Source of the DNA: Paenibacillus amylolyticus
GTDB lineage: Bacteria; Bacillota; Bacilli; Paenibacillales; Paenibacillaceae
DNA length: 64,000 nt
Assembly: GCF_029689945.1 (NCBI RefSeq)
Contig: NZ_CP121451.1
Location: forward strand, 5,580,001 to 5,644,000
Reading direction: 5' to 3'
The position numbers and the translations under genes are program-made. The notes under the pieces are model-generated. The model did no database searches, had not been told where the DNA came from, and saw only the letters and a program-made list of their open reading frames with translations. Positions 1 to 64,000 of this stretch are shown here, in pieces; the first letter of the stretch is position 1; every line of letters begins with the position of its first letter.

Positions 1-1052
1 TTAGTACAGATGATCGGATTAAAGTACCAGCTGTTGGACATCTGGTTATAGTACTCCATAAATACTACACCAGGCTCTGCCGATTTCCAGGCTGATTCAA
101 TGATGGTATGCCAGATTTCGCGCGCCTTCAGCGTACGATAGTGTACCACCGCATGACCTTCGGCTTTCCATTGCTGCATATCTCCATTCCATTCCGTGTC
201 ATAGTCAGGATCGTTCGTATCGGGGAAAACCAAATTCCAATCTCCGTCCTGCTTGACAGCCTCCATAAATGCATTGCTCACACATACAGACAGATTGGCA
301 TTGGTTACCTGACCCATCGTTTGTTTCACCGTAATAAAATCAAGCACATCCGGATGCCAGTCATTCATCATCAGCATGAGTGCACCCCGGCGGCTTCCAC
401 CCTGTTCAATCAGTCCTGTCGTATAACTGAATAATCCTCCCCACGATACGGAACCGCTGGATGATCCATTGACACCTTTCACCACCGCTCGACGAGGACG
501 CAAAGAAGACAAATTAATGCCCACACCTCCCCCACGCGCCATAATCTCCGTCATCTCGGTCAAGGTTCTCATGATGCCACCACGACTGTCCTGCGGAGAC
601 GGAATAACATAACAATTGAAGAGCGTCAGCTCATCGCTTGCCCCCGCGCCCGCAGCAATGCGTCCACCGGGTACTAACTTCCAATCTTCCAACACGGAGC
701 GGAACTTGGACTCCCACATTGCCCGCTGATCTGCTGTGGATTCAACAGAAGCCATGGCTTTGGCAAGACGATCCCACATCTCTTCAGGTGTTTTTTCGAT
801 GTTGAGTGTCAGTTTTTCCACACTGGTCTCGATGATCTCTCCGCTTCGAGTCCTGACTTGTACGAGCTGACCCTGACGTTCTATGATTTCGCCCACTTCC
901 TTGGTTGGAAACTTGGGATCATCCTTCGTTAATACCAGTACCACATCTCCGACCTTGGCATGATTTGAATCAGCGTCCTTCCAGGCGTATCGGTCCAGAA
1001 ATATTTTTTCGCTAAGTCCTTCTAATTGGTACGATCGTTGGTTTGATTTCAT
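1..1052 (-). CDS. nrdJ: Adenosylcobalamin-dependent (class II) ribonucleotide reductase, N-terminal part
   Basis: Reduces ribonucleotides to deoxyribonucleotides with a B12-generated thiyl radical, in the cytosol. Only the first 350 codons lie in the window; the frame is open to base 3 and runs off the left edge. It starts at ATG 1052; a more upstream ATG is followed at once by a stop. Residues around 145-150 read FNCYVIPSP, holding the first active-site redox cysteine (C147). The blocks ARGGGVGINLSSLRPR and GGSRRGALM follow, typical of the class II catalytic barrel. Two NrdR-like boxes lie 60-110 bp upstream. The family call is firm; the radical and C-terminal cysteines cannot be seen because the gene is cut. 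Confidence 0.9.
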   Translation of the reverse strand, partial: MKSNQRSYQLEGLSEKIFLDRYAWKDADSNHAKVGDVVLVLTKDDPKFPTKEVGEIIERQGQLVQVRTRSGEIIETSVEKLTLNIEKTPEEMWDRLAKAMASVESTADQRAMWESKFRSVLEDWKLVPGGRIAAGAGASDELTLFNCYVIPSPQDSRGGIMRTLTEMTEIMARGGGVGINLSSLRPRRAVVKGVNGSSSGSVSWGGLFSYTTGLIEQGGSRRGALMLMMNDWHPDVLDFITVKQTMGQVTNANLSVCVSNAFMEAVKQDGDWNLVFPDTNDPDYDTEWNGDMQQWKAEGHAVVHYRTLKAREIWHTIIESAWKSAEPGVVFMEYYNQMSNSWYFNPIICT

Positions 1053-1113
1053 CGCTACATTCAACCTCCCCGATTAAAGCTCCAATTTAAATATAAAAGT
1101 AAAATATGACGAA

Positions 1114-1162
1114 ACACCACATATAGTGATACAAACCAAGTATATTACACCATATATTGATT
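1114..1162 (-). promoter_or_regulatory. Tandem NrdR-like boxes upstream of nrdJ
   Basis: Two imperfect copies of the NrdR palindrome (ACACwATATaTwGTGT type) lie at 1114-1129 (ACACCACATATAGTGA) and 1147-1162 (ACACCATATATTGATT). Their start-to-start spacing is 33 bp, about three helical turns, as is usual for cooperative NrdR pairs. They lie just upstream of nrdJ, so ATP/dATP-responsive repression is inferred. The match is by eye against the known consensus, and the second box is weaker. Confidence 0.5.
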
Positions 1163-1409
1163 TTCCATGCGACTTTTATCATATTCCATCTTCATAGACT
1201 CCCCGTACTCGGACAAGCTTCTTCACACACCCTCAGACTCACGCATACAAAACTTGTGAATTTTTTGGGACAGAAAAAACATGTGCCTCATCGTAGTGTT
1301 CGTGCAAATAAAATGTAGTTCAACTTGTATAGTTATGAACTCACTCTCATTCGTCCATACTATTACCTACGAATAAAACGTCATCACGTATGGCAGGGGA
1401 GGAAGCATC

Positions 1410-3171
1410 ATGAACCGGAAAAACCCGCACCACACAAATCAACCTGTAGCCGAGCTGCCCGTTCCACTGGAATTCGATCGAAGCTGGATCCATCAGTTGG
1501 AATCACGATTGGACAAAGGAGGTCCTTGGGGAGATTACCGACTCTTTCAACTGGGCATTCAAGCCGAAGAGACCAATCTGATTCCCAATTTTGACGAAAT
1601 CCAGTGTTTGAAGCATCTACAAGGCCTTACCCCACTTCCTCACCAGATGGACACTGCACGCAGAGTATTATTTGAAATGTCAGGCCGGGCCATTCTCGCC
1701 GATGAGGTGGGTCTTGGCAAAACCATTGAAGCCGGTCTCATTCTGAAAGAATATATGGTTCGGGGTCTCGTATCCAAGGTACTCATTCTCGTACCTGCAT
1801 CTCTTGTACTGCAGTGGGTACGGGAGTTGAATTCGAAGTTTGGCATCCCTGCCGTTGCCCAGAAAAAGGCATATTCCTGGCAAAATGAAGTGGTCGTTGC
1901 TTCCATGGATACGGCCAAACGTGATCCGCATAAAGATCTGCTGCTGAATACCGATTACGACATGATTATTATTGACGAGGCCCATAAACTCAAAAACAAG
2001 AAAACCACCAACTATCAATTCATGCTGAAATTGCGCAAAAAATATTGTCTCCTGCTCACAGCTACACCTGTGCAGAACGATATGAGCGAGTTGTTTAATC
2101 TGATCAACCTGCTGAAGCCCGGTCAATTGGGTCGTCAGGGTGACTTTGCGGCCAACTTTGTCGTAGACAAGCGGGTTCCGAAGAATCAGGAACAGCTCAA
2201 GAACGAGTTATCCAAAGTGATGATTCGTAACCGCCGCGGCGAAGGCCCCGTTCAATTTACCAAACGGAATGTCTCCAACGTAAACTTGCAACTATCGCCC
2301 GAAGAACAAGCGCTGTATGACGGTGTAACGTCCTTTGTTAAAGACCAGTACCAGGAAGCGGGCGGCAACCTGAGCAGCATGCTCTCTTGTTACATTGCAG
2401 CGGGAAGTATGCAGCAGTCGGGATGCTGTATTCGTGACGCTGGTTAACCTGTCAAAGAAACTTCCGCTGGATTCGCCCCTTCGGGACAAAATTTGGGAAC
2501 TCGTTGCTCATATCAAAGCGATCAAGGAGAATACCAAAGCCGAGAAAACGATGGAACTGATTCGCAATATGAATGAAAAAGTCATTATCTTCACCGAATA
2601 CCGGGCCACGCAGGAGTATCTGCTGAACTATTTTCGCAACAACGGGCTTACGGCTGTACCTTATCGAGGCGGCATGAATCGAGGCAAAAAAGACTGGATG
2701 ATGGATCTCTTCCGCGGACGTGTGCAGGCCATGATTGCAACCGAAGCGGGTGGCGAGGGCATTAATCTGCAATTTTGCCATCATATGATCAACTTCGATC
2801 TGCCTTGGAACCCTATGCGCGTAGAGCAGCGAATTGGTCGGGTACACCGGCTGGGACAGCAGAATGATGTGAACATTTTCAACCTCTCCACGACTGGAAC
2901 CATAGAGGAACATATTCTGAATCTGTTGCATGAGAAGATCAATATGTTTGAGATGGTGATCGGCGGGCTGGATGTCATTCTGGAACGATTGGAGAAGAAG
3001 GAGTCCATCGAGAAAAGCCTGTACAAAATCATGTTGGAATCACAAAATGATGAAGATATTCGCCGTAAAATGGATTCACTTGGACAATCGCTGAACTCCA
3101 TTCAACGTGAGGTTGCCGATGAAGGCCCTGCCGTATCCGGGTTGTTGGATCTTCGCAAAGGAGGTAGCTGA
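1410..3171 (+). CDS. yqhH: SNF2-family DEAD/DEAH helicase YqhH (frameshift near 2385)
   Basis: SNF2-type ATPase of the RapA/HepA-like bacterial group; cellular role not established. The first frame carries motif I (DEVGLGKT), the DEAH box (IIIDEAHKL) and LLLTATP. The second frame carries the helicase C-terminal domain with FTEYRATQEYL, ATEAGGEGINLQF and EQRIGRVHRLGQ. The two halves are in different frames and would join at SSMLSLVTLQREVCSSRD if two bases (CT) were restored in the CT-rich stretch 2382-2387. One extra base is the alternative. The joined length of about 587 residues suits the family. It starts at ATG 1410 and is followed 3 bp later by yqhG, the same order as in Bacillus. Confidence 0.85.
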
Positions 3172-3174
3172 CCC

Positions 3175-4368
3175 ATGACCATGTCTCCTCATGAAGTGCA
3201 GGCTTATGTTCTCACCTATCTGGAAGCCCTTGATTGTCAGATCATGGAGCGTTCCCCTGCCCATGTAACCGTCAAACTCTCGCCTGAGGCTGACAAAGCG
3301 CTGACCAATCGCCCGTATTATTGGGGGTTTGTGGAGCGAACCGGAGCCCCCGCTGAGACGATGTCCTTTACATTTATATTCGATCCTGACAGTTATCAGC
3401 AGATCACCGAAGCAGCAGAAGCCAAAGCTGCGCAAGCATCACCTCCGGTTGTACCTCACCCTGCTGGAACGAATGGCTTAAACAATGGCAATCCTCAAGG
3501 CGAGCCACCAAAAGAAACCATTCTTGGCCGTTATTTCGGGATCACTCCATCTTTGCCACAGCTGGGGCCAGGACGGATACTGCGGGAAGAAGTGGTGTAC
3601 GGCAGTCGCAGGCTGCAGCAGATCTTCGGCGCGGCCCGTGAAGGGGGTGCCTTTGTGAACCTGTTCGAACAAGCTGCCAAACGACAATTGCGCGCTACAG
3701 CGCCAGCCGTATATGAGCCTTGGCTTGGTGTCTGTTTCAAGGTGGAATTCGCCTGTGATTTGAAACGGGAGGAATTGCATTTTCTCGGCATCTCCCTCCG
3801 CTCGGGTGAAATTATAGATAAATTCGGCACCAAGCTGAACCGTCGTGATCTCAGTCCGAGGCTTGCGGAGAACATGCATGTGCAGACAGCCAAAGTTTCG
3901 TTGGCTGATGCCGGAGCTGCTTTGGAATCTCATTTGACGAACCGCTTGCTGGAACTCGATTATAGCTGGGCCGAGAAAGCCCAAGAGCGGCTTGATCTGG
4001 AGCTGGACGTGTTGGACACCTATTATGAAGCTGTTCTCCGGGAAGATACGCCGGAGGTGGAACCAACAGGTAACACAGCCTCAGGCACGGAGAATGTGCA
4101 TTCCAACCGCACATCACCTGTACCACCGAATAACGTTCTGGATATATCTAAAGCTAAATCCATTGGAGCAGATGCAGAACTGGCGGCAGAGGCCATCGTG
4201 CCGATTGACACCGAGACAGAAACCGAGGAAGAGAAAGCCAAACAGGCGGTAATGGATCGTGAAGCTATGAAACTCCAATATGAAACACGTCGAACCGAGA
4301 TGATCTGGCAATATGAACCCAAAGTGAAAGTGACTGCTATCAACAGCGGCATGTTTCACTTAAGATAG
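3175..4368 (+). CDS. yqhG: YqhG family protein
   Basis: Protein of unknown function, 397 residues, directly behind yqhH and probably co-transcribed. The ATG is 3 bp after the helicase stop, behind AAAGGAGGTAGC. The N-terminal part (MSPHEVQAYVLTYLEALD) and the central block with GRYFGITPSLPQLGPGRIL look like the conserved YqhG region. Residues near 95-115 and 295-365 are low-complexity, rich in Pro, Asn, Thr and Glu, and probably linkers. No signal peptide, membrane segment or catalytic motif is evident. The name rests on resemblance plus synteny with yqhH. Confidence 0.75.
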   Translation: MTMSPHEVQAYVLTYLEALDCQIMERSPAHVTVKLSPEADKALTNRPYYWGFVERTGAPAETMSFTFIFDPDSYQQITEAAEAKAAQASPPVVPHPAGTNGLNNGNPQGEPPKETILGRYFGITPSLPQLGPGRILREEVVYGSRRLQQIFGAAREGGAFVNLFEQAAKRQLRATAPAVYEPWLGVCFKVEFACDLKREELHFLGISLRSGEIIDKFGTKLNRRDLSPRLAENMHVQTAKVSLADAGAALESHLTNRLLELDYSWAEKAQERLDLELDVLDTYYEAVLREDTPEVEPTGNTASGTENVHSNRTSPVPPNNVLDISKAKSIGADAELAAEAIVPIDTETETEEEKAKQAVMDREAMKLQYETRRTEMIWQYEPKVKVTAINSGMFHLR

Positions 4369-4374
4369 ACGAGG

Positions 4375-4412
4375 ACACTACTTTTCCAGCAAATGCTGGC
4401 AAAAGTAGTGTT
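4375..4412 (+). terminator. Terminator after yqhG
   Basis: Long hairpin 6 bp after the yqhG stop: ACACTACTTTT..CAGCA pairs with TGCTG..AAAAGTAGTGT around an AA loop, with one bulged base, and is followed by a short T-rich stretch. Confidence 0.8.
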
Positions 4413-4431
4413 TATTCATGATCAGCTGCCC

Positions 4432-4501
4432 GACAGGTTGCGGCAACCTTTGCAGAGCCTGTCCCCTAGAATGAAACTAGGACCCACTCAGGTAACGGAT
4501 A
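4432..4501 (+). other. Structured leader candidate upstream of the 4522 gene
   Basis: Between the yqhG terminator and the next start there are three compact pairings. GACAGG (4432-4437) pairs with CCTGTC (4458-4463). A competing inner hairpin GGTTGC/GCAACC lies inside it. CCTAG (4465-4469) pairs with CTAGG (4477-4481) around an AATGAAA loop. Alternative pairings this close to a start suggest a regulatory RNA leader. I compared it mentally with c-di-GMP, TPP, cobalamin, purine, SAM and guanidine riboswitch signatures and could not assign it. Confidence 0.3.
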
Positions 4502-4521
4502 AATGAAAAGTAGGTGTAAAT

Positions 4522-5535
4522 TTGAAACGATTCTTCCTTACGTGTTGGAATCACACTCGGAGAACAACCTGCCTGACCTTGGGCTTACTCAGTTGTCTTG
4601 CCCTATTCTCCTTCTGGTCGATAGCCAATGCTGAAGAACAAAAAACGTCTTCACGATCTCTCGTACCATCTTCATCTACAGCATATAGTCCCACACGTCC
4701 TGCATTCCAGAATGACAAGTTAGCCCCCGCTTCTGTACAACGGTTTGCAGAGCTACAAGCTGTTACACTCAGTACGGCTAACGCCGAAGTGCATTGGAAG
4801 AACGCCGACCTGGACTTCTACCCTCTGGGTCCGGGTACACATAGCTGGCTGGTGCAAGCTGCGTATGAGGGCAAACCTATCGGATATATGATTATTACCG
4901 CCACAGAACAGGGACAGATGATGCTTAGTGAATATGGTCAAGGAGAACAGTCACCATACAGCAATGAACTCCTTGGACAAGCTCTGGATCGGCATCATGC
5001 GAACCTTGAGACGTTACTTGCTGGCGGTGGAGAGCTTCATCTTGGTTATGCTCTTCCCCTGCTGGCTTATTGGAAAGTGGAACAACCCAACCATCCTGCA
5101 CTTTATATTGATGCTACGAACGGCGATATGCTCCCACCACAGTTACTGAACCTGCTGGAGGCTGATTCCAAACAAGGCTCTGCGCGCATAACTCATTTAT
5201 CCTCTGCTCCAATGAGTTCAGTCAATACACTTCATCTGCGAGTCGTCTTCAATCCGGCTGACAACCTGTTATGGATTACCTCCAAACCTGTTGCGGCCGA
5301 CCGGGTACAAGATGTGATACAAAACGGGAAGATGCAAGAGATTGTTTTCTCAGCGGATGATCGTAACGTCATATACGGGGGTCCTCTACCCGTTAGCGGG
5401 TATCAGCTATGGCACACAGATCAGGAAGCAAAATCAATTCTATATGTGGCGCTAGGCGGAAAAACGTCCATTCAACGCTTTGTGCCTCTGAGCACATTGC
5501 AACAAGACGGTCAGTTTTACATCTCGAAGAATTGA
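4522..5535 (+). CDS. Secreted protein of unknown function
   Basis: 337 residues starting at TTG 4522 behind AGTAGGTG. The N-terminus has a basic head with several Arg/His, a hydrophobic core (LGLLSCLALFSFW) and an ANAEE cleavage-like site near residue 38, so export is likely. The rest is a soluble-looking domain without a motif I recognise. It has a block GTHSWLVQAAYEGKPIGYMI and a C-terminal part ending LGGKTSIQRFVPLSTLQQDG, which resemble PepSY-like or anti-sigma-type beta proteins only loosely. It stands alone between two terminators, behind a structured leader. Confidence 0.7.
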   Translation: MKRFFLTCWNHTRRTTCLTLGLLSCLALFSFWSIANAEEQKTSSRSLVPSSSTAYSPTRPAFQNDKLAPASVQRFAELQAVTLSTANAEVHWKNADLDFYPLGPGTHSWLVQAAYEGKPIGYMIITATEQGQMMLSEYGQGEQSPYSNELLGQALDRHHANLETLLAGGGELHLGYALPLLAYWKVEQPNHPALYIDATNGDMLPPQLLNLLEADSKQGSARITHLSSAPMSSVNTLHLRVVFNPADNLLWITSKPVAADRVQDVIQNGKMQEIVFSADDRNVIYGGPLPVSGYQLWHTDQEAKSILYVALGGKTSIQRFVPLSTLQQDGQFYISKN

Positions 5536-5596
5536 CTGTCAGCCAACTCCACAGATCATTCAATTACGTTAGAACAATTTAATATCCACAACAAAT

Positions 5597-5644
5597 AAGA
5601 CGCCTTCCCAAGTCGTAAAGGGATTGCGTCTTTTGGTTTTACAT
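5597..5644 (+). terminator. Terminator after the 4522 gene
   Basis: AAGACGC...TCCC pairs with GGGA...GCGTCTT and is followed by TTTGGTTTT. It lies 60 bp past the stop of the upstream gene. Confidence 0.7.
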
Positions 5645-5690
5645 CAGGGCTTGTCTTCAAGCTCACGGAGTGAAGCAGGTATGCTACAGT

Positions 5691-5909
5691 TTAGCCTTTG
5701 CCTGAAGAACTTCGTTTATGAGACGGTGTATCCAATTCCTTTTCCTTCTTCCCGACCCACAGGGATACAGCGAACGGAATCATGCCAAACCATTTCATCG
5801 CCCATGGCTCTTTCCTTTTGGCGCGGCCTTTCCGCTCATCCTTCGGCGTATCAATATAATGAACAACACGCTGCGTAATATATTTTACCAATTCATCACT
5901 TTTGGCCAT
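5691..5909 (-). CDS. yqzE: YqzE family small protein
   Basis: 72 residues starting at ATG 5909 behind GAAGGAGGCAGCTGTT. The N-terminal signature KSDELVKYITQRVVHYID followed by a basic linker and WFGMIPFAVSLWVGKK, a short amphipathic or membrane segment, matches the YqzE family. In Bacillus yqzE sits near the comG competence operon; no com gene is visible here. Function is unknown. Confidence 0.8.
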   Translation of the reverse strand: MAKSDELVKYITQRVVHYIDTPKDERKGRAKRKEPWAMKWFGMIPFAVSLWVGKKEKELDTPSHKRSSSGKG

Positions 5910-6104
5910 AACAGCTGCCTCCTTCGCTCCTGCACATTCGCGGAGCTTACGATAATTCTATTGTGTGCAGGATGCGTAATGGTTAAACATTTTTTTATTG
6001 AAAAGGGTATGAAAAACCTCAGAATGCACAGTCTAATGCCAAAGGTATCCAGACAGCCATGAATCTGCATCCAATACCTATTTCATGAAGGAGTGTGTAT
6101 TCCC

Positions 6105-6889
6105 TTGTATAAGCTGCTGACCGCTTCGGTAGCCTTGCTGATCAGCTTCCATTGCTTTCCCTTGCTGCTCCATGTTGCCTATGGAAAAACAGCCTCTCCT
6201 GATTTCACCGTATCCGTAGGTTCAGACCATTCCACCCCGTTCCAGAACAGTCCATCCATGCTGCCGGTGACGGATGGAGATGCTTATCGCTCAAGTCATC
6301 ATGCCTTTGCAGCACCCGTGATCCTGCTTGACGTGGGACATGGCGGTATTGACGGAGGTACCTCAGCCCAAGGTGTTCTGGAAAAGATATCAACTTGGCC
6401 ATTAGCCAGAAGGTCTATCTTCTGCTTCGCAGCAAAGGTTATGCCGTGATCATCAATCGACTAGGTGATTATGCACTTAGTGATGATAACCGCTGGCTGA
6501 ACAGCCGCTCGCGTCATACCAGAGATCTTGCGCAACGCAAGAGCCTTAGCGAAGAAGTAAGTACAGATATCGTGGTCAGCATCCATGCGAACTGGAGTCC
6601 CCGATCAGCTGCACACGGTCCAGTGGTATTGCACCAGAAAGAAGGCAGGAGTTATTTGCTGGCCCAGTCCATTCAGGATGCCATGAACCGATTGTTTGGA
6701 ACAGAGCACGGAGTCGTGTGGGGCAAACCCTTCTATTTATTGAACTATGTGAAGCAACCTGCCGTCATCGTTGAAACCGGATTTTTGAGCAATGCCGAAG
6801 ATCGAGCCAGAATGAGTGATCCCGCTGAGCAAAAACGAATTGCAGAGTCCATTGCCCACGGCATTATTTATTATCTGTCGGTAGTGTAG
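6105..6889 (+). CDS. cwlD: CwlD-like N-acetylmuramoyl-L-alanine amidase (frameshift at 6382-6385)
   Basis: Zinc amidase of the Amidase_3 family; CwlD makes muramic lactam in the spore cortex. The N-terminus is a signal or anchor segment (LLTASVALLISFHCFPLLL). Motifs are DVGHGGIDGGT (first zinc His), LEKDINLAIS (zinc Glu), VSIHANWS (second His) and VETGFLSN (catalytic Glu). The frame breaks at GTTCTGGAAAAGAT; adding one A to the four-A run restores EKDINLAISQKVYLLL. The start is probably TTG 6105 behind GAAGGAG; GTG 6093 sits too close to the ribosome site. The joined length of about 262 residues is normal. It overlaps the convergent deacetylase gene by 26 bp. Confidence 0.85.
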
Positions 6890-7703
6890 GCGCAGACTGC
6901 CATTGCCACACATCTCGGACCAGATCGCCGATCCCTACAAACTCAACCTGACCCTTCAGACGCGAAACCGATTCACGAACTACAGCTGACGTGTTCATCC
7001 CTGAATGTCCGACATGACCAATGACCACGCAGGTATCCTTGTCAATTGCACGCTGCGCCGCCAGCTCCATTTGCTTTCGAATATGTTGTTTGGTGTTTTG
7101 ATCATCCAGGAAAATGTCATTGCCTACAGGCGGCATATTTTTGGATATGGCCAGTTCCCCACCACGGAGCGAAAGTTCGTACGGCTGTCGACAAAGAAAA
7201 GGCCCCGCTCCTTGCATACATCGAGCACAATGGACATGATACGTTTGTCCGATGTAATCTTCGAACCCATATGATTGTTCATGCCAATGGCGTAGGGCAC
7301 ATCATCAATCGCTTTCTCCACGCGTGAGCGGACTTCTTCATCTGTTAGATTGGATGTGATTGCACCCGGGCCCAGCCATTCAGGTCTTCCTTTCTTGGGT
7401 TCCATGGGCATGTGCACAATCACATCCATCCCCTTTTCATGTGCAGCGATCGCATCTTTCTTCGTTGTTTGCAAAAAAGGCATAACCGCTACCGTGAGTT
7501 TAACTGGCATCGCCAGGATCTCCGCGGTCCCTTTCATGTCGTTACCCACATCGTCGATGATAATCGCTAATCGCTTATGGTTCGCTGTGGACTCTGAAGC
7601 AGCCGCTGTAACCCCTCCTGTTGATATGCCTGCGCAAATCACAATCAGCAATACCATGCAACCCGCAATGAATCGATCATGCTTTCTCTTTCTTTTTCAT
7701 CAT
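6864..7703 (-). CDS. Divergent polysaccharide deacetylase family protein (two indels)
   Basis: Exported carbohydrate-esterase-fold protein of the divergent polysaccharide deacetylase family (PF04748 type). Motifs are LAIIIDDVGND near the start, VHMPMEPKK, MNNHMGSK and FFVDSRTN. The frame breaks at the C4 run 7157-7160: one more G on the coding strand restores RSVVGELAISKNMPPVG. A second problem is at the start. ATG 7703 has a good GGGGAGG site but is out of frame. Removing one A from the run at 7693-7697 gives MMKRKRKHDRFIAGC followed by a membrane core (VLLIVICAGIS). Otherwise translation would begin at 7657 without a ribosome site. It probably acts in cell-wall or cortex metabolism with the neighbouring CwlD. 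Confidence 0.75.
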
Positions 7704-8120
7704 GATTACCTCCCCGTAAGTTTCTGTGATCTCATTGTTTGATAATGAAGGGAGGAATATGTAAGCCAAAGCCTTCCTTAATAACAATATTCCCGCTTTT
7801 GGAGCCCTGCATTTTGAGGGAACAACGCCATCTTCCCATGTTTTCATCTTCACAATCAGACAAGAACTGTCATTGAATCGTAGAAAAAGAGATTAATTAG
7901 AAAAAATACTGTAATTTGTCAGGTTTTCAGTATAGGAATTATTTAGTAGAATCAACAAATGAAAGAAGTTAATGTGTTCCATTTCTTTCCTATGATTTGT
8001 GGAAGGGGGTTTTGAAAGGGTTTACATAAAATAAATGCACATTATCAGTTCTTCTTATTTGTTATCCCTGGTCGCGGTTTCTCATGTAACCATTTACCAT
8101 TATCGAGGAGGATGAACGTA
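7704..8120. other. Divergent control region between the deacetylase and xylanase genes
   Basis: A 417 bp gap without a credible gene. It is AT-rich on the xylanase side and holds the cre-like site at 8013-8026 and the xylanase ribosome site GAGGAGG at 8105-8111. No RNA motif was recognised. Confidence 0.6.
8013..8026. promoter_or_regulatory. cre-like catabolite control site upstream of the xylanase
   Basis: TGAAAGGGTTTACA matches the CcpA operator consensus TGWAANCGNTNWCA at 13 of 14 positions; the central C is G. It lies 95-108 bp before the start of a secreted xylanase gene, where carbon catabolite repression is expected. The match is by eye. Confidence 0.45.
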
Positions 8121-9806
8121 GTGAAATTCAAATTCAAAAAAACGATCAATGTTCTTTTGGCCTGCTTAACAGCACTGCCTCTGATGTTAACTCCGACACA
8201 TGTGTCAGCAGCCAGTGATGCCAACATTAATTTGTCCTCGGAAAAACAACTGATCAAGGGTTTTGGGGGCATTAACCTTCCTGCCTGGATTGGTGACCTG
8301 ACTCCCGCTCAACGTGAGACTGCTTTCGGTAACGACCAGAATCAGTTGGGCTTTTCCATTCTCCGGATCTACGTCGACCCAGATTCAAATAACTGGTATC
8401 GTGAAGTTGCCACAGCCAAACGGGCTATTGAAAAAGGTGCCATCGTATTTGCATCCCCATGGAATCCTCCGAGCAGTATGATTGAAACGTTCAACCGCAA
8501 TGGGGATACCAATGCCAAACGACTGAAATACGACAAATATGCGGCATATGCGCAACATCTGAACGACTTTGTAACTTACATGAAAAATAACGGTGTAGAT
8601 CTGTATGCCATCTCTGTACAAAATGAACCGGATTATGCTCATGACTGGACCTGGTGGACTCCACAAGAAATCCTTCGATTCATGAAAGAAAATGCCGGCT
8701 CCATTCAAGGTACCAGAGTCATGGCGCCTGAATCCTTCCAATACTTAAAGAACATATCCGACCCAATCCTGAATGATCCGCAGGCACTTGCCAACATGGA
8801 CATTCTGGGAGCACATACGTATGGAACACAGATTTCTAATTTTGCCTACCCTCTGTTTAAGCAAAAAGGGGCTGGTAAAGAACTGTGGATGACTGAGGTG
8901 TATGTTCCGAACAGTGACAACAATTCAGCAGACCGCTGGCCTGAAGCATTGGAAGTTTCCTATCACATGCACAATGCCATGGTAGAAGGTGATTTCCAGG
9001 CCTATGTATGGTGGTACATCCGCAGACAGTATGGTCCGATGAAAGAGGACGGTACGATAAGCAAACGCGGGTATAATATGGCCCATTTCTCCAAATTTGT
9101 GCGTCCTGGCTATCTCAGAGTGGATGCAACCAAAAACCCGGATACAAACACCTATGTATCTGCATACAAAGGGGATAACAAAGTCGTTGTCGTGGCAATT
9201 AACCGTGGAACTTCGGCCACAAGCCAGCGGTTTGTGTTGCAAAATGGTAATGCCTCCACTGTATCTTCGTATGTGACGGACAGCAGTCGTAATCTGGCAA
9301 GTAATGCAACTATTAATGTTTCCAATGGCGCATTCACAGCCCAGCTTCCTGCACAGAGTGTAACTACATTTGTCGCTAATCTCACTGGTGGCAATGGAGG
9401 CGGGAATGTAGGCACTGGCACCACATATGAAGCCGAGACGGGAACAACGTTGACTGATGCAGTGATCGAAACACTTTACCCGGGATATACAGGATCAGGA
9501 TATGTGAACTTTAACGCGTATACAGGCTCAGCCATTCAATGGAATAACATCAACAATACGATTACAGGTACCAAAAACGTAAAGTTCCGTTACGCCCAGG
9601 AGACTGGGACTCGCAATCTGGACATCTACGTGAATGGCACCAAAGTGCTCAGCAATGAACCCTTTACTGCAACAGGAAGCTGGTCCACCTGGGGTGAGAA
9701 AACCATTCAGGTTCCTATGAATTCAGGTGTAAATACCCTCCGAATCGTTACCACAGGTACTGAAGGACCGAATATTGACAGTATTCATGTTACCGCAGCA
9801 CAATAA
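8121..9806 (+). CDS. xynC: Secreted GH30 glucuronoxylan endo-xylanase with C-terminal CBM6
   Basis: Cleaves the beta-1,4-xylan backbone next to methylglucuronic acid side chains, outside the cell. A signal peptide (basic head, then VLLACLTALPLMLTP, cleavage near VSAAS) precedes a GH30 subfamily 8 domain. Counting from ATG 8112, the acid/base Glu is E172 (VQNEPDY) and the nucleophile is E262 (WMTEVYVPN). YIRRQYGPMKEDG carries the arginine typical of glucuronate recognition. After a Gly-rich linker (GGNGGGN) a CBM6-like beta domain begins at TYEAETGTTL. GAGGAGG abuts ATG 8112 with no spacer, so GTG 8121 (9 nt spacing) is the better start. A cre-like site lies upstream. Confidence 0.92.
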   Translation: MKFKFKKTINVLLACLTALPLMLTPTHVSAASDANINLSSEKQLIKGFGGINLPAWIGDLTPAQRETAFGNDQNQLGFSILRIYVDPDSNNWYREVATAKRAIEKGAIVFASPWNPPSSMIETFNRNGDTNAKRLKYDKYAAYAQHLNDFVTYMKNNGVDLYAISVQNEPDYAHDWTWWTPQEILRFMKENAGSIQGTRVMAPESFQYLKNISDPILNDPQALANMDILGAHTYGTQISNFAYPLFKQKGAGKELWMTEVYVPNSDNNSADRWPEALEVSYHMHNAMVEGDFQAYVWWYIRRQYGPMKEDGTISKRGYNMAHFSKFVRPGYLRVDATKNPDTNTYVSAYKGDNKVVVVAINRGTSATSQRFVLQNGNASTVSSYVTDSSRNLASNATINVSNGAFTAQLPAQSVTTFVANLTGGNGGGNVGTGTTYEAETGTTLTDAVIETLYPGYTGSGYVNFNAYTGSAIQWNNINNTITGTKNVKFRYAQETGTRNLDIYVNGTKVLSNEPFTATGSWSTWGEKTIQVPMNSGVNTLRIVTTGTEGPNIDSIHVTAAQ

Positions 9807-9828
9807 ATATCAAAAAACGCAAAAAAAA

Positions 9829-9858
9829 AGACTCCTCAAGCGTTAGCTTGAGGAGTCT
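9829..9858. terminator. Bidirectional terminator between xylanase and tRNA-Leu
   Basis: Perfect 13 bp stem AGACTCCTCAAGC / GCTTGAGGAGTCT with a GTTA loop. A run of nine A lies on its left flank, giving a T tract for leftward transcripts from the tRNA, and TTCT follows on the right for the xylanase. Confidence 0.85.
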
Positions 9859-9867
9859 TCTATGAGA

Positions 9868-9951
<84 letters not shown>

Positions 9952-10031
9952 ACATTGTACCAATCAATATCGGCGACAAGAAATAATATATCATGCGGAA
10001 TTTATCATGTCAACACTGAAAATAATAACAT

Positions 10032-10070
10032 GAAAGCCCGAACCAGACATCCGTGTCGATTCGGGCTTTC
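10032..10070 (-). terminator. Terminator of the pectate lyase gene
   Basis: GAAAGCCCGAA pairs with TTCGGGCTTTC around an 17 nt loop, 13 bp after the pectate lyase stop on the minus strand. The T tract is weak. Confidence 0.7.
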
Positions 10071-10083
10071 AATTAACTGCAAA

Positions 10084-11037
10084 TTACAGCTTGGAAGGCC
10101 AGTTGCCATACCATGCGTAACCGCCTCTTCTTTCTTTATCGATCTCACTTAATTTGTATTTAACTATCCCATCGCGACCAATAAAGATGGGTTTATCCGT
10201 TCCAATCTCATAGAAGCGTGCCCAAATCGGTGCCGCTTTGGAATCGGCAATAATTTTGCTATCTCCATTGGCTCTTTCATACCTGTAACCGGTAATTTTC
10301 ACCTTGTTAAACCACGCCTCCGCTCCTTTGATGGATGCGGTAATTTTGGCGTTGGCAGGTCTAGTTTTCAGGAATTTAACAATGGTAACACTCTCTCCAG
10401 CCGTCAGCGATGGTACTTCATAGATTCTCGCACTTGCCGGCTTAAGGGAACTGGAATCATGTTGTTGTCCCCATGCTGTCAGCTTACCTCCCGAAACGAC
10501 CTGTGTATTCATAATCGCCTCTACACCTTTTGCCACAGAATTTTTACTCCGATTGGCAAGTGTACTGTCAATAAACGAGAAATCCCCTTTACGCGTTGCT
10601 ACTTCATCCAGCATGTACATTACGTTAATCATGGCATCATCATTATAAGTGATATGTTTGTGATATCCGGAGCTCTGATAGACTTGTGGCCATCCGCCAT
10701 TCGAATATTGCATATTGATCAAAAAGTTAATTCCTTTAATTGCAGCTGCGGAGTAACGCGGATCATTCGTCTTCTTAAACTCTTTCGCCAATCTTCTAAT
10801 TTCTGAGTATGTAGCCTTGTTGTCTATTGTGGACTTCGCCCACTCTCCGCTGGTTTGCTTATAATCTTTTCTCCAACCTCCATCCGGCAGCTGATTCTTC
10901 AAAATATCAGAAATACTCGCTGTTGTTCCCGATGCGTCAGCAGCAGATACTGTCTCTACAGGGAGAACTGCCATGCCAACTGTTGAGAACACCATGGTGC
11001 ATGCCAGGACAAAAGTAACTATTTTCTTCGCTTTCAA
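10084..11037 (-). CDS. Secreted pectate lyase, family PL10
   Basis: Cleaves polygalacturonate by beta-elimination outside the cell. The start is TTG 11037 behind GGGAGAG, giving 317 residues; the open frame runs on upstream but has no ribosome site there. The signal peptide MKAKKIVTFVLACTM ends near VSAADA. The body has the PL10 pattern: LPDGGWRKDYKQ, INMQYSNGGWPQVYQ, GYHKHITYNDDAMINVMY, LTAWGQQHD and a C-terminal GGYAWYGNWPSK. It faces the xylanase across the tRNA, so this area encodes two plant-cell-wall enzymes. Confidence 0.88.
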   Translation of the reverse strand: MKAKKIVTFVLACTMVFSTVGMAVLPVETVSAADASGTTASISDILKNQLPDGGWRKDYKQTSGEWAKSTIDNKATYSEIRRLAKEFKKTNDPRYSAAAIKGINFLINMQYSNGGWPQVYQSSGYHKHITYNDDAMINVMYMLDEVATRKGDFSFIDSTLANRSKNSVAKGVEAIMNTQVVSGGKLTAWGQQHDSSSLKPASARIYEVPSLTAGESVTIVKFLKTRPANAKITASIKGAEAWFNKVKITGYRYERANGDSKIIADSKAAPIWARFYEIGTDKPIFIGRDGIVKYKLSEIDKERRGGYAWYGNWPSKL

Positions 11038-11600
11038 ATGTAACACTCTCCCATGTTCATTTTGATAAAACTTAAAATTCTTCTCACCTTTAAGACTAAT
11101 CCCTAACCTCCTTAATTCGAATACATAACACAATATCATTTGATTTCATCCAATATATGGGTTGGATAATCCGATAGTATGCAAAAAATCAGTTTTTGTC
11201 AATATATGCAACTTAATGAATAGTTTATCTCAAATTGTAGATACAGGAATGGTTCTTTCAACTCATGACAAACCTATTTATTTATCCAAATTCGTCTCAA
11301 ACGAATCAATAATGACGTTTTTGTAATGAATGATACCCAATCTTAATCCCTTCTTTCCTATAAAAACCGTAATTCCGATAACATTGGGGCACTAAGAAGG
11401 GTTTTAAATGGGTTTGACAATTACGCATTTATGCAATATAGTTTCAAATAGTTACAAAAACTTAATTATTCATTTGCCGAGTTTCATGTTTGAAAACGGG
11501 GAACCATTTTGGGTGAATTATTCTTATACATAGGAAATATAGGGAACCTTCTACCGAACCCTTAGCTAACTCCGTAGGCATCGAAGGGAGAACATTGATT
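11038..11600. other. AT-rich control region between the pectate lyase and NlpC/P60 genes
   Basis: A 560 bp stretch with no supported gene. It contains a short palindrome ATTCGT/ACGAAT near 11289-11305, the promoter at 11414-11442, and a leader of about 150 nt before the NlpC/P60 start. No known riboswitch pattern was seen. Confidence 0.5.
11414..11442 (+). promoter_or_regulatory. Sigma-A promoter for the NlpC/P60 gene
   Basis: TTGACA (11414-11419), a 17 bp spacer and TATAGT (11437-11442). This is the only strong promoter match in the gap and implies a 5' leader of about 150 nt. Confidence 0.65.
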
Positions 11601-12065
11601 TTGAAAAAACTGATTATCTCCATTTTTGGAGCAGCTGTACTATTTACATCCGGGGCAACAAGCACAGAGGCAAGCAGTATCAACTCCGTAGTGAACAACA
11701 TGACAGGTATTCCTTACAAATGGGGTGGCACGACTGTAGCCGGCTTCGACTGTTCTGGGTTTATGAGATATCTCTTCAACAAATACAGCATTGAATTGCC
11801 ACGTACTTCACAACAGCAAGCCAAAGCAGGTACTTCTGTATCGAAAAGCAACATTCGCACAGGTGATCTGGTCTTCTTCAATACGACGGGCAAAGGCATT
11901 TCACATACAGGGGTATATATCGGCGGTGGACAGTTTGCTCATGCCTCCAGCAGTAAAGGCGTAAGCATCACTAAATTATCGAATCCATATTTCAATGACC
12001 GCTACGTGACAGCACGTCGGGTAACTGGACAGTTTATGTACAATAAAATGTTGGGCAAAATGTAG
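11601..12065 (+). CDS. Secreted NlpC/P60 peptidoglycan endopeptidase
   Basis: Cysteine peptidase that cuts stem peptides in the cell wall. TTG 11601 (10 nt after GAAGGGAG) or TTG 11595 is the start. The signal peptide LKKLIISIFGAAVLFTSGA is followed directly by the catalytic domain, with no LysM or SH3 module. Catalytic Cys lies in GFDCSGFMRYLF and catalytic His in GISHTGVYIGGG. A further polar residue follows in HASSSKGV. About 154 residues is at the small end for the family. It has its own promoter and terminator, so it is monocistronic. Confidence 0.88.
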   Translation: MKKLIISIFGAAVLFTSGATSTEASSINSVVNNMTGIPYKWGGTTVAGFDCSGFMRYLFNKYSIELPRTSQQQAKAGTSVSKSNIRTGDLVFFNTTGKGISHTGVYIGGGQFAHASSSKGVSITKLSNPYFNDRYVTARRVTGQFMYNKMLGKM

Positions 12066-12073
12066 GCAGGATC

Positions 12074-12113
12074 AAAAGAGGAGGCTCCGAATCAACCCGG
12101 AACCTCCTCTTTT
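12074..12113 (+). terminator. Terminator after the NlpC/P60 gene
   Basis: AAAAGAGGAGG.TCCG pairs with CGGA.CCTCCTCTTTT. It begins 9 bp past the stop and ends in TTTTATTT. Confidence 0.85.
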
Positions 12114-12163
12114 ATTTGGCTTCCCCTTTACGAGGACAGTTCATGGACTATCCATATCAGCAC

Positions 12164-12493
12164 TTAATGCAACGCCTTCTGTACCCGCATCGCGCCCTGA
12201 GACAGGGCATGTCCGCCTCCTACAGCTCCGGCCACAGCAACGGTCTCCATGATCTCCTGATCTGTAGCACCCTTGGCACGGGCTTCTTCTACGTGATAGA
12301 ACGTACATACCTCATTGTTGGCGAACAATCCAATGCCGAGCGCAATGAGCTGTTTTGTCTTGGCATCAATCACACCTGGTTGGAAACATTCTCCCGTAAA
12401 CTCATGATACGACTTCACTACACCTGGCAGCACATCGCTTAAGGCTCCAATCTGATCCTTGTAGGCATGAACTTTATCATTCATTAATGTCAT
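12164..12493 (-). CDS. Carboxymuconolactone decarboxylase / AhpD-like protein
   Basis: Small all-alpha CMD-family protein. The block AKTKQLIALGIGLFANNEVCTFYHVEEARAKGA matches the CMD fold, but only one cysteine of the AhpD CxxC pair is present (EVCTFYH), so a peroxidase-reductase role is doubtful. The start is uncertain: ATG 12493 is chosen. The frame stays open to TTG 12568, which has no ribosome site. It stands alone and converges on the NlpC/P60 gene. Confidence 0.7.
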   Translation of the reverse strand: MTLMNDKVHAYKDQIGALSDVLPGVVKSYHEFTGECFQPGVIDAKTKQLIALGIGLFANNEVCTFYHVEEARAKGATDQEIMETVAVAGAVGGGHALSQGAMRVQKALH

Positions 12494-12635
12494 GGCTTGC
12501 AGCACACCCTTTCGGCTATAGTTACAGATCTTCCTCACTGTACCTATCTTCTCTCCCGAGTGAGTCAATTATGCCAAGCAATCATGGTAATTCCAAACAT
12601 TTATACGCTCACCATTCTGCCATAAAGCCAAGCTA

Positions 12636-12854
12636 TTACTCGCCAAGCGGGCTCTGACGCGGTTCGCTGAACAACTGATATCGGTAACCACGATCCAACT
12701 TGACGACACGTCGATTCTGACGACGGATAAGTACCTGCTCGCCATCCCAGGCAACGACAATCCCGGTTACATCGTTCGATTCTAGCTCGTCCCGTACGAC
12801 TCTGACTTTCTCACCTGACAGACGCAGGGCATCCAATTCTGTATCACTAATCAT
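12636..12854 (-). CDS. Small conserved-looking protein of unknown function
   Basis: About 72 residues. ATG 12854 has GGAG 8 nt upstream; ATG 12860 is too close to it. The protein is charged, and the middle (VTGIVVAWDGEQVLIRRQNRRVVKLDRGYRYQ) looks like a small SH3-like or KOW-like beta barrel. That is only a shape impression. No family was recognised. Confidence 0.55.
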   Translation of the reverse strand: MISDTELDALRLSGEKVRVVRDELESNDVTGIVVAWDGEQVLIRRQNRRVVKLDRGYRYQLFSEPRQSPLGE

Positions 12855-12891
12855 GCGCATGGCTCCTATATTCCAAATTTATTTACAAAAA

Positions 12892-12921
12892 GAGACCTAA
12901 ATGAAAAGTCATTTAGGTCTC
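12892..12921 (-). terminator. Terminator after the 12974 gene
   Basis: Perfect 13 bp stem GAGACCTAAATGA / TCATTTAGGTCTC with a 4 nt loop. On the minus strand it is followed by TTTTTG, so it serves the leftward gene ending at 12974. Confidence 0.85.
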
Positions 12922-12973
12922 ACGTGACTGTATTGGACTGTCATGTCATTCGAAATTATGTCCCGACTGAAAG

Positions 12974-13303
12974 TTACCGCTGCGCGTGCTCTTTGCTGTC
13001 GTTCTTCTCGAACCAAAAATCAAGCACTTTGGCGGACATCACACGTTCTTCAAGGTACTCCACTTGATGCGGTGTAAATTGTTCTTTCCAAGAGAAGGAC
13101 AACTCTTCGCATAAGCCTACAATCGTCAGTAATTCTGACCAGGCAACGTAGCGTTTGTACCAGAAAAATTGAGGATGTTCAATCATATAGGGATAAAGGT
13201 CATCGAATTCCGTATGTTTACAATCCAGGGCACGTTCAAAATGAACTTTCGATTCCGCCAGCTTATCATTAAAAAATTGTTCTGTTGCCGGTTGGTTCCC
13301 CAT
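12974..13303 (-). CDS. Protein of unknown function, 109 residues
   Basis: ATG 13303 follows GAGAGGAGGCAACACC, a very strong ribosome site; the frame is open further upstream but lacks one. The protein is soluble and rich in aromatic and acidic residues, with blocks DDLYPYMIEHPQFFWYKRY and FTPHQVEYLEERVMSAKVLDFWF. No signal peptide or known motif is seen. It has its own terminator. Confidence 0.7.
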   Translation of the reverse strand: MGNQPATEQFFNDKLAESKVHFERALDCKHTEFDDLYPYMIEHPQFFWYKRYVAWSELLTIVGLCEELSFSWKEQFTPHQVEYLEERVMSAKVLDFWFEKNDSKEHAQR

Positions 13304-13400
13304 GGTGTTGCCTCCTCTCCCTAACATAACCCCATTATAAATGAAATCGGCGGTCATGCAAAGGCATAGTTCAAAAAATAGGCCCTATTCCTTTAAAATG

Positions 13401-13985
13401 TCACATTTCGTTATCGTCAAATTGGACCGTTCCATCATTCAGGGAACGAATACGTACCAAGGCTTCCACCGGAATTCCCTGTTCACGAATCGTTCTTGCC
13501 CCTTCCTGAAAACTTTTCTCGACCACAACGCCGAATCCAACGAGTTCCGCACCGGAACGCTCGATAATTTTGATAACGCCTCGAGCGGCATCTCCATTGG
13601 CAATAATATCATCAATGAACAAAATACGGTCATTTTCATGAATGAACTCGCGAGATACCATAATGTCCGTTACAATGCCTTTGGTAAAGGAAGGTACACG
13701 TTCACAGTAAGCATCAGGATCAGCCAGAAGTGTTTTTTTGCGGCGGGCGAACACAAGTGGTACCCCAAGTTCATGGGCTGCGGCAAACGCAACCGGAATC
13801 CCCGAGGATTCTACTGTAATTACCCGAGTCACACCACTTTCACGAAAACGTGCAGCGAACTCACGCCCCATCTCCATCGTCAATGCAGGATCAATCTGGT
13901 GGTTCAACAGACCATCCAGCTTCAATACTTGATCCGAGATGACTACACCCTCTTGTAAAATTCGTTGTTTCAATAATTCCATCAT
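13401..13985 (-). CDS. xpt: Xanthine phosphoribosyltransferase
   Basis: Converts xanthine and PRPP to XMP in purine salvage, in the cytosol. It has 194 residues, the usual length. ATG 13985 follows GGGAGGTCAA; a second ATG follows directly. The sequence parallels Bacillus Xpt throughout: EGVVISDQVLKLDGLLNHQID at the N-terminus, VTRVITVESSGIP, and the PRPP loop ILFIDDIIANGDAARG. The common downstream permease pbuX is not beside it. I saw no purine riboswitch core in the 200 bp upstream. Confidence 0.93.
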   Translation of the reverse strand: MMELLKQRILQEGVVISDQVLKLDGLLNHQIDPALTMEMGREFAARFRESGVTRVITVESSGIPVAFAAAHELGVPLVFARRKKTLLADPDAYCERVPSFTKGIVTDIMVSREFIHENDRILFIDDIIANGDAARGVIKIIERSGAELVGFGVVVEKSFQEGARTIREQGIPVEALVRIRSLNDGTVQFDDNEM

Positions 13986-14186
13986 TTGACCTCCCAAGCC
14001 TATCCTATGAGGTAAAAGTATCATATATCTATCTATAAGTTCAAGCGAAATTGCCTCGGCGTTGTCCTTGAGACACAAATCAAGCCACAGCTCATTATCG
14101 ATTGTCATGACTTTCGTGGGTCAAGCATACCTTGTACCATGGTACCCGCATGTCCAAACTAAACAGGGGCCTGAGAGGGGAAACAC

Positions 14187-15242
14187 ATGAAACAGGCATT
14201 TCGGGTGCTGCAGATCGCATTTACATACATCGGAACGGTTGTCGGAGCCGGCTTCGCTACAGGCCAGGAAATTTTGCAGTTTTTTACCCAGTATGGCAAA
14301 TGGGCCACCGTCACCATAGGCTTATCCACCATGCTCTTTGTCTGGCTAGGTACCAAAATGATGCTGATTGCTCACGATACCGGGTCCCGCTCTTATGAGG
14401 ATCTGAACAAACATCTATTCGGCCATAAGGCGGGCAAATGGATTACCTGGGTAACCCTTCTCATTCTCATTGGCGTGAACAGTGTCATGCTTGCCGGAGC
14501 AGGTTCCGTTTTTGTCGAACATCTGGGTTTGCATTATCAGACCGGTCTGATCGTTACACTTGTAGGGACTTATCTGCTTCTCGGTCGGGGCATTCAGGCC
14601 ATCCTTCAAATGAATAGCATTGTCGTTCCCATGATGCTTCTGTTATCTCTGCTCATGATCACCAGTACCATCCATCATCCAGGCGCTTCCCGATTCATCA
14701 CCCTGACCACAGACTCCAACCCGATTCAAGTATGGCTGTCTCCCCTGCTGTACACATCGTTTAACCTGGTATTAGCCCAAGCTGTCCTGGTGCCTGTTGG
14801 CAACCAGATTCGCAGTCGTAATGTACTGAAGTGGGGCGGCGTGCTCGGTGGAATCGGCGTAGGTTTCATGCTCATGGCAGCTCATTTTGCCATGTCAGCA
14901 CAGATGCCGGGCATCATCCAATTCGAAATCCCGATGGGCAGCATTGCCTTTCAACTTGGATGGGCCGTGCAATCTGTATATGTATCCCTTATTTTCATGG
15001 AAATATTCAGTACCTTTGTAGCCGATATCTATGGAATGACCTTGCAACTCAGACAACATCTACATGTGCATCCCCGTCTCATTACATTAACCATTATGCT
15101 GCTGTGTTACTCACTCAGTCAGTTTGGATTCAGTTCGCTGTTATCCATCCTTTACCCGATCTTCGGAAGTATGGCACTATTCTGGGCTGCCAAATTGGTA
15201 CTGAATCGCTGGGGCGCCTTTCGTAAACGCAACAATATATAA
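14187..15242 (+). CDS. ykvI: YkvI family membrane transporter
   Basis: Polytopic membrane protein of 351 residues with about ten hydrophobic segments, related to the APC superfamily. The N-terminal segment AFTYIGTVVGAGFATGQEILQFF has the broken first helix (GAGFATGQE) typical of this group. The substrate is unknown. ATG 14187 lies behind GAGAGGGGAAACAC. It is divergent from xpt and followed by a hairpin shared with the convergent glycosyltransferase gene. No partner subunit is visible. Confidence 0.82.
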   Translation: MKQAFRVLQIAFTYIGTVVGAGFATGQEILQFFTQYGKWATVTIGLSTMLFVWLGTKMMLIAHDTGSRSYEDLNKHLFGHKAGKWITWVTLLILIGVNSVMLAGAGSVFVEHLGLHYQTGLIVTLVGTYLLLGRGIQAILQMNSIVVPMMLLLSLLMITSTIHHPGASRFITLTTDSNPIQVWLSPLLYTSFNLVLAQAVLVPVGNQIRSRNVLKWGGVLGGIGVGFMLMAAHFAMSAQMPGIIQFEIPMGSIAFQLGWAVQSVYVSLIFMEIFSTFVADIYGMTLQLRQHLHVHPRLITLTIMLLCYSLSQFGFSSLLSILYPIFGSMALFWAAKLVLNRWGAFRKRNNI

Positions 15243-15332
15243 ACAGTGATGTACCTTTTGGGGAATAGGAGCATCCGATTGCTTCATAACCTCAAGTCAT
15301 CGCGCGTACTCTTTCCTAAAAAAAATGACAAA

Positions 15333-15357
15333 AAGCCGCTGTTTAGCACAGCGGCTT
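15333..15357. terminator. Terminator between ykvI and the glycosyltransferase gene
   Basis: AAGCCGCTGT pairs with ACAGCGGCTT around a 5 nt loop. The minus strand continues with TTTTTG, so it mainly ends the leftward glycosyltransferase transcript. Confidence 0.8.
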
Positions 15358-15376
15358 GCACTTTTGGTTTTCCGTC

Positions 15377-16507
15377 CTAGGCTTTGCCGGGAAACTGCAG
15401 ATACATCTTTTTCAGTTCATTGACCGATCTGCCGAGCGAGTAATGAGTTTTGGCTTTTTCACACGCAGAACGGGCAAGTTCGTAACGATAAGCCGGGTCC
15501 AGCATTACCTTTTCAAGTGCTTCAGCCAGTGCAGAAGGATCTTCTGCCGGTACAAGCAATCCGTTGCTACCATTCTCGATCTGTTCCGGTATACCACCTA
15601 CATCCGTACCCACAAGGGCAAGACAACTCAGCGCCGCTTCAGCGAAGACGGAACCAAAGGCTTCTGCCCGTGAAGGGAGTACAAAAATATCAAAGAATGG
15701 CATGAATTCTTCAGGGTGCAGGGTGTAACCATAGAAAATGGTCTCATTGTAGATCCCCAAACGTTGCGCCAATTCTTCCAGGTCAGGACGAATCGGCCCA
15801 TCACCAATAATATGTAATACATAATCATGACCTCGGCCCTTCAGTTCGGCACATGCTTTGAAAAGAATATCCAACCCTTTTGCTGGAACAAGCCGACATA
15901 CCGTCACCAGCTGTGGTATCGCATTATCATGTGGAATCGGCTTAAACCGCTTCTCATCAAATCCATTGGGAATCACACCGATGGCATCAGGTTCCTTTAC
16001 ATGGGGAGCCAGATATCGACGGAACGAATCCGACACCGTTAGAAGGCGTTCTGCCCGATGTTCCAGCTCACCATATATTGCAAGCAGGAATCGATGCTCC
16101 GGTCCATCCGTTTCAATGCGTCCATTAAGAATTAATTCTCGTTCATAACTGGAGTGAATCGTCTGGATGAGGGGTGTGTCCGGGAAAACCGATTTCATCG
16201 CAAGTCCTGCAATCGGATGGTGAGCATGGATCAGGTCATAGGGCTTCTGAATACGCAGTTTGGTCCACCATAGATAATCACGATAAGTTTGAATATATTT
16301 TTGGACAATAAGACTGTCCTGATATTCGGTCCAGTCAAACGTTTCGAACCGAACTTCCTCTCTGCCCTTATTGCGAATTCGCTTCGGCAACGAGAACAGA
16401 TCCATTTCCCATCTCGGGGCTGTAAATCTCTCCTGCATATACGGAATCATAGAGGATACCCCTCCGGGCTGCTCCGGAGGAAAGAAAAGCGCCTGCAGCA
16501 ATTTCAC
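15377..16507 (-). CDS. Glycosyltransferase family 4 protein
   Basis: Retaining GT-B glycosyltransferase, 376 residues, full length. The N-terminal domain has FFPPEQPGGVSSMIPY and DLIHAHHPIAGLAM. The C-terminal donor-binding domain has PQLVTVCRLVPAKGLDIL, HIIGDGPIRPDLEEL and the EX7E motif EAFGSVFAE, followed by GTDVGGIPEQIENGSNGLLV. The substrate cannot be told; there is no polysaccharide cluster around it, so a glycolipid or a small-molecule acceptor is possible. It starts at ATG 16507 and ends before its own terminator. Confidence 0.9.
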   Translation of the reverse strand: MKLLQALFFPPEQPGGVSSMIPYMQERFTAPRWEMDLFSLPKRIRNKGREEVRFETFDWTEYQDSLIVQKYIQTYRDYLWWTKLRIQKPYDLIHAHHPIAGLAMKSVFPDTPLIQTIHSSYERELILNGRIETDGPEHRFLLAIYGELEHRAERLLTVSDSFRRYLAPHVKEPDAIGVIPNGFDEKRFKPIPHDNAIPQLVTVCRLVPAKGLDILFKACAELKGRGHDYVLHIIGDGPIRPDLEELAQRLGIYNETIFYGYTLHPEEFMPFFDIFVLPSRAEAFGSVFAEAALSCLALVGTDVGGIPEQIENGSNGLLVPAEDPSALAEALEKVMLDPAYRYELARSACEKAKTHYSLGRSVNELKKMYLQFPGKA

Positions 16508-16826
16508 CGTTAGTTTCCCCTCTCTAACTTGCGTTCTTTGAATACAACTTCATTCGTGATCCATGTATATCTGGATACGGCTCTACTATCCATTATGACA
16601 TAGGGAAGACGGAACATCTATATTATGAGAGATACTGCAAACTTTTGGCTATTTACACCGCTCAGTCAAGGCAAAACTGACTATGCTTTTGTTCACCAAC
16701 TCGTATATACAACATATTCATGAAACGTGACTCTCAGAAGCAAAAGCTTTAAAACCAACAGTCAATTTCTAACGGTTGTCGTCAACCTATTCATTGGACA
16801 GTCAGACAGTCAGACAGCCAGAATCC
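16508..16826. other. Intergenic stretch without a gene
   Basis: About 320 bp between the glycosyltransferase and acetyltransferase genes. Open frames here lack ribosome sites and family resemblance. A short direct repeat of GTCAGACA units lies at about 16800-16817. Nothing else is evident. Confidence 0.5.
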
Positions 16827-17375
16827 TCAGCTCAGTGGCTCCACAGGCTTCTCATATGTACTGTAACCATCTGTCTCACCCAAAAAGGTATACCCGTTCC
16901 GTGCATAAAAGGCATTCAACGTCGCATTGTTTGCTCCACAGTCCAAGCGGACCGTATGTTTGCCTTCAAACTGTATGCCGTTGCTGGACCATTGCAAAAT
17001 GGATCGTCCCAGACCGCTCTGGGCATATTTTCTTCGGATCGCCAGCCGATGCAGATATACTGCTCCATCCTCCGCGTGAGCTTTTGAACCCCAGAGATGA
17101 ATATCCCACGGACTTGGCTGAACCATAAGGATGACCATCCCCGCTATCTCGTCTCCTTTTTTAAAAACAAATACATCCCCACGCCGAATTGCACCTGCCG
17201 TATCATGTGAATCTTCACCTTTAAGCAAAGCGTTCCATTGGGAAGAACCTTGGCTCTGTAACCATTCGGCTGTCTCCACCAACAGCGACATCACAGCCTC
17301 CGTATTTTCGGGCTTCGCCTGAACCGCTTGAAAACCATCGTTAATATATTCGCTACTGATCCTGAATGAGTGCAT
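16827..17375 (-). CDS. GNAT family N-acetyltransferase
   Basis: 182 residues. The acetyl-CoA loop is visible in LAIRRKYAQSGLGRSIL (the Q/RxxGxG/A motif), preceded by the strand AVYLHR and followed by VRLDCGANNATLNAFYARNGY and a terminal YEKP strand. The substrate is unknown. ATG 17375 follows GAGGACAACAAGC. It is probably read from its own promoter. Confidence 0.87.
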   Translation of the reverse strand: MHSFRISSEYINDGFQAVQAKPENTEAVMSLLVETAEWLQSQGSSQWNALLKGEDSHDTAGAIRRGDVFVFKKGDEIAGMVILMVQPSPWDIHLWGSKAHAEDGAVYLHRLAIRRKYAQSGLGRSILQWSSNGIQFEGKHTVRLDCGANNATLNAFYARNGYTFLGETDGYSTYEKPVEPLS

Positions 17376-17461
17376 GCTTGTTGTCCTCCGCTTCTGATCT
17401 CGATTGAACTAATGGTACTATACCGGGAAATGGATTTTTCGTCAAAATGGGAACAAAAAAA

Positions 17462-17485
17462 GGTAAAAGGCGGTTGCCTTTTACC
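17462..17485 (-). terminator. Terminator overlapping the stop of the 17481 gene
   Basis: GGTAAAAGGC pairs with GCCTTTTACC, loop GGTT. The TAA stop of the gene (17483-17481) lies inside the first arm. The minus strand continues with TTTTTTTG, a strong T tract. Confidence 0.85.
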
Positions 17486-18521
17486 CATCTATTCTGGCTT
17501 CATCGATAATCTGATTTCGATACAACATCGTAAGATGCAGCGTATCAAACTCCATTTCCTTGTCCAGCTCCTGCATCAACACTTCGACCAGGTTCTTTCG
17601 CTGCACGCTGGTTCCAGGTACCTCGTAATCAATATATCCTGTCAGATCGGATTGCGAAGTATCTATCGTTGCTGTTCCGACAGGCAACCCACCTCGTTCC
17701 TGAAGAAACAGCTCATACACCCGGAACTCCCGATCCTTACGCTTCAGCATGACATAACAGGCTTCCTCAGCAGCTTCCGACGCTTCCAGATCCAATTCAT
17801 CGGTATCCTCAAAGTCCTCGGTGAAATCGCGATGTATCCACTCCAACGTCTCGAGTTCGTCGCCCTGATGCCACATACGGATCGTAATCGTATCGATGAT
17901 GTCCTCATCAAGCTCTCTGACCAGCAACTCTGCCGCAGCTTCCATTTGATTCTCTTCCGGCTCGTCGTACCAGTGTATTTCCCCTTGCACATCAGCGCCA
18001 TATTGTTTTAAAGAAGCTTCTGCAAGTTCCTGGCCTTCGACATCATTGAAAATATAGGTGGATATGCTGCGTCCCGCGCTTACCATCTCCATCTCCAGAA
18101 CCTGATCCCGATCTTCATATGTAAACGATTCGGCTTGTGAAACAGGAATTACCTTACTCTCCATGCTGTCTATATCGTCATAGCTGCCTTCGTCATCATT
18201 CATATCTTCAGACGACCACATGGCCTCTGACTCAGGCTTATGCAGAACCGAGTGCAGGGAGCCACAACTAACCAGCACTTCATAATATGCAGCTTCCAAT
18301 GCATCTGCAAGAGATCGGACATAGGCGTGCACTTTTTCCACGATAAGTTGCTCTGTACCCTCCGGCAGAGACTCCTGCTCGATCTGAAGACTACCTGATA
18401 AACGATCTCCTTCTCTGTACACAAGCAAAAGTGAACCTGCATATTGACCGTTGACCATCACGTCCTGCACTTCTCCACCCGACGTCCGCAGGTCTGCAAC
18501 CAATTCCACATCATATGTCAT
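17481..18521 (-). CDS. Acidic protein of unknown function, 346 residues
   Basis: ATG 18521 follows GGAGGAGGGCACGTA. The protein is strongly acidic with clusters such as MNDDEGSYDDIDSMESK and DFTEDFEDTDELDLEASEAAEE, and it is soluble. The N-terminal block VADLRTSGGEVQDVMVNGQYAGSLLLVYREGD and the C-terminal block VGTATIDTSQSDLTGYIDYE have similar strand patterns and may be two related beta domains around a central acidic linker. No family was recognised. It is monocistronic, with a terminator that includes its stop codon. Confidence 0.7.
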   Translation of the reverse strand: MTYDVELVADLRTSGGEVQDVMVNGQYAGSLLLVYREGDRLSGSLQIEQESLPEGTEQLIVEKVHAYVRSLADALEAAYYEVLVSCGSLHSVLHKPESEAMWSSEDMNDDEGSYDDIDSMESKVIPVSQAESFTYEDRDQVLEMEMVSAGRSISTYIFNDVEGQELAEASLKQYGADVQGEIHWYDEPEENQMEAAAELLVRELDEDIIDTITIRMWHQGDELETLEWIHRDFTEDFEDTDELDLEASEAAEEACYVMLKRKDREFRVYELFLQERGGLPVGTATIDTSQSDLTGYIDYEVPGTSVQRKNLVEVLMQELDKEMEFDTLHLTMLYRNQIIDEARIDG

Positions 18522-18617
18522 TACGTGCCCTCCTCCATTCCTAACGTTATTCTCTTAGGATGCCCCTGAGGGCGGTAGATTATGAGGAAAGCATGCATTT
18601 TACGTTAATATAGAGGG

Positions 18618-19421
18618 TCAGACGGATAACACATATTTTTGGATTGCGTGTGCTACTCCCTGCTCGTTATTGGAGAGTGTCACCTCGTCGGCGGCAGCTT
18701 TCACCTCGTCTGGTGAGTTATCCATGGCAATACCTTTGCCGGCAAAGGTCAGCATCGTAATATCATTGAAGTAATTGCCAATCGCCATGATTTCCGAAGG
18801 CAAAATGCCTTTGGATTCGGCAAGCCTTTTAAGCGCAGCGCCTTTGGACGCTTCGGGATGCATCAGATCAATAAAAAAGTCACCACTCCGTGTCATATAA
18901 TAAGGCAGATTCCAGGTAGACCACTCCTGGAGCACTGCATCCATCTGTTCAATCGGTCCAAATGCAGTGAACTTGGCAAGCGGTTCTGTCATGTCAACCC
19001 ACTTGGGTAACTTCAGTGGCTCTGCCATAAAGTTGTAATACATCTCACGCACCTGCAACCCCAAACCTTCCGGTTGATCCACATACAGACCAAATGCCGT
19101 ATTAATGTCAAAATGTACTCCATTGGTTCGACAGTAGGATATGATCGGCTCCAGTCCTTGTCCATCCAATGCAAAATGATGAACCACCTCACGGGTATCC
19201 ACTTGCGCCGTTACGGCACCATTATGCGTAATTACATATCCATCCAGTCCCATTTGCTCCATGAAAGGAATTGTGTTGGCCGGGCCTCTGCCTGAACACA
19301 GAACGATCTCTGCTCCCTGACGGGAAGCTTGGATCAAAGTCTCCTGAGTCCATTCGGTTAGTTCATGATGATCATTCAGCAGTGTTCCATCTACATCAAG
19401 TGCAATTAATTTGTAAGTCAT
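18618..19421 (-). CDS. Cof-type HAD-IIB family hydrolase
   Basis: Phosphatase of the haloacid dehalogenase superfamily, about 267 residues, cytosolic. Motif I is LIALDVDGTLLND (nucleophile and acid/base Asp), motif II VLCSGRG, motif III Lys in SKGAALKRLAE, and motif IV MAIGNYFNDITML. The IIB cap lies between residues of about 85 and 185. The substrate is a sugar phosphate or nucleotide cofactor by family. ATG 19421 (ATGACTTAC) is preferred because GAGG lies 12 nt upstream; ATG 19439 has no ribosome site. Confidence 0.88.
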   Translation of the reverse strand: MTYKLIALDVDGTLLNDHHELTEWTQETLIQASRQGAEIVLCSGRGPANTIPFMEQMGLDGYVITHNGAVTAQVDTREVVHHFALDGQGLEPIISYCRTNGVHFDINTAFGLYVDQPEGLGLQVREMYYNFMAEPLKLPKWVDMTEPLAKFTAFGPIEQMDAVLQEWSTWNLPYYMTRSGDFFIDLMHPEASKGAALKRLAESKGILPSEIMAIGNYFNDITMLTFAGKGIAMDNSPDEVKAAADEVTLSNNEQGVAHAIQKYVLSV

Positions 19422-19464
19422 TCTGGCTTCATTCCTCATCTATTAGTAGTCGCACCCACCCAAA

Positions 19465-19507
19465 CCCTCCCTTTCGAGGGAGGGCCCCAGAGGGCTCTGC
19501 CCTCTGG
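19465..19507. repeat. Two adjacent strong hairpins upstream of the HAD gene
   Basis: CCCTCCC/GGGAGGG (19465-19484) around TTTCGA and CCAGAGGG/CCCTCTGG (19487-19507) around CTCTG. A third hairpin, GGGCAGAG/CTCTGCCC with a CTTCGCT-type loop, lies at about 19632-19654. They form the left end of the repeat region. Confidence 0.6.
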
Positions 19508-19656
19508 ACTCCCGTTTTGCTCACCGGTGGCAGGTCGGGTCTTGCTATGTAACGGTCGGCGTAGGAACGCTTGTCGCCGGGTACACCGCTATTCAGCAGT
19601 GATCCCGTCCAAGCTTAACCGGGACCATTACGGGCAGAGCTTCGCTCTCTGCCCGG

Positions 19657-20152
19657 CTCCCTGCTTCACTTCGCGAAGGACGGGAGCTTTCTCGCCTTCG
19701 GCGGTTAGTATCGGGGCTTCGCTTACCTCCACAACTTCCTGCTCTGCTTCGCGAAGAACGGGAGCTCTCCGCCTTCGGCGTTCGTATCGGGCTTCGCTTA
19801 CCTCCACAACTCCCTGCTCTGCTTCGCGAAGGACGGGAGCTTTCCCGCCTTCGGCGTTCGTATCGGGGCTTCGCTTACCTCCACAACTCCCTGCTCCGCT
19901 TCGCGAAGAACGGGAGCTTTCCCGCCTTCGGCGTTCGTATCGGGGCTTCGCTTACCTCCACAACTCCCTGCTCCGCTTCGCGCAGGACGGGAGCTCTCCC
20001 GCCTTCGACGTTCGTATCGGGCTTCGCTTACCTCCACAACTCCCTGCTCTGCTTCGCGAAGGACGGGAGCTTTCCCGCCTTCGGCGTTCGTATCGGGGCT
20101 TCGCTTACCTCCACAACTCCCTGCTCCACTTCGTGAAGGACGGGAGCTTTTA
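19657..20152. repeat. Tandem array of a ~77 bp GC-rich repeat, about 6.4 copies
   Basis: Units begin at 19657, 19735, 19810, 19887, 19964, 20040 and 20117 (last one partial), with lengths of 75-78 bp. Each carries CTCCCTGCTC, a near-palindrome GCTTCGCGAAG, ACGGGAG, the mini-hairpin GCCTTCGGC, then TATCGGGGCTTCGCTTACC and TCCACAA. Units differ by a few substitutions and 1-2 bp length changes. The last unit touches the 3' end of the rRNA pseudouridine synthase gene. Both strands show open frames through it, but with no ribosome site and length variation that breaks phase, so it is treated as non-coding. Confidence 0.85.
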
Positions 20153-20896
20153 CTTCCGCAGAAGATTTAACTCGTCTGCGGTTAGTTCACGATAGCTTCC
20201 GATGGCAAGATCGGAAGCCAGTTCAAGTTCACCCATGGCTACGCGTTTCAAATAAATCACTCGCTTGCCCACCGCCTGAAACATTCGTTTCACCTGATGA
20301 AACTTCCCTTCATGAATAATAAGCGAGATCGACGAGATCGTGCCTTCTTCCGTCTCTTCATGACCAAGTATAGTCAGCTCAGCAGGTAATGTCTCGTACC
20401 CGTCATCCAATGGAACGCCCGCTTTGAAACGCTGCACGTCGGCTTCATCCACCTTTCCAAGTACACGCGCTTCATAGGTTTTGGGCACATGCTTGCGTGG
20501 AGATAACAGATCATGAGCCAGCGGACCATCATTCGTGAGAATGAGCAGTCCTTCTGTATCCTTATCCAATCGCCCCACAGGAAACGGGTTGAAGATACGA
20601 TCCTCTTTCCGCAGCAGATCCAGCACCGTCTTATCTCTATTGTCCTCCGTAGCAGACACAACACCCGGAGGTTTATGCAGCATCAGATAGATCATCTCCC
20701 GGTACACAATCCGCTCTCCATCGGCTTCAATGACGTTGACCTCGGGATTCACCTGTACACCACTGTCTTTCACCGCTTTGCCGTCCACATGGATTCTGCC
20801 TTGCTTCACCATTTTTTTGAGTTCACTTCGGGTACCCACACCCATATGACTTAATATTTTGTCCAGACGCAGCGTTTGTTTGCCTTTTCCACTCAT
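20150..20896 (-). CDS. RsuA/RluB-type rRNA pseudouridine synthase
   Basis: Isomerises a uridine in rRNA. The N-terminal S4 RNA-binding domain (RLDKILSHMGVGTRSELKKMV) precedes the catalytic domain, whose active aspartate lies in VGRLDKDTEGLLILTNDG. LIIHEGKFHQVKRMF is also typical. It has 248 residues and resembles RsuA (16S U516) most. Its ATG 20896 overlaps the TGA of the upstream methyltransferase gene as ATGA, so the two are translationally coupled. Its last codons abut the tandem repeat array. Confidence 0.9.
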   Translation of the reverse strand: MSGKGKQTLRLDKILSHMGVGTRSELKKMVKQGRIHVDGKAVKDSGVQVNPEVNVIEADGERIVYREMIYLMLHKPPGVVSATEDNRDKTVLDLLRKEDRIFNPFPVGRLDKDTEGLLILTNDGPLAHDLLSPRKHVPKTYEARVLGKVDEADVQRFKAGVPLDDGYETLPAELTILGHEETEEGTISSISLIIHEGKFHQVKRMFQAVGKRVIYLKRVAMGELELASDLAIGSYRELTADELNLLRK

Positions 20897-22601
20897 ACCG
20901 ATGTCCACCTCCAACCAGCCGGATATTCATTCTTCAATACACCATCCAGCCATTTTCCCCAGCCAGCGGCATAACCATCTACACATACAAGAACGTACCC
21001 TTTGGCAATGGTATCCGCCTTGAGCACCACTCGTTCTTCTTCAATATTCAACGTTTCACCCTTGAGGTACCTCACGGCTTCGCCATTGGCGGATGACAGA
21101 TTCACGCTTCGCCGTGCCTCGGATGCATTCAGCGCACACGCAAGCGGGTGGGAAGGAACAAATCGCCCATTCTTGATCGTACCCATAAACCAGCCTGGAC
21201 GAATGACCTTCAGCCCCTCCAGCCGTGCAGTACCAACCGATGATTGATACACACGATCTCCGTAACATACCGTTTCTCCCTTTAACTCCATCTCCAATTG
21301 CTCTTTCATAAACGAAGTGTAGATCCCGACCGGATCCATATTTGCCGGATCAACCCCGCGTCCCTGACCCCGTTCCGATTTGCGTCCACCGTGAGCCTTG
21401 CCCTTTTTGCCCGGTCTACCCGCATTCTTGCCGCCACCAGCCTGTCTGTCATGGGACTCTCTGGATTCGATTCGCAACAAACGTTCCTTTTTTCGATCAG
21501 CCTTGGTCATAGCAATTGAAGAAGCAGCAATCGAGTGATCCTTGTTCCCCTCTGCTTCAAGCCTGGACACATCCCCGACCTGTCCATACTCCATTGCTCC
21601 TTCTTTAACTACTCCTGGTTGATCTGTTTCGAATTCTTGCCCTGCACGATGCTGCAATACAGCGACATAATGCCCCTCTCCTTCCAAAAGGTGAGGCCAC
21701 AATCTTGCGGTACCACGCGTTTGATCCAGCACATCTTTGGTCTCATCGGCCTTGTCAGGCATCATCTGACGCACCCATTCCGGGCGCCCTGGAGCAAATC
21801 CTGTCTCCTCAGAGATGTCTCTGACAACGAAATCACGGTTTACATTCAGAAACTCCGCAATCATCGCTTCATTTTCCTCCGGCGCAAAGGTACAGGTTGA
21901 ATAAACAATCGTACCTCCCGGAGCCAGCAATCGTGCCGCAGTCTCAAGAATATCTCGCTGCATGAGTACACATTTTTCCACCGAATGATGTTCCCACGAC
22001 TTCACCATGTCTTCGTCCTTGCGGAACATGCCTTCACCTGAACAAGGCGCATCAATTAATACTTTGTCAAAATAATGAGGAAAGGCGTCCGCAATCCGCT
22101 CGGGTGACTCATTCAAAACAACGGCGTTTCTCACTCCGTACAATTCCACGTTTTTGGCCAGCGCTTTTGTCCGCTCAGCATGGATATCGTTGGTGACAAG
22201 CACACCGTCGCCTTGCAGCTTTGCAGCAATCTGTGTCGTTTTCCCTCCCGGAGCAGCACACAGATCAAGCACACGATCTCCAGGTACCACCTGCAATAAT
22301 TCAACAGGAGCCATAGCACTTGGTTCCTGAATATAATATAGGCCTGCATGATAATAAGGTGCAGCCCCGGTTTCACACCATGAGGTACATAGAACCCTGT
22401 CTCACACCAAGGAATAGGTCTCAGATCATACGGAGCAATATCATCGAATTGTTCCATCGATATTTTCAGCGTATTCACTCTCAATCCCGCATGGGGAGAC
22501 TGTTCATACGATTTCATAAATTGTTCAAACTCATCGCCCAGCAAACGTTCCATTCGCTCAGCAAATATCAAAGGTAACTTCACACCCATATTCCCACTCA
22601 T
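20893..22601 (-). CDS. rsmF: RsmF-type rRNA (cytosine-C5)-methyltransferase (frameshift near 22358)
   Basis: SAM-dependent m5C methyltransferase for rRNA. The N-terminal part (LPLIFAERMERLLGDEFEQF, PHAGLRVNTLK) is in one frame; the rest is in another. It includes the SAM site VLDLCAAPGGKTTQIA, VLIDAPCSGEGMFRKD and the catalytic VYSTCTFAPEENE. Adding one C on the coding strand near 22358 restores GLHPYYHAGLYYIQEPSAMAP. The C-terminal region is Lys/Gly-rich (GGGKNAGRPGKKGKAHGG), then an RNA-binding domain follows. The joined length is about 569 residues. ATG 22601 is a tentative start. Confidence 0.85.
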
Positions 22602-22810
22602 CCTGTCTTGGTAAGATTGCAATATCGTTTTATTTTATCATATCCAAGCTTTGCTTTCCTATCATATCGTATCTATTCCACTACAGCGTGTAATGTAGTA
22701 TAATGGCAAGTAGATTGATTTCTGAGCAAAAATCCGGGTGTTTATGCATATTATCCCAACCTTAATTTTTGCCCAAACTATATTTCGATATGATCGATGG
22801 GGGATGTCCG

Positions 22811-23358
22811 ATGAAATCCAAGAAGAAAAAGAAAAGTGCTGCGATCCTTATTTTCCTGGGTATCTTAGTCGTTATGATTGCTGCACTGGTTGTCGTAGAC
22901 CAACAATCCAAGAAACAGATGGATTCAGTGGAAAATGCTTATGGCATCGCTGCGTCCAAGCTTAATCCAGCGACGCGGGAGCTGTTAGCGATCCCAATTA
23001 CCAACAAATCATTCTCCCCGCAGATCTCAAAGCGAAAATCGATAACAAAGACAGCTTCTTTGTTTATTTCTTCGCTTCCGACTGTTCGCATTGCCGAGCT
23101 ACAACACCTCAGTTAATGCCACTGGTTGACAGTGAAGGCATCGAGCTTCCGCAGTTCAATCTGCGCGAATTCGAAGCCGGATGGACCGATTACAACATCG
23201 AGTTCACGCCTACACTCGTCTATTATGAGGCTGGTGTGGAGAAAGACCGCATGGTTGGCGGACTGCAAGAGAATGGCAGTGACCAGGGCTACACGCTGGA
23301 CGATTACAAACAATTTTTCCAAAAATATAAAGGCAGTGCCACTCCTTCGGCAAGCTAA
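22811..23358 (+). CDS. Membrane-anchored thioredoxin-like protein (frameshift near 22990)
   Basis: ATG 22811 lies behind GATGGGGGATGTCCG. A lysine-rich head (MKSKKKKK) and one membrane helix (AAILIFLGILVVMIAALVVV) place the rest outside the membrane. The first frame ends early; restoring one G at GCG|GATCCC gives LLADPNYQQIILPADLK, then YFFASDCSHCRATTPQLMP with the redox CxxC (DCSHC), and continues into the intact second frame (FTPTLVYYEAGVEKDRMVGG). The joined length is about 182 residues. It is probably a thiol-disulfide oxidoreductase for exported proteins or cytochrome c. A terminator follows. Confidence 0.8.
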
Positions 23359-23472
23359 CGGATAGATCCCTTTACACAGTATCGCAGAGCAGGCACTTGG
23401 ATCATAATGCACGGTTCTATTACAGGACATGCTGTAACACCTGCAATCATCTGAATATGAGGCAACATTCAA

Positions 23473-23515
23473 AAACACCCCGATCTTTCCCTTTACAGGA
23501 AACATCGGGGTGTTT
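23473..23515 (+). terminator. Terminator after the thioredoxin-like gene
   Basis: AAACACCCCGAT pairs with ATCGGGGTGTTT around an internal CCTGT/ACAGG-like region. It lies 115 bp past the stop and also faces the convergent 23582 gene. Confidence 0.75.
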
Positions 23516-23581
23516 CGTATACATGGAAATGGAAATTCATAACCATGGGATGCTCATTTGAAATTTAACGCAGATTACAAC

Positions 23582-23779
23582 TCAACTTTTACCCTGTTCC
23601 ATCGCCTTCATCTTCTCTTCGTATATACGCCCTCTGGTGGGACTTCGACGTTGCGGAATATTGGGTTTTAGCTCCAGCGATCTTCTAGATATCTCCTGTT
23701 CCAAGACCTCATCAACCACTCGAATGGACAGATCCCTATAAGTCACAGACTGTGCATCCGATTGGGACAGTTCATTCAC
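23582..23779 (-). CDS. Small protein of unknown function at the end of the alarmone synthetase operon
   Basis: 65 residues starting at GTG 23779, which overlaps the stop of the DUF309 gene by 4 bp (GTGA), so translation is coupled. It is soluble and charged, with SVTYRDLSIRVVDEVLEQEISRR and a Pro/Arg-rich tail (PNIPQRRSPTRGR). No family was recognised. The overlap and codon-like composition are the main support. Confidence 0.6.
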   Translation of the reverse strand: MNELSQSDAQSVTYRDLSIRVVDEVLEQEISRRSLELKPNIPQRRSPTRGRIYEEKMKAMEQGKS

Positions 23780-24063
23780 GCCCCCTGTACGTCCAATACC
23801 AGAGCCCGAAGGTCAATGCCCAGAATCGTATCAGGATAAGGTTCCAGAAGGTCAAGTGAGCTTTGTAACATCATCGTGCCTCCGCGCAGATTGCCATTCC
23901 TGAAATGGTATAAACCAACCGCAATCTGCAGCAATCCTTTATACAGAGGATCCCGGTTCCGTTCAAGCCACAATTCCTCCAGCACCTCATGACACTCAAA
24001 GTAATCCTGATCCCGGTTGAAGTAGATTAAGTAGTCAATGTACAGTGGTTCATAGATGCTCAT
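23776..24063 (-). CDS. DUF309 domain protein
   Basis: 95 residues. The family signature is clear: FECHEVLEELW followed by GLLQIAVGLYHFRNGNLRGG, an all-alpha domain of unknown function. It overlaps the upstream alarmone synthetase gene by 14 bp and the downstream small gene by 4 bp, so the three form a tight operon. Confidence 0.88.
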   Translation of the reverse strand: MSIYEPLYIDYLIYFNRDQDYFECHEVLEELWLERNRDPLYKGLLQIAVGLYHFRNGNLRGGTMMLQSSLDLLEPYPDTILGIDLRALVLDVQGA

Positions 24064-24865
24064 CCGGATTTTCGCCCTTTCTGGCGTTGTTCAGAAGTTT
24101 CTTCACATCATCCAGCAAGTCTTTGAGCCCTTCCATATCATGTCGTTCCCAGTAATCGTTGAAACGCTTCTGTGCTTCAATCGCTTCATTGACAAGGTGG
24201 TAGAAGTATAATTGATGAATGATATTCAATGTTCTTGAAACGATATTGGAATCATCTTCAAACGCCTTCTGCGCCTCCAAAATCTGTAGACGAATGGCAG
24301 ACATCTCATTATCCAGTACAAAAGCGGCCTCAGCTGTTTTTTTCAACCTGGCTCGCATGTCATCCGGTAAGCTCTCCCGAAATTTGTAGCTCAGTGAATG
24401 TTCAATGGTCGCCCAGAAATTCATGGCAAGCGTCCGAATCTGAATCTCGGCCAATACGATCTTTTGTCCCAGAGCCGTCTGAACGGGATATTCAATAATC
24501 ATATGGAAGCTGCGATAGCCGCTCTCTTTGAAATTCGTAATATAATCTTTCTCAATGAGTACCGTGAGATCCTTGCGACCTCGAATGTATTCGGCAACCC
24601 GACGGATATCATCCACGAATTGGCACATGATGCGGATACCTGCAATATCCTCAATGCCTGTCTCGACGTCATCGAGTGACACATTCAGTCGTCTGGATTT
24701 CTCCAGAATACTGGATATTTTTTTGACACGACCGGTAACGAATTCAATCGGGGCATACTCTTCCCGTTTTTTCAGCTCCGCCCGCATTGTCTTAAACTTG
24801 ACTTTTAATTCCTCTACCGCTTGTTCATAAGGAAGTAAAAATGTACCCCAGTCTCTACCGTCCAT
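24050..24865 (-). CDS. Small alarmone synthetase, (p)ppGpp synthetase of the RelQ/YjbM type
   Basis: Transfers pyrophosphate from ATP to GDP or GTP. It is a single-domain synthetase of 271 residues without the hydrolase domain, so it can only make (p)ppGpp. Motifs are VTGRVKKISSILEKSRR, IEDIAGIRIMCQFVDDI with the catalytic-type Asp, KESGYRSFHMIIEYP, and EIQIRTLAMNFWATIEHSLSYKF. The C-terminal helices are longer than in YjbM (about 210 residues). ATG 24865 is used. It heads an operon with DUF309 and a small unknown gene. Confidence 0.9.
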   Translation of the reverse strand: MDGRDWGTFLLPYEQAVEELKVKFKTMRAELKKREEYAPIEFVTGRVKKISSILEKSRRLNVSLDDVETGIEDIAGIRIMCQFVDDIRRVAEYIRGRKDLTVLIEKDYITNFKESGYRSFHMIIEYPVQTALGQKIVLAEIQIRTLAMNFWATIEHSLSYKFRESLPDDMRARLKKTAEAAFVLDNEMSAIRLQILEAQKAFEDDSNIVSRTLNIIHQLYFYHLVNEAIEAQKRFNDYWERHDMEGLKDLLDDVKKLLNNARKGENPDEHL

Positions 24866-24997
24866 GCTTATGCCTCCTGTCTCTATAGCGTCCCCTGTTC
24901 TATTCCATTATACATGATGTTTGCCGGGGAAGAGTCCCGAAGCATTTTACGCTCTTCCATGCTTCTATATCATTATTCCGGGGATCCACAATCCTTC

Positions 24998-26104
24998 TTA
25001 ACGATGCTCCGCACCAACCGCTTCAGAGATATGACGGTAACCATCCTTGCGCAGTAACTCACGCAGTCCGGCATGAATACGCCGATTCACCTCAGGTCCT
25101 TCATAGATCAATGCTGTATATATTTCCACCAGACTTGCACCGGCTTTAATTTTCTCATATGCATCCTCACTCGTGAAAATGCCACCTGAACCAATGATCG
25201 GAAGTTTGCCTTCGGTCTGACGATAGATCTGGCGAATAATCTCCGTAGAACGCTCACGCAGAGGTTTGCCGCTCAGACCGCCAGTCTCTTTGGCATGTTG
25301 ATGGGAAAGTCCTGTACGACTGATGGTTGTGTTCGTTGCAATAATGCCAGCAACACCACTGTCTGCAATGGTGCGAACCATATATTCAAGTTCCTGATCA
25401 TTCACATCCGGTGCGATCTTGACCAGAACGGATTTGGCCGCTCCGCCTGCCCGTGCATGCTGCACGTTCATCTCGTTCATAACCGCAGCGAGCAGTTCCT
25501 TCAATTCATTCCCATGTTGCAGATTACGCAAATCCGGTGTATTTGGTGAACTGATATTAACCACGAACAGATCAGCATAATCGTATAGTGCCTGAATGCA
25601 CTTCGAATAGTCCAGGTGAGCTTCCTCATTCGACGTTGCTTTATTCTTGCCGATGTTAACCGCCACTGGAATACGTCGATCCTGTAGACGTGCCAATTCA
25701 CCTGCCATGGCTTCCGCACCCAGATTGTTGAAGCCCATCCGGTTCACCAAAGCTTCATCTGGAGGCAAACGGAACAGCCGGGGTTGATCGTTACCTGGCT
25801 GCGCGAGTGGTGTGACCGTTCCCACTTCCATGAACCCAAATCCGATGGAAGAAAAACCCGTTACGGCCTGTCCGTTTTTGTCCAGACCCGCCGCCAGACC
25901 AACAGGTGTAGGGAAATGACACCCAAACATGTCAACAGCCAGATCAGACGTTTCACGAACGCCGTACATCACCCGCAGTCCGGAAGGAACCGGACGGATG
26001 CTGCCCACGCCACTAAGGCCGCCAATAATCAGATGATGGGCCTGTTCAGGGTCCATTTTGAACAACAAAGGTTTAGCAAGACTTCTGTATAACAATTCAC
26101 TCAC
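24998..26104 (-). CDS. pyrD: Dihydroorotate dehydrogenase, class 2 (quinone-dependent)
   Basis: Oxidises dihydroorotate to orotate in pyrimidine synthesis, passing electrons to quinone at the membrane. It has 368 residues. The N-terminal extension (SLAKPLLFKMDPEQAHHL) is the membrane-binding helical part of class 2 enzymes. PVGLAAGLDKNG, NRMGFNNLG and FVVNISSPNTPDLR with the catalytic serine follow, then IIGSGGIFTSEDAYEKI at the phosphate site. It is not in a pyr operon here. The GTG 26104 start is tentative; TTG 26095 is better spaced from GGAG. Confidence 0.95.
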   Translation of the reverse strand: MSELLYRSLAKPLLFKMDPEQAHHLIIGGLSGVGSIRPVPSGLRVMYGVRETSDLAVDMFGCHFPTPVGLAAGLDKNGQAVTGFSSIGFGFMEVGTVTPLAQPGNDQPRLFRLPPDEALVNRMGFNNLGAEAMAGELARLQDRRIPVAVNIGKNKATSNEEAHLDYSKCIQALYDYADLFVVNISSPNTPDLRNLQHGNELKELLAAVMNEMNVQHARAGGAAKSVLVKIAPDVNDQELEYMVRTIADSGVAGIIATNTTISRTGLSHQHAKETGGLSGKPLRERSTEIIRQIYRQTEGKLPIIGSGGIFTSEDAYEKIKAGASLVEIYTALIYEGPEVNRRIHAGLRELLRKDGYRHISEAVGAEHR

Positions 26105-26349
26105 TCCGTTCTGGTCCGGTACGCCAAAAAGCCGTTTTCCGTCTTCTCATATGTAAAAAAACACTCTACATACAAGTCTATCTGTTTCTTATTAAAAAGG
26201 AAAGTAGTTTGCGCATAGACAGCACAAATCGCATGATGCAAAATGCTCACAAGAAATCCACCCGCCCACTGGAAATGACGAGTTGAATTCTTTACAATGA
26301 GAGCATGGTTACTCTACACCAGTTCTATTCCAATAAGGAGGAATAACTC

Positions 26350-26487
26350 ATGGCTCCCAAACGTAAACCACCTGCATTACAGCAAAAGAAAGAAGAAGTG
26401 AATCGCAAAGCCATTGCATGGACTGCAGCCAGTGTAGGCGGCTTGATCATCATTATTGGTGCTCTTATCATTATTGCCAATATGTAG
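26350..26487 (+). CDS. Small membrane protein, 45 residues
   Basis: ATG 26350 follows AAGGAGGAATAACTC, an excellent ribosome site. A basic head (MAPKRKPPALQQKKEEVNRK) leads into one membrane helix (AIAWTAASVGGLIIIIGALI). A stop follows after IIANM. The strong ribosome site and head-plus-helix layout make it a credible gene. Function is unknown. It is divergent from pyrD and converges on the L,D-transpeptidase gene. Confidence 0.75.
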   Translation: MAPKRKPPALQQKKEEVNRKAIAWTAASVGGLIIIIGALIIIANM

Positions 26488-26529
26488 ATGATTCAGGCGG
26501 AATCCATCTGATTCTACATACCAAACAGA

Positions 26530-27971
26530 TCAATTCAGCCAGTGATACGTTTTGTTCGGATTATTTTGCTTTGGAACAAGCGTATGCTGATAACGCTGCT
26601 TTGCTTCTGGAACAAGCGTCAGAGCTGGCAGTACATCTTCTCCAATGCGTACCGGAGTACCTTGCGGAGCGAGGGCGAATAGCTCTTCTACATCTCCTGT
26701 ACGCATTCTCACACATCCGAGGGACTCATCCAGTCCGATACTGTCTGGCTCGTTGGTCCCGTGGATGGCATAATTCGTGTTGGAGAGCTGCATGCCCCTG
26801 CTTCCAAACTCCCCATTTGAGCGTCCGTTCGGATTGACCACTTTATCCGTAATCACAAATGAACCTTCTGGTGTTCGATCACCACCAAGCCCCACATCAT
26901 ACAACCGAACAATGGTATCTCCACTGATTAATGCAAGTTTATGTATATCCTTATCAATGACAATCTCAAGCGGTGCCTGCAAAAAAGGCTGACCTCCCAG
27001 CGTATCCGCAAAAGCGGCATTCTTGCCTTGAGGTGAATTCGAATTCGTCGAACCGTTCTCCTCACCGCTCGCATTGCCCTTTCCTTCCAATGCCTTTCCT
27101 TGATGCATGGCTAGCAGCTTTGGAAACATCTCGGTCATGCCTGGCGCAGTCTCTCCGAGAATATTATTCGGAAATGGCTGAGCCATTTGCGTTACACTCT
27201 TGGGCCAGGTGTCATTTTTTTTGCGATAGGCGACAATTGCACTTGATAATGATGCAGCCACTTCCTGCTTCGCCGTCCACGCCATAGCCATCTTTTTGAT
27301 TTTCGGCGTGACTTCAGGAGGTTCACAGTTACACTGTTTGGCATCATAACTCTGTGCAGTTAACTTCCCGCTTGTGTTCGTTTGCACGATGTACTTCACG
27401 GGCATATTCCGCTTCCACAGAGACCAATCCTTCGAGGTTTGCATGCCCAATACAGCGGAAGTCTCTACTTTTGGTCCAGACCCGGACCATGCAGCTGCAA
27501 GCGCAGCCTCGCCATGATTGCCCCCGTCAAATGCCGCAGCGGTGAACACATTACTTGCTGGAATGGACGCAGTCCCGGCCTGTTGATCCGTTTCTGCCGG
27601 CTCTGTGATGTCCTCTGTGGATTCCAGTGCTGCTGACAGTGCATCGGCTGCTTCCCGACTGAAACCTGGAGCGTCTGCAGGCGGCAGACCTGCCAGCACA
27701 AGCAGCATCAACAACGTAAGCCACATTTTGCGTCTGCGTTGTTTTTCTCCTTTTGCTCCGACATCTCCACCAGTTTCTCCTGATAGTCCACCCAGATGTC
27801 AGCAGGAGCCTTACTGCGTTCAAATGCCTCGTAAACCTCGCCCGCTTGCTGGAAGCAATAATTGGCCTTGGCCTCCTGTCCTTCGCCCAGGTATTCCTTT
27901 CCAAGCAGATACCAGGCCATTTTATTGTCTGGATGTTTCTTGACATATGTTCTTAGATGAGTATTTTGCAT
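26530..27971 (-). CDS. TPR-containing membrane L,D-transpeptidase (YkuD domain; frameshift at 27742-27746)
   Basis: Cell-wall cross-linking enzyme. The N-terminal frame (ATG 27971, GGAGG 5 nt upstream) encodes a TPR-like unit (HPDNKMAWYLLGKEYLGEGQ) in the cytosol. Restoring one A in the five-A run (coding strand) joins it through KEKKQRRRKM to a membrane helix (WLTLLMLLVLAGLP) and a long exported part. The YkuD domain near the C-terminus starts at LEIVIDKDIHKLALI and has IHGTNEPDSIG and the catalytic SLGCVRMR. A Ser/Asn/Gly-rich linker precedes it. The joined length is about 480 residues. Confidence 0.85.
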
Positions 27972-28132
27972 CCGATCCTCCACTATTTCGCCTTTTTCCG
28001 TATATCCTTATATATCGGCATAAGCATGTGTTGAATCCATAGGACTTCAGTACCCGGTGGGAAAAAGACATTTCGACAAGGTTCGTCCTTGATCCACAGA
28101 TCAGATAATCCCAGTTAAATGTAAACAAAAAA

Positions 28133-28169
28133 AGCACCTTCCCTTGTCGCAAAGACAAAAGAAAGTGCT
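28133..28169 (-). terminator. Terminator after the ferredoxin gene
   Basis: AGCAC..TT(C) pairs with (G)AA..GTGCT with inner TTGTC/GACAA. The minus strand continues with TTTTTTTGTTT. It lies 22 bp past the ferredoxin stop. Confidence 0.8.
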
Positions 28170-28190
28170 CTGTGTTCATGTGATAAAACC

Positions 28191-28433
<243 letters not shown>

Positions 28434-28550
28434 TTACATTCTCTCCTCCTAAAATTCGAAACGTACAGTGTTTTTATCTAGAAACATATTAAACCAAAGT
28501 AAGAATAATTACAAATCATTTTGCAACCACAAGTCTTTATTATCCCCTAT

Positions 28551-29855
28551 TTAATCAAGACTTTGCAAGTTATCTTTTTGCAGGGAAGTCCCGCGCACTT
28601 TATGATTGCGGAGCAGCACGGAAGGATCATCCCCAAGCATGCCTGCGGTCACCACAGCATTCTCACCAAATTTATCACGTAGCTGATCCATAATGCGAAT
28701 CAGATTGTCCTTCTTGGGCTTCTGTTCGTATTCGAACAAGTCCATCTGCACAGCAGATTCTTCTCTTGGAATCAGGTTTTGAAGTGTCACACCCAGCATC
28801 CGTACAGGCTTGCCGCTCCCCCAATGCTTCTCGAATAGTTTACATGCCTCACGGTAAATCACCGTTGCATCCTCCGTAGGAACTTCCATTAAACGTGATC
28901 GGGTGATGGTCTTCATATCCGGTGTCCGGATCGTAATCTGAATACCCTGGCTGAACATTTCGTGCTTGCGCAATCTTCTGGCGACCTGGTCACTTATATT
29001 GAGGAATACCCGGTGAATCTCATTCATATCCGATACATCCGCCGGCAGCGTGGTGGTATGCCCAATCGATTTATTGGCTTCCCGTTCCGCGTGAACTGCG
29101 GAATGGTTAATGCCATTGGCAGAATTTTTGAGCCACGATCCATTGACTCCGAATATGTCGGTCAGCATGTTCTCATCCGACTTGGCCAGTTGACCAATCG
29201 TTTCAATGCCCAATTTTTTCAGCTTTTCGGCCGTTTTTTTGCCAATGCCGAACATCTCGTTACACGGCCTGTGCCAAAGAATGCGAGGTACGTCCCTCAT
29301 GCGTAAAATGGAGATACCGTTCGGTTTTTTCAAGTCCGAGGCCATTTTTGCCAATAATTTATTGGGTGCAATGCCAATGGAACAAGGCAGCCCCAATTCT
29401 TCCTTGATTCGACGCTGAATGCTCTCAGCAATCTCCATTGGATTCCCGAATTGTCTTGAACCTGTAATATCCAGATAACACTCATCAATGGACGTTGCCT
29501 CAAGCAGAGGGGTATAACTGTACGCAATCTGCATGAACGCTCTTGAATATTGACGATATAAATGAAAATCGGGACGAATCACGATAAGATCAGGGCACTT
29601 CTTCATCGCTTGGTGCACAACCATGCCTGTTGAGATCCCACGGTTACGAGCGGTATATGAGCAGGTTACGATTACACCCTTGCGCAGCTCGCTACTGCCT
29701 GCAACAGCCGTTGCTTTTCCTCTATATAGATCCGGTTCTTCCGCTTCATGTACAGAGCAGTAGAAAGCATTCATATCCACATGCAGAATCACCCGTCCGG
29801 CTGCAGGGTAATATTGATCCACATTCGCTGGAGGATTGCCGTCTGAAGACATCAT
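28551..29855 (-). CDS. dinB: DNA polymerase IV, Y-family
   Basis: Error-prone lesion-bypass polymerase, 434 residues. Catalytic blocks are LHVDMNAFYCSVHEAE and ATSIDECYLDITG (Asp and Glu metal ligands). PCSIGIAPNKLLAKMASD lies in the palm/fingers and EMFGIGKKTAEKLKKLGI in the helix-hairpin-helix thumb. A sliding-clamp motif QMDLFEYE lies near the C-terminus. The steric-gate Phe-Tyr pair is present. No LexA box was recognised in the short upstream region. The start is ATG 29855 (or the adjacent ATG 29852). Confidence 0.93.
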   Translation of the reverse strand: MMSSDGNPPANVDQYYPAAGRVILHVDMNAFYCSVHEAEEPDLYRGKATAVAGSSELRKGVIVTCSYTARNRGISTGMVVHQAMKKCPDLIVIRPDFHLYRQYSRAFMQIAYSYTPLLEATSIDECYLDITGSRQFGNPMEIAESIQRRIKEELGLPCSIGIAPNKLLAKMASDLKKPNGISILRMRDVPRILWHRPCNEMFGIGKKTAEKLKKLGIETIGQLAKSDENMLTDIFGVNGSWLKNSANGINHSAVHAEREANKSIGHTTTLPADVSDMNEIHRVFLNISDQVARRLRKHEMFSQGIQITIRTPDMKTITRSRLMEVPTEDATVIYREACKLFEKHWGSGKPVRMLGVTLQNLIPREESAVQMDLFEYEQKPKKDNLIRIMDQLRDKFGENAVVTAGMLGDDPSVLLRNHKVRGTSLQKDNLQSLD

Positions 29856-29948
29856 GACCCCGCCCTTTCATGCACATTCAATAATAAAAACCAAATTACT
29901 TTCTTCTATAGTATATCAAACCTGTTATGTTAATTCAGTTGCCGGTTT

Positions 29949-30056
29949 TTATTTTCTGCGAGACCTGATCAGAGAACGAATAATCAACCAGCCTGCACTC
30001 ACAAAAAGGATCAAAGTGATCAGGGCAATAACCGTATTTTCCCATACAAAACTCAA
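29949..30056 (-). CDS. Small membrane protein, 35 residues
   Basis: TTG 30056 lies 6 nt after AAAGGAGGG, a strong ribosome site. The protein is MSFVWENTVIALITLILFVS followed by a Gly-Trp turn and an Arg-rich tail (SLIRSRRK), i.e. one membrane helix with a basic cytosolic end. It is too short for family assignment. The strong ribosome site and clean topology argue for a real gene. Confidence 0.6.
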   Translation of the reverse strand: MSFVWENTVIALITLILFVSAGWLIIRSLIRSRRK

Positions 30057-30384
30057 AATCAACCCTCCTTTTCTTCCATATATTCCTAATAAAACGCAAT
30101 AATAAATTATAACATACATTACGAATGATGATTAACATCCTTCTTTTTAGTCTAAAATCCGAGAATTGTTACATGAAACTGCGATTTCGATGTAGCTTTT
30201 GGTTATAATGGTGCTATAATAATTAATTATACAAATTGACGACTTTAGGACAAATCAACGCATCCAGTTTAACACAGTGTAGCGTTGCCGAATCGAAGGA
30301 TTTATCCATTAACGTACTTAACTGCTTTTCCCAACTTACAATCCAAACTTTTAAAAGAGCGCTTTATCTCAAAGGAGGATCTTC
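30057..30384. other. Upstream region of cimA
   Basis: About 330 bp, AT-rich, with two overlapping TATAAT-like boxes near 30205-30225 and then a leader of about 160 nt before the cimA ribosome site AAAGGAGG. I looked for T-box features and saw no specifier hairpin or conserved T-box sequence. Confidence 0.4.
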
Positions 30385-32004
30385 ATGTCAAAGGCCATTT
30401 CCATCTTCGATACGACTTTACGTGACGGCACACAAGGGGAGGGTGTCAGCTTATCGGCAGACGACAAACTCAAGATTGCCAAGAAGCTTGATGACCTGGG
30501 TGTCCATTACATTGAAGGCGGAATTCCCGGCAGCAATACCAAGGACATCGAGTTTTTCAAAAGAGTCAAGGAATTAAACCTGAACGCAAAGGTCGTTGCT
30601 TTTGGCAGTACACGCCGTAAAGGCAGCGTCGCTAGTGAAGACGCCAACCTGAAACGCATGATCGAATCTGGTGCTCAGGCTGCAACCCTTGTTGGTAAAT
30701 CCTGGGATTTCCATGTGCATACCGCTTTGCAAACCACACTGGAAGAGAATCTGTCCATGATCTATGATTCCATCGCCTATCTGAAACAGAATGATATGGA
30801 AGTCATCTTTGATGCAGAACACTTCTTTGACGGATTCAAACATAACCCGGAGTATGCTCAAGCTGTTTTGACCAAAGCTCATGAGGCTGGAGCAGACTGG
30901 CTCGTCATGTGTGACACCAACGGCGGAACCATGCCGAACGAAGTGCATGAGATTGTATCCACACTGCATCGAAGCCTGCCTCACGCCCATCTCGGCATCC
31001 ATACACATAATGATTGCGAGCTGGCTGTGGCCAACACACTGAGCGCTGTACAAGCCGGAGCTCGTCAGGTTCAAGGAACGATGAACGGTTATGGAGAACG
31101 TTGCGGTAACGCCAATCTCGCATCCATTATCCCGAACCTGCAACTGAAGCTCGGCTACGAATGTGTGACTGAGGATTCAATGAGACAACTTACCAACGTG
31201 GCTCGTTATGTTAGCGAGATCGCCAACGTAAATATGCCGATTAATCAGCCTTATGTCGGCAATGCCGCTTTTGCTCACAAAGGTGGAATACACGTCTCTG
31301 CCATCCTGCGGGATTCGCGTACGTATGAACATATCGTGCCTGAACTGGTCGGTAACAAGCAACGTGTACTGGTATCGGAACTTGCCGGACAGAGTAATAT
31401 CGTGTCCAAAGCGCAGGAACTTGGGCTTGAGTTCGATCCAAGCAGTGCCAATTCACGTCAGATCATTGAGAAAATCAAAGATCTGGAGCATCAGGGTTAC
31501 CAATTCGAAGGCGCAGATGCCTCGCTCGAATTGTTGATTCGTGAAGCGAACGGTGACATGAAAGAATTATTCACTTTTGAATCATTCAAAATGCTTGTAG
31601 AGAAAACGGCTGGCAAATCCGTTGTGTCTGAAGCTTTTGTCAAACTTAATGTAGCTGGAACAAGTGTCTACACCGCTGCTGAAGGTAATGGTCCGGTTAA
31701 CGCACTCGATAACGCGCTTCGGAAAGCACTGGTACAATACTTCCCTTCACTTGCCAATATGCATCTCTCAGACTACAAGGTGCGTGTACTCGATGAGAAA
31801 GATGCCACTGCTGCCAAGGTTCGTGTTTTGATCGAGTCCAAAAATACGGAAAACACATGGAACACCGTGGGTGTATCCGAGAACGTCATTGAAGCAAGTT
31901 GGGAAGCTCTTGTGCATAGTTTCCGCTATGCGTTGCTTCAAGCAAAGTTACAGGATGATCCTGGCAGTCTCCCTATCCCTGCTCACGGGTTAAGTAATCA
32001 TTAA
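30385..32004 (+). CDS. cimA: Citramalate synthase
   Basis: Condenses pyruvate and acetyl-CoA to citramalate, the threonine-independent entry to isoleucine synthesis. It has 539 residues, the length of the long CimA type. The HMGL-like domain begins FDTTLRDGTQGEGVSLS with the metal and substrate Arg-Asp. GIHTHNDCELAVANTL holds the HxH metal ligands, and VQGTMNGYGERCGN follows. The C-terminal part from about residue 400 is the LeuA-dimer-type regulatory domain that binds isoleucine. ATG 30385 lies behind AAAGGAGGATCTTC. The gene is monocistronic. Confidence 0.93.
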   Translation: MSKAISIFDTTLRDGTQGEGVSLSADDKLKIAKKLDDLGVHYIEGGIPGSNTKDIEFFKRVKELNLNAKVVAFGSTRRKGSVASEDANLKRMIESGAQAATLVGKSWDFHVHTALQTTLEENLSMIYDSIAYLKQNDMEVIFDAEHFFDGFKHNPEYAQAVLTKAHEAGADWLVMCDTNGGTMPNEVHEIVSTLHRSLPHAHLGIHTHNDCELAVANTLSAVQAGARQVQGTMNGYGERCGNANLASIIPNLQLKLGYECVTEDSMRQLTNVARYVSEIANVNMPINQPYVGNAAFAHKGGIHVSAILRDSRTYEHIVPELVGNKQRVLVSELAGQSNIVSKAQELGLEFDPSSANSRQIIEKIKDLEHQGYQFEGADASLELLIREANGDMKELFTFESFKMLVEKTAGKSVVSEAFVKLNVAGTSVYTAAEGNGPVNALDNALRKALVQYFPSLANMHLSDYKVRVLDEKDATAAKVRVLIESKNTENTWNTVGVSENVIEASWEALVHSFRYALLQAKLQDDPGSLPIPAHGLSNH

Positions 32005-32027
32005 GGTGTATTTCCCGGAAAATAAAA

Positions 32028-32067
32028 GAAGCCTTTTGTATCCATGATCCATGGATGCAAAGGCTTC
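32028..32067. terminator. Bidirectional terminator between cimA and the ResA-like gene
   Basis: GAAGCCTTT..CCATG pairs with CATGG..AAAGGCTTC, followed by TTC on the right. It lies 24 bp past cimA and just past the end of the convergent gene. Confidence 0.8.
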
Positions 32068-32081
32068 TTCTTTGCAGAAAA

Positions 32082-32632
32082 TTAATTCGCAATCAACTTT
32101 TTAATCTTGCGTTCCAACTCTTTCTCGGGCAATATGCCCAGCACAATCTCCTGTATAACGCCTCTGGAGTCAATCAGAACATTCGTTGGAAATGCGACTC
32201 CATTGTATTGAGCATACACTGTCCCTTCTCGTCCAATGGAATAGGAAACGTCAGGTGGTACTCATCCACAAAAGCTTTGGCATCTTTCAGCTTATCGTAG
32301 GATGTTACATTCACGCCATATAGGTCAAGCTTATCCTTATATTTCTCAGCCATTTTGTTGAGCTCCGGAGCTTCCTGTTTACATGGCTCACACCACGACG
32401 CCCAGAAACTGACGAAAGTGGCCTTTTCTTTGGCGCCACCCACACTGTACGTTTTGCCATCCATTGCAGTCAGAGAAAATGCTGGTGCCAGAAGACCCGC
32501 ACGTGGTCCCGTCTTCGTAGGCATGGGTTCATCCTGCTTGAATACGGCGGCAATTCCGTCTTCCGTATTCCGGGCCATTGTTATACTAATAAGCAAGATC
32601 ACACCGATGAGTATGTATTTGTTTCGTTTCAT
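32082..32632 (-). CDS. resA: ResA-like thiol-disulfide oxidoreductase (frameshift at 32223-32225)
   Basis: Membrane-anchored thioredoxin-fold reductase of the TlpA/ResA family, which keeps haem-binding cysteines of apocytochrome c reduced. An N-terminal anchor (KYILIGVILLISITM) precedes APAFSLTAMDGKTYSV and the active site FWASWCEPCKQEAPEL (CEPC). The frame breaks after PIPLDEKG; one more G in the GGG run restores TVYAQYNGVAFPTNVLIDSRG, including the cis-Pro (FPT), and runs to a stop at 32082. The joined length of about 183 residues is normal. The symbol is by family; no res operon is adjacent. Confidence 0.82.
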
Positions 32633-32810
32633 AACTCGCCACCCTTTTATATAATTAGCCTATTGAAACTGAAACACTATTTCTGTCATGCTATATGGTT
32701 ATCACGCTCTATGACCTTTCTCAGAACATGATTCACCAACGTTCTCTTTAATATTGTACCCTTTTCCTTTAAAATTTTACAATCCACATCATAGAAAATA
32801 AAATGAAAAA

Positions 32811-32833
32811 GGACTCCTGCTGAAGCAGGAGCC
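32811..32833 (-). terminator. Leftward terminator placed 5' of the M67 peptidase gene
   Basis: GGACTCCTGC pairs with GCAGGAGCC, loop TGAA. The minus strand continues with TTTTTCATTTT. The only leftward genes to its right are the exonuclease/DUF294 pair, so their transcript would run antisense through the M67 gene before ending here. It sits only 5 bp before the M67 ribosome-site region. Confidence 0.65.
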
Positions 32834-32855
32834 AAAGAGAGAGGGGTGAATACAA

Positions 32856-33347
32856 ATGGCAGCACTTCACGGGCAGCAAAACACGTTCTACATCCCTTCT
32901 TCCGTAGAACAAGAGATGTGTAAGCACATGTTCCTTTCGCTGCCGCAAGAAGCCTGCGGGGTTATGCTGGGTGAAACCGCAGCGGGCGGTATACGAATCA
33001 GTCGGTTTCAGCCCATTCGTAACGTAGCACCTGACCCGCTGCATCATTTTGCTTTGGACGATGCCGAGTGGATTCGGTGCGTATTTTCCGAACCCGAGCT
33101 CATTGGCATCTTCCATTCGCATCCGCATACTAAGCCCATTCCTTCCGTTGAGGACTTGCAAGCTCTTCCGGCCTTCGCCAGTTTGCTTCAGATGTACCTC
33201 ATCGGCTCACCTGACCTAACAGGCGGGTTAAAGACACATATGCATCTGAACGGTTATCAGATTGAAGCCTCGAAGGAATCACAGGATGAGACGCGTCTCG
33301 TTTCTCCTGCATACCATTTGCTCCCCGCTCGGTTATGCGTGACTTAG
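32856..33347 (+). CDS. M67 (JAMM/MPN+) family metallopeptidase
   Basis: Zinc isopeptidase-fold protein of 163 residues. The metal site is HSHPHTKPIPSVED (H-x-H ... D), with the upstream glutamate in LPQEACGVMLGE. Bacterial members process ubiquitin-like sulfur carriers or related tails, but no ThiS/MoaD-like or E1-like gene is nearby. ATG 32856 follows GAGAGGGGTGAATACAA. Its last 15 bp overlap the convergent exonuclease gene. Confidence 0.85.
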   Translation: MAALHGQQNTFYIPSSVEQEMCKHMFLSLPQEACGVMLGETAAGGIRISRFQPIRNVAPDPLHHFALDDAEWIRCVFSEPELIGIFHSHPHTKPIPSVEDLQALPAFASLLQMYLIGSPDLTGGLKTHMHLNGYQIEASKESQDETRLVSPAYHLLPARLCVT

Positions 33348-34070
33348 CTGGGTATACAAATCACCCAAGGTCTCCACATTTTTGAGCCTCATGTCCTCCA
33401 GATAACAGGACCATAACTGTGCAGTCATTTTTGAATCTTCCAGTGCATGGTGGCGTCCATGGATCGGAATGCCTCTGGATTCCAGCAATTCATCCAGACC
33501 ATACCCCGGCCTGTTTGGCTCAAGCCAGCGGGCCAACATCATCGTATCAATTAAGCGATGCGTCAGCCTGACTTTCGAAGTCCGCCACAGCGCAGCATTC
33601 AGAAAAGCTCGATCATGCGCACTTGCATGAGCAATCAGAACACTTCCGCCTACAAAAGACATGAAGTCATGCAACCCCTTCAGCAACGTCGGTGCGTCCT
33701 GCGTCATCTCCTGTGTAATACCTGTCAGTTCAGTAATATGTTCCGGAACCGCCGTCTTGGACTGCACCACGGTGTAGAACTGTTCTCCTTCCAGCACCAC
33801 ACCACCATGGATACGGACCGCACCAAATGAGATAATCTCATCCCCATGCTGGGGCGAAAAACCTGTCGTTTCCAGATCAAATACAACCGCGTTCAGCTCA
33901 TGTAGAGGCGTATGCAGAACCTCAGGTCTGCGCTGTTCTCTCATCATCGAGCGGATAAACGCCATGTGTTGCGCCGTAGGGGCTCCCATAATGGAAGCGA
34001 TGGCGGAAGGGACCCCTCCCTGACGCAGCGAATTCCAGAATCCTGTATTGCCCCTTGCCGGCTCTCTCAT
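33333..34070 (-). CDS. DnaQ-type 3'-5' exonuclease (DEDDh)
   Basis: Exonuclease-fold protein of 245 residues. Catalytic residues are visible in VVFDLETTGFSP (Asp-Glu), LIAHASAHDRAFLN (Asp) and HHALEDSKMTAQLW (His and Asp). An N-terminal extension of about 85 residues (GFWNSLRQGGVPSAIASIMGA) precedes the nuclease core. ATG 34070 follows AGAAGGAGACGCCC and is preferred to the longer frame. It is coupled to the upstream DUF294 nucleotidyltransferase gene; this pair recalls YcbB/DnaQ-CBS-DUF294 signalling nucleases. A repair or nucleotide-signalling role is inferred only. Confidence 0.85.
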   Translation of the reverse strand: MREPARGNTGFWNSLRQGGVPSAIASIMGAPTAQHMAFIRSMMREQRRPEVLHTPLHELNAVVFDLETTGFSPQHGDEIISFGAVRIHGGVVLEGEQFYTVVQSKTAVPEHITELTGITQEMTQDAPTLLKGLHDFMSFVGGSVLIAHASAHDRAFLNAALWRTSKVRLTHRLIDTMMLARWLEPNRPGYGLDELLESRGIPIHGRHHALEDSKMTAQLWSCYLEDMRLKNVETLGDLYTQLSHA

Positions 34071-35154
34071 GGGCGTCTCCTTCTGCAAAACGCAACTGTC
34101 TTTGCAATGCACGATGAACTCGTCGTACCAATCCGAGCGTATCCCTGAGCTCATAATGAATCTGTTTTTGTTTCATCTGTTTCTCATTCAGGAACCCACT
34201 GCTATGTTGCAGATCCCCTTGAATGACAACCGGTGTATTTCTACGAAACTTCAAAGCGGCAATGAAGGCGCGCTGGCATGCATCCAATAACGTAAACGGA
34301 ACAGCTTCAAGTGAAGTCAATCTCTCCATTCTTTTTAACGTAGATGACTCCTTGATTCCATGTTGCAAAGCCAAATAACGGGCACTGTTCACCAGCGGAA
34401 TGTACAAACCATACTTGACATCAAATCCGCCTGCATGCTCACCAAATCGTTCAGTGACCACACGTCCAAGTACATTTAATGTAGCTTTATGTTTAACCGT
34501 ATTGCGAAGAACGGCATCGGAAAGTTCAGGAACCAGTCTGAACTGTTCATGAAAACTCGTGATCCATTCCTCTGCCAAACTTTGCTCCCCGGCAACAAAA
34601 CGCATGTCTGAAGCGATGATCAGATTACGAACGGGCTCCCAATTCAGATCCGAACTCCACGCTGCCAATTGTTGTTTCCATGATGCCAGTGTTTTTCTCC
34701 ACAGCGGCTCCGAACACATGACTTTGCCTTCGCACTTGGCGTAACCAAGCCCTTCCAACATATCCGTCATACGCTGTCCAAGCTCGGCAAAGTATGCCCC
34801 TTTGCCCTCATGTGGCATATCGCTGATGATCATGCCATTATCCTGATCACTCCATAACGTTGCTTCTTCCCTGCCAGAACTGCCAAATACGATAAAGGCA
34901 TAGGGGACGGGAGGTTGGCCGAAGCCTTCCTCAACCATCCCCTGGATGCATAACTCTACTGCTTTCCGTGCAATCCGGTCATGCAGTTCATTTACCGTCT
35001 GGTACCACTCGATTGGCGACAAGGAAGCGGACAACAATTCCTGGAGCTCATTCTGTAATATCACACGTGCCTGGCGCAGTTCTGGAACAGACGCCGCACT
35101 ATCGATTCCCTGATAAGAGCAGGAATAGTTTGCAAACGAGATGGGTTCCATCAT
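33922..35154 (-). CDS. DUF294 nucleotidyltransferase-like protein (probable indel near its 3' end)
   Basis: Putative nucleotidyltransferase. The substrate-binding motif is IVFGSSGREEATLWSDQDNG (GSxxR...DxD). It is followed by an all-alpha C-terminal domain ending LVRRVHRALQRQLRF. ATG 35154 (with a second ATG next) follows AAGGAGGCTGGAC. As read, the frame runs to 33922, overlapping the exonuclease gene by about 150 bp out of frame. One extra T in the TTTT run near 34085 would instead give a stop at 34067, overlapping the exonuclease start as ATGA, with about 362 residues. I think that is the true end. It lacks the cyclic-nucleotide and CBS modules often fused to DUF294. Confidence 0.75.
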   Translation of the reverse strand: MMEPISFANYSCSYQGIDSAASVPELRQARVILQNELQELLSASLSPIEWYQTVNELHDRIARKAVELCIQGMVEEGFGQPPVPYAFIVFGSSGREEATLWSDQDNGMIISDMPHEGKGAYFAELGQRMTDMLEGLGYAKCEGKVMCSEPLWRKTLASWKQQLAAWSSDLNWEPVRNLIIASDMRFVAGEQSLAEEWITSFHEQFRLVPELSDAVLRNTVKHKATLNVLGRVVTERFGEHAGGFDVKYGLYIPLVNSARYLALQHGIKESSTLKRMERLTSLEAVPFTLLDACQRAFIAALKFRRNTPVVIQGDLQHSSGFLNEKQMKQKQIHYELRDTLGLVRRVHRALQRQLRFAEGDAHERAGKGQYRILEFAASGRGPFRHRFHYGSPYGATHGVYPLDDERTAQT

Positions 35155-35192
35155 GTCCAGCCTCCTTGATGCATGTTTCAGCATTATCCAAC

Positions 35193-36602
35193 TCAGGAGC
35201 TGAACGTACCACCATTGGATTTTGAATCTACGTTTTTCATTTGTTCAGGGTATCCGTAAGTACCGTGCTCACTGATATCCAGACCCATTGTTTCTTCTTC
35301 TTCCGTAACACGGATGCCCATGATCGCTTTCATTCCGCCCAGAATAATGAAGGACATTACCAGTACGAAGGCAAAAGCACCTGCCAGACCTAGAAGTTGT
35401 ACCCCCAATTGGTGGAATCCACCGCCATAGAACAGACCCGCTTGACCTACACCCGCATTCTCTGCAAGTTCAGGTGTAGCGAACAAACCTGTGGAGATCG
35501 CACCCCACATCCCCGCAATACCATGCACGGAGAAAGCGTAGATTGGATCGTCAATTCCCTTACGATCGAAGTACTGTGCTGTGAAGAATGTGATGATACC
35601 TGCAAAAGCACCGATAACCAGAGCTGCCCAAGGTTCAACGAATGCACATGCTCCTGTAATTGCAACGAGTGCCGCAAGCACACCGTTTAACATACTAGGA
35701 ATATCAGACTTGCCAAGTACTGCCCATGAGATCAACAGTGCAGCAACACCGCCGGCTGCAGCAGCTACGTTCGTCGTCAGTGCAACATAACCGAAGAATC
35801 CATCTCCCATGGCAGATAATGTACTACCTGGGTTGAATCCAAACCAACCGATCCAGAGGATAATAACCCCGAGTACGGAATACACTTGGTTATGACCTGG
35901 AATGATGTTAGGTTTGCCGTCTTTGTTATATTTACCAATACGCGGTTTCAACAAGATGGTAGCTACCAATGCCGCAGTCGCACCAGTCAAGTGAACAACC
36001 GTCGATCCTGCAAAGTCTTGCATACCCAGCTCAGCCAACCAACCGCCGCCCCATACCCAGTGAGCAACAACCGGATACATGATAATGGTATACAGTGTAC
36101 CGAAAACAATATATACGCTCATCTTTGCACGTTCAGCCATACCACCGCAGGCAATGGCCAGAGATACCGCCGCAAAGGCAAGGTGGAATACGAATTTAAT
36201 AGTCAGTGGAACATCCGAGAAAGCCAGTGATTCAAAGGGAAGCTGCCATACCGTCTCCACTGAGGAAGAATCCGGTAGTTCCAAAAAATCCATTACCATT
36301 ACCGAAGCCTAGACCAAAACCCAGTCCCCAGAAGGCAATAACGGAAATCCCCAATGTCAGGATAGTTTTACCCGCAATGTGTCCTGCGTTCTTCATTCGT
36401 GTTGAACCCGCTTCTAGTAAAGCAAATCCCCTTGCATCAAGAACACGAGTACAACAGCCAAAAACGTAAAGGCTGAGTTCAAACCACTTTGAAGTTCGAT
36501 GTTAGTCGGACCCTCTGCAGCCGCAAATGCGCTGACCGGAAAAGCGAATAAAGTAAGCATTACTAACATGGAAACCAACCATTTCTTTCTCATATACCCC
36601 AC
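35193..36602 (-). CDS. amtB: Ammonium transporter AmtB (two compensating indels near 36426 and 36238)
   Basis: Ammonium/ammonia channel with a signal peptide (MGYMRKKWLVSMLVMLTLFAF) and about 11 membrane helices. The first frame ends at VLVFLMQGDLLY. Restoring one base gives FLMQAGFALLEAGSTRMKNAG, and the frame returns to the long one after an extra C at SLESLAF. Signatures include ERAKMSVYIVFGTLY, GSTVVHLTGATAALV, GWFGFNPGSTLS and the pore His in YAFSVHGIAGMWG. The joined length is about 469 residues. No glnK follows: the next gene downstream is DUF294, 38 bp away on the same strand. A GlnR/TnrA box and a promoter lie upstream. Confidence 0.92.
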
Positions 36603-36611
36603 TCCCTCTTA

Positions 36612-36628
36612 TGTTAAGTTTCTTCACA
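36612..36628. promoter_or_regulatory. GlnR/TnrA box in the amtB leader
   Basis: TGTTAAGTTTCTTCACA fits TGTNA-N7-TNACA exactly. It lies between the amtB promoter and the start codon, downstream of the predicted transcription start, which fits repression by GlnR. Nitrogen control of amtB is well known in the group. Confidence 0.7.
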
Positions 36629-36649
36629 TAACGTGAAACTCTTAATGTC

Positions 36650-36679
36650 ATTATAAGCAGAAGAGAGGAAAGTTGACAA
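36650..36679 (-). promoter_or_regulatory. Sigma-A promoter of amtB
   Basis: On the minus strand TTGTCA (36679-36674), an 18 bp spacer and TATAAT (36655-36650). Transcription would start near 36643, giving a leader of about 40 nt that contains the GlnR/TnrA box. Confidence 0.65.
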
Positions 36680-36814
36680 GAGTATTTTCATCAAAATTGA
36701 AAATTATTTCTGGGAATAAAGTCATACGTCTTTTTCTTGCACTTAAGTACATAATCACATTCTATGAGTACATAGATATAGAAATGCAGCACGCTGTCTG
36801 CCAAAGCATAACGT

Positions 36815-36844
36815 TTGACTGTATGGTTAAAGATCATGTATCAT
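36815..36844 (+). promoter_or_regulatory. Promoter candidate for the MerR gene
   Basis: TTGACT, an 18 bp spacer and TATCAT, about 100 bp before the MerR start. The rest of the 340 bp amtB-merR gap shows no other feature. Confidence 0.45.
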
Positions 36845-36945
36845 ACTTATTAGTAAGAAAAATTGGGCGTAGTATAGAAATTCGCAAAAGGAAACTACAA
36901 TTCCCTACATTTGAACTTGCAAGCGAGGTGAATATCATTGGGGAT

Positions 36946-37374
36946 ATGAAGCTTTTTCGGATTGGCGAACTTGCCAAGACCGCTGGTGTTAGTGAACGGA
37001 CGATCGATTATTATACGAAGCTTGGTCTGATCGCTCCCGAAGAACGTACACAAAAAAATTATCGTCTCTATAGTAATGAAACTTTAACGAGGCTTGAACG
37101 TATTGTACAGATGAAACAAGAGAAGTATAGTCTCGACGAGATTAAGCAATCTCTTGAGAAGTGGCGTCTGGTTAGTACAGAAGAACAAGTTGCCAGCAAA
37201 TTGACAACATTGGAGCTCCATGTACAACAACTTGAGCGAGAGGTTAACGAACTCAAACCGCTACTTGGAGAGATGAAACCTGTACAAGCACGCAAAATGA
37301 TGGCAGGACTCCTCACCAAAAGTGCCGGTACAATGGAGGCACTGAAAATCTTGCTTGAGAACACCATGATGTAG
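36946..37374 (+). CDS. MerR family transcriptional regulator
   Basis: About 142 residues. The N-terminal winged helix-turn-helix is MKLFRIGELAKTAGVSERTIDYYTKLGLI, followed by the wing (RLYSNETLTRLERI) and a long dimerisation coiled coil (QVASKLTTLELHVQQLEREVNELKP). There is no cysteine set for metals. ATG 36946 is chosen; the open frame extends 91 codons upstream, but that part has no HTH-family sense. The yugP gene begins 30 bp downstream and may be co-transcribed. Confidence 0.87.
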   Translation: MKLFRIGELAKTAGVSERTIDYYTKLGLIAPEERTQKNYRLYSNETLTRLERIVQMKQEKYSLDEIKQSLEKWRLVSTEEQVASKLTTLELHVQQLEREVNELKPLLGEMKPVQARKMMAGLLTKSAGTMEALKILLENTMM

Positions 37375-37403
37375 CTTATTTTTAAGAAAGCGGGGGAATG
37401 AAT

Positions 37404-38084
37404 ATGAGTTTTAATAACGGTATGTTCGTATTGATCATTATCGCCTTTTTGCTCTCATTATGGGCGCAATTTCGCGTTAAAGGTACATTTAGACGTTGGT
37501 CAGAGGTACCGAATCAGAATGGAATCACCGGCTATGACGCTGCTCGCCAGATGCTTGATTCTAACGGGCTACACGATGTTCCAATTGAACCTGTACGAGG
37601 CACACTCTCTGATCACTATGATCCGATCAATCGGGTTGTACGCTTATCAGAACCAGTATATTATGAAAACTCAATCTCAGCTGTCTCGGTAGCGTGTCAT
37701 GAAGTTGGCCACGCCATTCAGCACAAAGAAAGTTATCCCATGCTGGCACTGCGTCACCGGATCTTCCCGATTGTGAACTTTGCATCCGGATTAGCTCCAT
37801 TCCTCTTGATTGCAGGATTCCTCTTCAATGCCATGAACCTTGTAGGAATCGGTATCATCTTTTTCTCCGTAACTGTAGCATTCCAACTCATCACTTTACC
37901 GGTTGAGTTCAATGCGAGTAATCGTGCCAGAGAGATTATGGTATCCGAAGGGTACATTCGTAACGAAGAAGAAAAAGGGGTTGCAAAAGTACTGAATGCC
38001 GCAGCCCTGACTTACGTCGCTGCAGCGTTGATCTCCCTGCTTGAACTGATTCGTTACATCGGAATCTTCAACAGCCGTGATTAA
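37404..38084 (+). CDS. yugP: YugP family zinc metallopeptidase, membrane
   Basis: About 226 residues with helices at both ends and in the middle. The zinc motif is VSVACHEVGHAIQHKE, with the third ligand region near PVEFNASNRA. One N-terminal anchor (MFVLIIIAFLLSLWAQF) precedes it and three further segments follow. ATG 37404 is 7 nt after GGGGG; ATG 37398 is too close. It probably shares a transcript with the MerR gene. The physiological substrate is unknown. Confidence 0.9.
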   Translation: MSFNNGMFVLIIIAFLLSLWAQFRVKGTFRRWSEVPNQNGITGYDAARQMLDSNGLHDVPIEPVRGTLSDHYDPINRVVRLSEPVYYENSISAVSVACHEVGHAIQHKESYPMLALRHRIFPIVNFASGLAPFLLIAGFLFNAMNLVGIGIIFFSVTVAFQLITLPVEFNASNRAREIMVSEGYIRNEEEKGVAKVLNAAALTYVAAALISLLELIRYIGIFNSRD

Positions 38085-38105
38085 TTGAATACCTACAAAA
38101 CAAAA

Positions 38106-38139
38106 ACAATACCCCACCGTTAATCGGATGGGGTATTGT
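38106..38139. terminator. Bidirectional terminator between yugP and the LysR gene
   Basis: ACAATACCCCA pairs with TGGGGTATTGT. The LysR stop codon (38122-38120) lies in the loop, so the hairpin serves both convergent genes. Confidence 0.8.
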
Positions 38140-39031
38140 TCTGTTGTAAACCAAAATAATGAAGCAAAAACGAACGGAAGGACTGGGCAACCAGCGGCAA
38201 CTTGTCATCTGCACGGTGAATTAAGCCGATGGTCCGTGTTACTTTCGGATGAGAGATGGCCACGTGTGCCGGCTGCAACGGATTGGTCTGGAAAAGCGCC
38301 ATCTCCGGCAGGAGACTTACCCCCATGCCCGCAGCGACCAATCCACGAATAGTGTCAGTCTCTTCCCCTTCAAAAGCGATCTTTGGTGTAAAACCAGCTT
38401 CCAGACATGCATGCCACACAATAGGGCGAAGAGAATAACCTTTGCTAAACAATACAAATTTATCATCCTTGAGCTGTTCAAGTGCAATGGTCTCTTCACC
38501 AGCCAACGGGTGATTCGGAGGAAGGATCGCATGTAATTCTTCCGTAAGTACAATATCACCATCCACTTGATCATGCTTCTCCGGAAAAGGAGAAATGAAT
38601 GCCAAATCAACCTCTCCCGATAACACATCGCGAATCAATGTCGGGAACATCCCCTGCTTGAATCGGAATTTCACGTTGGGATAGCGCTGCCGGAATGCAG
38701 CCACAACGGAAGGAATGAGATGAATCCCCAAGCTATGCGGAAATCCAATACGAATTTCTCCATGCTCCGGGTCAAGGAACTCATGAACTTCCCCCACTGC
38801 CTTGTCCAAATCTTTCAATATGCCTTCTATTCGTTTGCAAAAAAGCTGTCCCACTGCAGTCAACTGCAGGTTTCGTCCCTTTTGCATAAAAAGGTCCACG
38901 CCCAGTTCTTCTTCCAGCTGATGAATCTGGCGACTCACCGCCGACTGTGCCACATGCAACTCTTCAGCAGCCTGTGTTACATGTTCCTTCTGTGCCACTT
39001 TCAAAAAGTAATGCAACTGTCTTAATTCCAC
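38120..39031 (-). CDS. LysR family transcriptional regulator (GltC-like)
   Basis: 303 residues. The N-terminal HTH is MELRQLHYFLKVAQKEHVT followed by LHVAQSAVSRQIHQLEEELGVDLF; a periplasmic-binding-like effector domain begins at GEIRIGFPHSLG. The sequence is closest by eye to the GltC subgroup, but no glutamate synthase gene is adjacent, so the target is unknown. The start is GTG 39031. Confidence 0.9.
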   Translation of the reverse strand: MELRQLHYFLKVAQKEHVTQAAEELHVAQSAVSRQIHQLEEELGVDLFMQKGRNLQLTAVGQLFCKRIEGILKDLDKAVGEVHEFLDPEHGEIRIGFPHSLGIHLIPSVVAAFRQRYPNVKFRFKQGMFPTLIRDVLSGEVDLAFISPFPEKHDQVDGDIVLTEELHAILPPNHPLAGEETIALEQLKDDKFVLFSKGYSLRPIVWHACLEAGFTPKIAFEGEETDTIRGLVAAGMGVSLLPEMALFQTNPLQPAHVAISHPKVTRTIGLIHRADDKLPLVAQSFRSFLLHYFGLQQNNTPSD

Positions 39032-39100
39032 TCGCCTGATCGCTCCAATCCGTTATACCCTACTTATCCTTGATTGCATTCCATCTTGAGAACGTTCTGA

Positions 39101-39727
39101 TTACCGCTTCAAGCTGCGGGGTTTCCACAATCTGATCATCAGTCCGTAAATGAAGAATCCACCCAACAAACCTCCAAGGTGTGCCATCCAGTTGATGCCT
39201 GACATGGCGAAGGAGAATATGATCCCGAACAAAAGCAACGTGTACATCGTTTTGCGCGAAGCCTCATCCATCATCGTTCGTTGGAACAGCGCCACATACA
39301 GGAAAGCACCATAGACGGCATAGATCGCCCCTGAAGCACCTACCGAGATGGTAATACTGCCAATCGAGTTGTACCATGCGACAGCAAGGATATTACCCAA
39401 TATGCCGCCACCCAGGTACAACACACCATACCTTACCGACCCGAGCAACCGTTCCATCGGTGGTGCAAATACGATTAATGCAAAGCTGTTAAACAATAAA
39501 TGGCTGAAGCCCGCATGCAAGAAGATGGATGTGACATAACGCCACCACTCCTGTGCGAACAGTTCATGATTCGTAAGGGCTCCGAATTTCAGCAGCACCA
39601 TATTGTTCGTTGAGCCACCGTTCACCGTTAACACAATAAACATCACAACATTGGCAATTAGAAAAATCGACGTCAAAGGGAAATACTTCAAATAACCTTT
39701 CCAGTTCTCATAGCGAATAAATATCAT
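39101..39727 (-). CDS. Rhomboid family intramembrane serine protease
   Basis: 208 residues with six membrane segments and no extra soluble domain. The catalytic serine is in SVGASGAIYAVYGAFLY (GASG) and the catalytic His in GINWMAHLGGLLGGFF. FLHAGFSHLLFNSFALIVF is the conserved second helix. ATG 39727 is used. Substrates are unknown. Confidence 0.92.
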   Translation of the reverse strand: MIFIRYENWKGYLKYFPLTSIFLIANVVMFIVLTVNGGSTNNMVLLKFGALTNHELFAQEWWRYVTSIFLHAGFSHLLFNSFALIVFAPPMERLLGSVRYGVLYLGGGILGNILAVAWYNSIGSITISVGASGAIYAVYGAFLYVALFQRTMMDEASRKTMYTLLLFGIIFSFAMSGINWMAHLGGLLGGFFIYGLMIRLWKPRSLKR

Positions 39728-39809
39728 AAATTTCTTCCTTCACTCCACCCTGTTCAGATCGGACTAACATCTCTGATCCATCGTAATGGTTAATGGTACC
39801 TGTCCGAAT

Positions 39810-39839
39810 TGGACAATGCCTTTCATAAAAGATTATAAT
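39810..39839 (+). promoter_or_regulatory. Promoter of tpx
   Basis: TGGACA (39810-39815), an 18 bp spacer and TATAAT (39834-39839), about 45 bp before the tpx start. Confidence 0.55.
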
Positions 39840-39882
39840 GGATTTTGGCACGGATCACCAATTTATAAGGAGGAACATTATT

Positions 39883-40401
39883 ATGACACAAGAACGTACA
39901 GGCGCAGCCACATTCAAAGGCAACCCTATTACATTGATCGGACCTGAACTGAAAGTGGGCGATCAAGCACCTGATTTTACCCTGAGCAAAAACCTGGTTG
40001 AAGATGCTTCCCTGAAAGACTTCGCAGGCAAAATTAAATTAATCAGCGTTGTTCCTTCCCTCGATACTGGCGTATGCGATGCGCAAACTCGTCGTTTCAA
40101 CGTTGAAGCTGGAGAACTCGGAGACAACGTTGTTGTCTTGACAGTAAGCGTGGATCTTCCGTTCGCTCAAGCCCGTTGGTGTGGAGCAGCTGGTGTTGAC
40201 CGTGTAGTTACTTTGTCAGATTACAAAACACGTTCTTTCGGTGAAGACTATGGCGTTCTGATCAAAGAATTCCAACTCGACATGCGTTCCATTTTTGTTT
40301 TGGATGCTGAAGACCGGATTACATATGTGGAGTATTTGCCTGAAATGACAGACTCCCCTAACTTTGAACAAGCTATTGCCGCTGTAAAAGCTTTGCTGTA
40401 A
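39883..40401 (+). CDS. tpx: Thiol peroxidase (Tpx-type peroxiredoxin)
   Basis: Reduces peroxides using thioredoxin; 172 residues, cytosolic. The peroxidatic cysteine lies in [16 protein letters not shown] and the resolving cysteine in [19 protein letters not shown] at the N-terminus is typical. ATG 39883 follows AAGGAGGAACATTATT; the frame is open upstream but without a ribosome site. It has its own promoter and terminator. Confidence 0.95.
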
Positions 40402-40422
40402 AAGTTATCACACGCTCAGAAC

Positions 40423-40455
40423 AAAAGCGAGGAAGGTTAACCTTCACTCGCTTTT
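40423..40455. terminator. Terminator after tpx
   Basis: AAAAGCGAG..AGGTT pairs with AACCT..CTCGCTTTT. It is followed by TGTTATTT and faces the convergent DUF1499 gene. Confidence 0.85.
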
Positions 40456-40473
40456 TGTTATTTATCATCTATT

Positions 40474-40866
40474 TCAATCATTCGCTTTATACTTGCTTAG
40501 CTTCTTATCCAGGACAGCGAACAAGTTCATAATCGTGCGATAATTGGAACCCAAGTCTCCAAGCGAACCACGCGAAGCTGAATACATATCCACCGCACTA
40601 CGAACAGGACTTACCGAGATAATGGAAACTGTAATATCCATTGTCCGTCCAAAGGTAGTCCGTTTCTCCAAAATAACTTCTCCGACAGAAGGCACTTCGT
40701 GCAGCACTTTATAACCCGGAATCTTTTTGAGTGTCGAAGAGACCTCTTCCCAGGCTCTATCTTTGGATAAGTTATAATACCGTGTTTTTAATTTGGGATC
40801 CTTGGCTCGATCGCTGGTCCCCTCCATGCTGCGGATGATACCGACGAGCGTTCTCTTTAAGGTCAA
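40474..40866 (-). CDS. DUF1499 family protein
   Basis: About 130 residues. TTG 40866 follows AAAGGAGGAAGGGTC; a longer frame upstream has no ribosome site. It is a soluble DUF1499-like protein with TRYYNLSKDRAWEEVSSTLKK, GEVILEKRTTFGRTMDITVS and DMYSASRGSLGDLGSNYRTI near the C-terminus. Function is unknown. Confidence 0.8.
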   Translation of the reverse strand: MTLKRTLVGIIRSMEGTSDRAKDPKLKTRYYNLSKDRAWEEVSSTLKKIPGYKVLHEVPSVGEVILEKRTTFGRTMDITVSIISVSPVRSAVDMYSASRGSLGDLGSNYRTIMNLFAVLDKKLSKYKAND

Positions 40867-40995
40867 GACCCTTCCTCCTTTGAATGTAACCGTTCCATTT
40901 ATGTATCTAAGTGTAACATTGTTCAAGTAGTAACAAAAGGGTAAGCATCATATTTATCGCAAAACCAGTCAAAATCAATCATCACAACTTAAAAA

Positions 40996-41033
40996 CACCC
41001 TGAGATTCCTTCAGAAGAGGGAAAGTCAGGGTG
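40996..41033 (-). terminator. Terminator of the 6S RNA gene
   Basis: CACCCTGA pairs with TCAGGGTG on the minus strand with an inner CTTCTGAAG, followed by TTTTTAAG. It lies just 3' of the 6S-like RNA. Confidence 0.75.
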
Positions 41034-41044
41034 CTGTACATGAA

Positions 41045-41238
41045 AATTTAGGAACCCGCCTATGCCGTCCGGCTACATTGTCTTATGAACCTGCTTGGCA
41101 GGTGGGTGACCGCAAAAATGCTTTTTGAAGTCCCCATGTCGTATAGACAGGGCTTTTCAGCAACATTCTGTGTTGATCTCCCGAAGACATCATCATTGGT
41201 TCAAAACAACGAATAACCGAAACGTACATCGCAGGATG
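41045..41238 (-). ncRNA. ssrS: Probable 6S RNA
   Basis: 6S RNA binds sigma-A RNA polymerase as a promoter mimic. On the minus strand there is a promoter (41274-41246), about 190 nt without an open frame, and then a terminator. The 3' arm has AGGTTCATAAGACAATGT followed by CCGGACGGCATAGGCGGG, which is how I recall Firmicute 6S RNAs. The small hairpin ACCTGC/GCAGGT (41103-41089) on the 3' strand, an apical stem GGGGACTT/GGTCACCC, and GAACC...GGTTC closing pairs fit the long rod with a central bubble. The 5' end is inferred from the promoter. A covariance-model search was not possible. Confidence 0.72.
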
Positions 41239-41245
41239 TACAATT

Positions 41246-41274
41246 ATTATATCCCTAACTGTGTAAAAAGTAAA
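41246..41274 (-). promoter_or_regulatory. Promoter of the 6S RNA gene
   Basis: On the minus strand TTTACT (41274-41269), a 17 bp spacer and TATAAT (41251-41246). It is a strong match placed just after the yesL stop. Confidence 0.65.
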
Positions 41275-41291
41275 TGGCGAACCATCATGTT

Positions 41292-42104
41292 TTATTTTTG
41301 CAATGTAATGTTTTTGTCGTCTGATGGCTCAGATGTTTCACCATTCTCAGCGGATTGCTCAGCCAGCGCAGCTGCTTCCTCTTCTTCCTTCTTCAGCTGC
41401 ATCTTCTCCATCTGCTCCTGCATCTTGTTGAAGGTGGCGTAGAAGTTAAAGAACGCGAACCAGGCAATGATGCTGATAATGAAGAAGACAAACAAGACCG
41501 GATAACGGAAACCGATGTAGAACAGCAAACCGCTTCCCAGCAATGTGGAAAACACACGGAATGGTCTGATCAGCGTTAACAATACTGCATTTTTGATAAT
41601 GAGTCCAATGGACATGTGATAATGTACAACCATTGAGAAAAAGTTAAAGAGAGATACAAATAACAAGAGAAGCAGCACAAGCATAATAATTCCCACGAGC
41701 TGCATATTGCGGAACTGCGTCATGTACACGGTATAATCCAGATACATTATCGCGAACAACAATGTGTAAAAAATGCCCCCGATTAAACTTTGCTTGTAGT
41801 TTTCCTTGTAACCTACAAAGAACGTACGGAAGATCGGCACATCCGTATCCCCCATATTCCATTTACGAACAACCGTAAACAGCGCCGACGTCGCCGGGAA
41901 CAGTGTAAGCGGTGCCACAATGGCTATAGCCCAGTTCATTTGCAATGATTCGTTGGCGAGGTTCTGCTGCATGACGAGCAGTTTCATAACCAAGAAAAAC
42001 AAGAACGGAGACGAACAAATAGCCCACAACAGATTGGTTGCGGCTAGTCTCGTAATCCACTCTGTAAGCCGGTAGATCCCACCCATAGCTCCTTTAAATT
42101 CCAA
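41292..42104 (-). CDS. YesL / DUF624 family membrane protein
   Basis: 270 residues with about six membrane helices. The start (MEFKGAMGGIYRLTEWITRLAATNLLWAI) and the block FPATSALFTVVRKWNMGD are typical of DUF624. The last 50 residues are a charged tail with a Glu run (KKEEEEAAALAEQS). Members often sit beside carbohydrate ABC transporters; none is here. Function is unknown. Confidence 0.85.
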   Translation of the reverse strand: MEFKGAMGGIYRLTEWITRLAATNLLWAICSSPFLFFLVMKLLVMQQNLANESLQMNWAIAIVAPLTLFPATSALFTVVRKWNMGDTDVPIFRTFFVGYKENYKQSLIGGIFYTLLFAIMYLDYTVYMTQFRNMQLVGIIMLVLLLLLFVSLFNFFSMVVHYHMSIGLIIKNAVLLTLIRPFRVFSTLLGSGLLFYIGFRYPVLFVFFIISIIAWFAFFNFYATFNKMQEQMEKMQLKKEEEEAAALAEQSAENGETSEPSDDKNITLQK

Positions 42105-42265
42105 ACAATTCTCCTCCTCCGCAGCCTTGCGTATTACCTGAAGTCTAATATTAATATACCTTATTATAGATAGGAAAAGCCAGTACTTCCCGAAAAGAGA
42201 TCAGACATGCCCTTACCCAATGCTTGTGTCCGTGAGCAAAAGAGAAGTCAGCCAATCAAAATAAA

Positions 42266-42293
42266 AAAATGGAGCAGTTGCCTGCTCCATTTT
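42266..42293 (-). terminator. Terminator after cshA
   Basis: AAAATGGAGCAG pairs with CTGCTCCATTTT, loop TTGC. The minus strand continues with TTTATTTTG. It lies about 20 bp past the restored cshA stop, which supports that stop. Confidence 0.85.
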
Positions 42294-42311
42294 TCCGTTT
42301 ACACGTATATA

Positions 42312-43891
42312 TTACTCGAAAGAAGAATCTTTCGCTGGACGACGTCCTTCGTTGTTACTTGGGCGCGGTTTGCGGTCACGGTTGTAACCACCTTCTCTGC
42401 TTCCGCCACCAGTGCCGCTGTTACGATCGCGGTTGTATCCACCACGTCCGCCGCCACTGCTGTTGCGATCGCGGTTGTAGCCACCACCATTACCACCGCT
42501 GCGGTTACCGCTGTAGCCAGATGGTTTACGTCCGCCAGAGCGAACATCCGGTTTGCGACGCTTCGCACGGATCGGATCTTCAGGAGTCAGGTCAACTTGA
42601 GCGTCTTTTTGTCACCTGTCAGGAGCTTCAGAGCTGCCGACAACAGTTGAACAGAATCATATTGCTCAAGCATTTGAATCGCGATACCTTTGTATTCGTT
42701 CAGTTCGCCTGATTGTACGATTTCCAGCAAGCGCTCTGCTGTCAAACGTTGTTTGCCTTCAACCGCTTCTGCCATTGTTGGCAGTGGTTTGCGTGGAATA
42801 CGGTGACGTGTTACACGCTCGATGAAGTGCAAATGATCAATCTCACGTGGTGTAACGAAGGACCAAGCAGCACCCTCTTTACCCGCACGTCCTGTACGAC
42901 CGATACGGTGAACATAGCTCTCCGGATCTTGCGGAAGGTCAAAGTTCACAACGTGAGTTACGCCGGATACATCGAGACCACGTGCAGCTACGTCTGTTGC
43001 AACGAGTACATCAATGCTGCCGTCACGGAACTTACGCATTACTGTATCACGTTGGTTCTGGGAGAGGTCACCATGGAGACCATCAGCAGAATATCCACGT
43101 TTTTGCAGAGCTTCAGCCAATTCATCCACACGACGTTTGGTACGTCCGAATACGATTGCGAGTTCTGGAGATTCCATATCCAGCAAACGGCTAAGTGCTT
43201 CGAATTTTTGACGCTCAGGAACTTCAATGTACGCTTGGTCAATCAATGGTGCACTAACTTGTTTAGGAATTACAGAAACGTGTTCAGGGTTGCTCAAGAA
43301 TTGTTGAGCCAATTTTTGAATGTTAGGAGGCATTGTTGCTGAGAACAGCATGGTTTGACGCTCGTCTGGTACTTGTTTCAGGATCGATTGAATATCCTCC
43401 ATGAAACCCATGTCGAGCATTTCATCTGCTTCATCCAATACAACAGTTTGTACATCATCAAGTTTGATTGTTTTGCGGTTGATGTGGTCAAGGAGACGTC
43501 CAGGTGTACCAATGATAATTTGTGGTTTTCTTTTCAGTGCACGAATCTGACGAACGATATCTTGTCCGCCATAGATTGGCAGGGAGCGCAGACCTTTGAA
43601 GCGAGTGAGTTTTTCGATCTCTTCAGCAACTTGAATGGCAAGTTCACGTGTAGGTGCCATAATGAGGGCGCGGATTTTTTCGTCACTTTTCGTGATTTTG
43701 CTGATCAACGGAATACCAAATGCAGCTGTTTTACCAGTACCCGTTTGTGCTTGACCAATCAAGTCTTTTCCTTCGAGTGCCAAAGGAATTGCCTTGGATT
43801 GGATCGGTGTTGCTTCTTCAAACCCGAGCTCAGTGATGGCTTGCAGCACCAGCGGTTCAAGATTGAAATCTGTGAAATTTAAATTTGTCAA
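42312..43891 (-). CDS. cshA: DEAD-box RNA helicase CshA (frameshift at 42606-42610)
   Basis: RNA helicase for mRNA turnover and ribosome assembly in the cold. All DEAD-box motifs are present: the Q motif ([13 protein letters not shown]), [20 protein letters not shown] in [18 protein letters not shown], and [13 protein letters not shown]. As read, the frame stops after [12 protein letters not shown]. One more A in the run restores [17 protein letters not shown] and a tail with three YNRDR repeats in Gly/Arg-rich sequence, ending KDSSFE at 42312. That tail would be the RNA-binding region. The joined length is about 526 residues. TTG 43891 follows AAAGGAG. Confidence 0.9.
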
Positions 43892-44195
43892 AATTATTCA
43901 TACTCCTTTTATATGGTGGACATGGTGGACAATCCACTTTGTTGTCTGTATTCTTAAGTAGCATTAATATTTATAGGGTATCCCAACAGGGCAAATTATT
44001 TTCATACACGATTATAATTCCATGAATGGGTCCCCAACATAAGACTAAAACTACATACATGTGTTTGAAACATTTCAAATTTCATCGTTCCATTTGGGAA
44101 AAGTTTCCTACTCAAGAATATCCACAAATCATTATATCACAAAACAATTCAAGATTACCAGCAATCTGGTTTTAAATATAAATGAGGTGATTAAA
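43892..44195. other. Divergent region between cshA and yitT
   Basis: About 300 bp. It holds the cshA ribosome site, a short direct repeat of ATGGTGGAC near 43913-43930, and AT-rich sequence. An open frame extending yitT upstream to GTG 44061 has no ribosome site and no family likeness. No conserved RNA was recognised. Confidence 0.4.
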
Positions 44196-45017
44196 TTGCC
44201 CAAAATAATTTGGCACTCTTTAGTGATCATTTTGGGTGCTGCAGCTATTGCTTGCGGCTTTAACTGGTTTTTGGTCCCCCATCAGCTTTTAAGCGGCGGC
44301 GTGTCCGGTATTTCAATGCTTCTGGGTTATTTTACAACGTTGAATCTTAGTATAATGTATTTTGTTCTTAACATTCCCCTGCTCATTGCAGGTTGGTTTA
44401 TTCTTGGACGACGCTTCATTACATTAAGCATTCTCTCGGTAGCAGCCACTTCCTGGTTCATTGCGCTTCTGCCTGTTTTTGCTGTGGCTACAGACCCTTT
44501 ACTTAGTTCTGTATTCGGCGGAGTGCTTATTGGAATAGGCACTGGGTTTTCCTTCCGCGTCGGCGGCTCCACAGGTGGACTCGACATCGTCGGCTCCATT
44601 TTCACGCGTAAACGAGACTTTCCGATTGGAACAGTAATGGCCGGCATGAACGGTGCAATCATTATGCTTGCAGGATATCTGGGTGATAACTGGAATACAG
44701 CCCTTGCCTCCATGGTATCCATCTACATTACAGGCAAAGTGCTTGATCTCATCCATATCAGTCACGTCAAGGTAACACTGTACATTATTACAAACGAGAC
44801 CGAAGCCATGTTGAAAAAATTACTGGTTCGGCCTCGCGGAGTTACCAAAATTAAGACTCAGGGAGCGTACACGGATATTGAAAAGGACATGCTCATGACC
44901 GTTACCACCCGCTACGAGCTGGTTGAAATCAAACGTATTATCAAGGATACAGATCCAAACGCTTTTGTTAACATCGTGGAAACGGTTGGAGTTATGGGTT
45001 CTTTTCGCAGAAGTTAA
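44196..45017 (+). CDS. YitT family membrane protein
   Basis: 273 residues. TTG 44196 lies 7 nt after GAGGTG. About five membrane helices come first (LVIILGAAAIACGFNWFLVPHQLLSGG is the conserved first block; GTGFSFRVGGSTGGLDIVG is another). A cytosolic DUF2179 domain follows (VTKIKTQGAYTDIEKDMLMTV). A transport role is supposed for the family, but substrates are not known. Confidence 0.9.
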   Translation: MPKIIWHSLVIILGAAAIACGFNWFLVPHQLLSGGVSGISMLLGYFTTLNLSIMYFVLNIPLLIAGWFILGRRFITLSILSVAATSWFIALLPVFAVATDPLLSSVFGGVLIGIGTGFSFRVGGSTGGLDIVGSIFTRKRDFPIGTVMAGMNGAIIMLAGYLGDNWNTALASMVSIYITGKVLDLIHISHVKVTLYIITNETEAMLKKLLVRPRGVTKIKTQGAYTDIEKDMLMTVTTRYELVEIKRIIKDTDPNAFVNIVETVGVMGSFRRS

Positions 45018-45030
45018 GACACCTGTACGG

Positions 45031-45058
45031 TTAACAATTCACAACATTGTGGTATAAT
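45031..45058 (+). promoter_or_regulatory. Promoter candidate for the 45186 gene
   Basis: TTAACA (45031-45036), a 16 bp spacer and TATAAT (45053-45058), about 125 bp before the small gene. Confidence 0.5.
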
Positions 45059-45185
45059 AACGGTGTACGGCTCCTAAATATGTTGTATAGCAGATTCAAC
45101 CCTTCAATTTCACAGGCCATATGCTTTCCCGAATTGAACCGAATGACTTACCATTTTGGAATTCGAGTAGGAAAGGGTGATTATT

Positions 45186-45380
45186 GTGGATATGGAAACG
45201 GTAAAACTGTTTGAAATTGTCAACAGATGGTGCCCGGAAATGCTCCCTTTCTTGAAACCGAATGAACTCGACTCACTGATTGTCCTCCGGGATGGGCTGG
45301 GCATCCTGGAACAGGGAGACGCAATGGAAATCATTCAGTACAGTATTTGTGAGCATCAAAATGAGATTTACATTCAATAA
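45186..45380 (+). CDS. Small protein of unknown function, 64 residues
   Basis: GTG 45186 lies 8 nt after GGAAAGGG; GTG 45177 and ATG 45192 are alternatives. The protein is acidic and soluble: METVKLFEIVNRWCPEMLPF then a hydrophobic-acidic C-terminal half (SLIVLRDGLGILEQGDAMEI). No family was recognised. It has a promoter and a terminator of its own, which supports it as a gene. Confidence 0.6.
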   Translation: MDMETVKLFEIVNRWCPEMLPFLKPNELDSLIVLRDGLGILEQGDAMEIIQYSICEHQNEIYIQ

Positions 45381-45400
45381 TTTTTTTCAGATTGATCACG

Positions 45401-45437
45401 CCGCTTCTTGCAGGGGATTTCCTCAGCAGGAAGCGGT
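45401..45437 (+). terminator. Terminator after the 45186 gene
   Basis: CCGCTTC.TGC pairs with GCA.GAAGCGG around AGGGGATTTCCTCA, then TTTTCATTTTTTCC. It lies 20 bp past the stop. Confidence 0.8.
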
Positions 45438-45541
45438 TTTCATTTTTTCCATCTGTTTCATCACTTGATAAATATGGTTAAAAGCCCAGAGGCTTTGATG
45501 TATAATTCATACATGGAATGCACATAAGGGAGTGGGAGTGA

Positions 45542-46722
45542 ATGAACATGTTTTGGGCTTTACTGGCTATGGCCTTTGGAAGTTTTGGTGGCGCCCCCGC
45601 AGTCGCGGATCAGGGAACTCCCCAGTTCCAATCGTTAACCAACAGTTTTAACACCGCTATTATCCAATCTCAAAAAGATCAAGTCGTTATCGATGCCGAT
45701 AATCCACCTGCCAAAATCGATCCTCAACCTGACGCCCCCGTAGTCAAAGGTATCTATGTTACGGCGTACAGCGCGGGCGGCGCACGTATGAAAGAATTGC
45801 TTGAACTGACAGACACGACAGAACTGAATGCGATGGTCATTGATATCAAGGACGATCTTGGATACATAACTTATCCTACAGAGAACAAAGCGCTACAGAA
45901 AATGGGCAAATCCCAACCCTTTATTCGGGATATCGATGCCTTGATGAAACGTTTGCAGAAACATGAGGTCTACCCGATCGCACGTGTCGTTGTATTCAAG
46001 GATACGATTCTTGCCGAGAAAAATCCGGAGCTTTCCTTCCGCAACAAGGATGGCACTGTATGGTCGAATGGCAAAGGGGACAGCTTCGTGAATCCTTACA
46101 GTAAGGAAGTATGGGATTATAATATTGAGATTGCCAAGGAAGCGGCCAAACTTGGATTCAAAGAGATTCAATTTGACTATGTTCGTTTCCCGGAGGGTTT
46201 CGAGACTCGTGCCGATGTGCTGAAATATACCAAATCCGACAAGTCCCGTGTCGATGTCGTAGCTGAATTCGTGCAGTATGCACGCAAAGAGCTGGCACCG
46301 TTAGGTGTACGTGTTTCGGTTGATATTTTTGGATATGCCGCTTCTGTACCTGCGGCCGAAGGCATTGGACAAGATTTTGTTAAAATATCCGAAAACGTGG
46401 ACGTGATCTCACCGATGGTATACCCCAGTCACTATTCAACGGGATGGTACGGGTGAAGGACCCTGATAAAGATCCTTACACCACCATCAAGGGTTCGATG
46501 GAAGACACGCATAAGAAACTGGACCCTACCAAAGAGCTGAAACCGGTCATTCGTCCGTGGATTCAGGACTTCACAGCAAGCTGGCTGGGTAGTGGACATT
46601 ACATCAAGTATGGCAAGAAACAAGTGGAAGACCAGATTAAAGCAATGAAAGACATGGATGTACATGAATATCTGCTCTGGAATGCGTCCAACCGTTATAC
46701 ATCAGGTGTACAATATAAGTAA
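45542..46722 (+). CDS. Putative glycoside hydrolase, DUF4015 family (frameshift at 46451-46453)
   Basis: TIM-barrel protein of the PF13200 (putative glycosyl hydrolase) type. The N-terminal 25 residues (MNMFWALLAMAFGSFGGAPAVAD) look like a signal peptide. Motifs are VKGIYVTAYSAGG, NAMVIDIKDDLGYITYP, GFKEIQFDYVRFPEG (catalytic-type acidic residues) and DVISPMVYPSHY. The frame stops at GWYG; one more G restores GWYGVKDPDKDPY and continues through RPWIQDFTASW and EYLLWNASNRYTSG to 46722. The joined length is about 393 residues. The substrate is unknown. Confidence 0.83.
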
Positions 46723-46752
46723 TCCGCACTTTTGCATATTTTGCATTCATCC

Positions 46753-46783
46753 AACCTCGCTCCGCTCCAGGCGGAACGAGGTT
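46753..46783 (+). terminator. Terminator after the DUF4015 gene
   Basis: AACCTCG.TCCGC pairs with GCGGA.CGAGGTT, followed by TTCC. It lies 30 bp past the stop. Confidence 0.8.
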
Positions 46784-46920
46784 TTCCAATGTTCACCTTT
46801 TCTCGCTTGCAAACTCCCCTGCTTCTGTCCCTATTCAAATCGGACAAAATCCACTACAATGAATAGCTGTCCAGATACGTCACTTGGATGACATCTTTTA
46901 AGAATAGTGAGGCACTGCCA

Positions 46921-48279
46921 GTGAACATGCATACCACAAGCTTTTCCCAAAAAGTGAAGCAATTCCTGATTATATTCTTGCCCATCTTCACCACTCAAAT
47001 CGCCCTCTCTGCCATGTCGTTCTTCGACACGAATATGTCGGGCAAGTTCTCCCCGAAGGACCTTGCAGGAGTTGCCATCGGCACAAGTCTGTGGATGCCG
47101 GTTCAAACGGGATTAAGCGGGATTCTTATTGGCATAACACCCGTTGTATCCCATCTGTTAGGTTCCAAACGCAATGATCAGATCGGGTATAACGTCATAC
47201 AGGCGTTGTATCTTGGCGTTGCGGTCAGTCTCGTCGTGATCGGAGCCGGGGCGTTGTTACTTGGCCCTGTACTGAACGGGATGCCTCTGGAGCCAAGGGT
47301 TGCCCAAGTCGCCTTTTATTTTCTCTCTGCACTCGCTTTCGGCATTATCCCGCTCTTCGGATATACCGTGCTGCGCAGCTTCATGGATGCACTAGGCCAG
47401 ACACGGACTACCATGTTCATTACGCTCGTCTCCCTGCCCGTTAATATCTTGCTGAATTATCTGCTCATATTCGGCCGCTGGGGTTTCCCGCAATTGGGCG
47501 GCGTAGGTGCTGGGGTCGCTACAGCTTGTACGTACTGGCTCATTTTTCTCATTAGTTTAATTTTTGTCCATCGGATCGAACCTTTCGCCCAGTACGGCAT
47601 ATTCCGTCAGTTGACCCGCGTATCCTTGGCCAAGTGGAAAGAGTTACTCAAAATCGGGGTTCCGATTGGATTCGCGACTTTTTTTGAAACGTCCATCTTC
47701 GCTGCTGTAACTTTAATGATGAGCCGCTTTGACACCACAACGATTGCTGCCCATCAGGCGGCATTGAACTTCGCTTCTACGCTCTACATGCTGCCTGTCA
47801 GCATATGTATGGCTCTTACGATCCTTGTCGGCTTCGAGGCTGGTGCAGGACGTCTCAGAGATGCCAAACAATACAGTCTGCTCGGCATTGGTGGAGCCAT
47901 CGGACTCTCACTGCTAACAGCCATCCTGCTGATTGTGTTCGGCGAACAGATTGCAGGTGTGTATTCAAACGATCGGGAAGTGATTGCACTTACGCAGCAT
48001 TTCCTCATTTACGCCATTTTCTTTCAGATCTCGGATGCCATCGCCACACCGACGCAGGGAGCATTGCGTGGCTACAAAGATGTCAATCCGGCTCTAATCA
48101 TTACGTTCGTGGCTTATTGGATTATCGGCTTGCCTGTAGGTTATCTCACAGCTACGTATACTTCACTCGGTGCCTTCGGATACTGGATCGGACTCATTGC
48201 CGGCCTTGCTGTCGGAGCAACTGCGCTTCTCTGGAGACTCTTCTTGGTCCAAAAACAAGCCGCACTGCGGAAGGCGTAA
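46921..48279 (+). CDS. MATE family efflux transporter
   Basis: 452 residues with about twelve membrane helices in two similar halves. The start [27 protein letters not shown] and the second-half start [26 protein letters not shown] mirror each other, as in the NorM/DinF groups. GTG 46921 lies 9 nt after GAGG; the frame is open to 46888. It would export cationic compounds or drugs with sodium or proton exchange. Specificity is unknown. Confidence 0.9.
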
Positions 48280-48309
48280 CATCCATATACGCACGCTGCG
48301 AACAACAAA

Positions 48310-48346
48310 AAGAGCACATTCCTGATTCATGCAGGATTGTGCTCTT
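48310..48346. terminator. Terminator between the MATE gene and pfkA
   Basis: AAGAGCACA.TCCTG pairs with CAGGA.TGTGCTCTT. It serves the MATE gene and faces pfkA, whose minus strand continues with TTTTTGTTG. Confidence 0.85.
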
Positions 48347-48377
48347 AGTTTATGAATTGATTTGTTAATCCATCGAA

Positions 48378-49375
<998 letters not shown>

Positions 49376-49401
49376 TCAGGCTCCGCAATAACACACCTGA
49401 C

Positions 49402-50479
49402 TTACATATTCTTCCGTATCCAGCGACTGAAAATGAAGAAAAATATTCGAGTCATCGGACTATTCTTCATCAGACGTTTGGATACGACGCGAACTTCCTG
49501 CTGTTCGCTGACTTTGGGATCAGACAGGTAAATGGCAATCAGTCCTTCGATGATCATCCGGTGAAAGGAGCTTCCCGGGATCTCTGCACATCACTGCGAG
49601 CCATCTCCACAATAAAAGCAATTCGGTCCAGCATTGTCTCTACATTCTCATAATAGTTGCAGAAGTTGAGATCTCCCCGATGCGGTCCTCATCCTGATCA
49701 ATTAAATAATCGAGCATAATGTGCAATGCGCATACATGTGGGAAATAGGCCGTGTGGATCGAGGCCGCTTGCTCTTCAGTCAACTGATCGTCACTCGCAG
49801 CCAGAAACAGCATGAATACGCCCAGTGTAGAGCCAGTTGCAGCAGCAAATTCGTTCCAACGAAACTGAGGTGTGCGATGACGATGCTCCGACCACCATTC
49901 GAGCAGTGCCGTCTCTCTCAGTTCCGGCTTGATATGCTTATATACCTGCAGGTCCGTGTATAGGCCTGCCAGATCCTGAATTTGGGGCTTGGCGGACGCA
50001 TAGCCTGGTAACTGACGGGTCAGTTCCTGACATGTGGTCACCAGATTCCGCAGATATCCACCGTCATCCTGCTCCTCACGGAGGGCATAATAATTGACGG
50101 GAATGGCTTCGGGATCTACCGCATCAAGCATGGATTGATGGAGAAGACGAAAGTCATCCGGGTCCATCGACGTGCTGCGGTCGCACAGATTGTCCAAATA
50201 ATCACTAATAGTTTGATATGAAACGATCAGCGGAATCAGAATGTGTCTGTTGGGCAAATCAGCCAAAGCGTAGACGGTTCCGCCTTCACAGTGAAACTGC
50301 TTATCCTTCAGACTGGCAAGTGCCTGTGTGCGCAATTCCTCATTCGGAATCGCCTCAGCTTGAGCACGCCATCCACTCAGTGCCTTCCGTGTTTCCGGAA
50401 TGGTGTATTTGTACACCCCTCTCATCAATGCCAGCGGTCCACGCGGATATTGATGACGTTTTCGATTTGATTGGCTCAA
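49402..50479 (-). CDS. ytpB: YtpB family (DUF2600) terpene synthase, tetraprenyl-beta-curcumene synthase-like (two frameshifts)
   Basis: YtpB of Bacillus cyclises C35 heptaprenyl diphosphate to a sesquarterpene precursor. The first frame has YKYTIPETRKALSGWRAQAE, an Asp-rich SDYLDNLCDR and AFADLPNR-like text, and HIMLDYLIDQDEDRIG. It stops after IMRM. One more G in the run 49675-49678 restores IGGDLNFCNYYENVETMLDR; one more base in the run 49564-49566 restores SREAPFHRMIIEGLIAIYLSD and a natural end at 49402. The joined length is about 359 residues, the family size. A prenyl synthase partner (hepS/T) is not in the window. Confidence 0.85.
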
Positions 50480-50658
50480 AATAAATGTGCCTCCACTTGG
50501 TTGAATACGTATTAGAGCGATTTTTAACCATTCCTATTATAATATGATCCCCTTAATTGTACAAATGATCTGCCGCATATTCCGCACAAAAAATCGCATC
50601 CGCGCTCCAAGCTTTGTGATATACTAGGCATATTTCATCCATCGAAGGAGTCGTTGAC

Positions 50659-51998
50659 ATGTCGTCAAGTGAATCACTTTCGTGGAGACGGTTATTTTCT
50701 TTTTTGTGCCACTTGGCATTTCCGCCTCTCTCGTCACCATTTCTCACGTCATTATAAACAGTACATTAGCACGTTCCGCTCATCCCGAGACGGTTATTGC
50801 CAGCTATGCCATCGCCGGTAGCTTGTTAACCCTCACGGAACGCCCCTCCACCCTGCTGCGGCAAACCTGTTCCGCACTGGTTCGCGATCGCCTATCCTTT
50901 CAGGCCCTCACGTTTGTGACCAAAATATTTCTTGCCTGTGTACTTCTCATCGGTTTTCTTATCGTATACTCTCCCGTTGGTACCGGGGTGTTCAAATACC
51001 TGTTTGGGGTAAGTCCAGATCTGCTGAACAAAGTCATCGACGTATATGAAATTCTCATGTATGTGAGTATCTTCTCAGTGATCCGCAACATCTACCAGGG
51101 AATTATCATTACGAATAATCGAACCAAGTGGTTAACCATCGGCATGATATTCCGTTTAGCCGGCATGTATGGCCTATCCCTCTATTTCATCTACACAGAC
51201 AGCATTAACAGCGGACGTGTAGGCGCTATCATTTTTGCTGCTGGCATGATGATTGAAGCGCTGGTCAGCTTTTTGGAGGGAAACAGCATCAAGCGCAAGA
51301 TGCCAGCCAAGCTTGAGGATCATCCCGTCGAGAGTAAGGGAGACGTCTTTCGCTTTTATAAGCCGCTGCTGTTATCCAGCTTTGTAGCGCTGTTCATAGG
51401 ACCGGTTATTAATATCGTTCTTGGCAAAACGACCGGAATCGCACTCGCCATTTCTTCCTTTGCCATAGCAAGCAGTCTGATGCAGTTGATGCTGAGCTTC
51501 TTTACATACATCCATCAGATCGTGCTGAATTTCTACCTTGTGGATGCCAAACTGGTACGAAAGTTCGCACTTGTCACCGGATTTATCCCATTTGCGATAA
51601 TGGTGTCGATTGCCTATACTCCCTTGGGACCATGGGTACTCGAAAATGTCATGAGTGTTCAGGGCGAACTGTTGAAACAAAGTCTGTGGACACTGCGTGC
51701 GTTCGTCTTATTTCCGCTGATCTTTCCTTTTCTGGATTTCAGCAACGGCCTCATTCTGCTTCGCGGTCAGACGAAAACGATGTTTCGTTCGCAAACAGCG
51801 AATGCAATCTGCACCGTAATTGTACTGCTTATTCTTGTAAGTATTTTCCCTGCGTGGAACGGCATGATTGGTGCTGTTGCTCAATCCCTTGGCCTGCTCG
51901 CCGAACTTATCATCGTCTGGCTTGTCATCCGGCGCACGCAGAAAGAACCTACGATGTCCGTGCCACCTGCTGGCAAATCATCAACCCTGAAAGGGTAA
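50659..51998 (+). CDS. MATE-like (MOP superfamily) multi-antimicrobial extrusion protein (frameshift at 50700-50705)
   Basis: Polytopic membrane protein of about 446 residues with about twelve helices. ATG 50659 follows GAAGGAGTCGTTGAC and encodes MSSSESLSWRRLFSF; one more T in the six-T run joins it to FFVPLGISASLVTISHVIINS. It is related to flippase/efflux proteins of the MOP type (ANK/MatE-like), with a mid-protein linker KMPAKLEDHPVESKGDV. The substrate is unknown. It is followed by an MFS transporter 40 bp downstream, likely in one operon, and is divergent from ytpB. Confidence 0.78.
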
Positions 51999-52038
51999 TA
52001 AAATCATTGAACTGTGATCAGGATTGGAGTCTCTCATC

Positions 52039-53210
52039 ATGAAATTAAGTCACAACGCCCGCCCGGATCAGAACTGGCTGCGGCTCTCATGTTCACCATC
52101 TTCGGGTCCACCGTTCTGGTGGTATCTTATTTCCAGCTTTACTTCAGTCATCTGGGCTTCAGTCGGGCTGAGATTGGTTATCTCTACGGGATTGGCCCCC
52201 TCATCTCTGTGTTCTCCAATATGTTCTGGAGCATGGCCAGCGACCGCTACCAAACGGTACGCAAAGTGATGATTATTCTGCTTGGTGGTCAATTGATTAC
52301 AGGCATCTTGCTCGCCAATGCAACAACGTTCGGGCAGGTATTTGTACTCGTCACCCTGTTTTATTTTTTCTATTATCCGGTCTATCCACTCTCGGATACG
52401 ATGGCGATTACAACAGCCAGCAAGTACGGTCGTAATTTCACTTCCATTCGAGTCTTCGGATCAATCGGCTATGCCTTCTTTGCATTAAGTATCGGGTATT
52501 TCCTTGGATCGTTTGGTCCGGCTTGGACGATCTGGGTATGCGTTGCTCTTGCCGCCACTACACTATTAATCAGTTTTCAATTGAAGGATCAACCTTCGGG
52601 AACTAGCAGCAAGATGGATTTATCGGGGTTATGGGCTATTTTGAAACGCAGAGATGTGCTCACCTTTTTTGGCTGTGTATTTTTGCTTGCCATGGGGCAT
52701 CGGATGAACGAAGCTTTTCTTACCATTACGCTGAAAGAGCTGGGTGCCAGTGAGGGGCTGATCGGTTGGTCTTTGCTGATCTCTTCTGTAAGTGAAATCC
52801 CCATATTTTTGCTGCTCAGCAAGTATGGAAACCGTTATAAGGAACTGCCGCTCATTGCTTTTGCTGCACTGATGTATACGGTTCGTTTGCTTCTCATGTC
52901 CATATCCGGTACCCCTGCAGCTGTCGTTGCAATTCAGACGATGCACAGTGTTACCTTCGGTATTTTCTACGTTACGGCAGTCCGCTATATCATTCGTCTT
53001 GTTCCGGACGGTTACAGGGCTACAGGGATGGCTTTGTTCACCATTGTCTGGTCCAGTGCTTCGGGACTGCTTAGTGGAACGTTGGGCGGATTGCTGCTGG
53101 AACATGCAGGCAGACAGACCTTCTATCTCACCGCTATGGCGTTCTCTCTGGCTGCACTAATCGGTTTTGGATTGAAGTTATGGTCCAGCATGACCCATCG
53201 AGGGTCTTGA
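52039..53210 (+). CDS. MFS transporter (frameshift near 52085)
   Basis: About 390 residues with twelve membrane helices, MFS_1-like (nucleoside symporter-like) group. ATG 52039 lies 9 nt after GGATTGGAG and gives MKLSHNARPDQNWLR; adding one base near CGGCTCTCATG joins it to LMFTIFGSTVLVVSYFQLYF. FSNMFWSMASDRYQTVRKV is the loop 2-3 motif. Read without the repair the frame would begin upstream at 52014 with no ribosome site. It is probably in an operon with the preceding MOP-type gene. Confidence 0.83.
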
Positions 53211-53270
53211 CCAACAGTGAATCTACATCCATTTCAACCGTTATTCATACCGAAAATTTAGAATCAAAAA

Positions 53271-53300
53271 AAGCACAGCCTCCCTCAGGGAACTGTGCTT
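53271..53300. terminator. Terminator between the MFS gene and the cold-shock gene
   Basis: AAGCACAG.TCCCT pairs with AGGGA.CTGTGCTT. The minus strand continues with TTTTTTTG, so it ends the leftward csp transcript as well. Confidence 0.85.
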
Positions 53301-53362
53301 GGATTCTTAATATTCAGCTATAAATTTATCATGTATAAGAAGTCCGTTGACCGGAAAAATTC

Positions 53363-53560
53363 TTACAGTTTGTTTACGTTAGCTGCTTGAGGACCACGGT
53401 TTCCATCAGTGATTTCGAATTCTACCGCTTGACCTTCTTCCAATGTTTTGAAGCCGTCTCCTTGGATTGCGGAGAAATGTACGAATACGTCCTCGCCGCC
53501 TTCAACTGAAATAAAGCCATAGCCTTTTTCTGCGTTAAACCATTTAACTGTACCTTTCAA
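53363..53560 (-). CDS. Cold-shock domain protein
   Basis: 65 residues, one OB-fold cold-shock domain binding single-stranded RNA or DNA. RNP1 is KGYGFISV and RNP2 [21 protein letters not shown] is diagnostic. TTG 53560 lies 8 nt after AGGAGG. It is an RNA chaperone of the CspA/CspB/CspD group; the paralogue cannot be told. Confidence 0.95.
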
Positions 53561-53722
53561 ATGAAAAACCTCCTAAAAATATCGCCATCTATGGCGAATA
53601 CCCTCATTATACGGTATGGGATTCCACTTTGCAATTTATCTTTCCATAAATGTCGAAAAAATTTGCTTTGAATCGTAGGGTACGGTATCATTTTACCAAA
53701 ACCGTTAGTTTGGAGACTACCT

Positions 53723-53956
53723 ATGATAAAAAAACATGAAATATACAAAACAGACAAGTGGAATATGATGACTGTAGAAGTTCAGGGCAAATATCTCGTA
53801 CTGCGCGAAATTTCGGAAGAGTGGGGCGAAGAATGCCATACATTCCTTAGCCGTCCTGCCTTAATGCACTGGGCTGAGCGCCGCTTCCCAAAAGCAGATT
53901 TTGAGAACCGTGAGGATGAATGGCGTCAATTGATGGCTGCCTTCAAAGGGGTCTAA
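53723..53956 (+). CDS. Small protein of unknown function, 77 residues
   Basis: ATG 53723 follows GGAGACTACCT. It is soluble and Trp/Glu-rich (EISEEWGEECHTFLSRPALMHWAERRF) and ends EDEWRQLMAAFKGV. No family was recognised. The next small gene begins 3 bp later, so the two form a pair. Confidence 0.7.
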   Translation: MIKKHEIYKTDKWNMMTVEVQGKYLVLREISEEWGEECHTFLSRPALMHWAERRFPKADFENREDEWRQLMAAFKGV

Positions 53957-53959
53957 CCC

Positions 53960-54145
53960 ATGCAGCTTGATTCAAGCAATGTCGTCATTTTTATCATCCT
54001 TGCCTTCTCCCTTGGTATTGTGCTTGTTTTGGGGCGCAATTCTATTCCGGATCGACTGAGACGGGGAATGGCGCTTATTGCGACCCTGCTCATTTGTTTC
54101 GCCTTTTTCTTAATCGTTTATTTCCTCTATAACATGGGAGCCTAA
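53960..54145 (+). CDS. Small membrane protein, 61 residues
   Basis: ATG 53960 follows AAAGGGGTCTAACCC. Two membrane helices (NVVIFIILAFSLGIVLVLG and MALIATLLICFAFFLIVYFL) are joined by a short basic loop (RNSIPDRLRRG). Function is unknown. It is coupled to the preceding gene and followed by pepF 85 bp later. Confidence 0.7.
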   Translation: MQLDSSNVVIFIILAFSLGIVLVLGRNSIPDRLRRGMALIATLLICFAFFLIVYFLYNMGA

Positions 54146-54230
54146 TCTCAAGGAACCGTGGTCTTCAAATATTTCAACGCGCCTTAGGTCATACTATACG
54201 CGATTATTCGTATGGTAAGGAGGAAGGCCG

Positions 54231-56150
54231 TTGAAATATCAGAAATCGCTAGCTGTAATACTGGTACTTAGTCTGATTCCTTCGTCTCTCCCCGCACAGG
54301 CGAGCGCAACGAAGGCAGCTTCGTCCACCCATTCATCAGATCATCAAAGGAGGATTACCATGAGTCAACTATTGAAACGTTCCGAGGTGCCAGCTGAGCA
54401 CAGCTGGAAACTGGAGGATTTATTTGCCGATCAGAAAGCCTGGGACCAGGAATATGAAGAAGTATCGTCTTTGACCAAGAAGGCCTCCGAATTTCAAGGC
54501 AAACTGAATGACCCTGATGTCCTCAAATCTTGCTTCGAATTCGAAGATGAGATCAGCCTCAAAATAGAACGCCTCTTTGTATACGCACGCATGCATCAAG
54601 ATGAAGACACAGCCAATCCTACATATCAAAACCTGTCCCAAAAAGCGCAGAAATTAAGCGTTCGGGTAGGTGAAGCACTATCTTTTGTAACACCGGAGAT
54701 TCTTTCCCTTCCGGATGATCAGTTGGACGCTTTTATCAAGAACGAAAAACTCTCTGCGTACACATTTACGCTGGAAGAGATGAAACGGGAAAAAGCCCAC
54801 GTTCTTAGCCAGGCAGAAGAGGCTTTGCTTGCACAGGTAGGCAATCTCTCACAAGCTCCACAGACCATCTTCAGCATGCTGAATAACGCCGATCTCAAGT
54901 TTCCACGAATTAAGGACGAACACGGTAATGAAGTTGAGCTGACTCATGGCAGCTACATTCAGTTCCTTGAGAATCCCAATCGTGAAGTTCGCGAACGTGC
55001 CTTCAAGGCGGTATATGAAACCTATGCCAAACAGAAGAACACGATTGCGGCTGCCCTGAATGCAAATGTAACCAAAAATATGTTCTATGCCAATGTTCGG
55101 AAGTATCCTTCCGTGATGGAAATGTCCTTATATGGAGATAACATCCCAACGGATGTGTATACGAACCTGGTAGACACCATTCACGAGAGCCTTCCGTTAT
55201 TGCATCGATACATGGATTTGCGTAAAAAGTTGCTGGGTGTGGATCAATTACACATGTATGACCTGTTCGCTCCACTCGTAGACGAGTACAAAATGGATAT
55301 TACCTATGAGCAAGCGAAACAAACGGTCAAGGACGGTCTGAAACCACTCGGCAAGGACTATGCAGATGCCTTGCAGACTGGATATGATAACCGCTGGATC
55401 GATGTATATGAGAATGAAAATAAACGTTCAGGTGCTTATGCATGGGGCGCTTACGGCACTCACCCGTATGTTCTGTTGAATCACAAAGATAACCTGAACA
55501 GCATGTTCACACTCGCCCATGAAATGGGTCACGCTCTGCATTCACATTACTCGGATACAACACTTCCGTACCGTGATGCCCAGTACACCATCTTCCTGGC
55601 TGAGGTTGCATCCACAACCAACGAAGCGTTGCTGATGGATTATCTGCTTAACAAATCAACTGATCCAAAGGAAAAACTGTATCTGTTGACCTATTATGCG
55701 GACCAATTCCGTACAACGGTATTCCGCCAAACCATGTTTGCTGAATTCGAGAAAATCATTCATGAACGTGCGGAACAAGGTGACGCATTGACACCACAAT
55801 TGTTATCCGAGATCTATTATGATCTGAACGTGAAATATCACGGTAAGGATATGGTTGTTGACAAAGATATTGAGATGGAATGGGCTCGTATTCCCCACTT
55901 CTATAACAGTTTCTACGTATACAAATATGCTACAGGCTTCTCTGCCGCGACCAGCTTCTCCAAGCAAATTCTGGAAGAAGGTCAACCTGCTGTTGACCGT
56001 TATCTTGGTTTCCTGAAGAGCGGTGGCAGTGATTACTCCATTAACATTCTGAAGAAAGCAGGTGTAGATATGTCTACACCTCAGCCAATTCGTGAAGCGA
56101 TGAGTGTATTCAAGGAATTGATTGAACAGATGGAGCAACTAACCAAATAA
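54231..56150 (+). CDS. pepF: Oligoendopeptidase F, M3 family, with two in-frame starts
   Basis: Zinc oligopeptidase. From TTG 54231 (GGAGG 7 nt upstream) the product is 639 residues with a signal peptide (MKYQKSLAVILVLSLIPSSL, cleavage near AQASA). From the internal ATG 54360 (AAAGGAGG 6 nt upstream) it is 596 residues and begins MSQLLKRSEVPAEHSWKLED, the usual PepF start. The zinc site is FTLAHEMGHALHSHY with the downstream glutamate in FLAEVASTTNEALLMD. Both starts have near-ideal ribosome sites, so an exported and a cytosolic enzyme may be made from one gene. Confidence 0.93.
   Translation: MKYQKSLAVILVLSLIPSSLPAQASATKAASSTHSSDHQRRITMSQLLKRSEVPAEHSWKLEDLFADQKAWDQEYEEVSSLTKKASEFQGKLNDPDVLKSCFEFEDEISLKIERLFVYARMHQDEDTANPTYQNLSQKAQKLSVRVGEALSFVTPEILSLPDDQLDAFIKNEKLSAYTFTLEEMKREKAHVLSQAEEALLAQVGNLSQAPQTIFSMLNNADLKFPRIKDEHGNEVELTHGSYIQFLENPNREVRERAFKAVYETYAKQKNTIAAALNANVTKNMFYANVRKYPSVMEMSLYGDNIPTDVYTNLVDTIHESLPLLHRYMDLRKKLLGVDQLHMYDLFAPLVDEYKMDITYEQAKQTVKDGLKPLGKDYADALQTGYDNRWIDVYENENKRSGAYAWGAYGTHPYVLLNHKDNLNSMFTLAHEMGHALHSHYSDTTLPYRDAQYTIFLAEVASTTNEALLMDYLLNKSTDPKEKLYLLTYYADQFRTTVFRQTMFAEFEKIIHERAEQGDALTPQLLSEIYYDLNVKYHGKDMVVDKDIEMEWARIPHFYNSFYVYKYATGFSAATSFSKQILEEGQPAVDRYLGFLKSGGSDYSINILKKAGVDMSTPQPIREAMSVFKELIEQMEQLTK
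54346..54362 (+). promoter_or_regulatory. Internal ribosome-binding site and start in pepF
   Basis: AAAGGAGG (54346-54353), 6 nt, then ATG (54360), in frame 43 codons after the first start. The upstream start has an equally strong site at 54219-54223. Confidence 0.75.
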
Positions 56151-56173
56151 GGTTTTCTTTCCAAGTGACCTGC

Positions 56174-56199
56174 ATCCCTTGCCCGTATGGGCAGGGGAT
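56174..56199 (+). terminator. Terminator after pepF
   Basis: ATCCC..GCCC pairs with GGGC..GGGAT around GTAT, then TTTATAAT. It lies 25 bp past the stop. Confidence 0.75.
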
Positions 56200-56281
56200 T
56201 TTATAATCAATGCAAGATGCAATATACCCGAATATGGGTAATGCATACTAGTTCTCAATTGTTCAACAAGGAGGCAACACC

Positions 56282-56662
56282 ATGAAAATGCAATGGGCGC
56301 TCATAGCAGGTCTTGTTTTTGCACTGCTCACGGGAATCTTTGCCGTTATTAATGTAGATTCCGTACAAGTGAACCTGTTATTCAACACTGTTCAAATCCC
56401 GTTAATTTTGCTGATTCTCGGTTGCACCCTGATCGGTGGAATTATTGTAGGTTCATATGGCATTTATCGCCAATACCGACTGCAACGCGAGAACAAACAA
56501 TTGAAATTGCGTGTAACTGAATTGGAAAATTCGACAGCAAGCAACGCTTCGTTCGATTCTTATAAAACGATGGATTCGCTTGATTCAACTGTACCGGACA
56601 ACCTAACGGAGAACGATTCGATCCAGAGTCAGCGCAAAGGAAACCCTACGGGGACATTGTAA
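56282..56662 (+). CDS. LapA domain membrane protein
   Basis: 126 residues. ATG 56282 follows AAGGAGGCAACACC. Two membrane helices (WALIAGLVFALLTGIFAVIN and PLILLILGCTLIGGIIVG) flank the LapA/DUF1049 signature with VDSVQVNLLFNTVQIPL. A basic coiled segment (RLQRENKQLKLRVTELEN) and a Ser/Asp-rich tail follow. A cell-envelope assembly role is known for Gram-negative LapA; here it is undefined. Confidence 0.85.
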   Translation: MKMQWALIAGLVFALLTGIFAVINVDSVQVNLLFNTVQIPLILLILGCTLIGGIIVGSYGIYRQYRLQRENKQLKLRVTELENSTASNASFDSYKTMDSLDSTVPDNLTENDSIQSQRKGNPTGTL

Positions 56663-56774
56663 CCAACAGAATCAGCCTGCTGGCGAGTCAGGAATGGTAG
56701 CATCCCATTCACTCCCCCAGACAGGCTGTATTTTGTTTCACATCATACCCACGTTCCAAGGAGGAATTTATACC

Positions 56775-57816
56775 ATGAGTTATACAATTGATGAATCTTA
56801 CGTTCTGTCTTTTCTGAAAAAATTATTGGACACTCCAAGTCCAAGTGGTTACACCCATCATATTATCGAGATGATTCGCAAGGAAGCTGAATCACTGGGC
56901 ATCGCTTGTGAGCTGAATAACAAAGGTGGTGCGGTGCTTACATTGCCTGGGCAAGACTCGTCCAAAACGATTGCTTTGAGTGCCCATGTGGATACGCTGG
57001 GGGCCATGGTACGCTCCATTACATCTTACGGTACTTTGAAACTGACCTCTGTCGGCGGATTTGCCATGCAAAGTATCGAGAACGAGTACTGCAGTATCCA
57101 TACTCGGGACGGAAAAACTTACACAGGAACCATTCTCTCCCTTCATCCGTCTGTACACGTTTACCCTGATGCACGTACCTTTGAACGAACAGAGAGCCAT
57201 ATGGAAGTTCGAATCGATGAAGTTGTCTCCTCCAAGGAAGACGTCTTGAAACTCGGAATCTCTGTCGGAGACTTTATCTCCTTCGATGCTCGTGCCATCA
57301 TTACCCCAAGCGGTTATATCAAATCTCGCCATCTGGATGACAAAGCCAGCGTCAGCTGCCCTGTTCGGCATCCTTGAGTCTGTACATCGCGAAGGCTGGA
57401 AACCATTACATAATGTTTCGCTGCTCATCTCCAACTACGAAGAAGTCGGACATGGCGCATCCTATATCCCTGCGGAAATCAGTGAAATGATTGCAGTAGA
57501 CATGGGAGCCATGGGTGATGACCTGAGCTGTAAAGAAACCGATGTATCCATATGTGCCAAAGATTCCTCCGGCCCGTATGACTACGATATGACCAATCGT
57601 CTCATTGAGCTGGCCAAACAAGGTGGACTGGATTATGTTGTGGATATCTATCCCCAATATGGCTCAGATGGCAGTGCAGCATTACGCGGAGGAAACAATA
57701 TCCGAGCTGCACTGATTGGTCCGGGCGTTCATGCCTCACATTCCATGGAGCGTACACATAAGGATGCTGTCCTGAATACAGCACGATTGCTCACTGCCTA
57801 CATTACGACCAAGTAA
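56775..57816 (+). CDS. M42 family metallopeptidase (frameshift near 57353)
   Basis: Dodecameric-type aminopeptidase or glucanase of family M42, cytosolic. ATG 56775 follows CAAGGAGGAATTTATACC. The first frame has LLDTPSPSGYTHHI and ALSAHVDTLGAMV (first zinc His-x-Asp). The second has ISNYEEVGHGAS (catalytic Glu pair) and THASHSMERTH-type text (VHASHSMERTH). The frames meet at HLDDKAS; restoring two bases (GC) gives DDKASVAALFGILESV, the conserved M42 block. The joined length is about 347 residues. Confidence 0.87.
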
Positions 57817-57862
57817 AACACGTTTACGAATCATCACGGAGAACCATATACTTACCATAATA

Positions 57863-57912
57863 AAAGGACACCTCCACGCACAGCCTTTTGGCGCGCTTTG
57901 GAGGTGTCTTTT
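57863..57912. terminator. Terminator between the M42 gene and the coiled-coil gene
   Basis: AAGGACACCTCCA pairs with TGGAGGTGTCTTTT. It lies 45 bp past the M42 stop and faces the convergent gene. Confidence 0.75.
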
Positions 57913-57942
57913 GCTCTCATGTCTATTAAGCTTTCCTCTCAT

Positions 57943-58880
57943 TTAATCTGCCTGTTCCACATATTCATGATACTTGCGATCCAAGTTCTCAAACGCTGCC
58001 TGATGGTCACGCATTTCATACCTCAACACTTGCATGGTTTTACGAACTGCGCTTAGTCCATCTTTCACCTGACGTTCGGCTTTGCGGATTTTGTCCTGAA
58101 CCATCCAGTCCACGAAGAGGCTATCGAAGAAATAGTCTGCGAACGAAAGCAGGCCTCCCAGATGCAAATCCGCATGAACTGCCATCTCTACATCCTCCAA
58201 TTCCTTCTGAAAACGTCGCAGACGCTTACCTGCATCCATAATGGCGACCTGAGCATCATCCATTCGTCCCCGCTTGATATGTGTGGAGATTACTCCGCCA
58301 CCCATCATGTCATATACACCCCAATTGCCTGCCGAAGCCAATGCCTTCTCCGCACGTTCAAGGGCATAGATCAGATACTCACCTTCCCGGAAAGCTTCAT
58401 CCAATTCCTTAAGTTCACTCGCCAGATGCTCCCTATGCTCAGCCATGTCCTGCAATTCAGCATCCTGGTCCAGCAGACGACCCTCCTTCTTCCCCAATAA
58501 CGCGTTATAGTCGCTCTGCCAGTACTGATACTGCCGCTGGCCCTCCAACTCCTGCTCCACATGAATTCGCTGCTCCTGTACGTCTTGTAACATGCGACAA
58601 GCGGTGTCGTATGCAGCCTTGCTTTCCATCAGTTCCAGCTCTTCCTTTTCCAGCCGCTCCGTCTTCTTGCCAATCAATTGATAGAAAAATGCTGATAATG
58701 TCATCCTGTTCAGTCGATCCACATCGTTCTGCTCTTTCTGGAGATGCTCCTGACGACGCTTTACCTTTGCTTCCCATTCAGCTTCTTCCGTTTGAAGCTT
58801 CTCCAGTCGTTTGACCCATTTCTCGTAAATTCTCCCCTTTCCTTGAGCACTGCCAACTGTTCATTCATTTCTTTATACAT
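57943..58880 (-). CDS. Coiled-coil protein of unknown function (frameshift at 58834-58837)
   Basis: About 312 residues once one G is added to the GGGG run. MYKEMNEQLAVLKERGR then joins IYEKWVKRLEKLQTEEAEWE and the long frame. Nearly the whole protein is heptad-like helix rich in Glu, Lys, Gln and Leu. A Gly-rich turn NWGVYDMMGGGVISTHIKR lies in the middle, and HLGGLLSFADYFFDSLFVDW follows. No signal peptide or membrane span is seen. The repeated long helices suggest a structural or scaffold role, but no family was recognised. The start is ATG 58880. Confidence 0.7.
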
Positions 58881-59042
58881 AAGTGCGGTGTTCTCTCCCT
58901 TCTATGGAATTCTTTACTTATACAACGTAATGAATATGAAGAACGTTTCATATTTAATCGCACATTCGCAGACAAAAAATCGCCCTCTCCACCTATGCGA
59001 CATCAAGTCACTATAGAAGAAAGGGCGATGATTAATTATAAA

Positions 59043-60975
59043 TTAAGACTTGCTCTGTTCAATCTGCTCTGCAAGTTCATTCAGAATGGTCCAGCGTTCC
59101 ATCAATTCGTCCAGATGACGCTCCGCCTCAACCTGCTCCGCCATCAACTCCTGCAGACGGGCAGAATCACTAAATGACTCTTCCATCTCTCTGTTAATCC
59201 GAACAAGATTGGCTTCGGCCTTCTCAATATTTTCATCAATCTGGTCGTATTCCCGTTGTTCCTTGAAGCTGAATTTCAACTTCGGTTTAGCCGCTGACAC
59301 AGCGGGAGTTGTTTTGTCCGATGACTGCTTCACCTTCGCTGCTCCTGGGTCACTCTCTTGCGTAGCTCCAGGTGCATTTTTCAGCATCCATTCCGCATAC
59401 TCACTGTAGTCGCCGACATGTACACGTACAGCACCGTTGCCCTCAAAAGACAGCACTTTATCCACCGTACGATCAAGGAAATAGCGATCATGGGATACCA
59501 CAAAGACAACACCCGGAAAATCGTCCAGATAGTCTTCCAGTACAGCGAGTGTCTGGATGTCCAGATCATTCGTCGGCTCATCCAGCAGCAATACATTCGG
59601 CGCAGCCATCAGAACACGCAGCAGATACAGGCGGCGCTTCTCTCCACCAGACAGACGCGAGATAGGGGTCCACTGGGATGCCGGGGTAAACAGGAACCGC
59701 TCCAGCATCTGGGATGCTGTAATCGAGAGAGCCATCGGCCGTTTTCACATTCTCGGCCACTTCCTTGATGTATTCAATGACACGCAGGGATTCATCCATC
59801 TCCTGATGTTCCTGGGTGAAATAGCCCAGATTGACCGTCGGACCGACGTCAACCACGCCTGCATCGGGTTGCAACTTGCCAGATATCATCTGTAGCAACG
59901 TGGACTTACCACTGCCATTCGGTCCAACAATACCTACCCGATCCCCTGGTACGGCAATATAACTCAGATCCTCGATCAGTTTGCGACCACCGACGGATTT
60001 GGAAAGGTGCTCAATCTCCAGAATCTTTTTGCCCAGACGAGTGGAACCAACTGATACTTCCAATGAACCCGAACGCTGGATTCCTTGTTGGTCTTTGAGT
60101 TGTTCAAAGCGATCAATTCTCGCTTTTTGTTTCGTCGTCCGTGCCTTGGCACCACGACGAATCCACGCGAGCTCCGTCCGAAGCAGATTCTTGCGTTTCT
60201 GTTCGGAAGAGGCTTCCCGTTCTTCACGCTCTGCCTTCAGTTCGAGAAAGCTTGTATAGTTGGCTTCATAGCGGAACAAACGACCATGATCCAATTCGAG
60301 CATGACATTCGCCACACGATCCAGGAAATACCGATCATGCGTAATCATAAGCAGTGCGCCGCGGCGCTTCTGCAAGTACTGCTCAAGCCACACGACCGAA
60401 TCATTATCAATATGGTTCGTCGGCTCATCCAGAATGAGCAGTTCGCATGGGTGAATCAGAGCAGCAGCGAGTGCTACCCTTTTGCGTTGTCCACCAGACA
60501 ATGTACCCATCAGTGCATCGAATTGACGAATACCCAGTTTGGACAAAATACTCTTCGCTTCACTCTCCATCTGCCAGAGCTGAAGCTGCTCCATCTGCTG
60601 ATTCAGACGTAACAATCGCTCTTGCAAGGCTGGATCGGACGAATTCAGTTCCAATAATTCCATCGTTTCCGTATAGTCACGCACGGTTTTCATTTCCATG
60701 CTGTCACCTTCGAATACTTGTTGCAATACCGTATTATCCGGATTGAAGTCCGGATTCTGCGCCAGGAACTGAATGCGTACATCATTACCAATCGAGATCT
60801 GGCCCGCATCAGCAGGTTCCATTCCGGAAATCACACGCAAAAACGTGGATTTACCGGTGCCATTTACCCCAACAACGCCAATTTTGTCCTGATCAGCCAT
60901 TCCGAATGAAGCGTCCTTGAACAATATTTTCTCGCCGTAACTTTTCGTAATTTGCTCTACCGTCATTATGTTCAT
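59043..60975 (-). CDS. ABC-F family ATPase, Uup-like (frameshift near 59725-59730)
   Basis: Ribosome-associated protein with two ABC domains. Domain 1 has VVGVNGTGKSTFL (Walker A), LSGGQRKRVALA and LLILDEPTNHID. Domain 2 has IVGPNGSGKSTLL, LSGGEKRRLYLL and LLLDEPTNDLD. A linker with RRGAKARTTKQKARI lies between them and a C-terminal coiled coil (SFKEQREYDQIDENIEKAEAN...) of the Uup type ends the protein. Domain 2 is split: restoring two bases in the CTCTCT stretch (or dropping one) joins VKTADGSL to ITASQMLERFLF. The joined length is about 644 residues. ATG 60975 or 60966 is the start. Confidence 0.9.
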
Positions 60976-61036
60976 TGCGTGTACCCACTTCTCTGTAAAA
61001 TTGTATTCAATATTCCCCGCATCCACATACAAGCAC

Positions 61037-61615
61037 TTACGTTTTCAAAAAGGACCGGCACCCGTCCAGAAACAACGCTGCCGAGAAGGCAATTCGCTTG
61101 TTCAGATCTTCTTCGTTGAACTCAGGATTAAGCATAATATCCATCTTCAGACGATCCAGAATCCCAATATACGATTTGGCCAACAAGACCGGCTCAGGTA
61201 CACTTGCACTCTCCAGCACTTCACACACCATGCTCATATATTGATTCATGAACTCTTTCATGAATTGCATCAGATCCGGATCATTATTGGGTGCCATAAA
61301 AAAGAGCTTGGTATGATTGCGGCGCTCATAATAATACGTTAGGTGTGTCTTCGCTATTGCCCCAAGTTTATCACCTGTGTTCTCGTGCGAGTTCAACGCA
61401 TGTTCAAGACGACTGATAAAGCCGTTACAGTCTCGCTTGGATACCGCGATAAATAATTGTTCCTTGCTTTTGAAATATAAATAAATGGTGCCTTTTGCGA
61501 TGCCAGCCTCGTCTGCAATATCCGACATTTTGGTCTCATAAAAACCTTTCGAGCCAAAAATACCATAGGCTGCATCCAAAATGGCCTCCGATTTGTCTCC
61601 ATGTACCGTGCTCAA
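61037..61615 (-). CDS. TetR/AcrR family transcriptional regulator
   Basis: 192 residues. The N-terminal HTH is AILDAAYGIFGSKGFYETKMSDIADEAGIAKGTIYLYFKSKEQLF. The C-terminal ligand domain has FFMAPNNDPDLMQFMKEFMNQYM. TTG 61615 lies 4-5 nt after GGGGGAGT. It sits directly upstream (same strand, 60 bp) of the ABC-F gene and may regulate it or be co-transcribed. Confidence 0.92.
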   Translation of the reverse strand: MSTVHGDKSEAILDAAYGIFGSKGFYETKMSDIADEAGIAKGTIYLYFKSKEQLFIAVSKRDCNGFISRLEHALNSHENTGDKLGAIAKTHLTYYYERRNHTKLFFMAPNNDPDLMQFMKEFMNQYMSMVCEVLESASVPEPVLLAKSYIGILDRLKMDIMLNPEFNEEDLNKRIAFSAALFLDGCRSFLKT

Positions 61616-61627
61616 ATGTACTCCCCC

Positions 61628-62437
61628 TTACAACGCCAAAATGTTACCTAAACCTATCGCCACACATCCTCCGATAACCGAACTAAGCACGTTAACCAGG
61701 TCGTTGCTCATCCAAGACCAGCCACGAGCACGAACCGTTGGATGTCCGCAATGTTCATGTACCTCAACTTCTCGGCCACAAACGGTACAACGATACATTT
61801 TCTGCACCGTTGCGCCCAGATAGGAATCGGCAAAAGCCCCTGCCAAACCACCTATCAGGCCGACAAAAGTCCAACTAAACAGACCAAGCCCTTCGATCCC
61901 GCCGATCCATGAAAAGAAAAATGCTCCCGCACCAATCAGAGCCCCGCCTGCGGCTGCAGCCACGGTGCCGAGTAGTGAGACACCTCCTGAAGCACCTGGT
62001 GTAAGTACCCTCCAGGTGAGAACAGAGCGCGGCGGCTTGCGACTGAGACTCCCAAACTCGGTTGCCCATGTATCCGATGTAACGGTAGCCATGACACCGA
62101 TGAAAGCATATACCCATGCCGGATGTGGAAATATCCAGTATCCCAGACACAGGAACATGCCCATCCCACCATTAGCCATCACTTGCCCGGCATCCCGATT
62201 TCCTGACTTGGCATAGGATTTCTCCAGCTCCTGCTTCCGATCTTTGCGATACCTGGAGAGCAATGTTGAAGTGATGAAGAACAACAATAACGTGCCAAAC
62301 CAGAACAGGTTACCCGCTCCGTAATATATCGTTCCCATCATGATGGCTGCCAGGCAGCCAGACAGGGTTAGCGACTTTTTCGCATAGGCAGCACCTGCCA
62401 CCATACAAGCGCATACGGCGCCAATAATCCAATCCAT
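61628..62437 (-). CDS. DUF92 family membrane protein
   Basis: About 269 residues with six or seven membrane helices. ATG 62437 lies behind GGAGACATT; the longer frame to 62500 lacks a site. The family block ATVTSDTWATEFGSLSRKPPRS and the GGVSLLGTVAAAAGGALIG region match DUF92 (TMEM19/VTE6-like). Plant VTE6 is a phytyl-phosphate kinase, so a prenyl-phosphate kinase role is possible. A loop CTVCGREVEVHEHCGHP with Cys and His may bind metal. It ends 12 bp before the TetR gene start. Confidence 0.87.
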   Translation of the reverse strand: MDWIIGAVCACMVAGAAYAKKSLTLSGCLAAIMMGTIYYGAGNLFWFGTLLLFFITSTLLSRYRKDRKQELEKSYAKSGNRDAGQVMANGGMGMFLCLGYWIFPHPAWVYAFIGVMATVTSDTWATEFGSLSRKPPRSVLTWRVLTPGASGGVSLLGTVAAAAGGALIGAGAFFFSWIGGIEGLGLFSWTFVGLIGGLAGAFADSYLGATVQKMYRCTVCGREVEVHEHCGHPTVRARGWSWMSNDLVNVLSSVIGGCVAIGLGNILAL

Positions 62438-62552
62438 AATGTCTCCTGCATGCAGCATATGTACAGACCGCATGACGTTAATTGTATTTTTGAAATTCAA
62501 TTATACCACGGTTTGATGCCAATGCCGAAACTCCTGAGGCCAGCACGCAAAA

Positions 62553-62592
62553 AACCTGTTCTGGCCTCATTTAGAAGTGCCAAAACAGGTTA
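62553..62592 (-). terminator. Terminator after the ABC permease gene
   Basis: AACCTGTT.TGGC pairs with GCCA.AACAGGTT around a 13 nt loop; the minus strand continues with TTTTTTGCG. It lies about 70 bp past the permease stop. Confidence 0.8.
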
Positions 62593-62664
62593 TTGATCAG
62601 CGTTACAACAAGATAACTACTCTCTTCAAGTAATGTCTGTAATTCGGTGTTCCTATATTTTCAT

Positions 62665-63438
62665 TCAGACCCGCTTCGCACCGCCAACGACCCCATATCG
62701 GTAAAGTACCCTGCGACCAAACCAGTTGAACAATCGATCCGTCAGGAATCCCATGAACCCCAGGGAAATCAACCCGACAAAGATCCAGTCCGTCCGGAAA
62801 AAGAGCCTTGAATTCCAGATCAGGTAACCCACTCCCTCATTTGCGGCAATCATCTCTGCACCAATGATGGCCATATAAGAGGTTCCCATTGCCAGGCGCA
62901 CACCTGTGAAAATATACGGAGTTGTCGCCGGAACAATCACATGCAGCAGAATCTGCCGTTCATTGGCTCCCATACTGCGTGCCGACCGGATTTTGTCTTC
63001 CTCAACGGAGAGCACACCTGTTAAGGTATTTAGCACAACAATGAAGAACGTTGCGTACATAATGAGCGCAATCTTGGATTGCTCTCCAATACCGAACCAC
63101 ACCAGGAATAAGGTAATAAAGGCGATCGGCGGGATAAACCGTATAAAGTTAAGGAATGGCTCGGCGAACAGCCGAATGATATGCACCTTGCCAATAATCA
63201 ACCCTACCGGAATAGCAATGATGCTTCCGAGTACCCAGCCTGCCAGTACACGTGTGAAGCTGATTCCGATATACTGCATCAGCGTACCGTCCGCAATCAG
63301 TTCATGTGCTCCCAGGATCGTATCCCAGGGGCCAGGGATTACGTCAGGCCCATAGATGAGGGCACCCAGCTGCCAGATCAGGATGACCGTTACCCACAGG
63401 AGCGGGATGGACACCGATTTTTTTTCCAACCATTTCAT
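62665..63438 (-). CDS. ABC transporter permease, SsuC/TauC type
   Basis: 257 residues, six membrane helices. ATG 63438 lies 9 nt after GAGGTG. The BPD_transp_1 EAA-like loop is ARSMGANERQILLHVIVPAT. An N-terminal segment WLEKKSVSIPLLWVTVILIWQ precedes it. SsuC-type permeases import alkanesulfonates, taurine, nitrate or thiamine precursors; the substrate-binding protein is outside the window, so the substrate is open. It is in an operon behind the ATPase gene, 18 bp downstream of it. Confidence 0.9.
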   Translation of the reverse strand: MKWLEKKSVSIPLLWVTVILIWQLGALIYGPDVIPGPWDTILGAHELIADGTLMQYIGISFTRVLAGWVLGSIIAIPVGLIIGKVHIIRLFAEPFLNFIRFIPPIAFITLFLVWFGIGEQSKIALIMYATFFIVVLNTLTGVLSVEEDKIRSARSMGANERQILLHVIVPATTPYIFTGVRLAMGTSYMAIIGAEMIAANEGVGYLIWNSRLFFRTDWIFVGLISLGFMGFLTDRLFNWFGRRVLYRYGVVGGAKRV

Positions 63439-63455
63439 CTCACATATCACCTCAG

Positions 63456-64000
63456 TTATTCTTCAAAGTGGCCTTGAATTCGATCATACAGGGTGTTGAA
63501 TTCAGATGAGGCGATGTTCCTCGGGTAAGGTAAGGTGTTGTGGTAAATATCCGTAATATTTGAAGACGGACCTACAGACATAATGCCTATGCGCTCACCA
63601 AGCAATAAGGCCTCCTGAATATCGTGAGTGACAAAGATAACGGTCTTATGGGTTTCTTTCCAAATATTCACCAGTTCCTTCTGCATGGTTCGCCTCGTCA
63701 TCGCGTCCAGTGCACCGAATGGCTCATCCATCAGCAAGATCGCCGAGTCATTCGCAAGTACCCGAGCCAATTGAACCGCTGCTTCATGCCACCCGAGAGC
63801 TCTTTCGGAAACTTTCCTTCATGAGCACCCAGTCCAACAAGCTGAATGTAACGATCAGAGATTTCACCCCGTTGTGTCTTGGGCACCTTGGACATTCGAA
63901 GCCCGAATTCAACATTTTCCCTCACGGTTAACCATGGAAAGAGAGAAGAATCCGCCTGCTGAAATACCATCGCCCGATCTCTGCCCGGTCTGTCAATCTC
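63456..64000 (-). CDS. ABC transporter ATP-binding protein, SsuB/TauB type, partial (frameshift at 63776)
   Basis: The 5' part lies beyond the right edge; Walker A is not in the window. The first frame has DRAMVFQQADSSLFPWLTVRENV (Q loop) and KELSGGMKQR (signature). One more G in CGG|GTTCAA restores [27 protein letters not shown], with Walker B and the D loop; HDIQEALLLGERI carries the H loop. It pairs with the permease gene immediately downstream. Confidence 0.9.

Follow-up and report, generated by a model that had tools for sequence, protein, structure and literature searches.

The SpeA protein of Escherichia coli and Salmonella has two in-frame starts, and a differing compartment has been suggested for its shorter form in portions of two reports (PMC11005335; PMC13245402). 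From the same portions it is clear that, in enterobacteria, a start inside a gene can yield a form devoid of the export signal that the other form carries (PMC11005335; PMC13245402); among the Salmonella pairs described are PagC and OmpX, of which the longer form carries a predicted Sec signal peptide and the shorter one does not (part of PMC11005335). Gain and loss of signal peptides between orthologues is documented in part of a further source (PMC5952966).

The pepF gene described here, located in a 64,000-nucleotide stretch of the Paenibacillus amylolyticus genome (hereafter the window), shares with speA the layout of one gene with two in-frame starts. SpeA is enterobacterial and another enzyme, whereas the pepF layout is found in Gram-positive bacteria, in most sampled members of an order, with a promoter motif of sporulation type and an inner ribosome site conserved at the RNA level. 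PagC and OmpX are outer-membrane proteins, whereas PepF is a soluble enzyme; common to these three is the predicted signal peptide of the longer form. We found no report of a two-start PepF in the open-licence literature.

PepF of Bacillus subtilis is termed intracellular in a section of PMC7055314, in which PhrA persisted for hours in cell-free supernatant, and deletion of pepF barely altered the signalling read-out. Overexpression of PepF inhibits sporulation of B. subtilis, as cited in a section of PMC6527061, which also places a PepF-like protein of P. larvae in exoprotein/secretome data. An Anoxybacillus PepF was likewise listed in a secretome although its authors, in the relevant section, predicted no signal peptide (PMC8007923); secretome matches consequently prove little.

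Materials and methods

The genus-level search recovered pepF from 75 of 75 genomes, 74 of the matches occupying open frames 632 or more codons long and the one in G054 being partial; the family-level search gave a match in 177 of 177 genomes (among the matches listed). Merging of identical start regions reduced 335 loci to 305. The main set comprised 226 deduplicated pepF loci with at least 64.5% identity to the window core, which we take to represent roughly the window's order, Paenibacillales by name. A 166-locus set was drawn by a stricter hydropathy line from the 188 loci with at least 70% identity; of the 22 loci thereby dropped, 16 constitute the loss group described below, and six pass the later signal-peptide rule. 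A thinned set consisted of 84 representatives.

Our home-made signal-peptide rule calls for an n-region of net positive charge, ten residues that are largely uncharged and average at least 1.8 in hydropathy, and an ATG, GTG or TTG start. As background for the Shine-Dalgarno duplex energies served 4199 NTG codons from within the pepF coding sequence of 60 loci. The codon analysis relied on 37 of 41 close relatives; L111, L112, L119 and L120 were excluded because their start does not lie 43 codons upstream.

Results

The pepF reading frame of the window (54231-56150, forward strand, as are all features given below) encodes 639 amino acids and contains two starts in the same frame. The first-pass annotation had claimed that TTG 54231, with GGAGG at 7 nt, opens a 43-codon in-frame extension resembling a signal peptide, and direct reading bears this out. 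An in-frame TAA (54216-54218) is followed, after four codons, by TTG 54231-54233, the sole ATG, GTG or TTG codon within the extension; its Shine-Dalgarno sequence AAGGAGG (54217..54223), evident from direct reading and from relatives, lies 7 nt upstream. Codons 1-24 (54231..54302) form the predicted signal peptide, composed of the segments MKYQKS, LAVILVLSLIP and SSLPAQA, and codons 25-38 (54303..54344) a linker between it and the inner ribosome site. This second Shine-Dalgarno sequence, AAAGGAGG (54346..54353), is part of the reading frame, its AGG AGG being read as Arg-Arg, and 6 nt (ATTACC) separate it from ATG 54360-54362. That the usual PepF begins at this ATG had also been proposed and holds true: the core from start 2 (54360..56150, stop codon included) is a 596-amino-acid oligoendopeptidase F, and the TIGR00181 (pepF) match begins at residue 50, with ATG 54360 being residue 44. 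In having a separate ribosome site for either of its in-frame starts, the gene agrees with a SpeA-type proteoform pair.

The enzyme itself is a clear oligoendopeptidase F, with a TIGR00181 score of 687.9 bits against a cut-off of 490.55. Its HExxH zinc site, HEMGH (55518..55532; residues 430-434 in long-form numbering), shows no variation at H430, E431, G433 or H434 across 36 aligned proteins, and solved structures of relatives exist (2qr4, 3ce2). Core and zinc site are the same in other members of the family (TIGR00181, M3B), but a rule-passing signal is absent from 15 other Bacillaceae loci (four other genus codes), from the 16 loss-group loci and from nearly all other outgroup loci. The own genome encodes a further PepF at C1:5171775-5173547, which is 32% identical, exceeds the TIGR00181 cut-off and has neither an extension nor a forespore-type motif, and two weaker M3 relatives besides. 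A consensus scan places an intrinsic-terminator-like hairpin downstream of pepF (56174..56199). Immediately upstream of pepF are two small open reading frames, 53723-53956 (77 amino acids) and 53960-54145 (61 amino acids), which gave no Pfam or NCBIfam match; of the 80 named pepF loci, 74 have a counterpart of the first and 75 of the second.

The nearest named records to the window are from Paenibacillus. Public records differ on the pepF start: entries of 596 and of 639 amino acids both exist, and what is apparently one P. polysaccharolyticus gene is recorded as 639 amino acids (P0005) and as 596 amino acids (P0025). Each annotation thereby displays one PepF form and conceals the other. A locus titled Paenibacillus polymyxa ISL-58 (L004) has a pepF 99% identical to that of the window, compared with 79-83% for other entries named P. 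polymyxa, and is possibly mislabelled.

The suggestion that the arrangement looks selected found support when relatives were compared. The upstream start and signal peptide are not missing from close relatives; the signal-peptide rule is passed by 207 of the 226 loci, or by 207 of 227 if L303 is counted, a locus of the same order (G425, 62% identical, without extension) that falls below the 64.5% line. Sixteen of the 19 failures come from a single genus group (code g7; here called the loss group), with Saccharibacillus among its members, and the remaining three (L221, L027 and L198) still possess a hydrophobic extension. A separate locus, L257, passes the rule and yet looks spurious. The conservation acts on two levels, with the inner ribosome site retained as RNA and the signal peptide as protein. 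By this comparison, maintenance of both starts by selection is well supported.

Upstream of start 1 in the window stand a -35-like element, AATA (54168..54171), and, 18 nt after it, a -10-like element, CATACTA (54190..54196). Forespore promoters recognized by sigma-F or sigma-G follow a consensus of the type NATR-N17/18-CATNHTA, and AATA-N18-CATACTA fits this consensus in both elements and in the spacer. CATACTA occurs upstream of pepF in 58 of the 84 representatives, versus 1.2 expected from first-order resampling, a count taken in the very loci in which the motif was first noticed and tempered by the controls and by the SASP check below; it is absent from the other 26, from all 16 loss-group loci and from all but two of 79 outgroup loci. 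The motif joined to a -35 part HATR by a spacer of exactly 18 nt is found in 47 of 84 (0.5 expected; a maximum of 3 in 40 shuffles), versus 2 to 12 of 84 for the remaining spacer lengths between 13 and 23. The full pattern NATR-N17/18-CATNHTA is present in 58 of 84 representatives, as opposed to 0/84 and 0/84 in coding controls and 1/84 on the opposite strand, and none was seen in the 16 loss-group loci, L303, L139 or the own paralogue. CATACTA never lies downstream of start 1 in the 58 loci, and in 54 of them it ends 15-80 nt ahead of this start, so that the resulting transcript would contain both starts.

The motifs of sigma-F and sigma-G resemble each other, a G ahead of the -10 element being typical of sigma-F and an A behind it of sigma-G (section of PMC3789822). 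Around the pepF -10-like element G and A stand at roughly comparable places. The pattern is not enriched genome-wide in the own genome (G000), with four matches against six in the reversed control. SASP genes are forespore genes, and like elements, under a looser pattern, precede three of their five matches in this genome, one with an identical CATACTA; of the two lacking a clear element, L370 has a poor promoter match and L371 is a weak match for which no frame was obtained. Taken as sequence, the motif 5' of start 1 resembles the sigma-F/G promoters of the forespore. A sigma-A-type promoter was rejected, as there was no forward-strand match between 53770 and 56178 and the six matches of the scan were no better than shuffles. 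Sigma-E, a first guess as the reader, stays a lesser candidate, since CATACTA and its spacing fit the forespore type better. Forespore control alone does not account for pepF expression: MsmR1 activates the gene in P. polymyxa, and a strain of this species that has lost endospore formation still transcribes it (section of PMC9722767), which implies vegetative transcription as well.

The loss group hints at a link between the extension and sporulation. In its 16 genomes neither SpoIVB nor sigma-G had a match over the cut-off, and the core PepF enzyme is retained; in the other 38 genomes tested, SpoIVB exceeded the cut-off in 38 and sigma-G in 36, the exceptions being G425, just under it, and the own genome, with an in-frame stop. 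The best sigma-G match of the latter (C1:3196823-3197425) covers model positions 54-254 only and contains a TAA, which is either a sequencing error or a mark of a broken sigG. In G321 and G425 (L303), SpoIVB is present and the pepF extension is absent. Because the loss group is a single evolutionary event, the association between loss of the extension and absence of sporulation genes is suggestive, not replicated. The absence of the extension where key sporulation genes are missing suggests a role of the exported form in sporulation or in the spore. Within the loss group, the inner ribosome site lies 8 nt from the start in 11 of 16 loci, 11 nt in two and 9 nt in three; it is thus off the old phase in 13 of 16, a shift to be expected if the frame had ceased to matter.

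Promoter choice itself might act as the switch between the two forms. In T4 late genes and in spoIIIG a hairpin conceals the start in read-through mRNA, and in the window an inverted repeat (ATATTTCAACG...CGTTGAAATAT; 54169..54239) extends from the -35 region, its 5' arm inside the promoter motif, to the region of start 1. On such a model, read-through mRNA would hide start 1 and yield cytosolic PepF only, and a forespore transcript beginning near 54204, devoid of the 5' arm, would expose it. The predicted fold of 54150-54290 (-41.9 kcal/mol, z -2.9, TTG paired), compared with that of 54204-54290 (z -0.4), agrees with this, as do an accessibility of start 1 of 0.58 in the short versus 0.21 in the read-through transcript, the transcription start near 54204 being assumed in both comparisons, and a few compensatory-looking changes in L088, L015 and L105. 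Against it, 2 of 20 shuffled 5' segments fold equally well in the window itself, and among 31 unique sequences of the clade 796 of 1084 cells pair (73%), with several pairs failing in half or more. A switch operating throughout the order was rejected: no more than one of 20 shuffles of the 5' segment equals the read-through fold at nine of the 56 loci, against about five loci expected. By these folding models the inverted repeat might occlude start 1 in read-through mRNA of the window clade, where the pairing of the start region shows few compensatory changes; as the explanation of the two starts, we regard promoter choice as unlikely.

In the comparisons, the extension looks like a protein-coding signal peptide. 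Extension sequences differ greatly among genera and retain their overall shape, with a positive n-region, an uncharged hydrophobic core and a small-x-small motif, all present under the home-made rule. The mean maximum hydropathy in the 166 loci is 2.19 in frame 0, compared with 0.93 and 0.65 in the other frames, and stops in the last 40 codons occur in 3, 141 and 107 of 166 loci in frames 0, 1 and 2, the three frame-0 cases being extensions of fewer than 40 codons. When the other two frames of the same DNA were read, they were open and rule-passing in 4/207 and 3/207. Of 209 ordinary gene starts backed by a Shine-Dalgarno sequence in the 80 named loci, 21 pass the rule; an internal AGGAGG plus start was found in four of 206 other genes of these loci, in none preceded by a signal peptide. 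Conservation and controls together rule out a chance origin of the layout, and a feature restricted to the genus is ruled out by the occurrence of the extension beyond it. A lipoprotein signal was dismissed, with no consistent lipobox seen in the extensions, as was a Tat signal, the Arg pair coming after the hydrophobic core and being the ribosome site.

In the close relatives, dN/dS is 0.30 for signal-peptide codons 2-25, 1.09 for linker codons 26-38, which evolve about neutrally, and 0.027 for the core; codons 2-38 jointly give 0.46 (bootstrap 0.35-0.67). The TTG start and Ala24 are invariant in 37 of 37, and cleavage between Ala24 and Ser25 (A22-Q-A24/S25) is likely. A small-x-small motif follows the hydrophobic core in 205 of the 207 rule-passing extensions. 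These observations bear on the possibility that both forms are made but that the long one is membrane-anchored or surface-tethered, or that the leader mainly regulates translation of the core. Some weight is lent to it by the longer, less classical extension of Bacillus and, in the window clade, by a hairpin that may cover start 1 and so hints at start regulation, but the near-universal cleavage motif, and an invariant Ala24 followed by a linker that drifts in the window clade, are what cleavage predicts; we deem an anchored form or a regulatory leader improbable.

The ribosome site of start 1 is strong: a duplex energy of -6 kcal/mol or below was found in 197 of 207 loci, versus 4.7% of the coding NTG codons, a figure flattered by taking the best among several candidate starts per locus, and it is weaker in ten. 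Start 1 is TTG in 61 loci, GTG in 30 and ATG in 116, with median SD1 energies of -10.7, -10.3 and -8.2, respectively. Start 2, by comparison, is ATG in 205 and GTG in two of the 207 loci, with a median SD2 energy of -10.9 and values of -8.5 kcal/mol or below in 206 of 207, versus 0.7% of the 4199 codons. The upstream start thus reads as if tuned below the inner one.

Most extension-bearing loci have Arg-Arg two or three residues ahead of start 2, written AGG AGG in 163 of 166 loci and in 70 of 84 representatives, although AGG accounts for only 0.8% and 1.8%, respectively, of core Arg codons in these two sets. Retention of AGG AGG despite this rarity argues that an inner ribosome site is being kept inside the reading frame. 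Among the representatives, GGAGG is spaced from start 2 by 6 nt in 73, by 9 nt in four and by 12 nt in three, and was not found in four. In four of the 207 loci (L189, L193, L197 and L201; genus code g12) the inner AGGAGG lies 12 nt from ATG, a poor spacing by which the inner start may be weakened, and four more are without GGAGG there. Were only the long, exported form made, the inner AGGAGG-ATG would be either left over from an ancestral start or a place where ribosomes pause. A leftover is conceivable inasmuch as extensionless relatives begin at an inner Shine-Dalgarno site plus ATG, but it would be expected to decay, and pausing requires no start codon at a fixed spacing; the AGG AGG of a gene that nearly avoids AGG, the 6-nt spacing and the near-invariant ATG consequently make this explanation very improbable. 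Least credible is that only the short form is made and the upstream stretch is an untranslated leader, open by accident: the conflicting records of apparently one contig (P0005, P0025) could be read that way, but the constraint on the signal-peptide codons, the open frame, hydrophobic core and cleavage motif of most loci, and the strong ribosome site of start 1 all speak against it.

Comparable layouts exist outside the order, in genera named from protein matches. The rule is passed by 23 of 24 Bacillus-type loci (g32), which have an inner GAGGGGG-ATG and an extension longer and less classical than those of the window's order, and by 6/6 and 5/5 Metabacillus-type loci (g141), which have classical signal peptides and an inner site, AAAGGGGG or like, of GGGGG type, mostly in another phase. 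B. subtilis PepF (YjbG; P0122) is recorded as the 670-amino-acid long form and, as an orthologue, shares with the window PepF an in-frame hydrophobic N-terminal extension; by eye, the two extensions show no evident sequence likeness, and they fall into separate clades of the tree. This tree, built by a quick method without mixture from 137 of the 305 proteins, thinned by k-mer likeness, leaves many forks open and omits 20 Bacillaceae loci, so that the number of gains inside Bacillaceae is not fixed by it. Its extension label needs five changes, at least four of them forced by starred branches, and two of the five fall on the doubtful rows L257 and L027; the other extension-bearing rows form two separate clades, the window's order on the one hand, and Bacillus with Metabacillus on the other. 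With the pattern used, no such promoter motif was found upstream in B. subtilis-type loci. A motif common to Bacillus and Metabacillus was rejected, the spacer-18 matches in 8 of 30 loci being taken as chance: all belong to L273-L280, where they lie 214 nt before the inner start, inside the frame of the extension. The same pattern occurs in two of 49 other outgroup loci.

Discussion

In the proposed mechanism, a single pepF mRNA would offer ribosomes two in-frame entry sites. A start at TTG 54231 would yield a 639-amino-acid precursor with a 24-residue Sec/signal-peptidase-I signal peptide, cleavage of which after Ala24 would release an exported mature enzyme of about 615 amino acids, and initiation at ATG 54360 would yield the 596-amino-acid cytosolic PepF. 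In the forespore, exported PepF would enter the space between the two membranes. We consider it likely that one mRNA with two starts provides both exported and cytosolic PepF, the exported form being tied to sporulation; translation from both starts, export and cleavage, forespore expression and function are inferred from sequence. The gene would then work as a SpeA-type proteoform pair, PepF being assigned by its sequence, and the exported, sporulation-linked form appears to be new as far as we have seen.

More tentatively, and with somewhat less than even confidence, we propose that a housekeeping cytosolic peptidase has gained a second, exported identity for sporulation across most of the order. 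A forespore sigma factor would transcribe pepF, the exported enzyme would reach the intermembrane space or the spore envelope, and the inner start would supply the cytosol; a lineage that had lost sporulation would have shed promoter and signal peptide and kept the enzyme, and Bacillus and Metabacillus would have arrived at a similar two-start layout separately.

If the exported form exists, the roles of PepF in peptide signalling and in sporulation need to be re-examined, B. subtilis 168 included, as the effect on sporulation attributed to PepF has so far been read as that of an intracellular enzyme. Neighbouring codons of this gene show selection at the RNA level, for a ribosome site, and at the protein level, for a signal peptide. 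If our reading is true, pepF would offer a clear and evolutionarily deep example of alternative bacterial starts that direct one enzyme to two locations.
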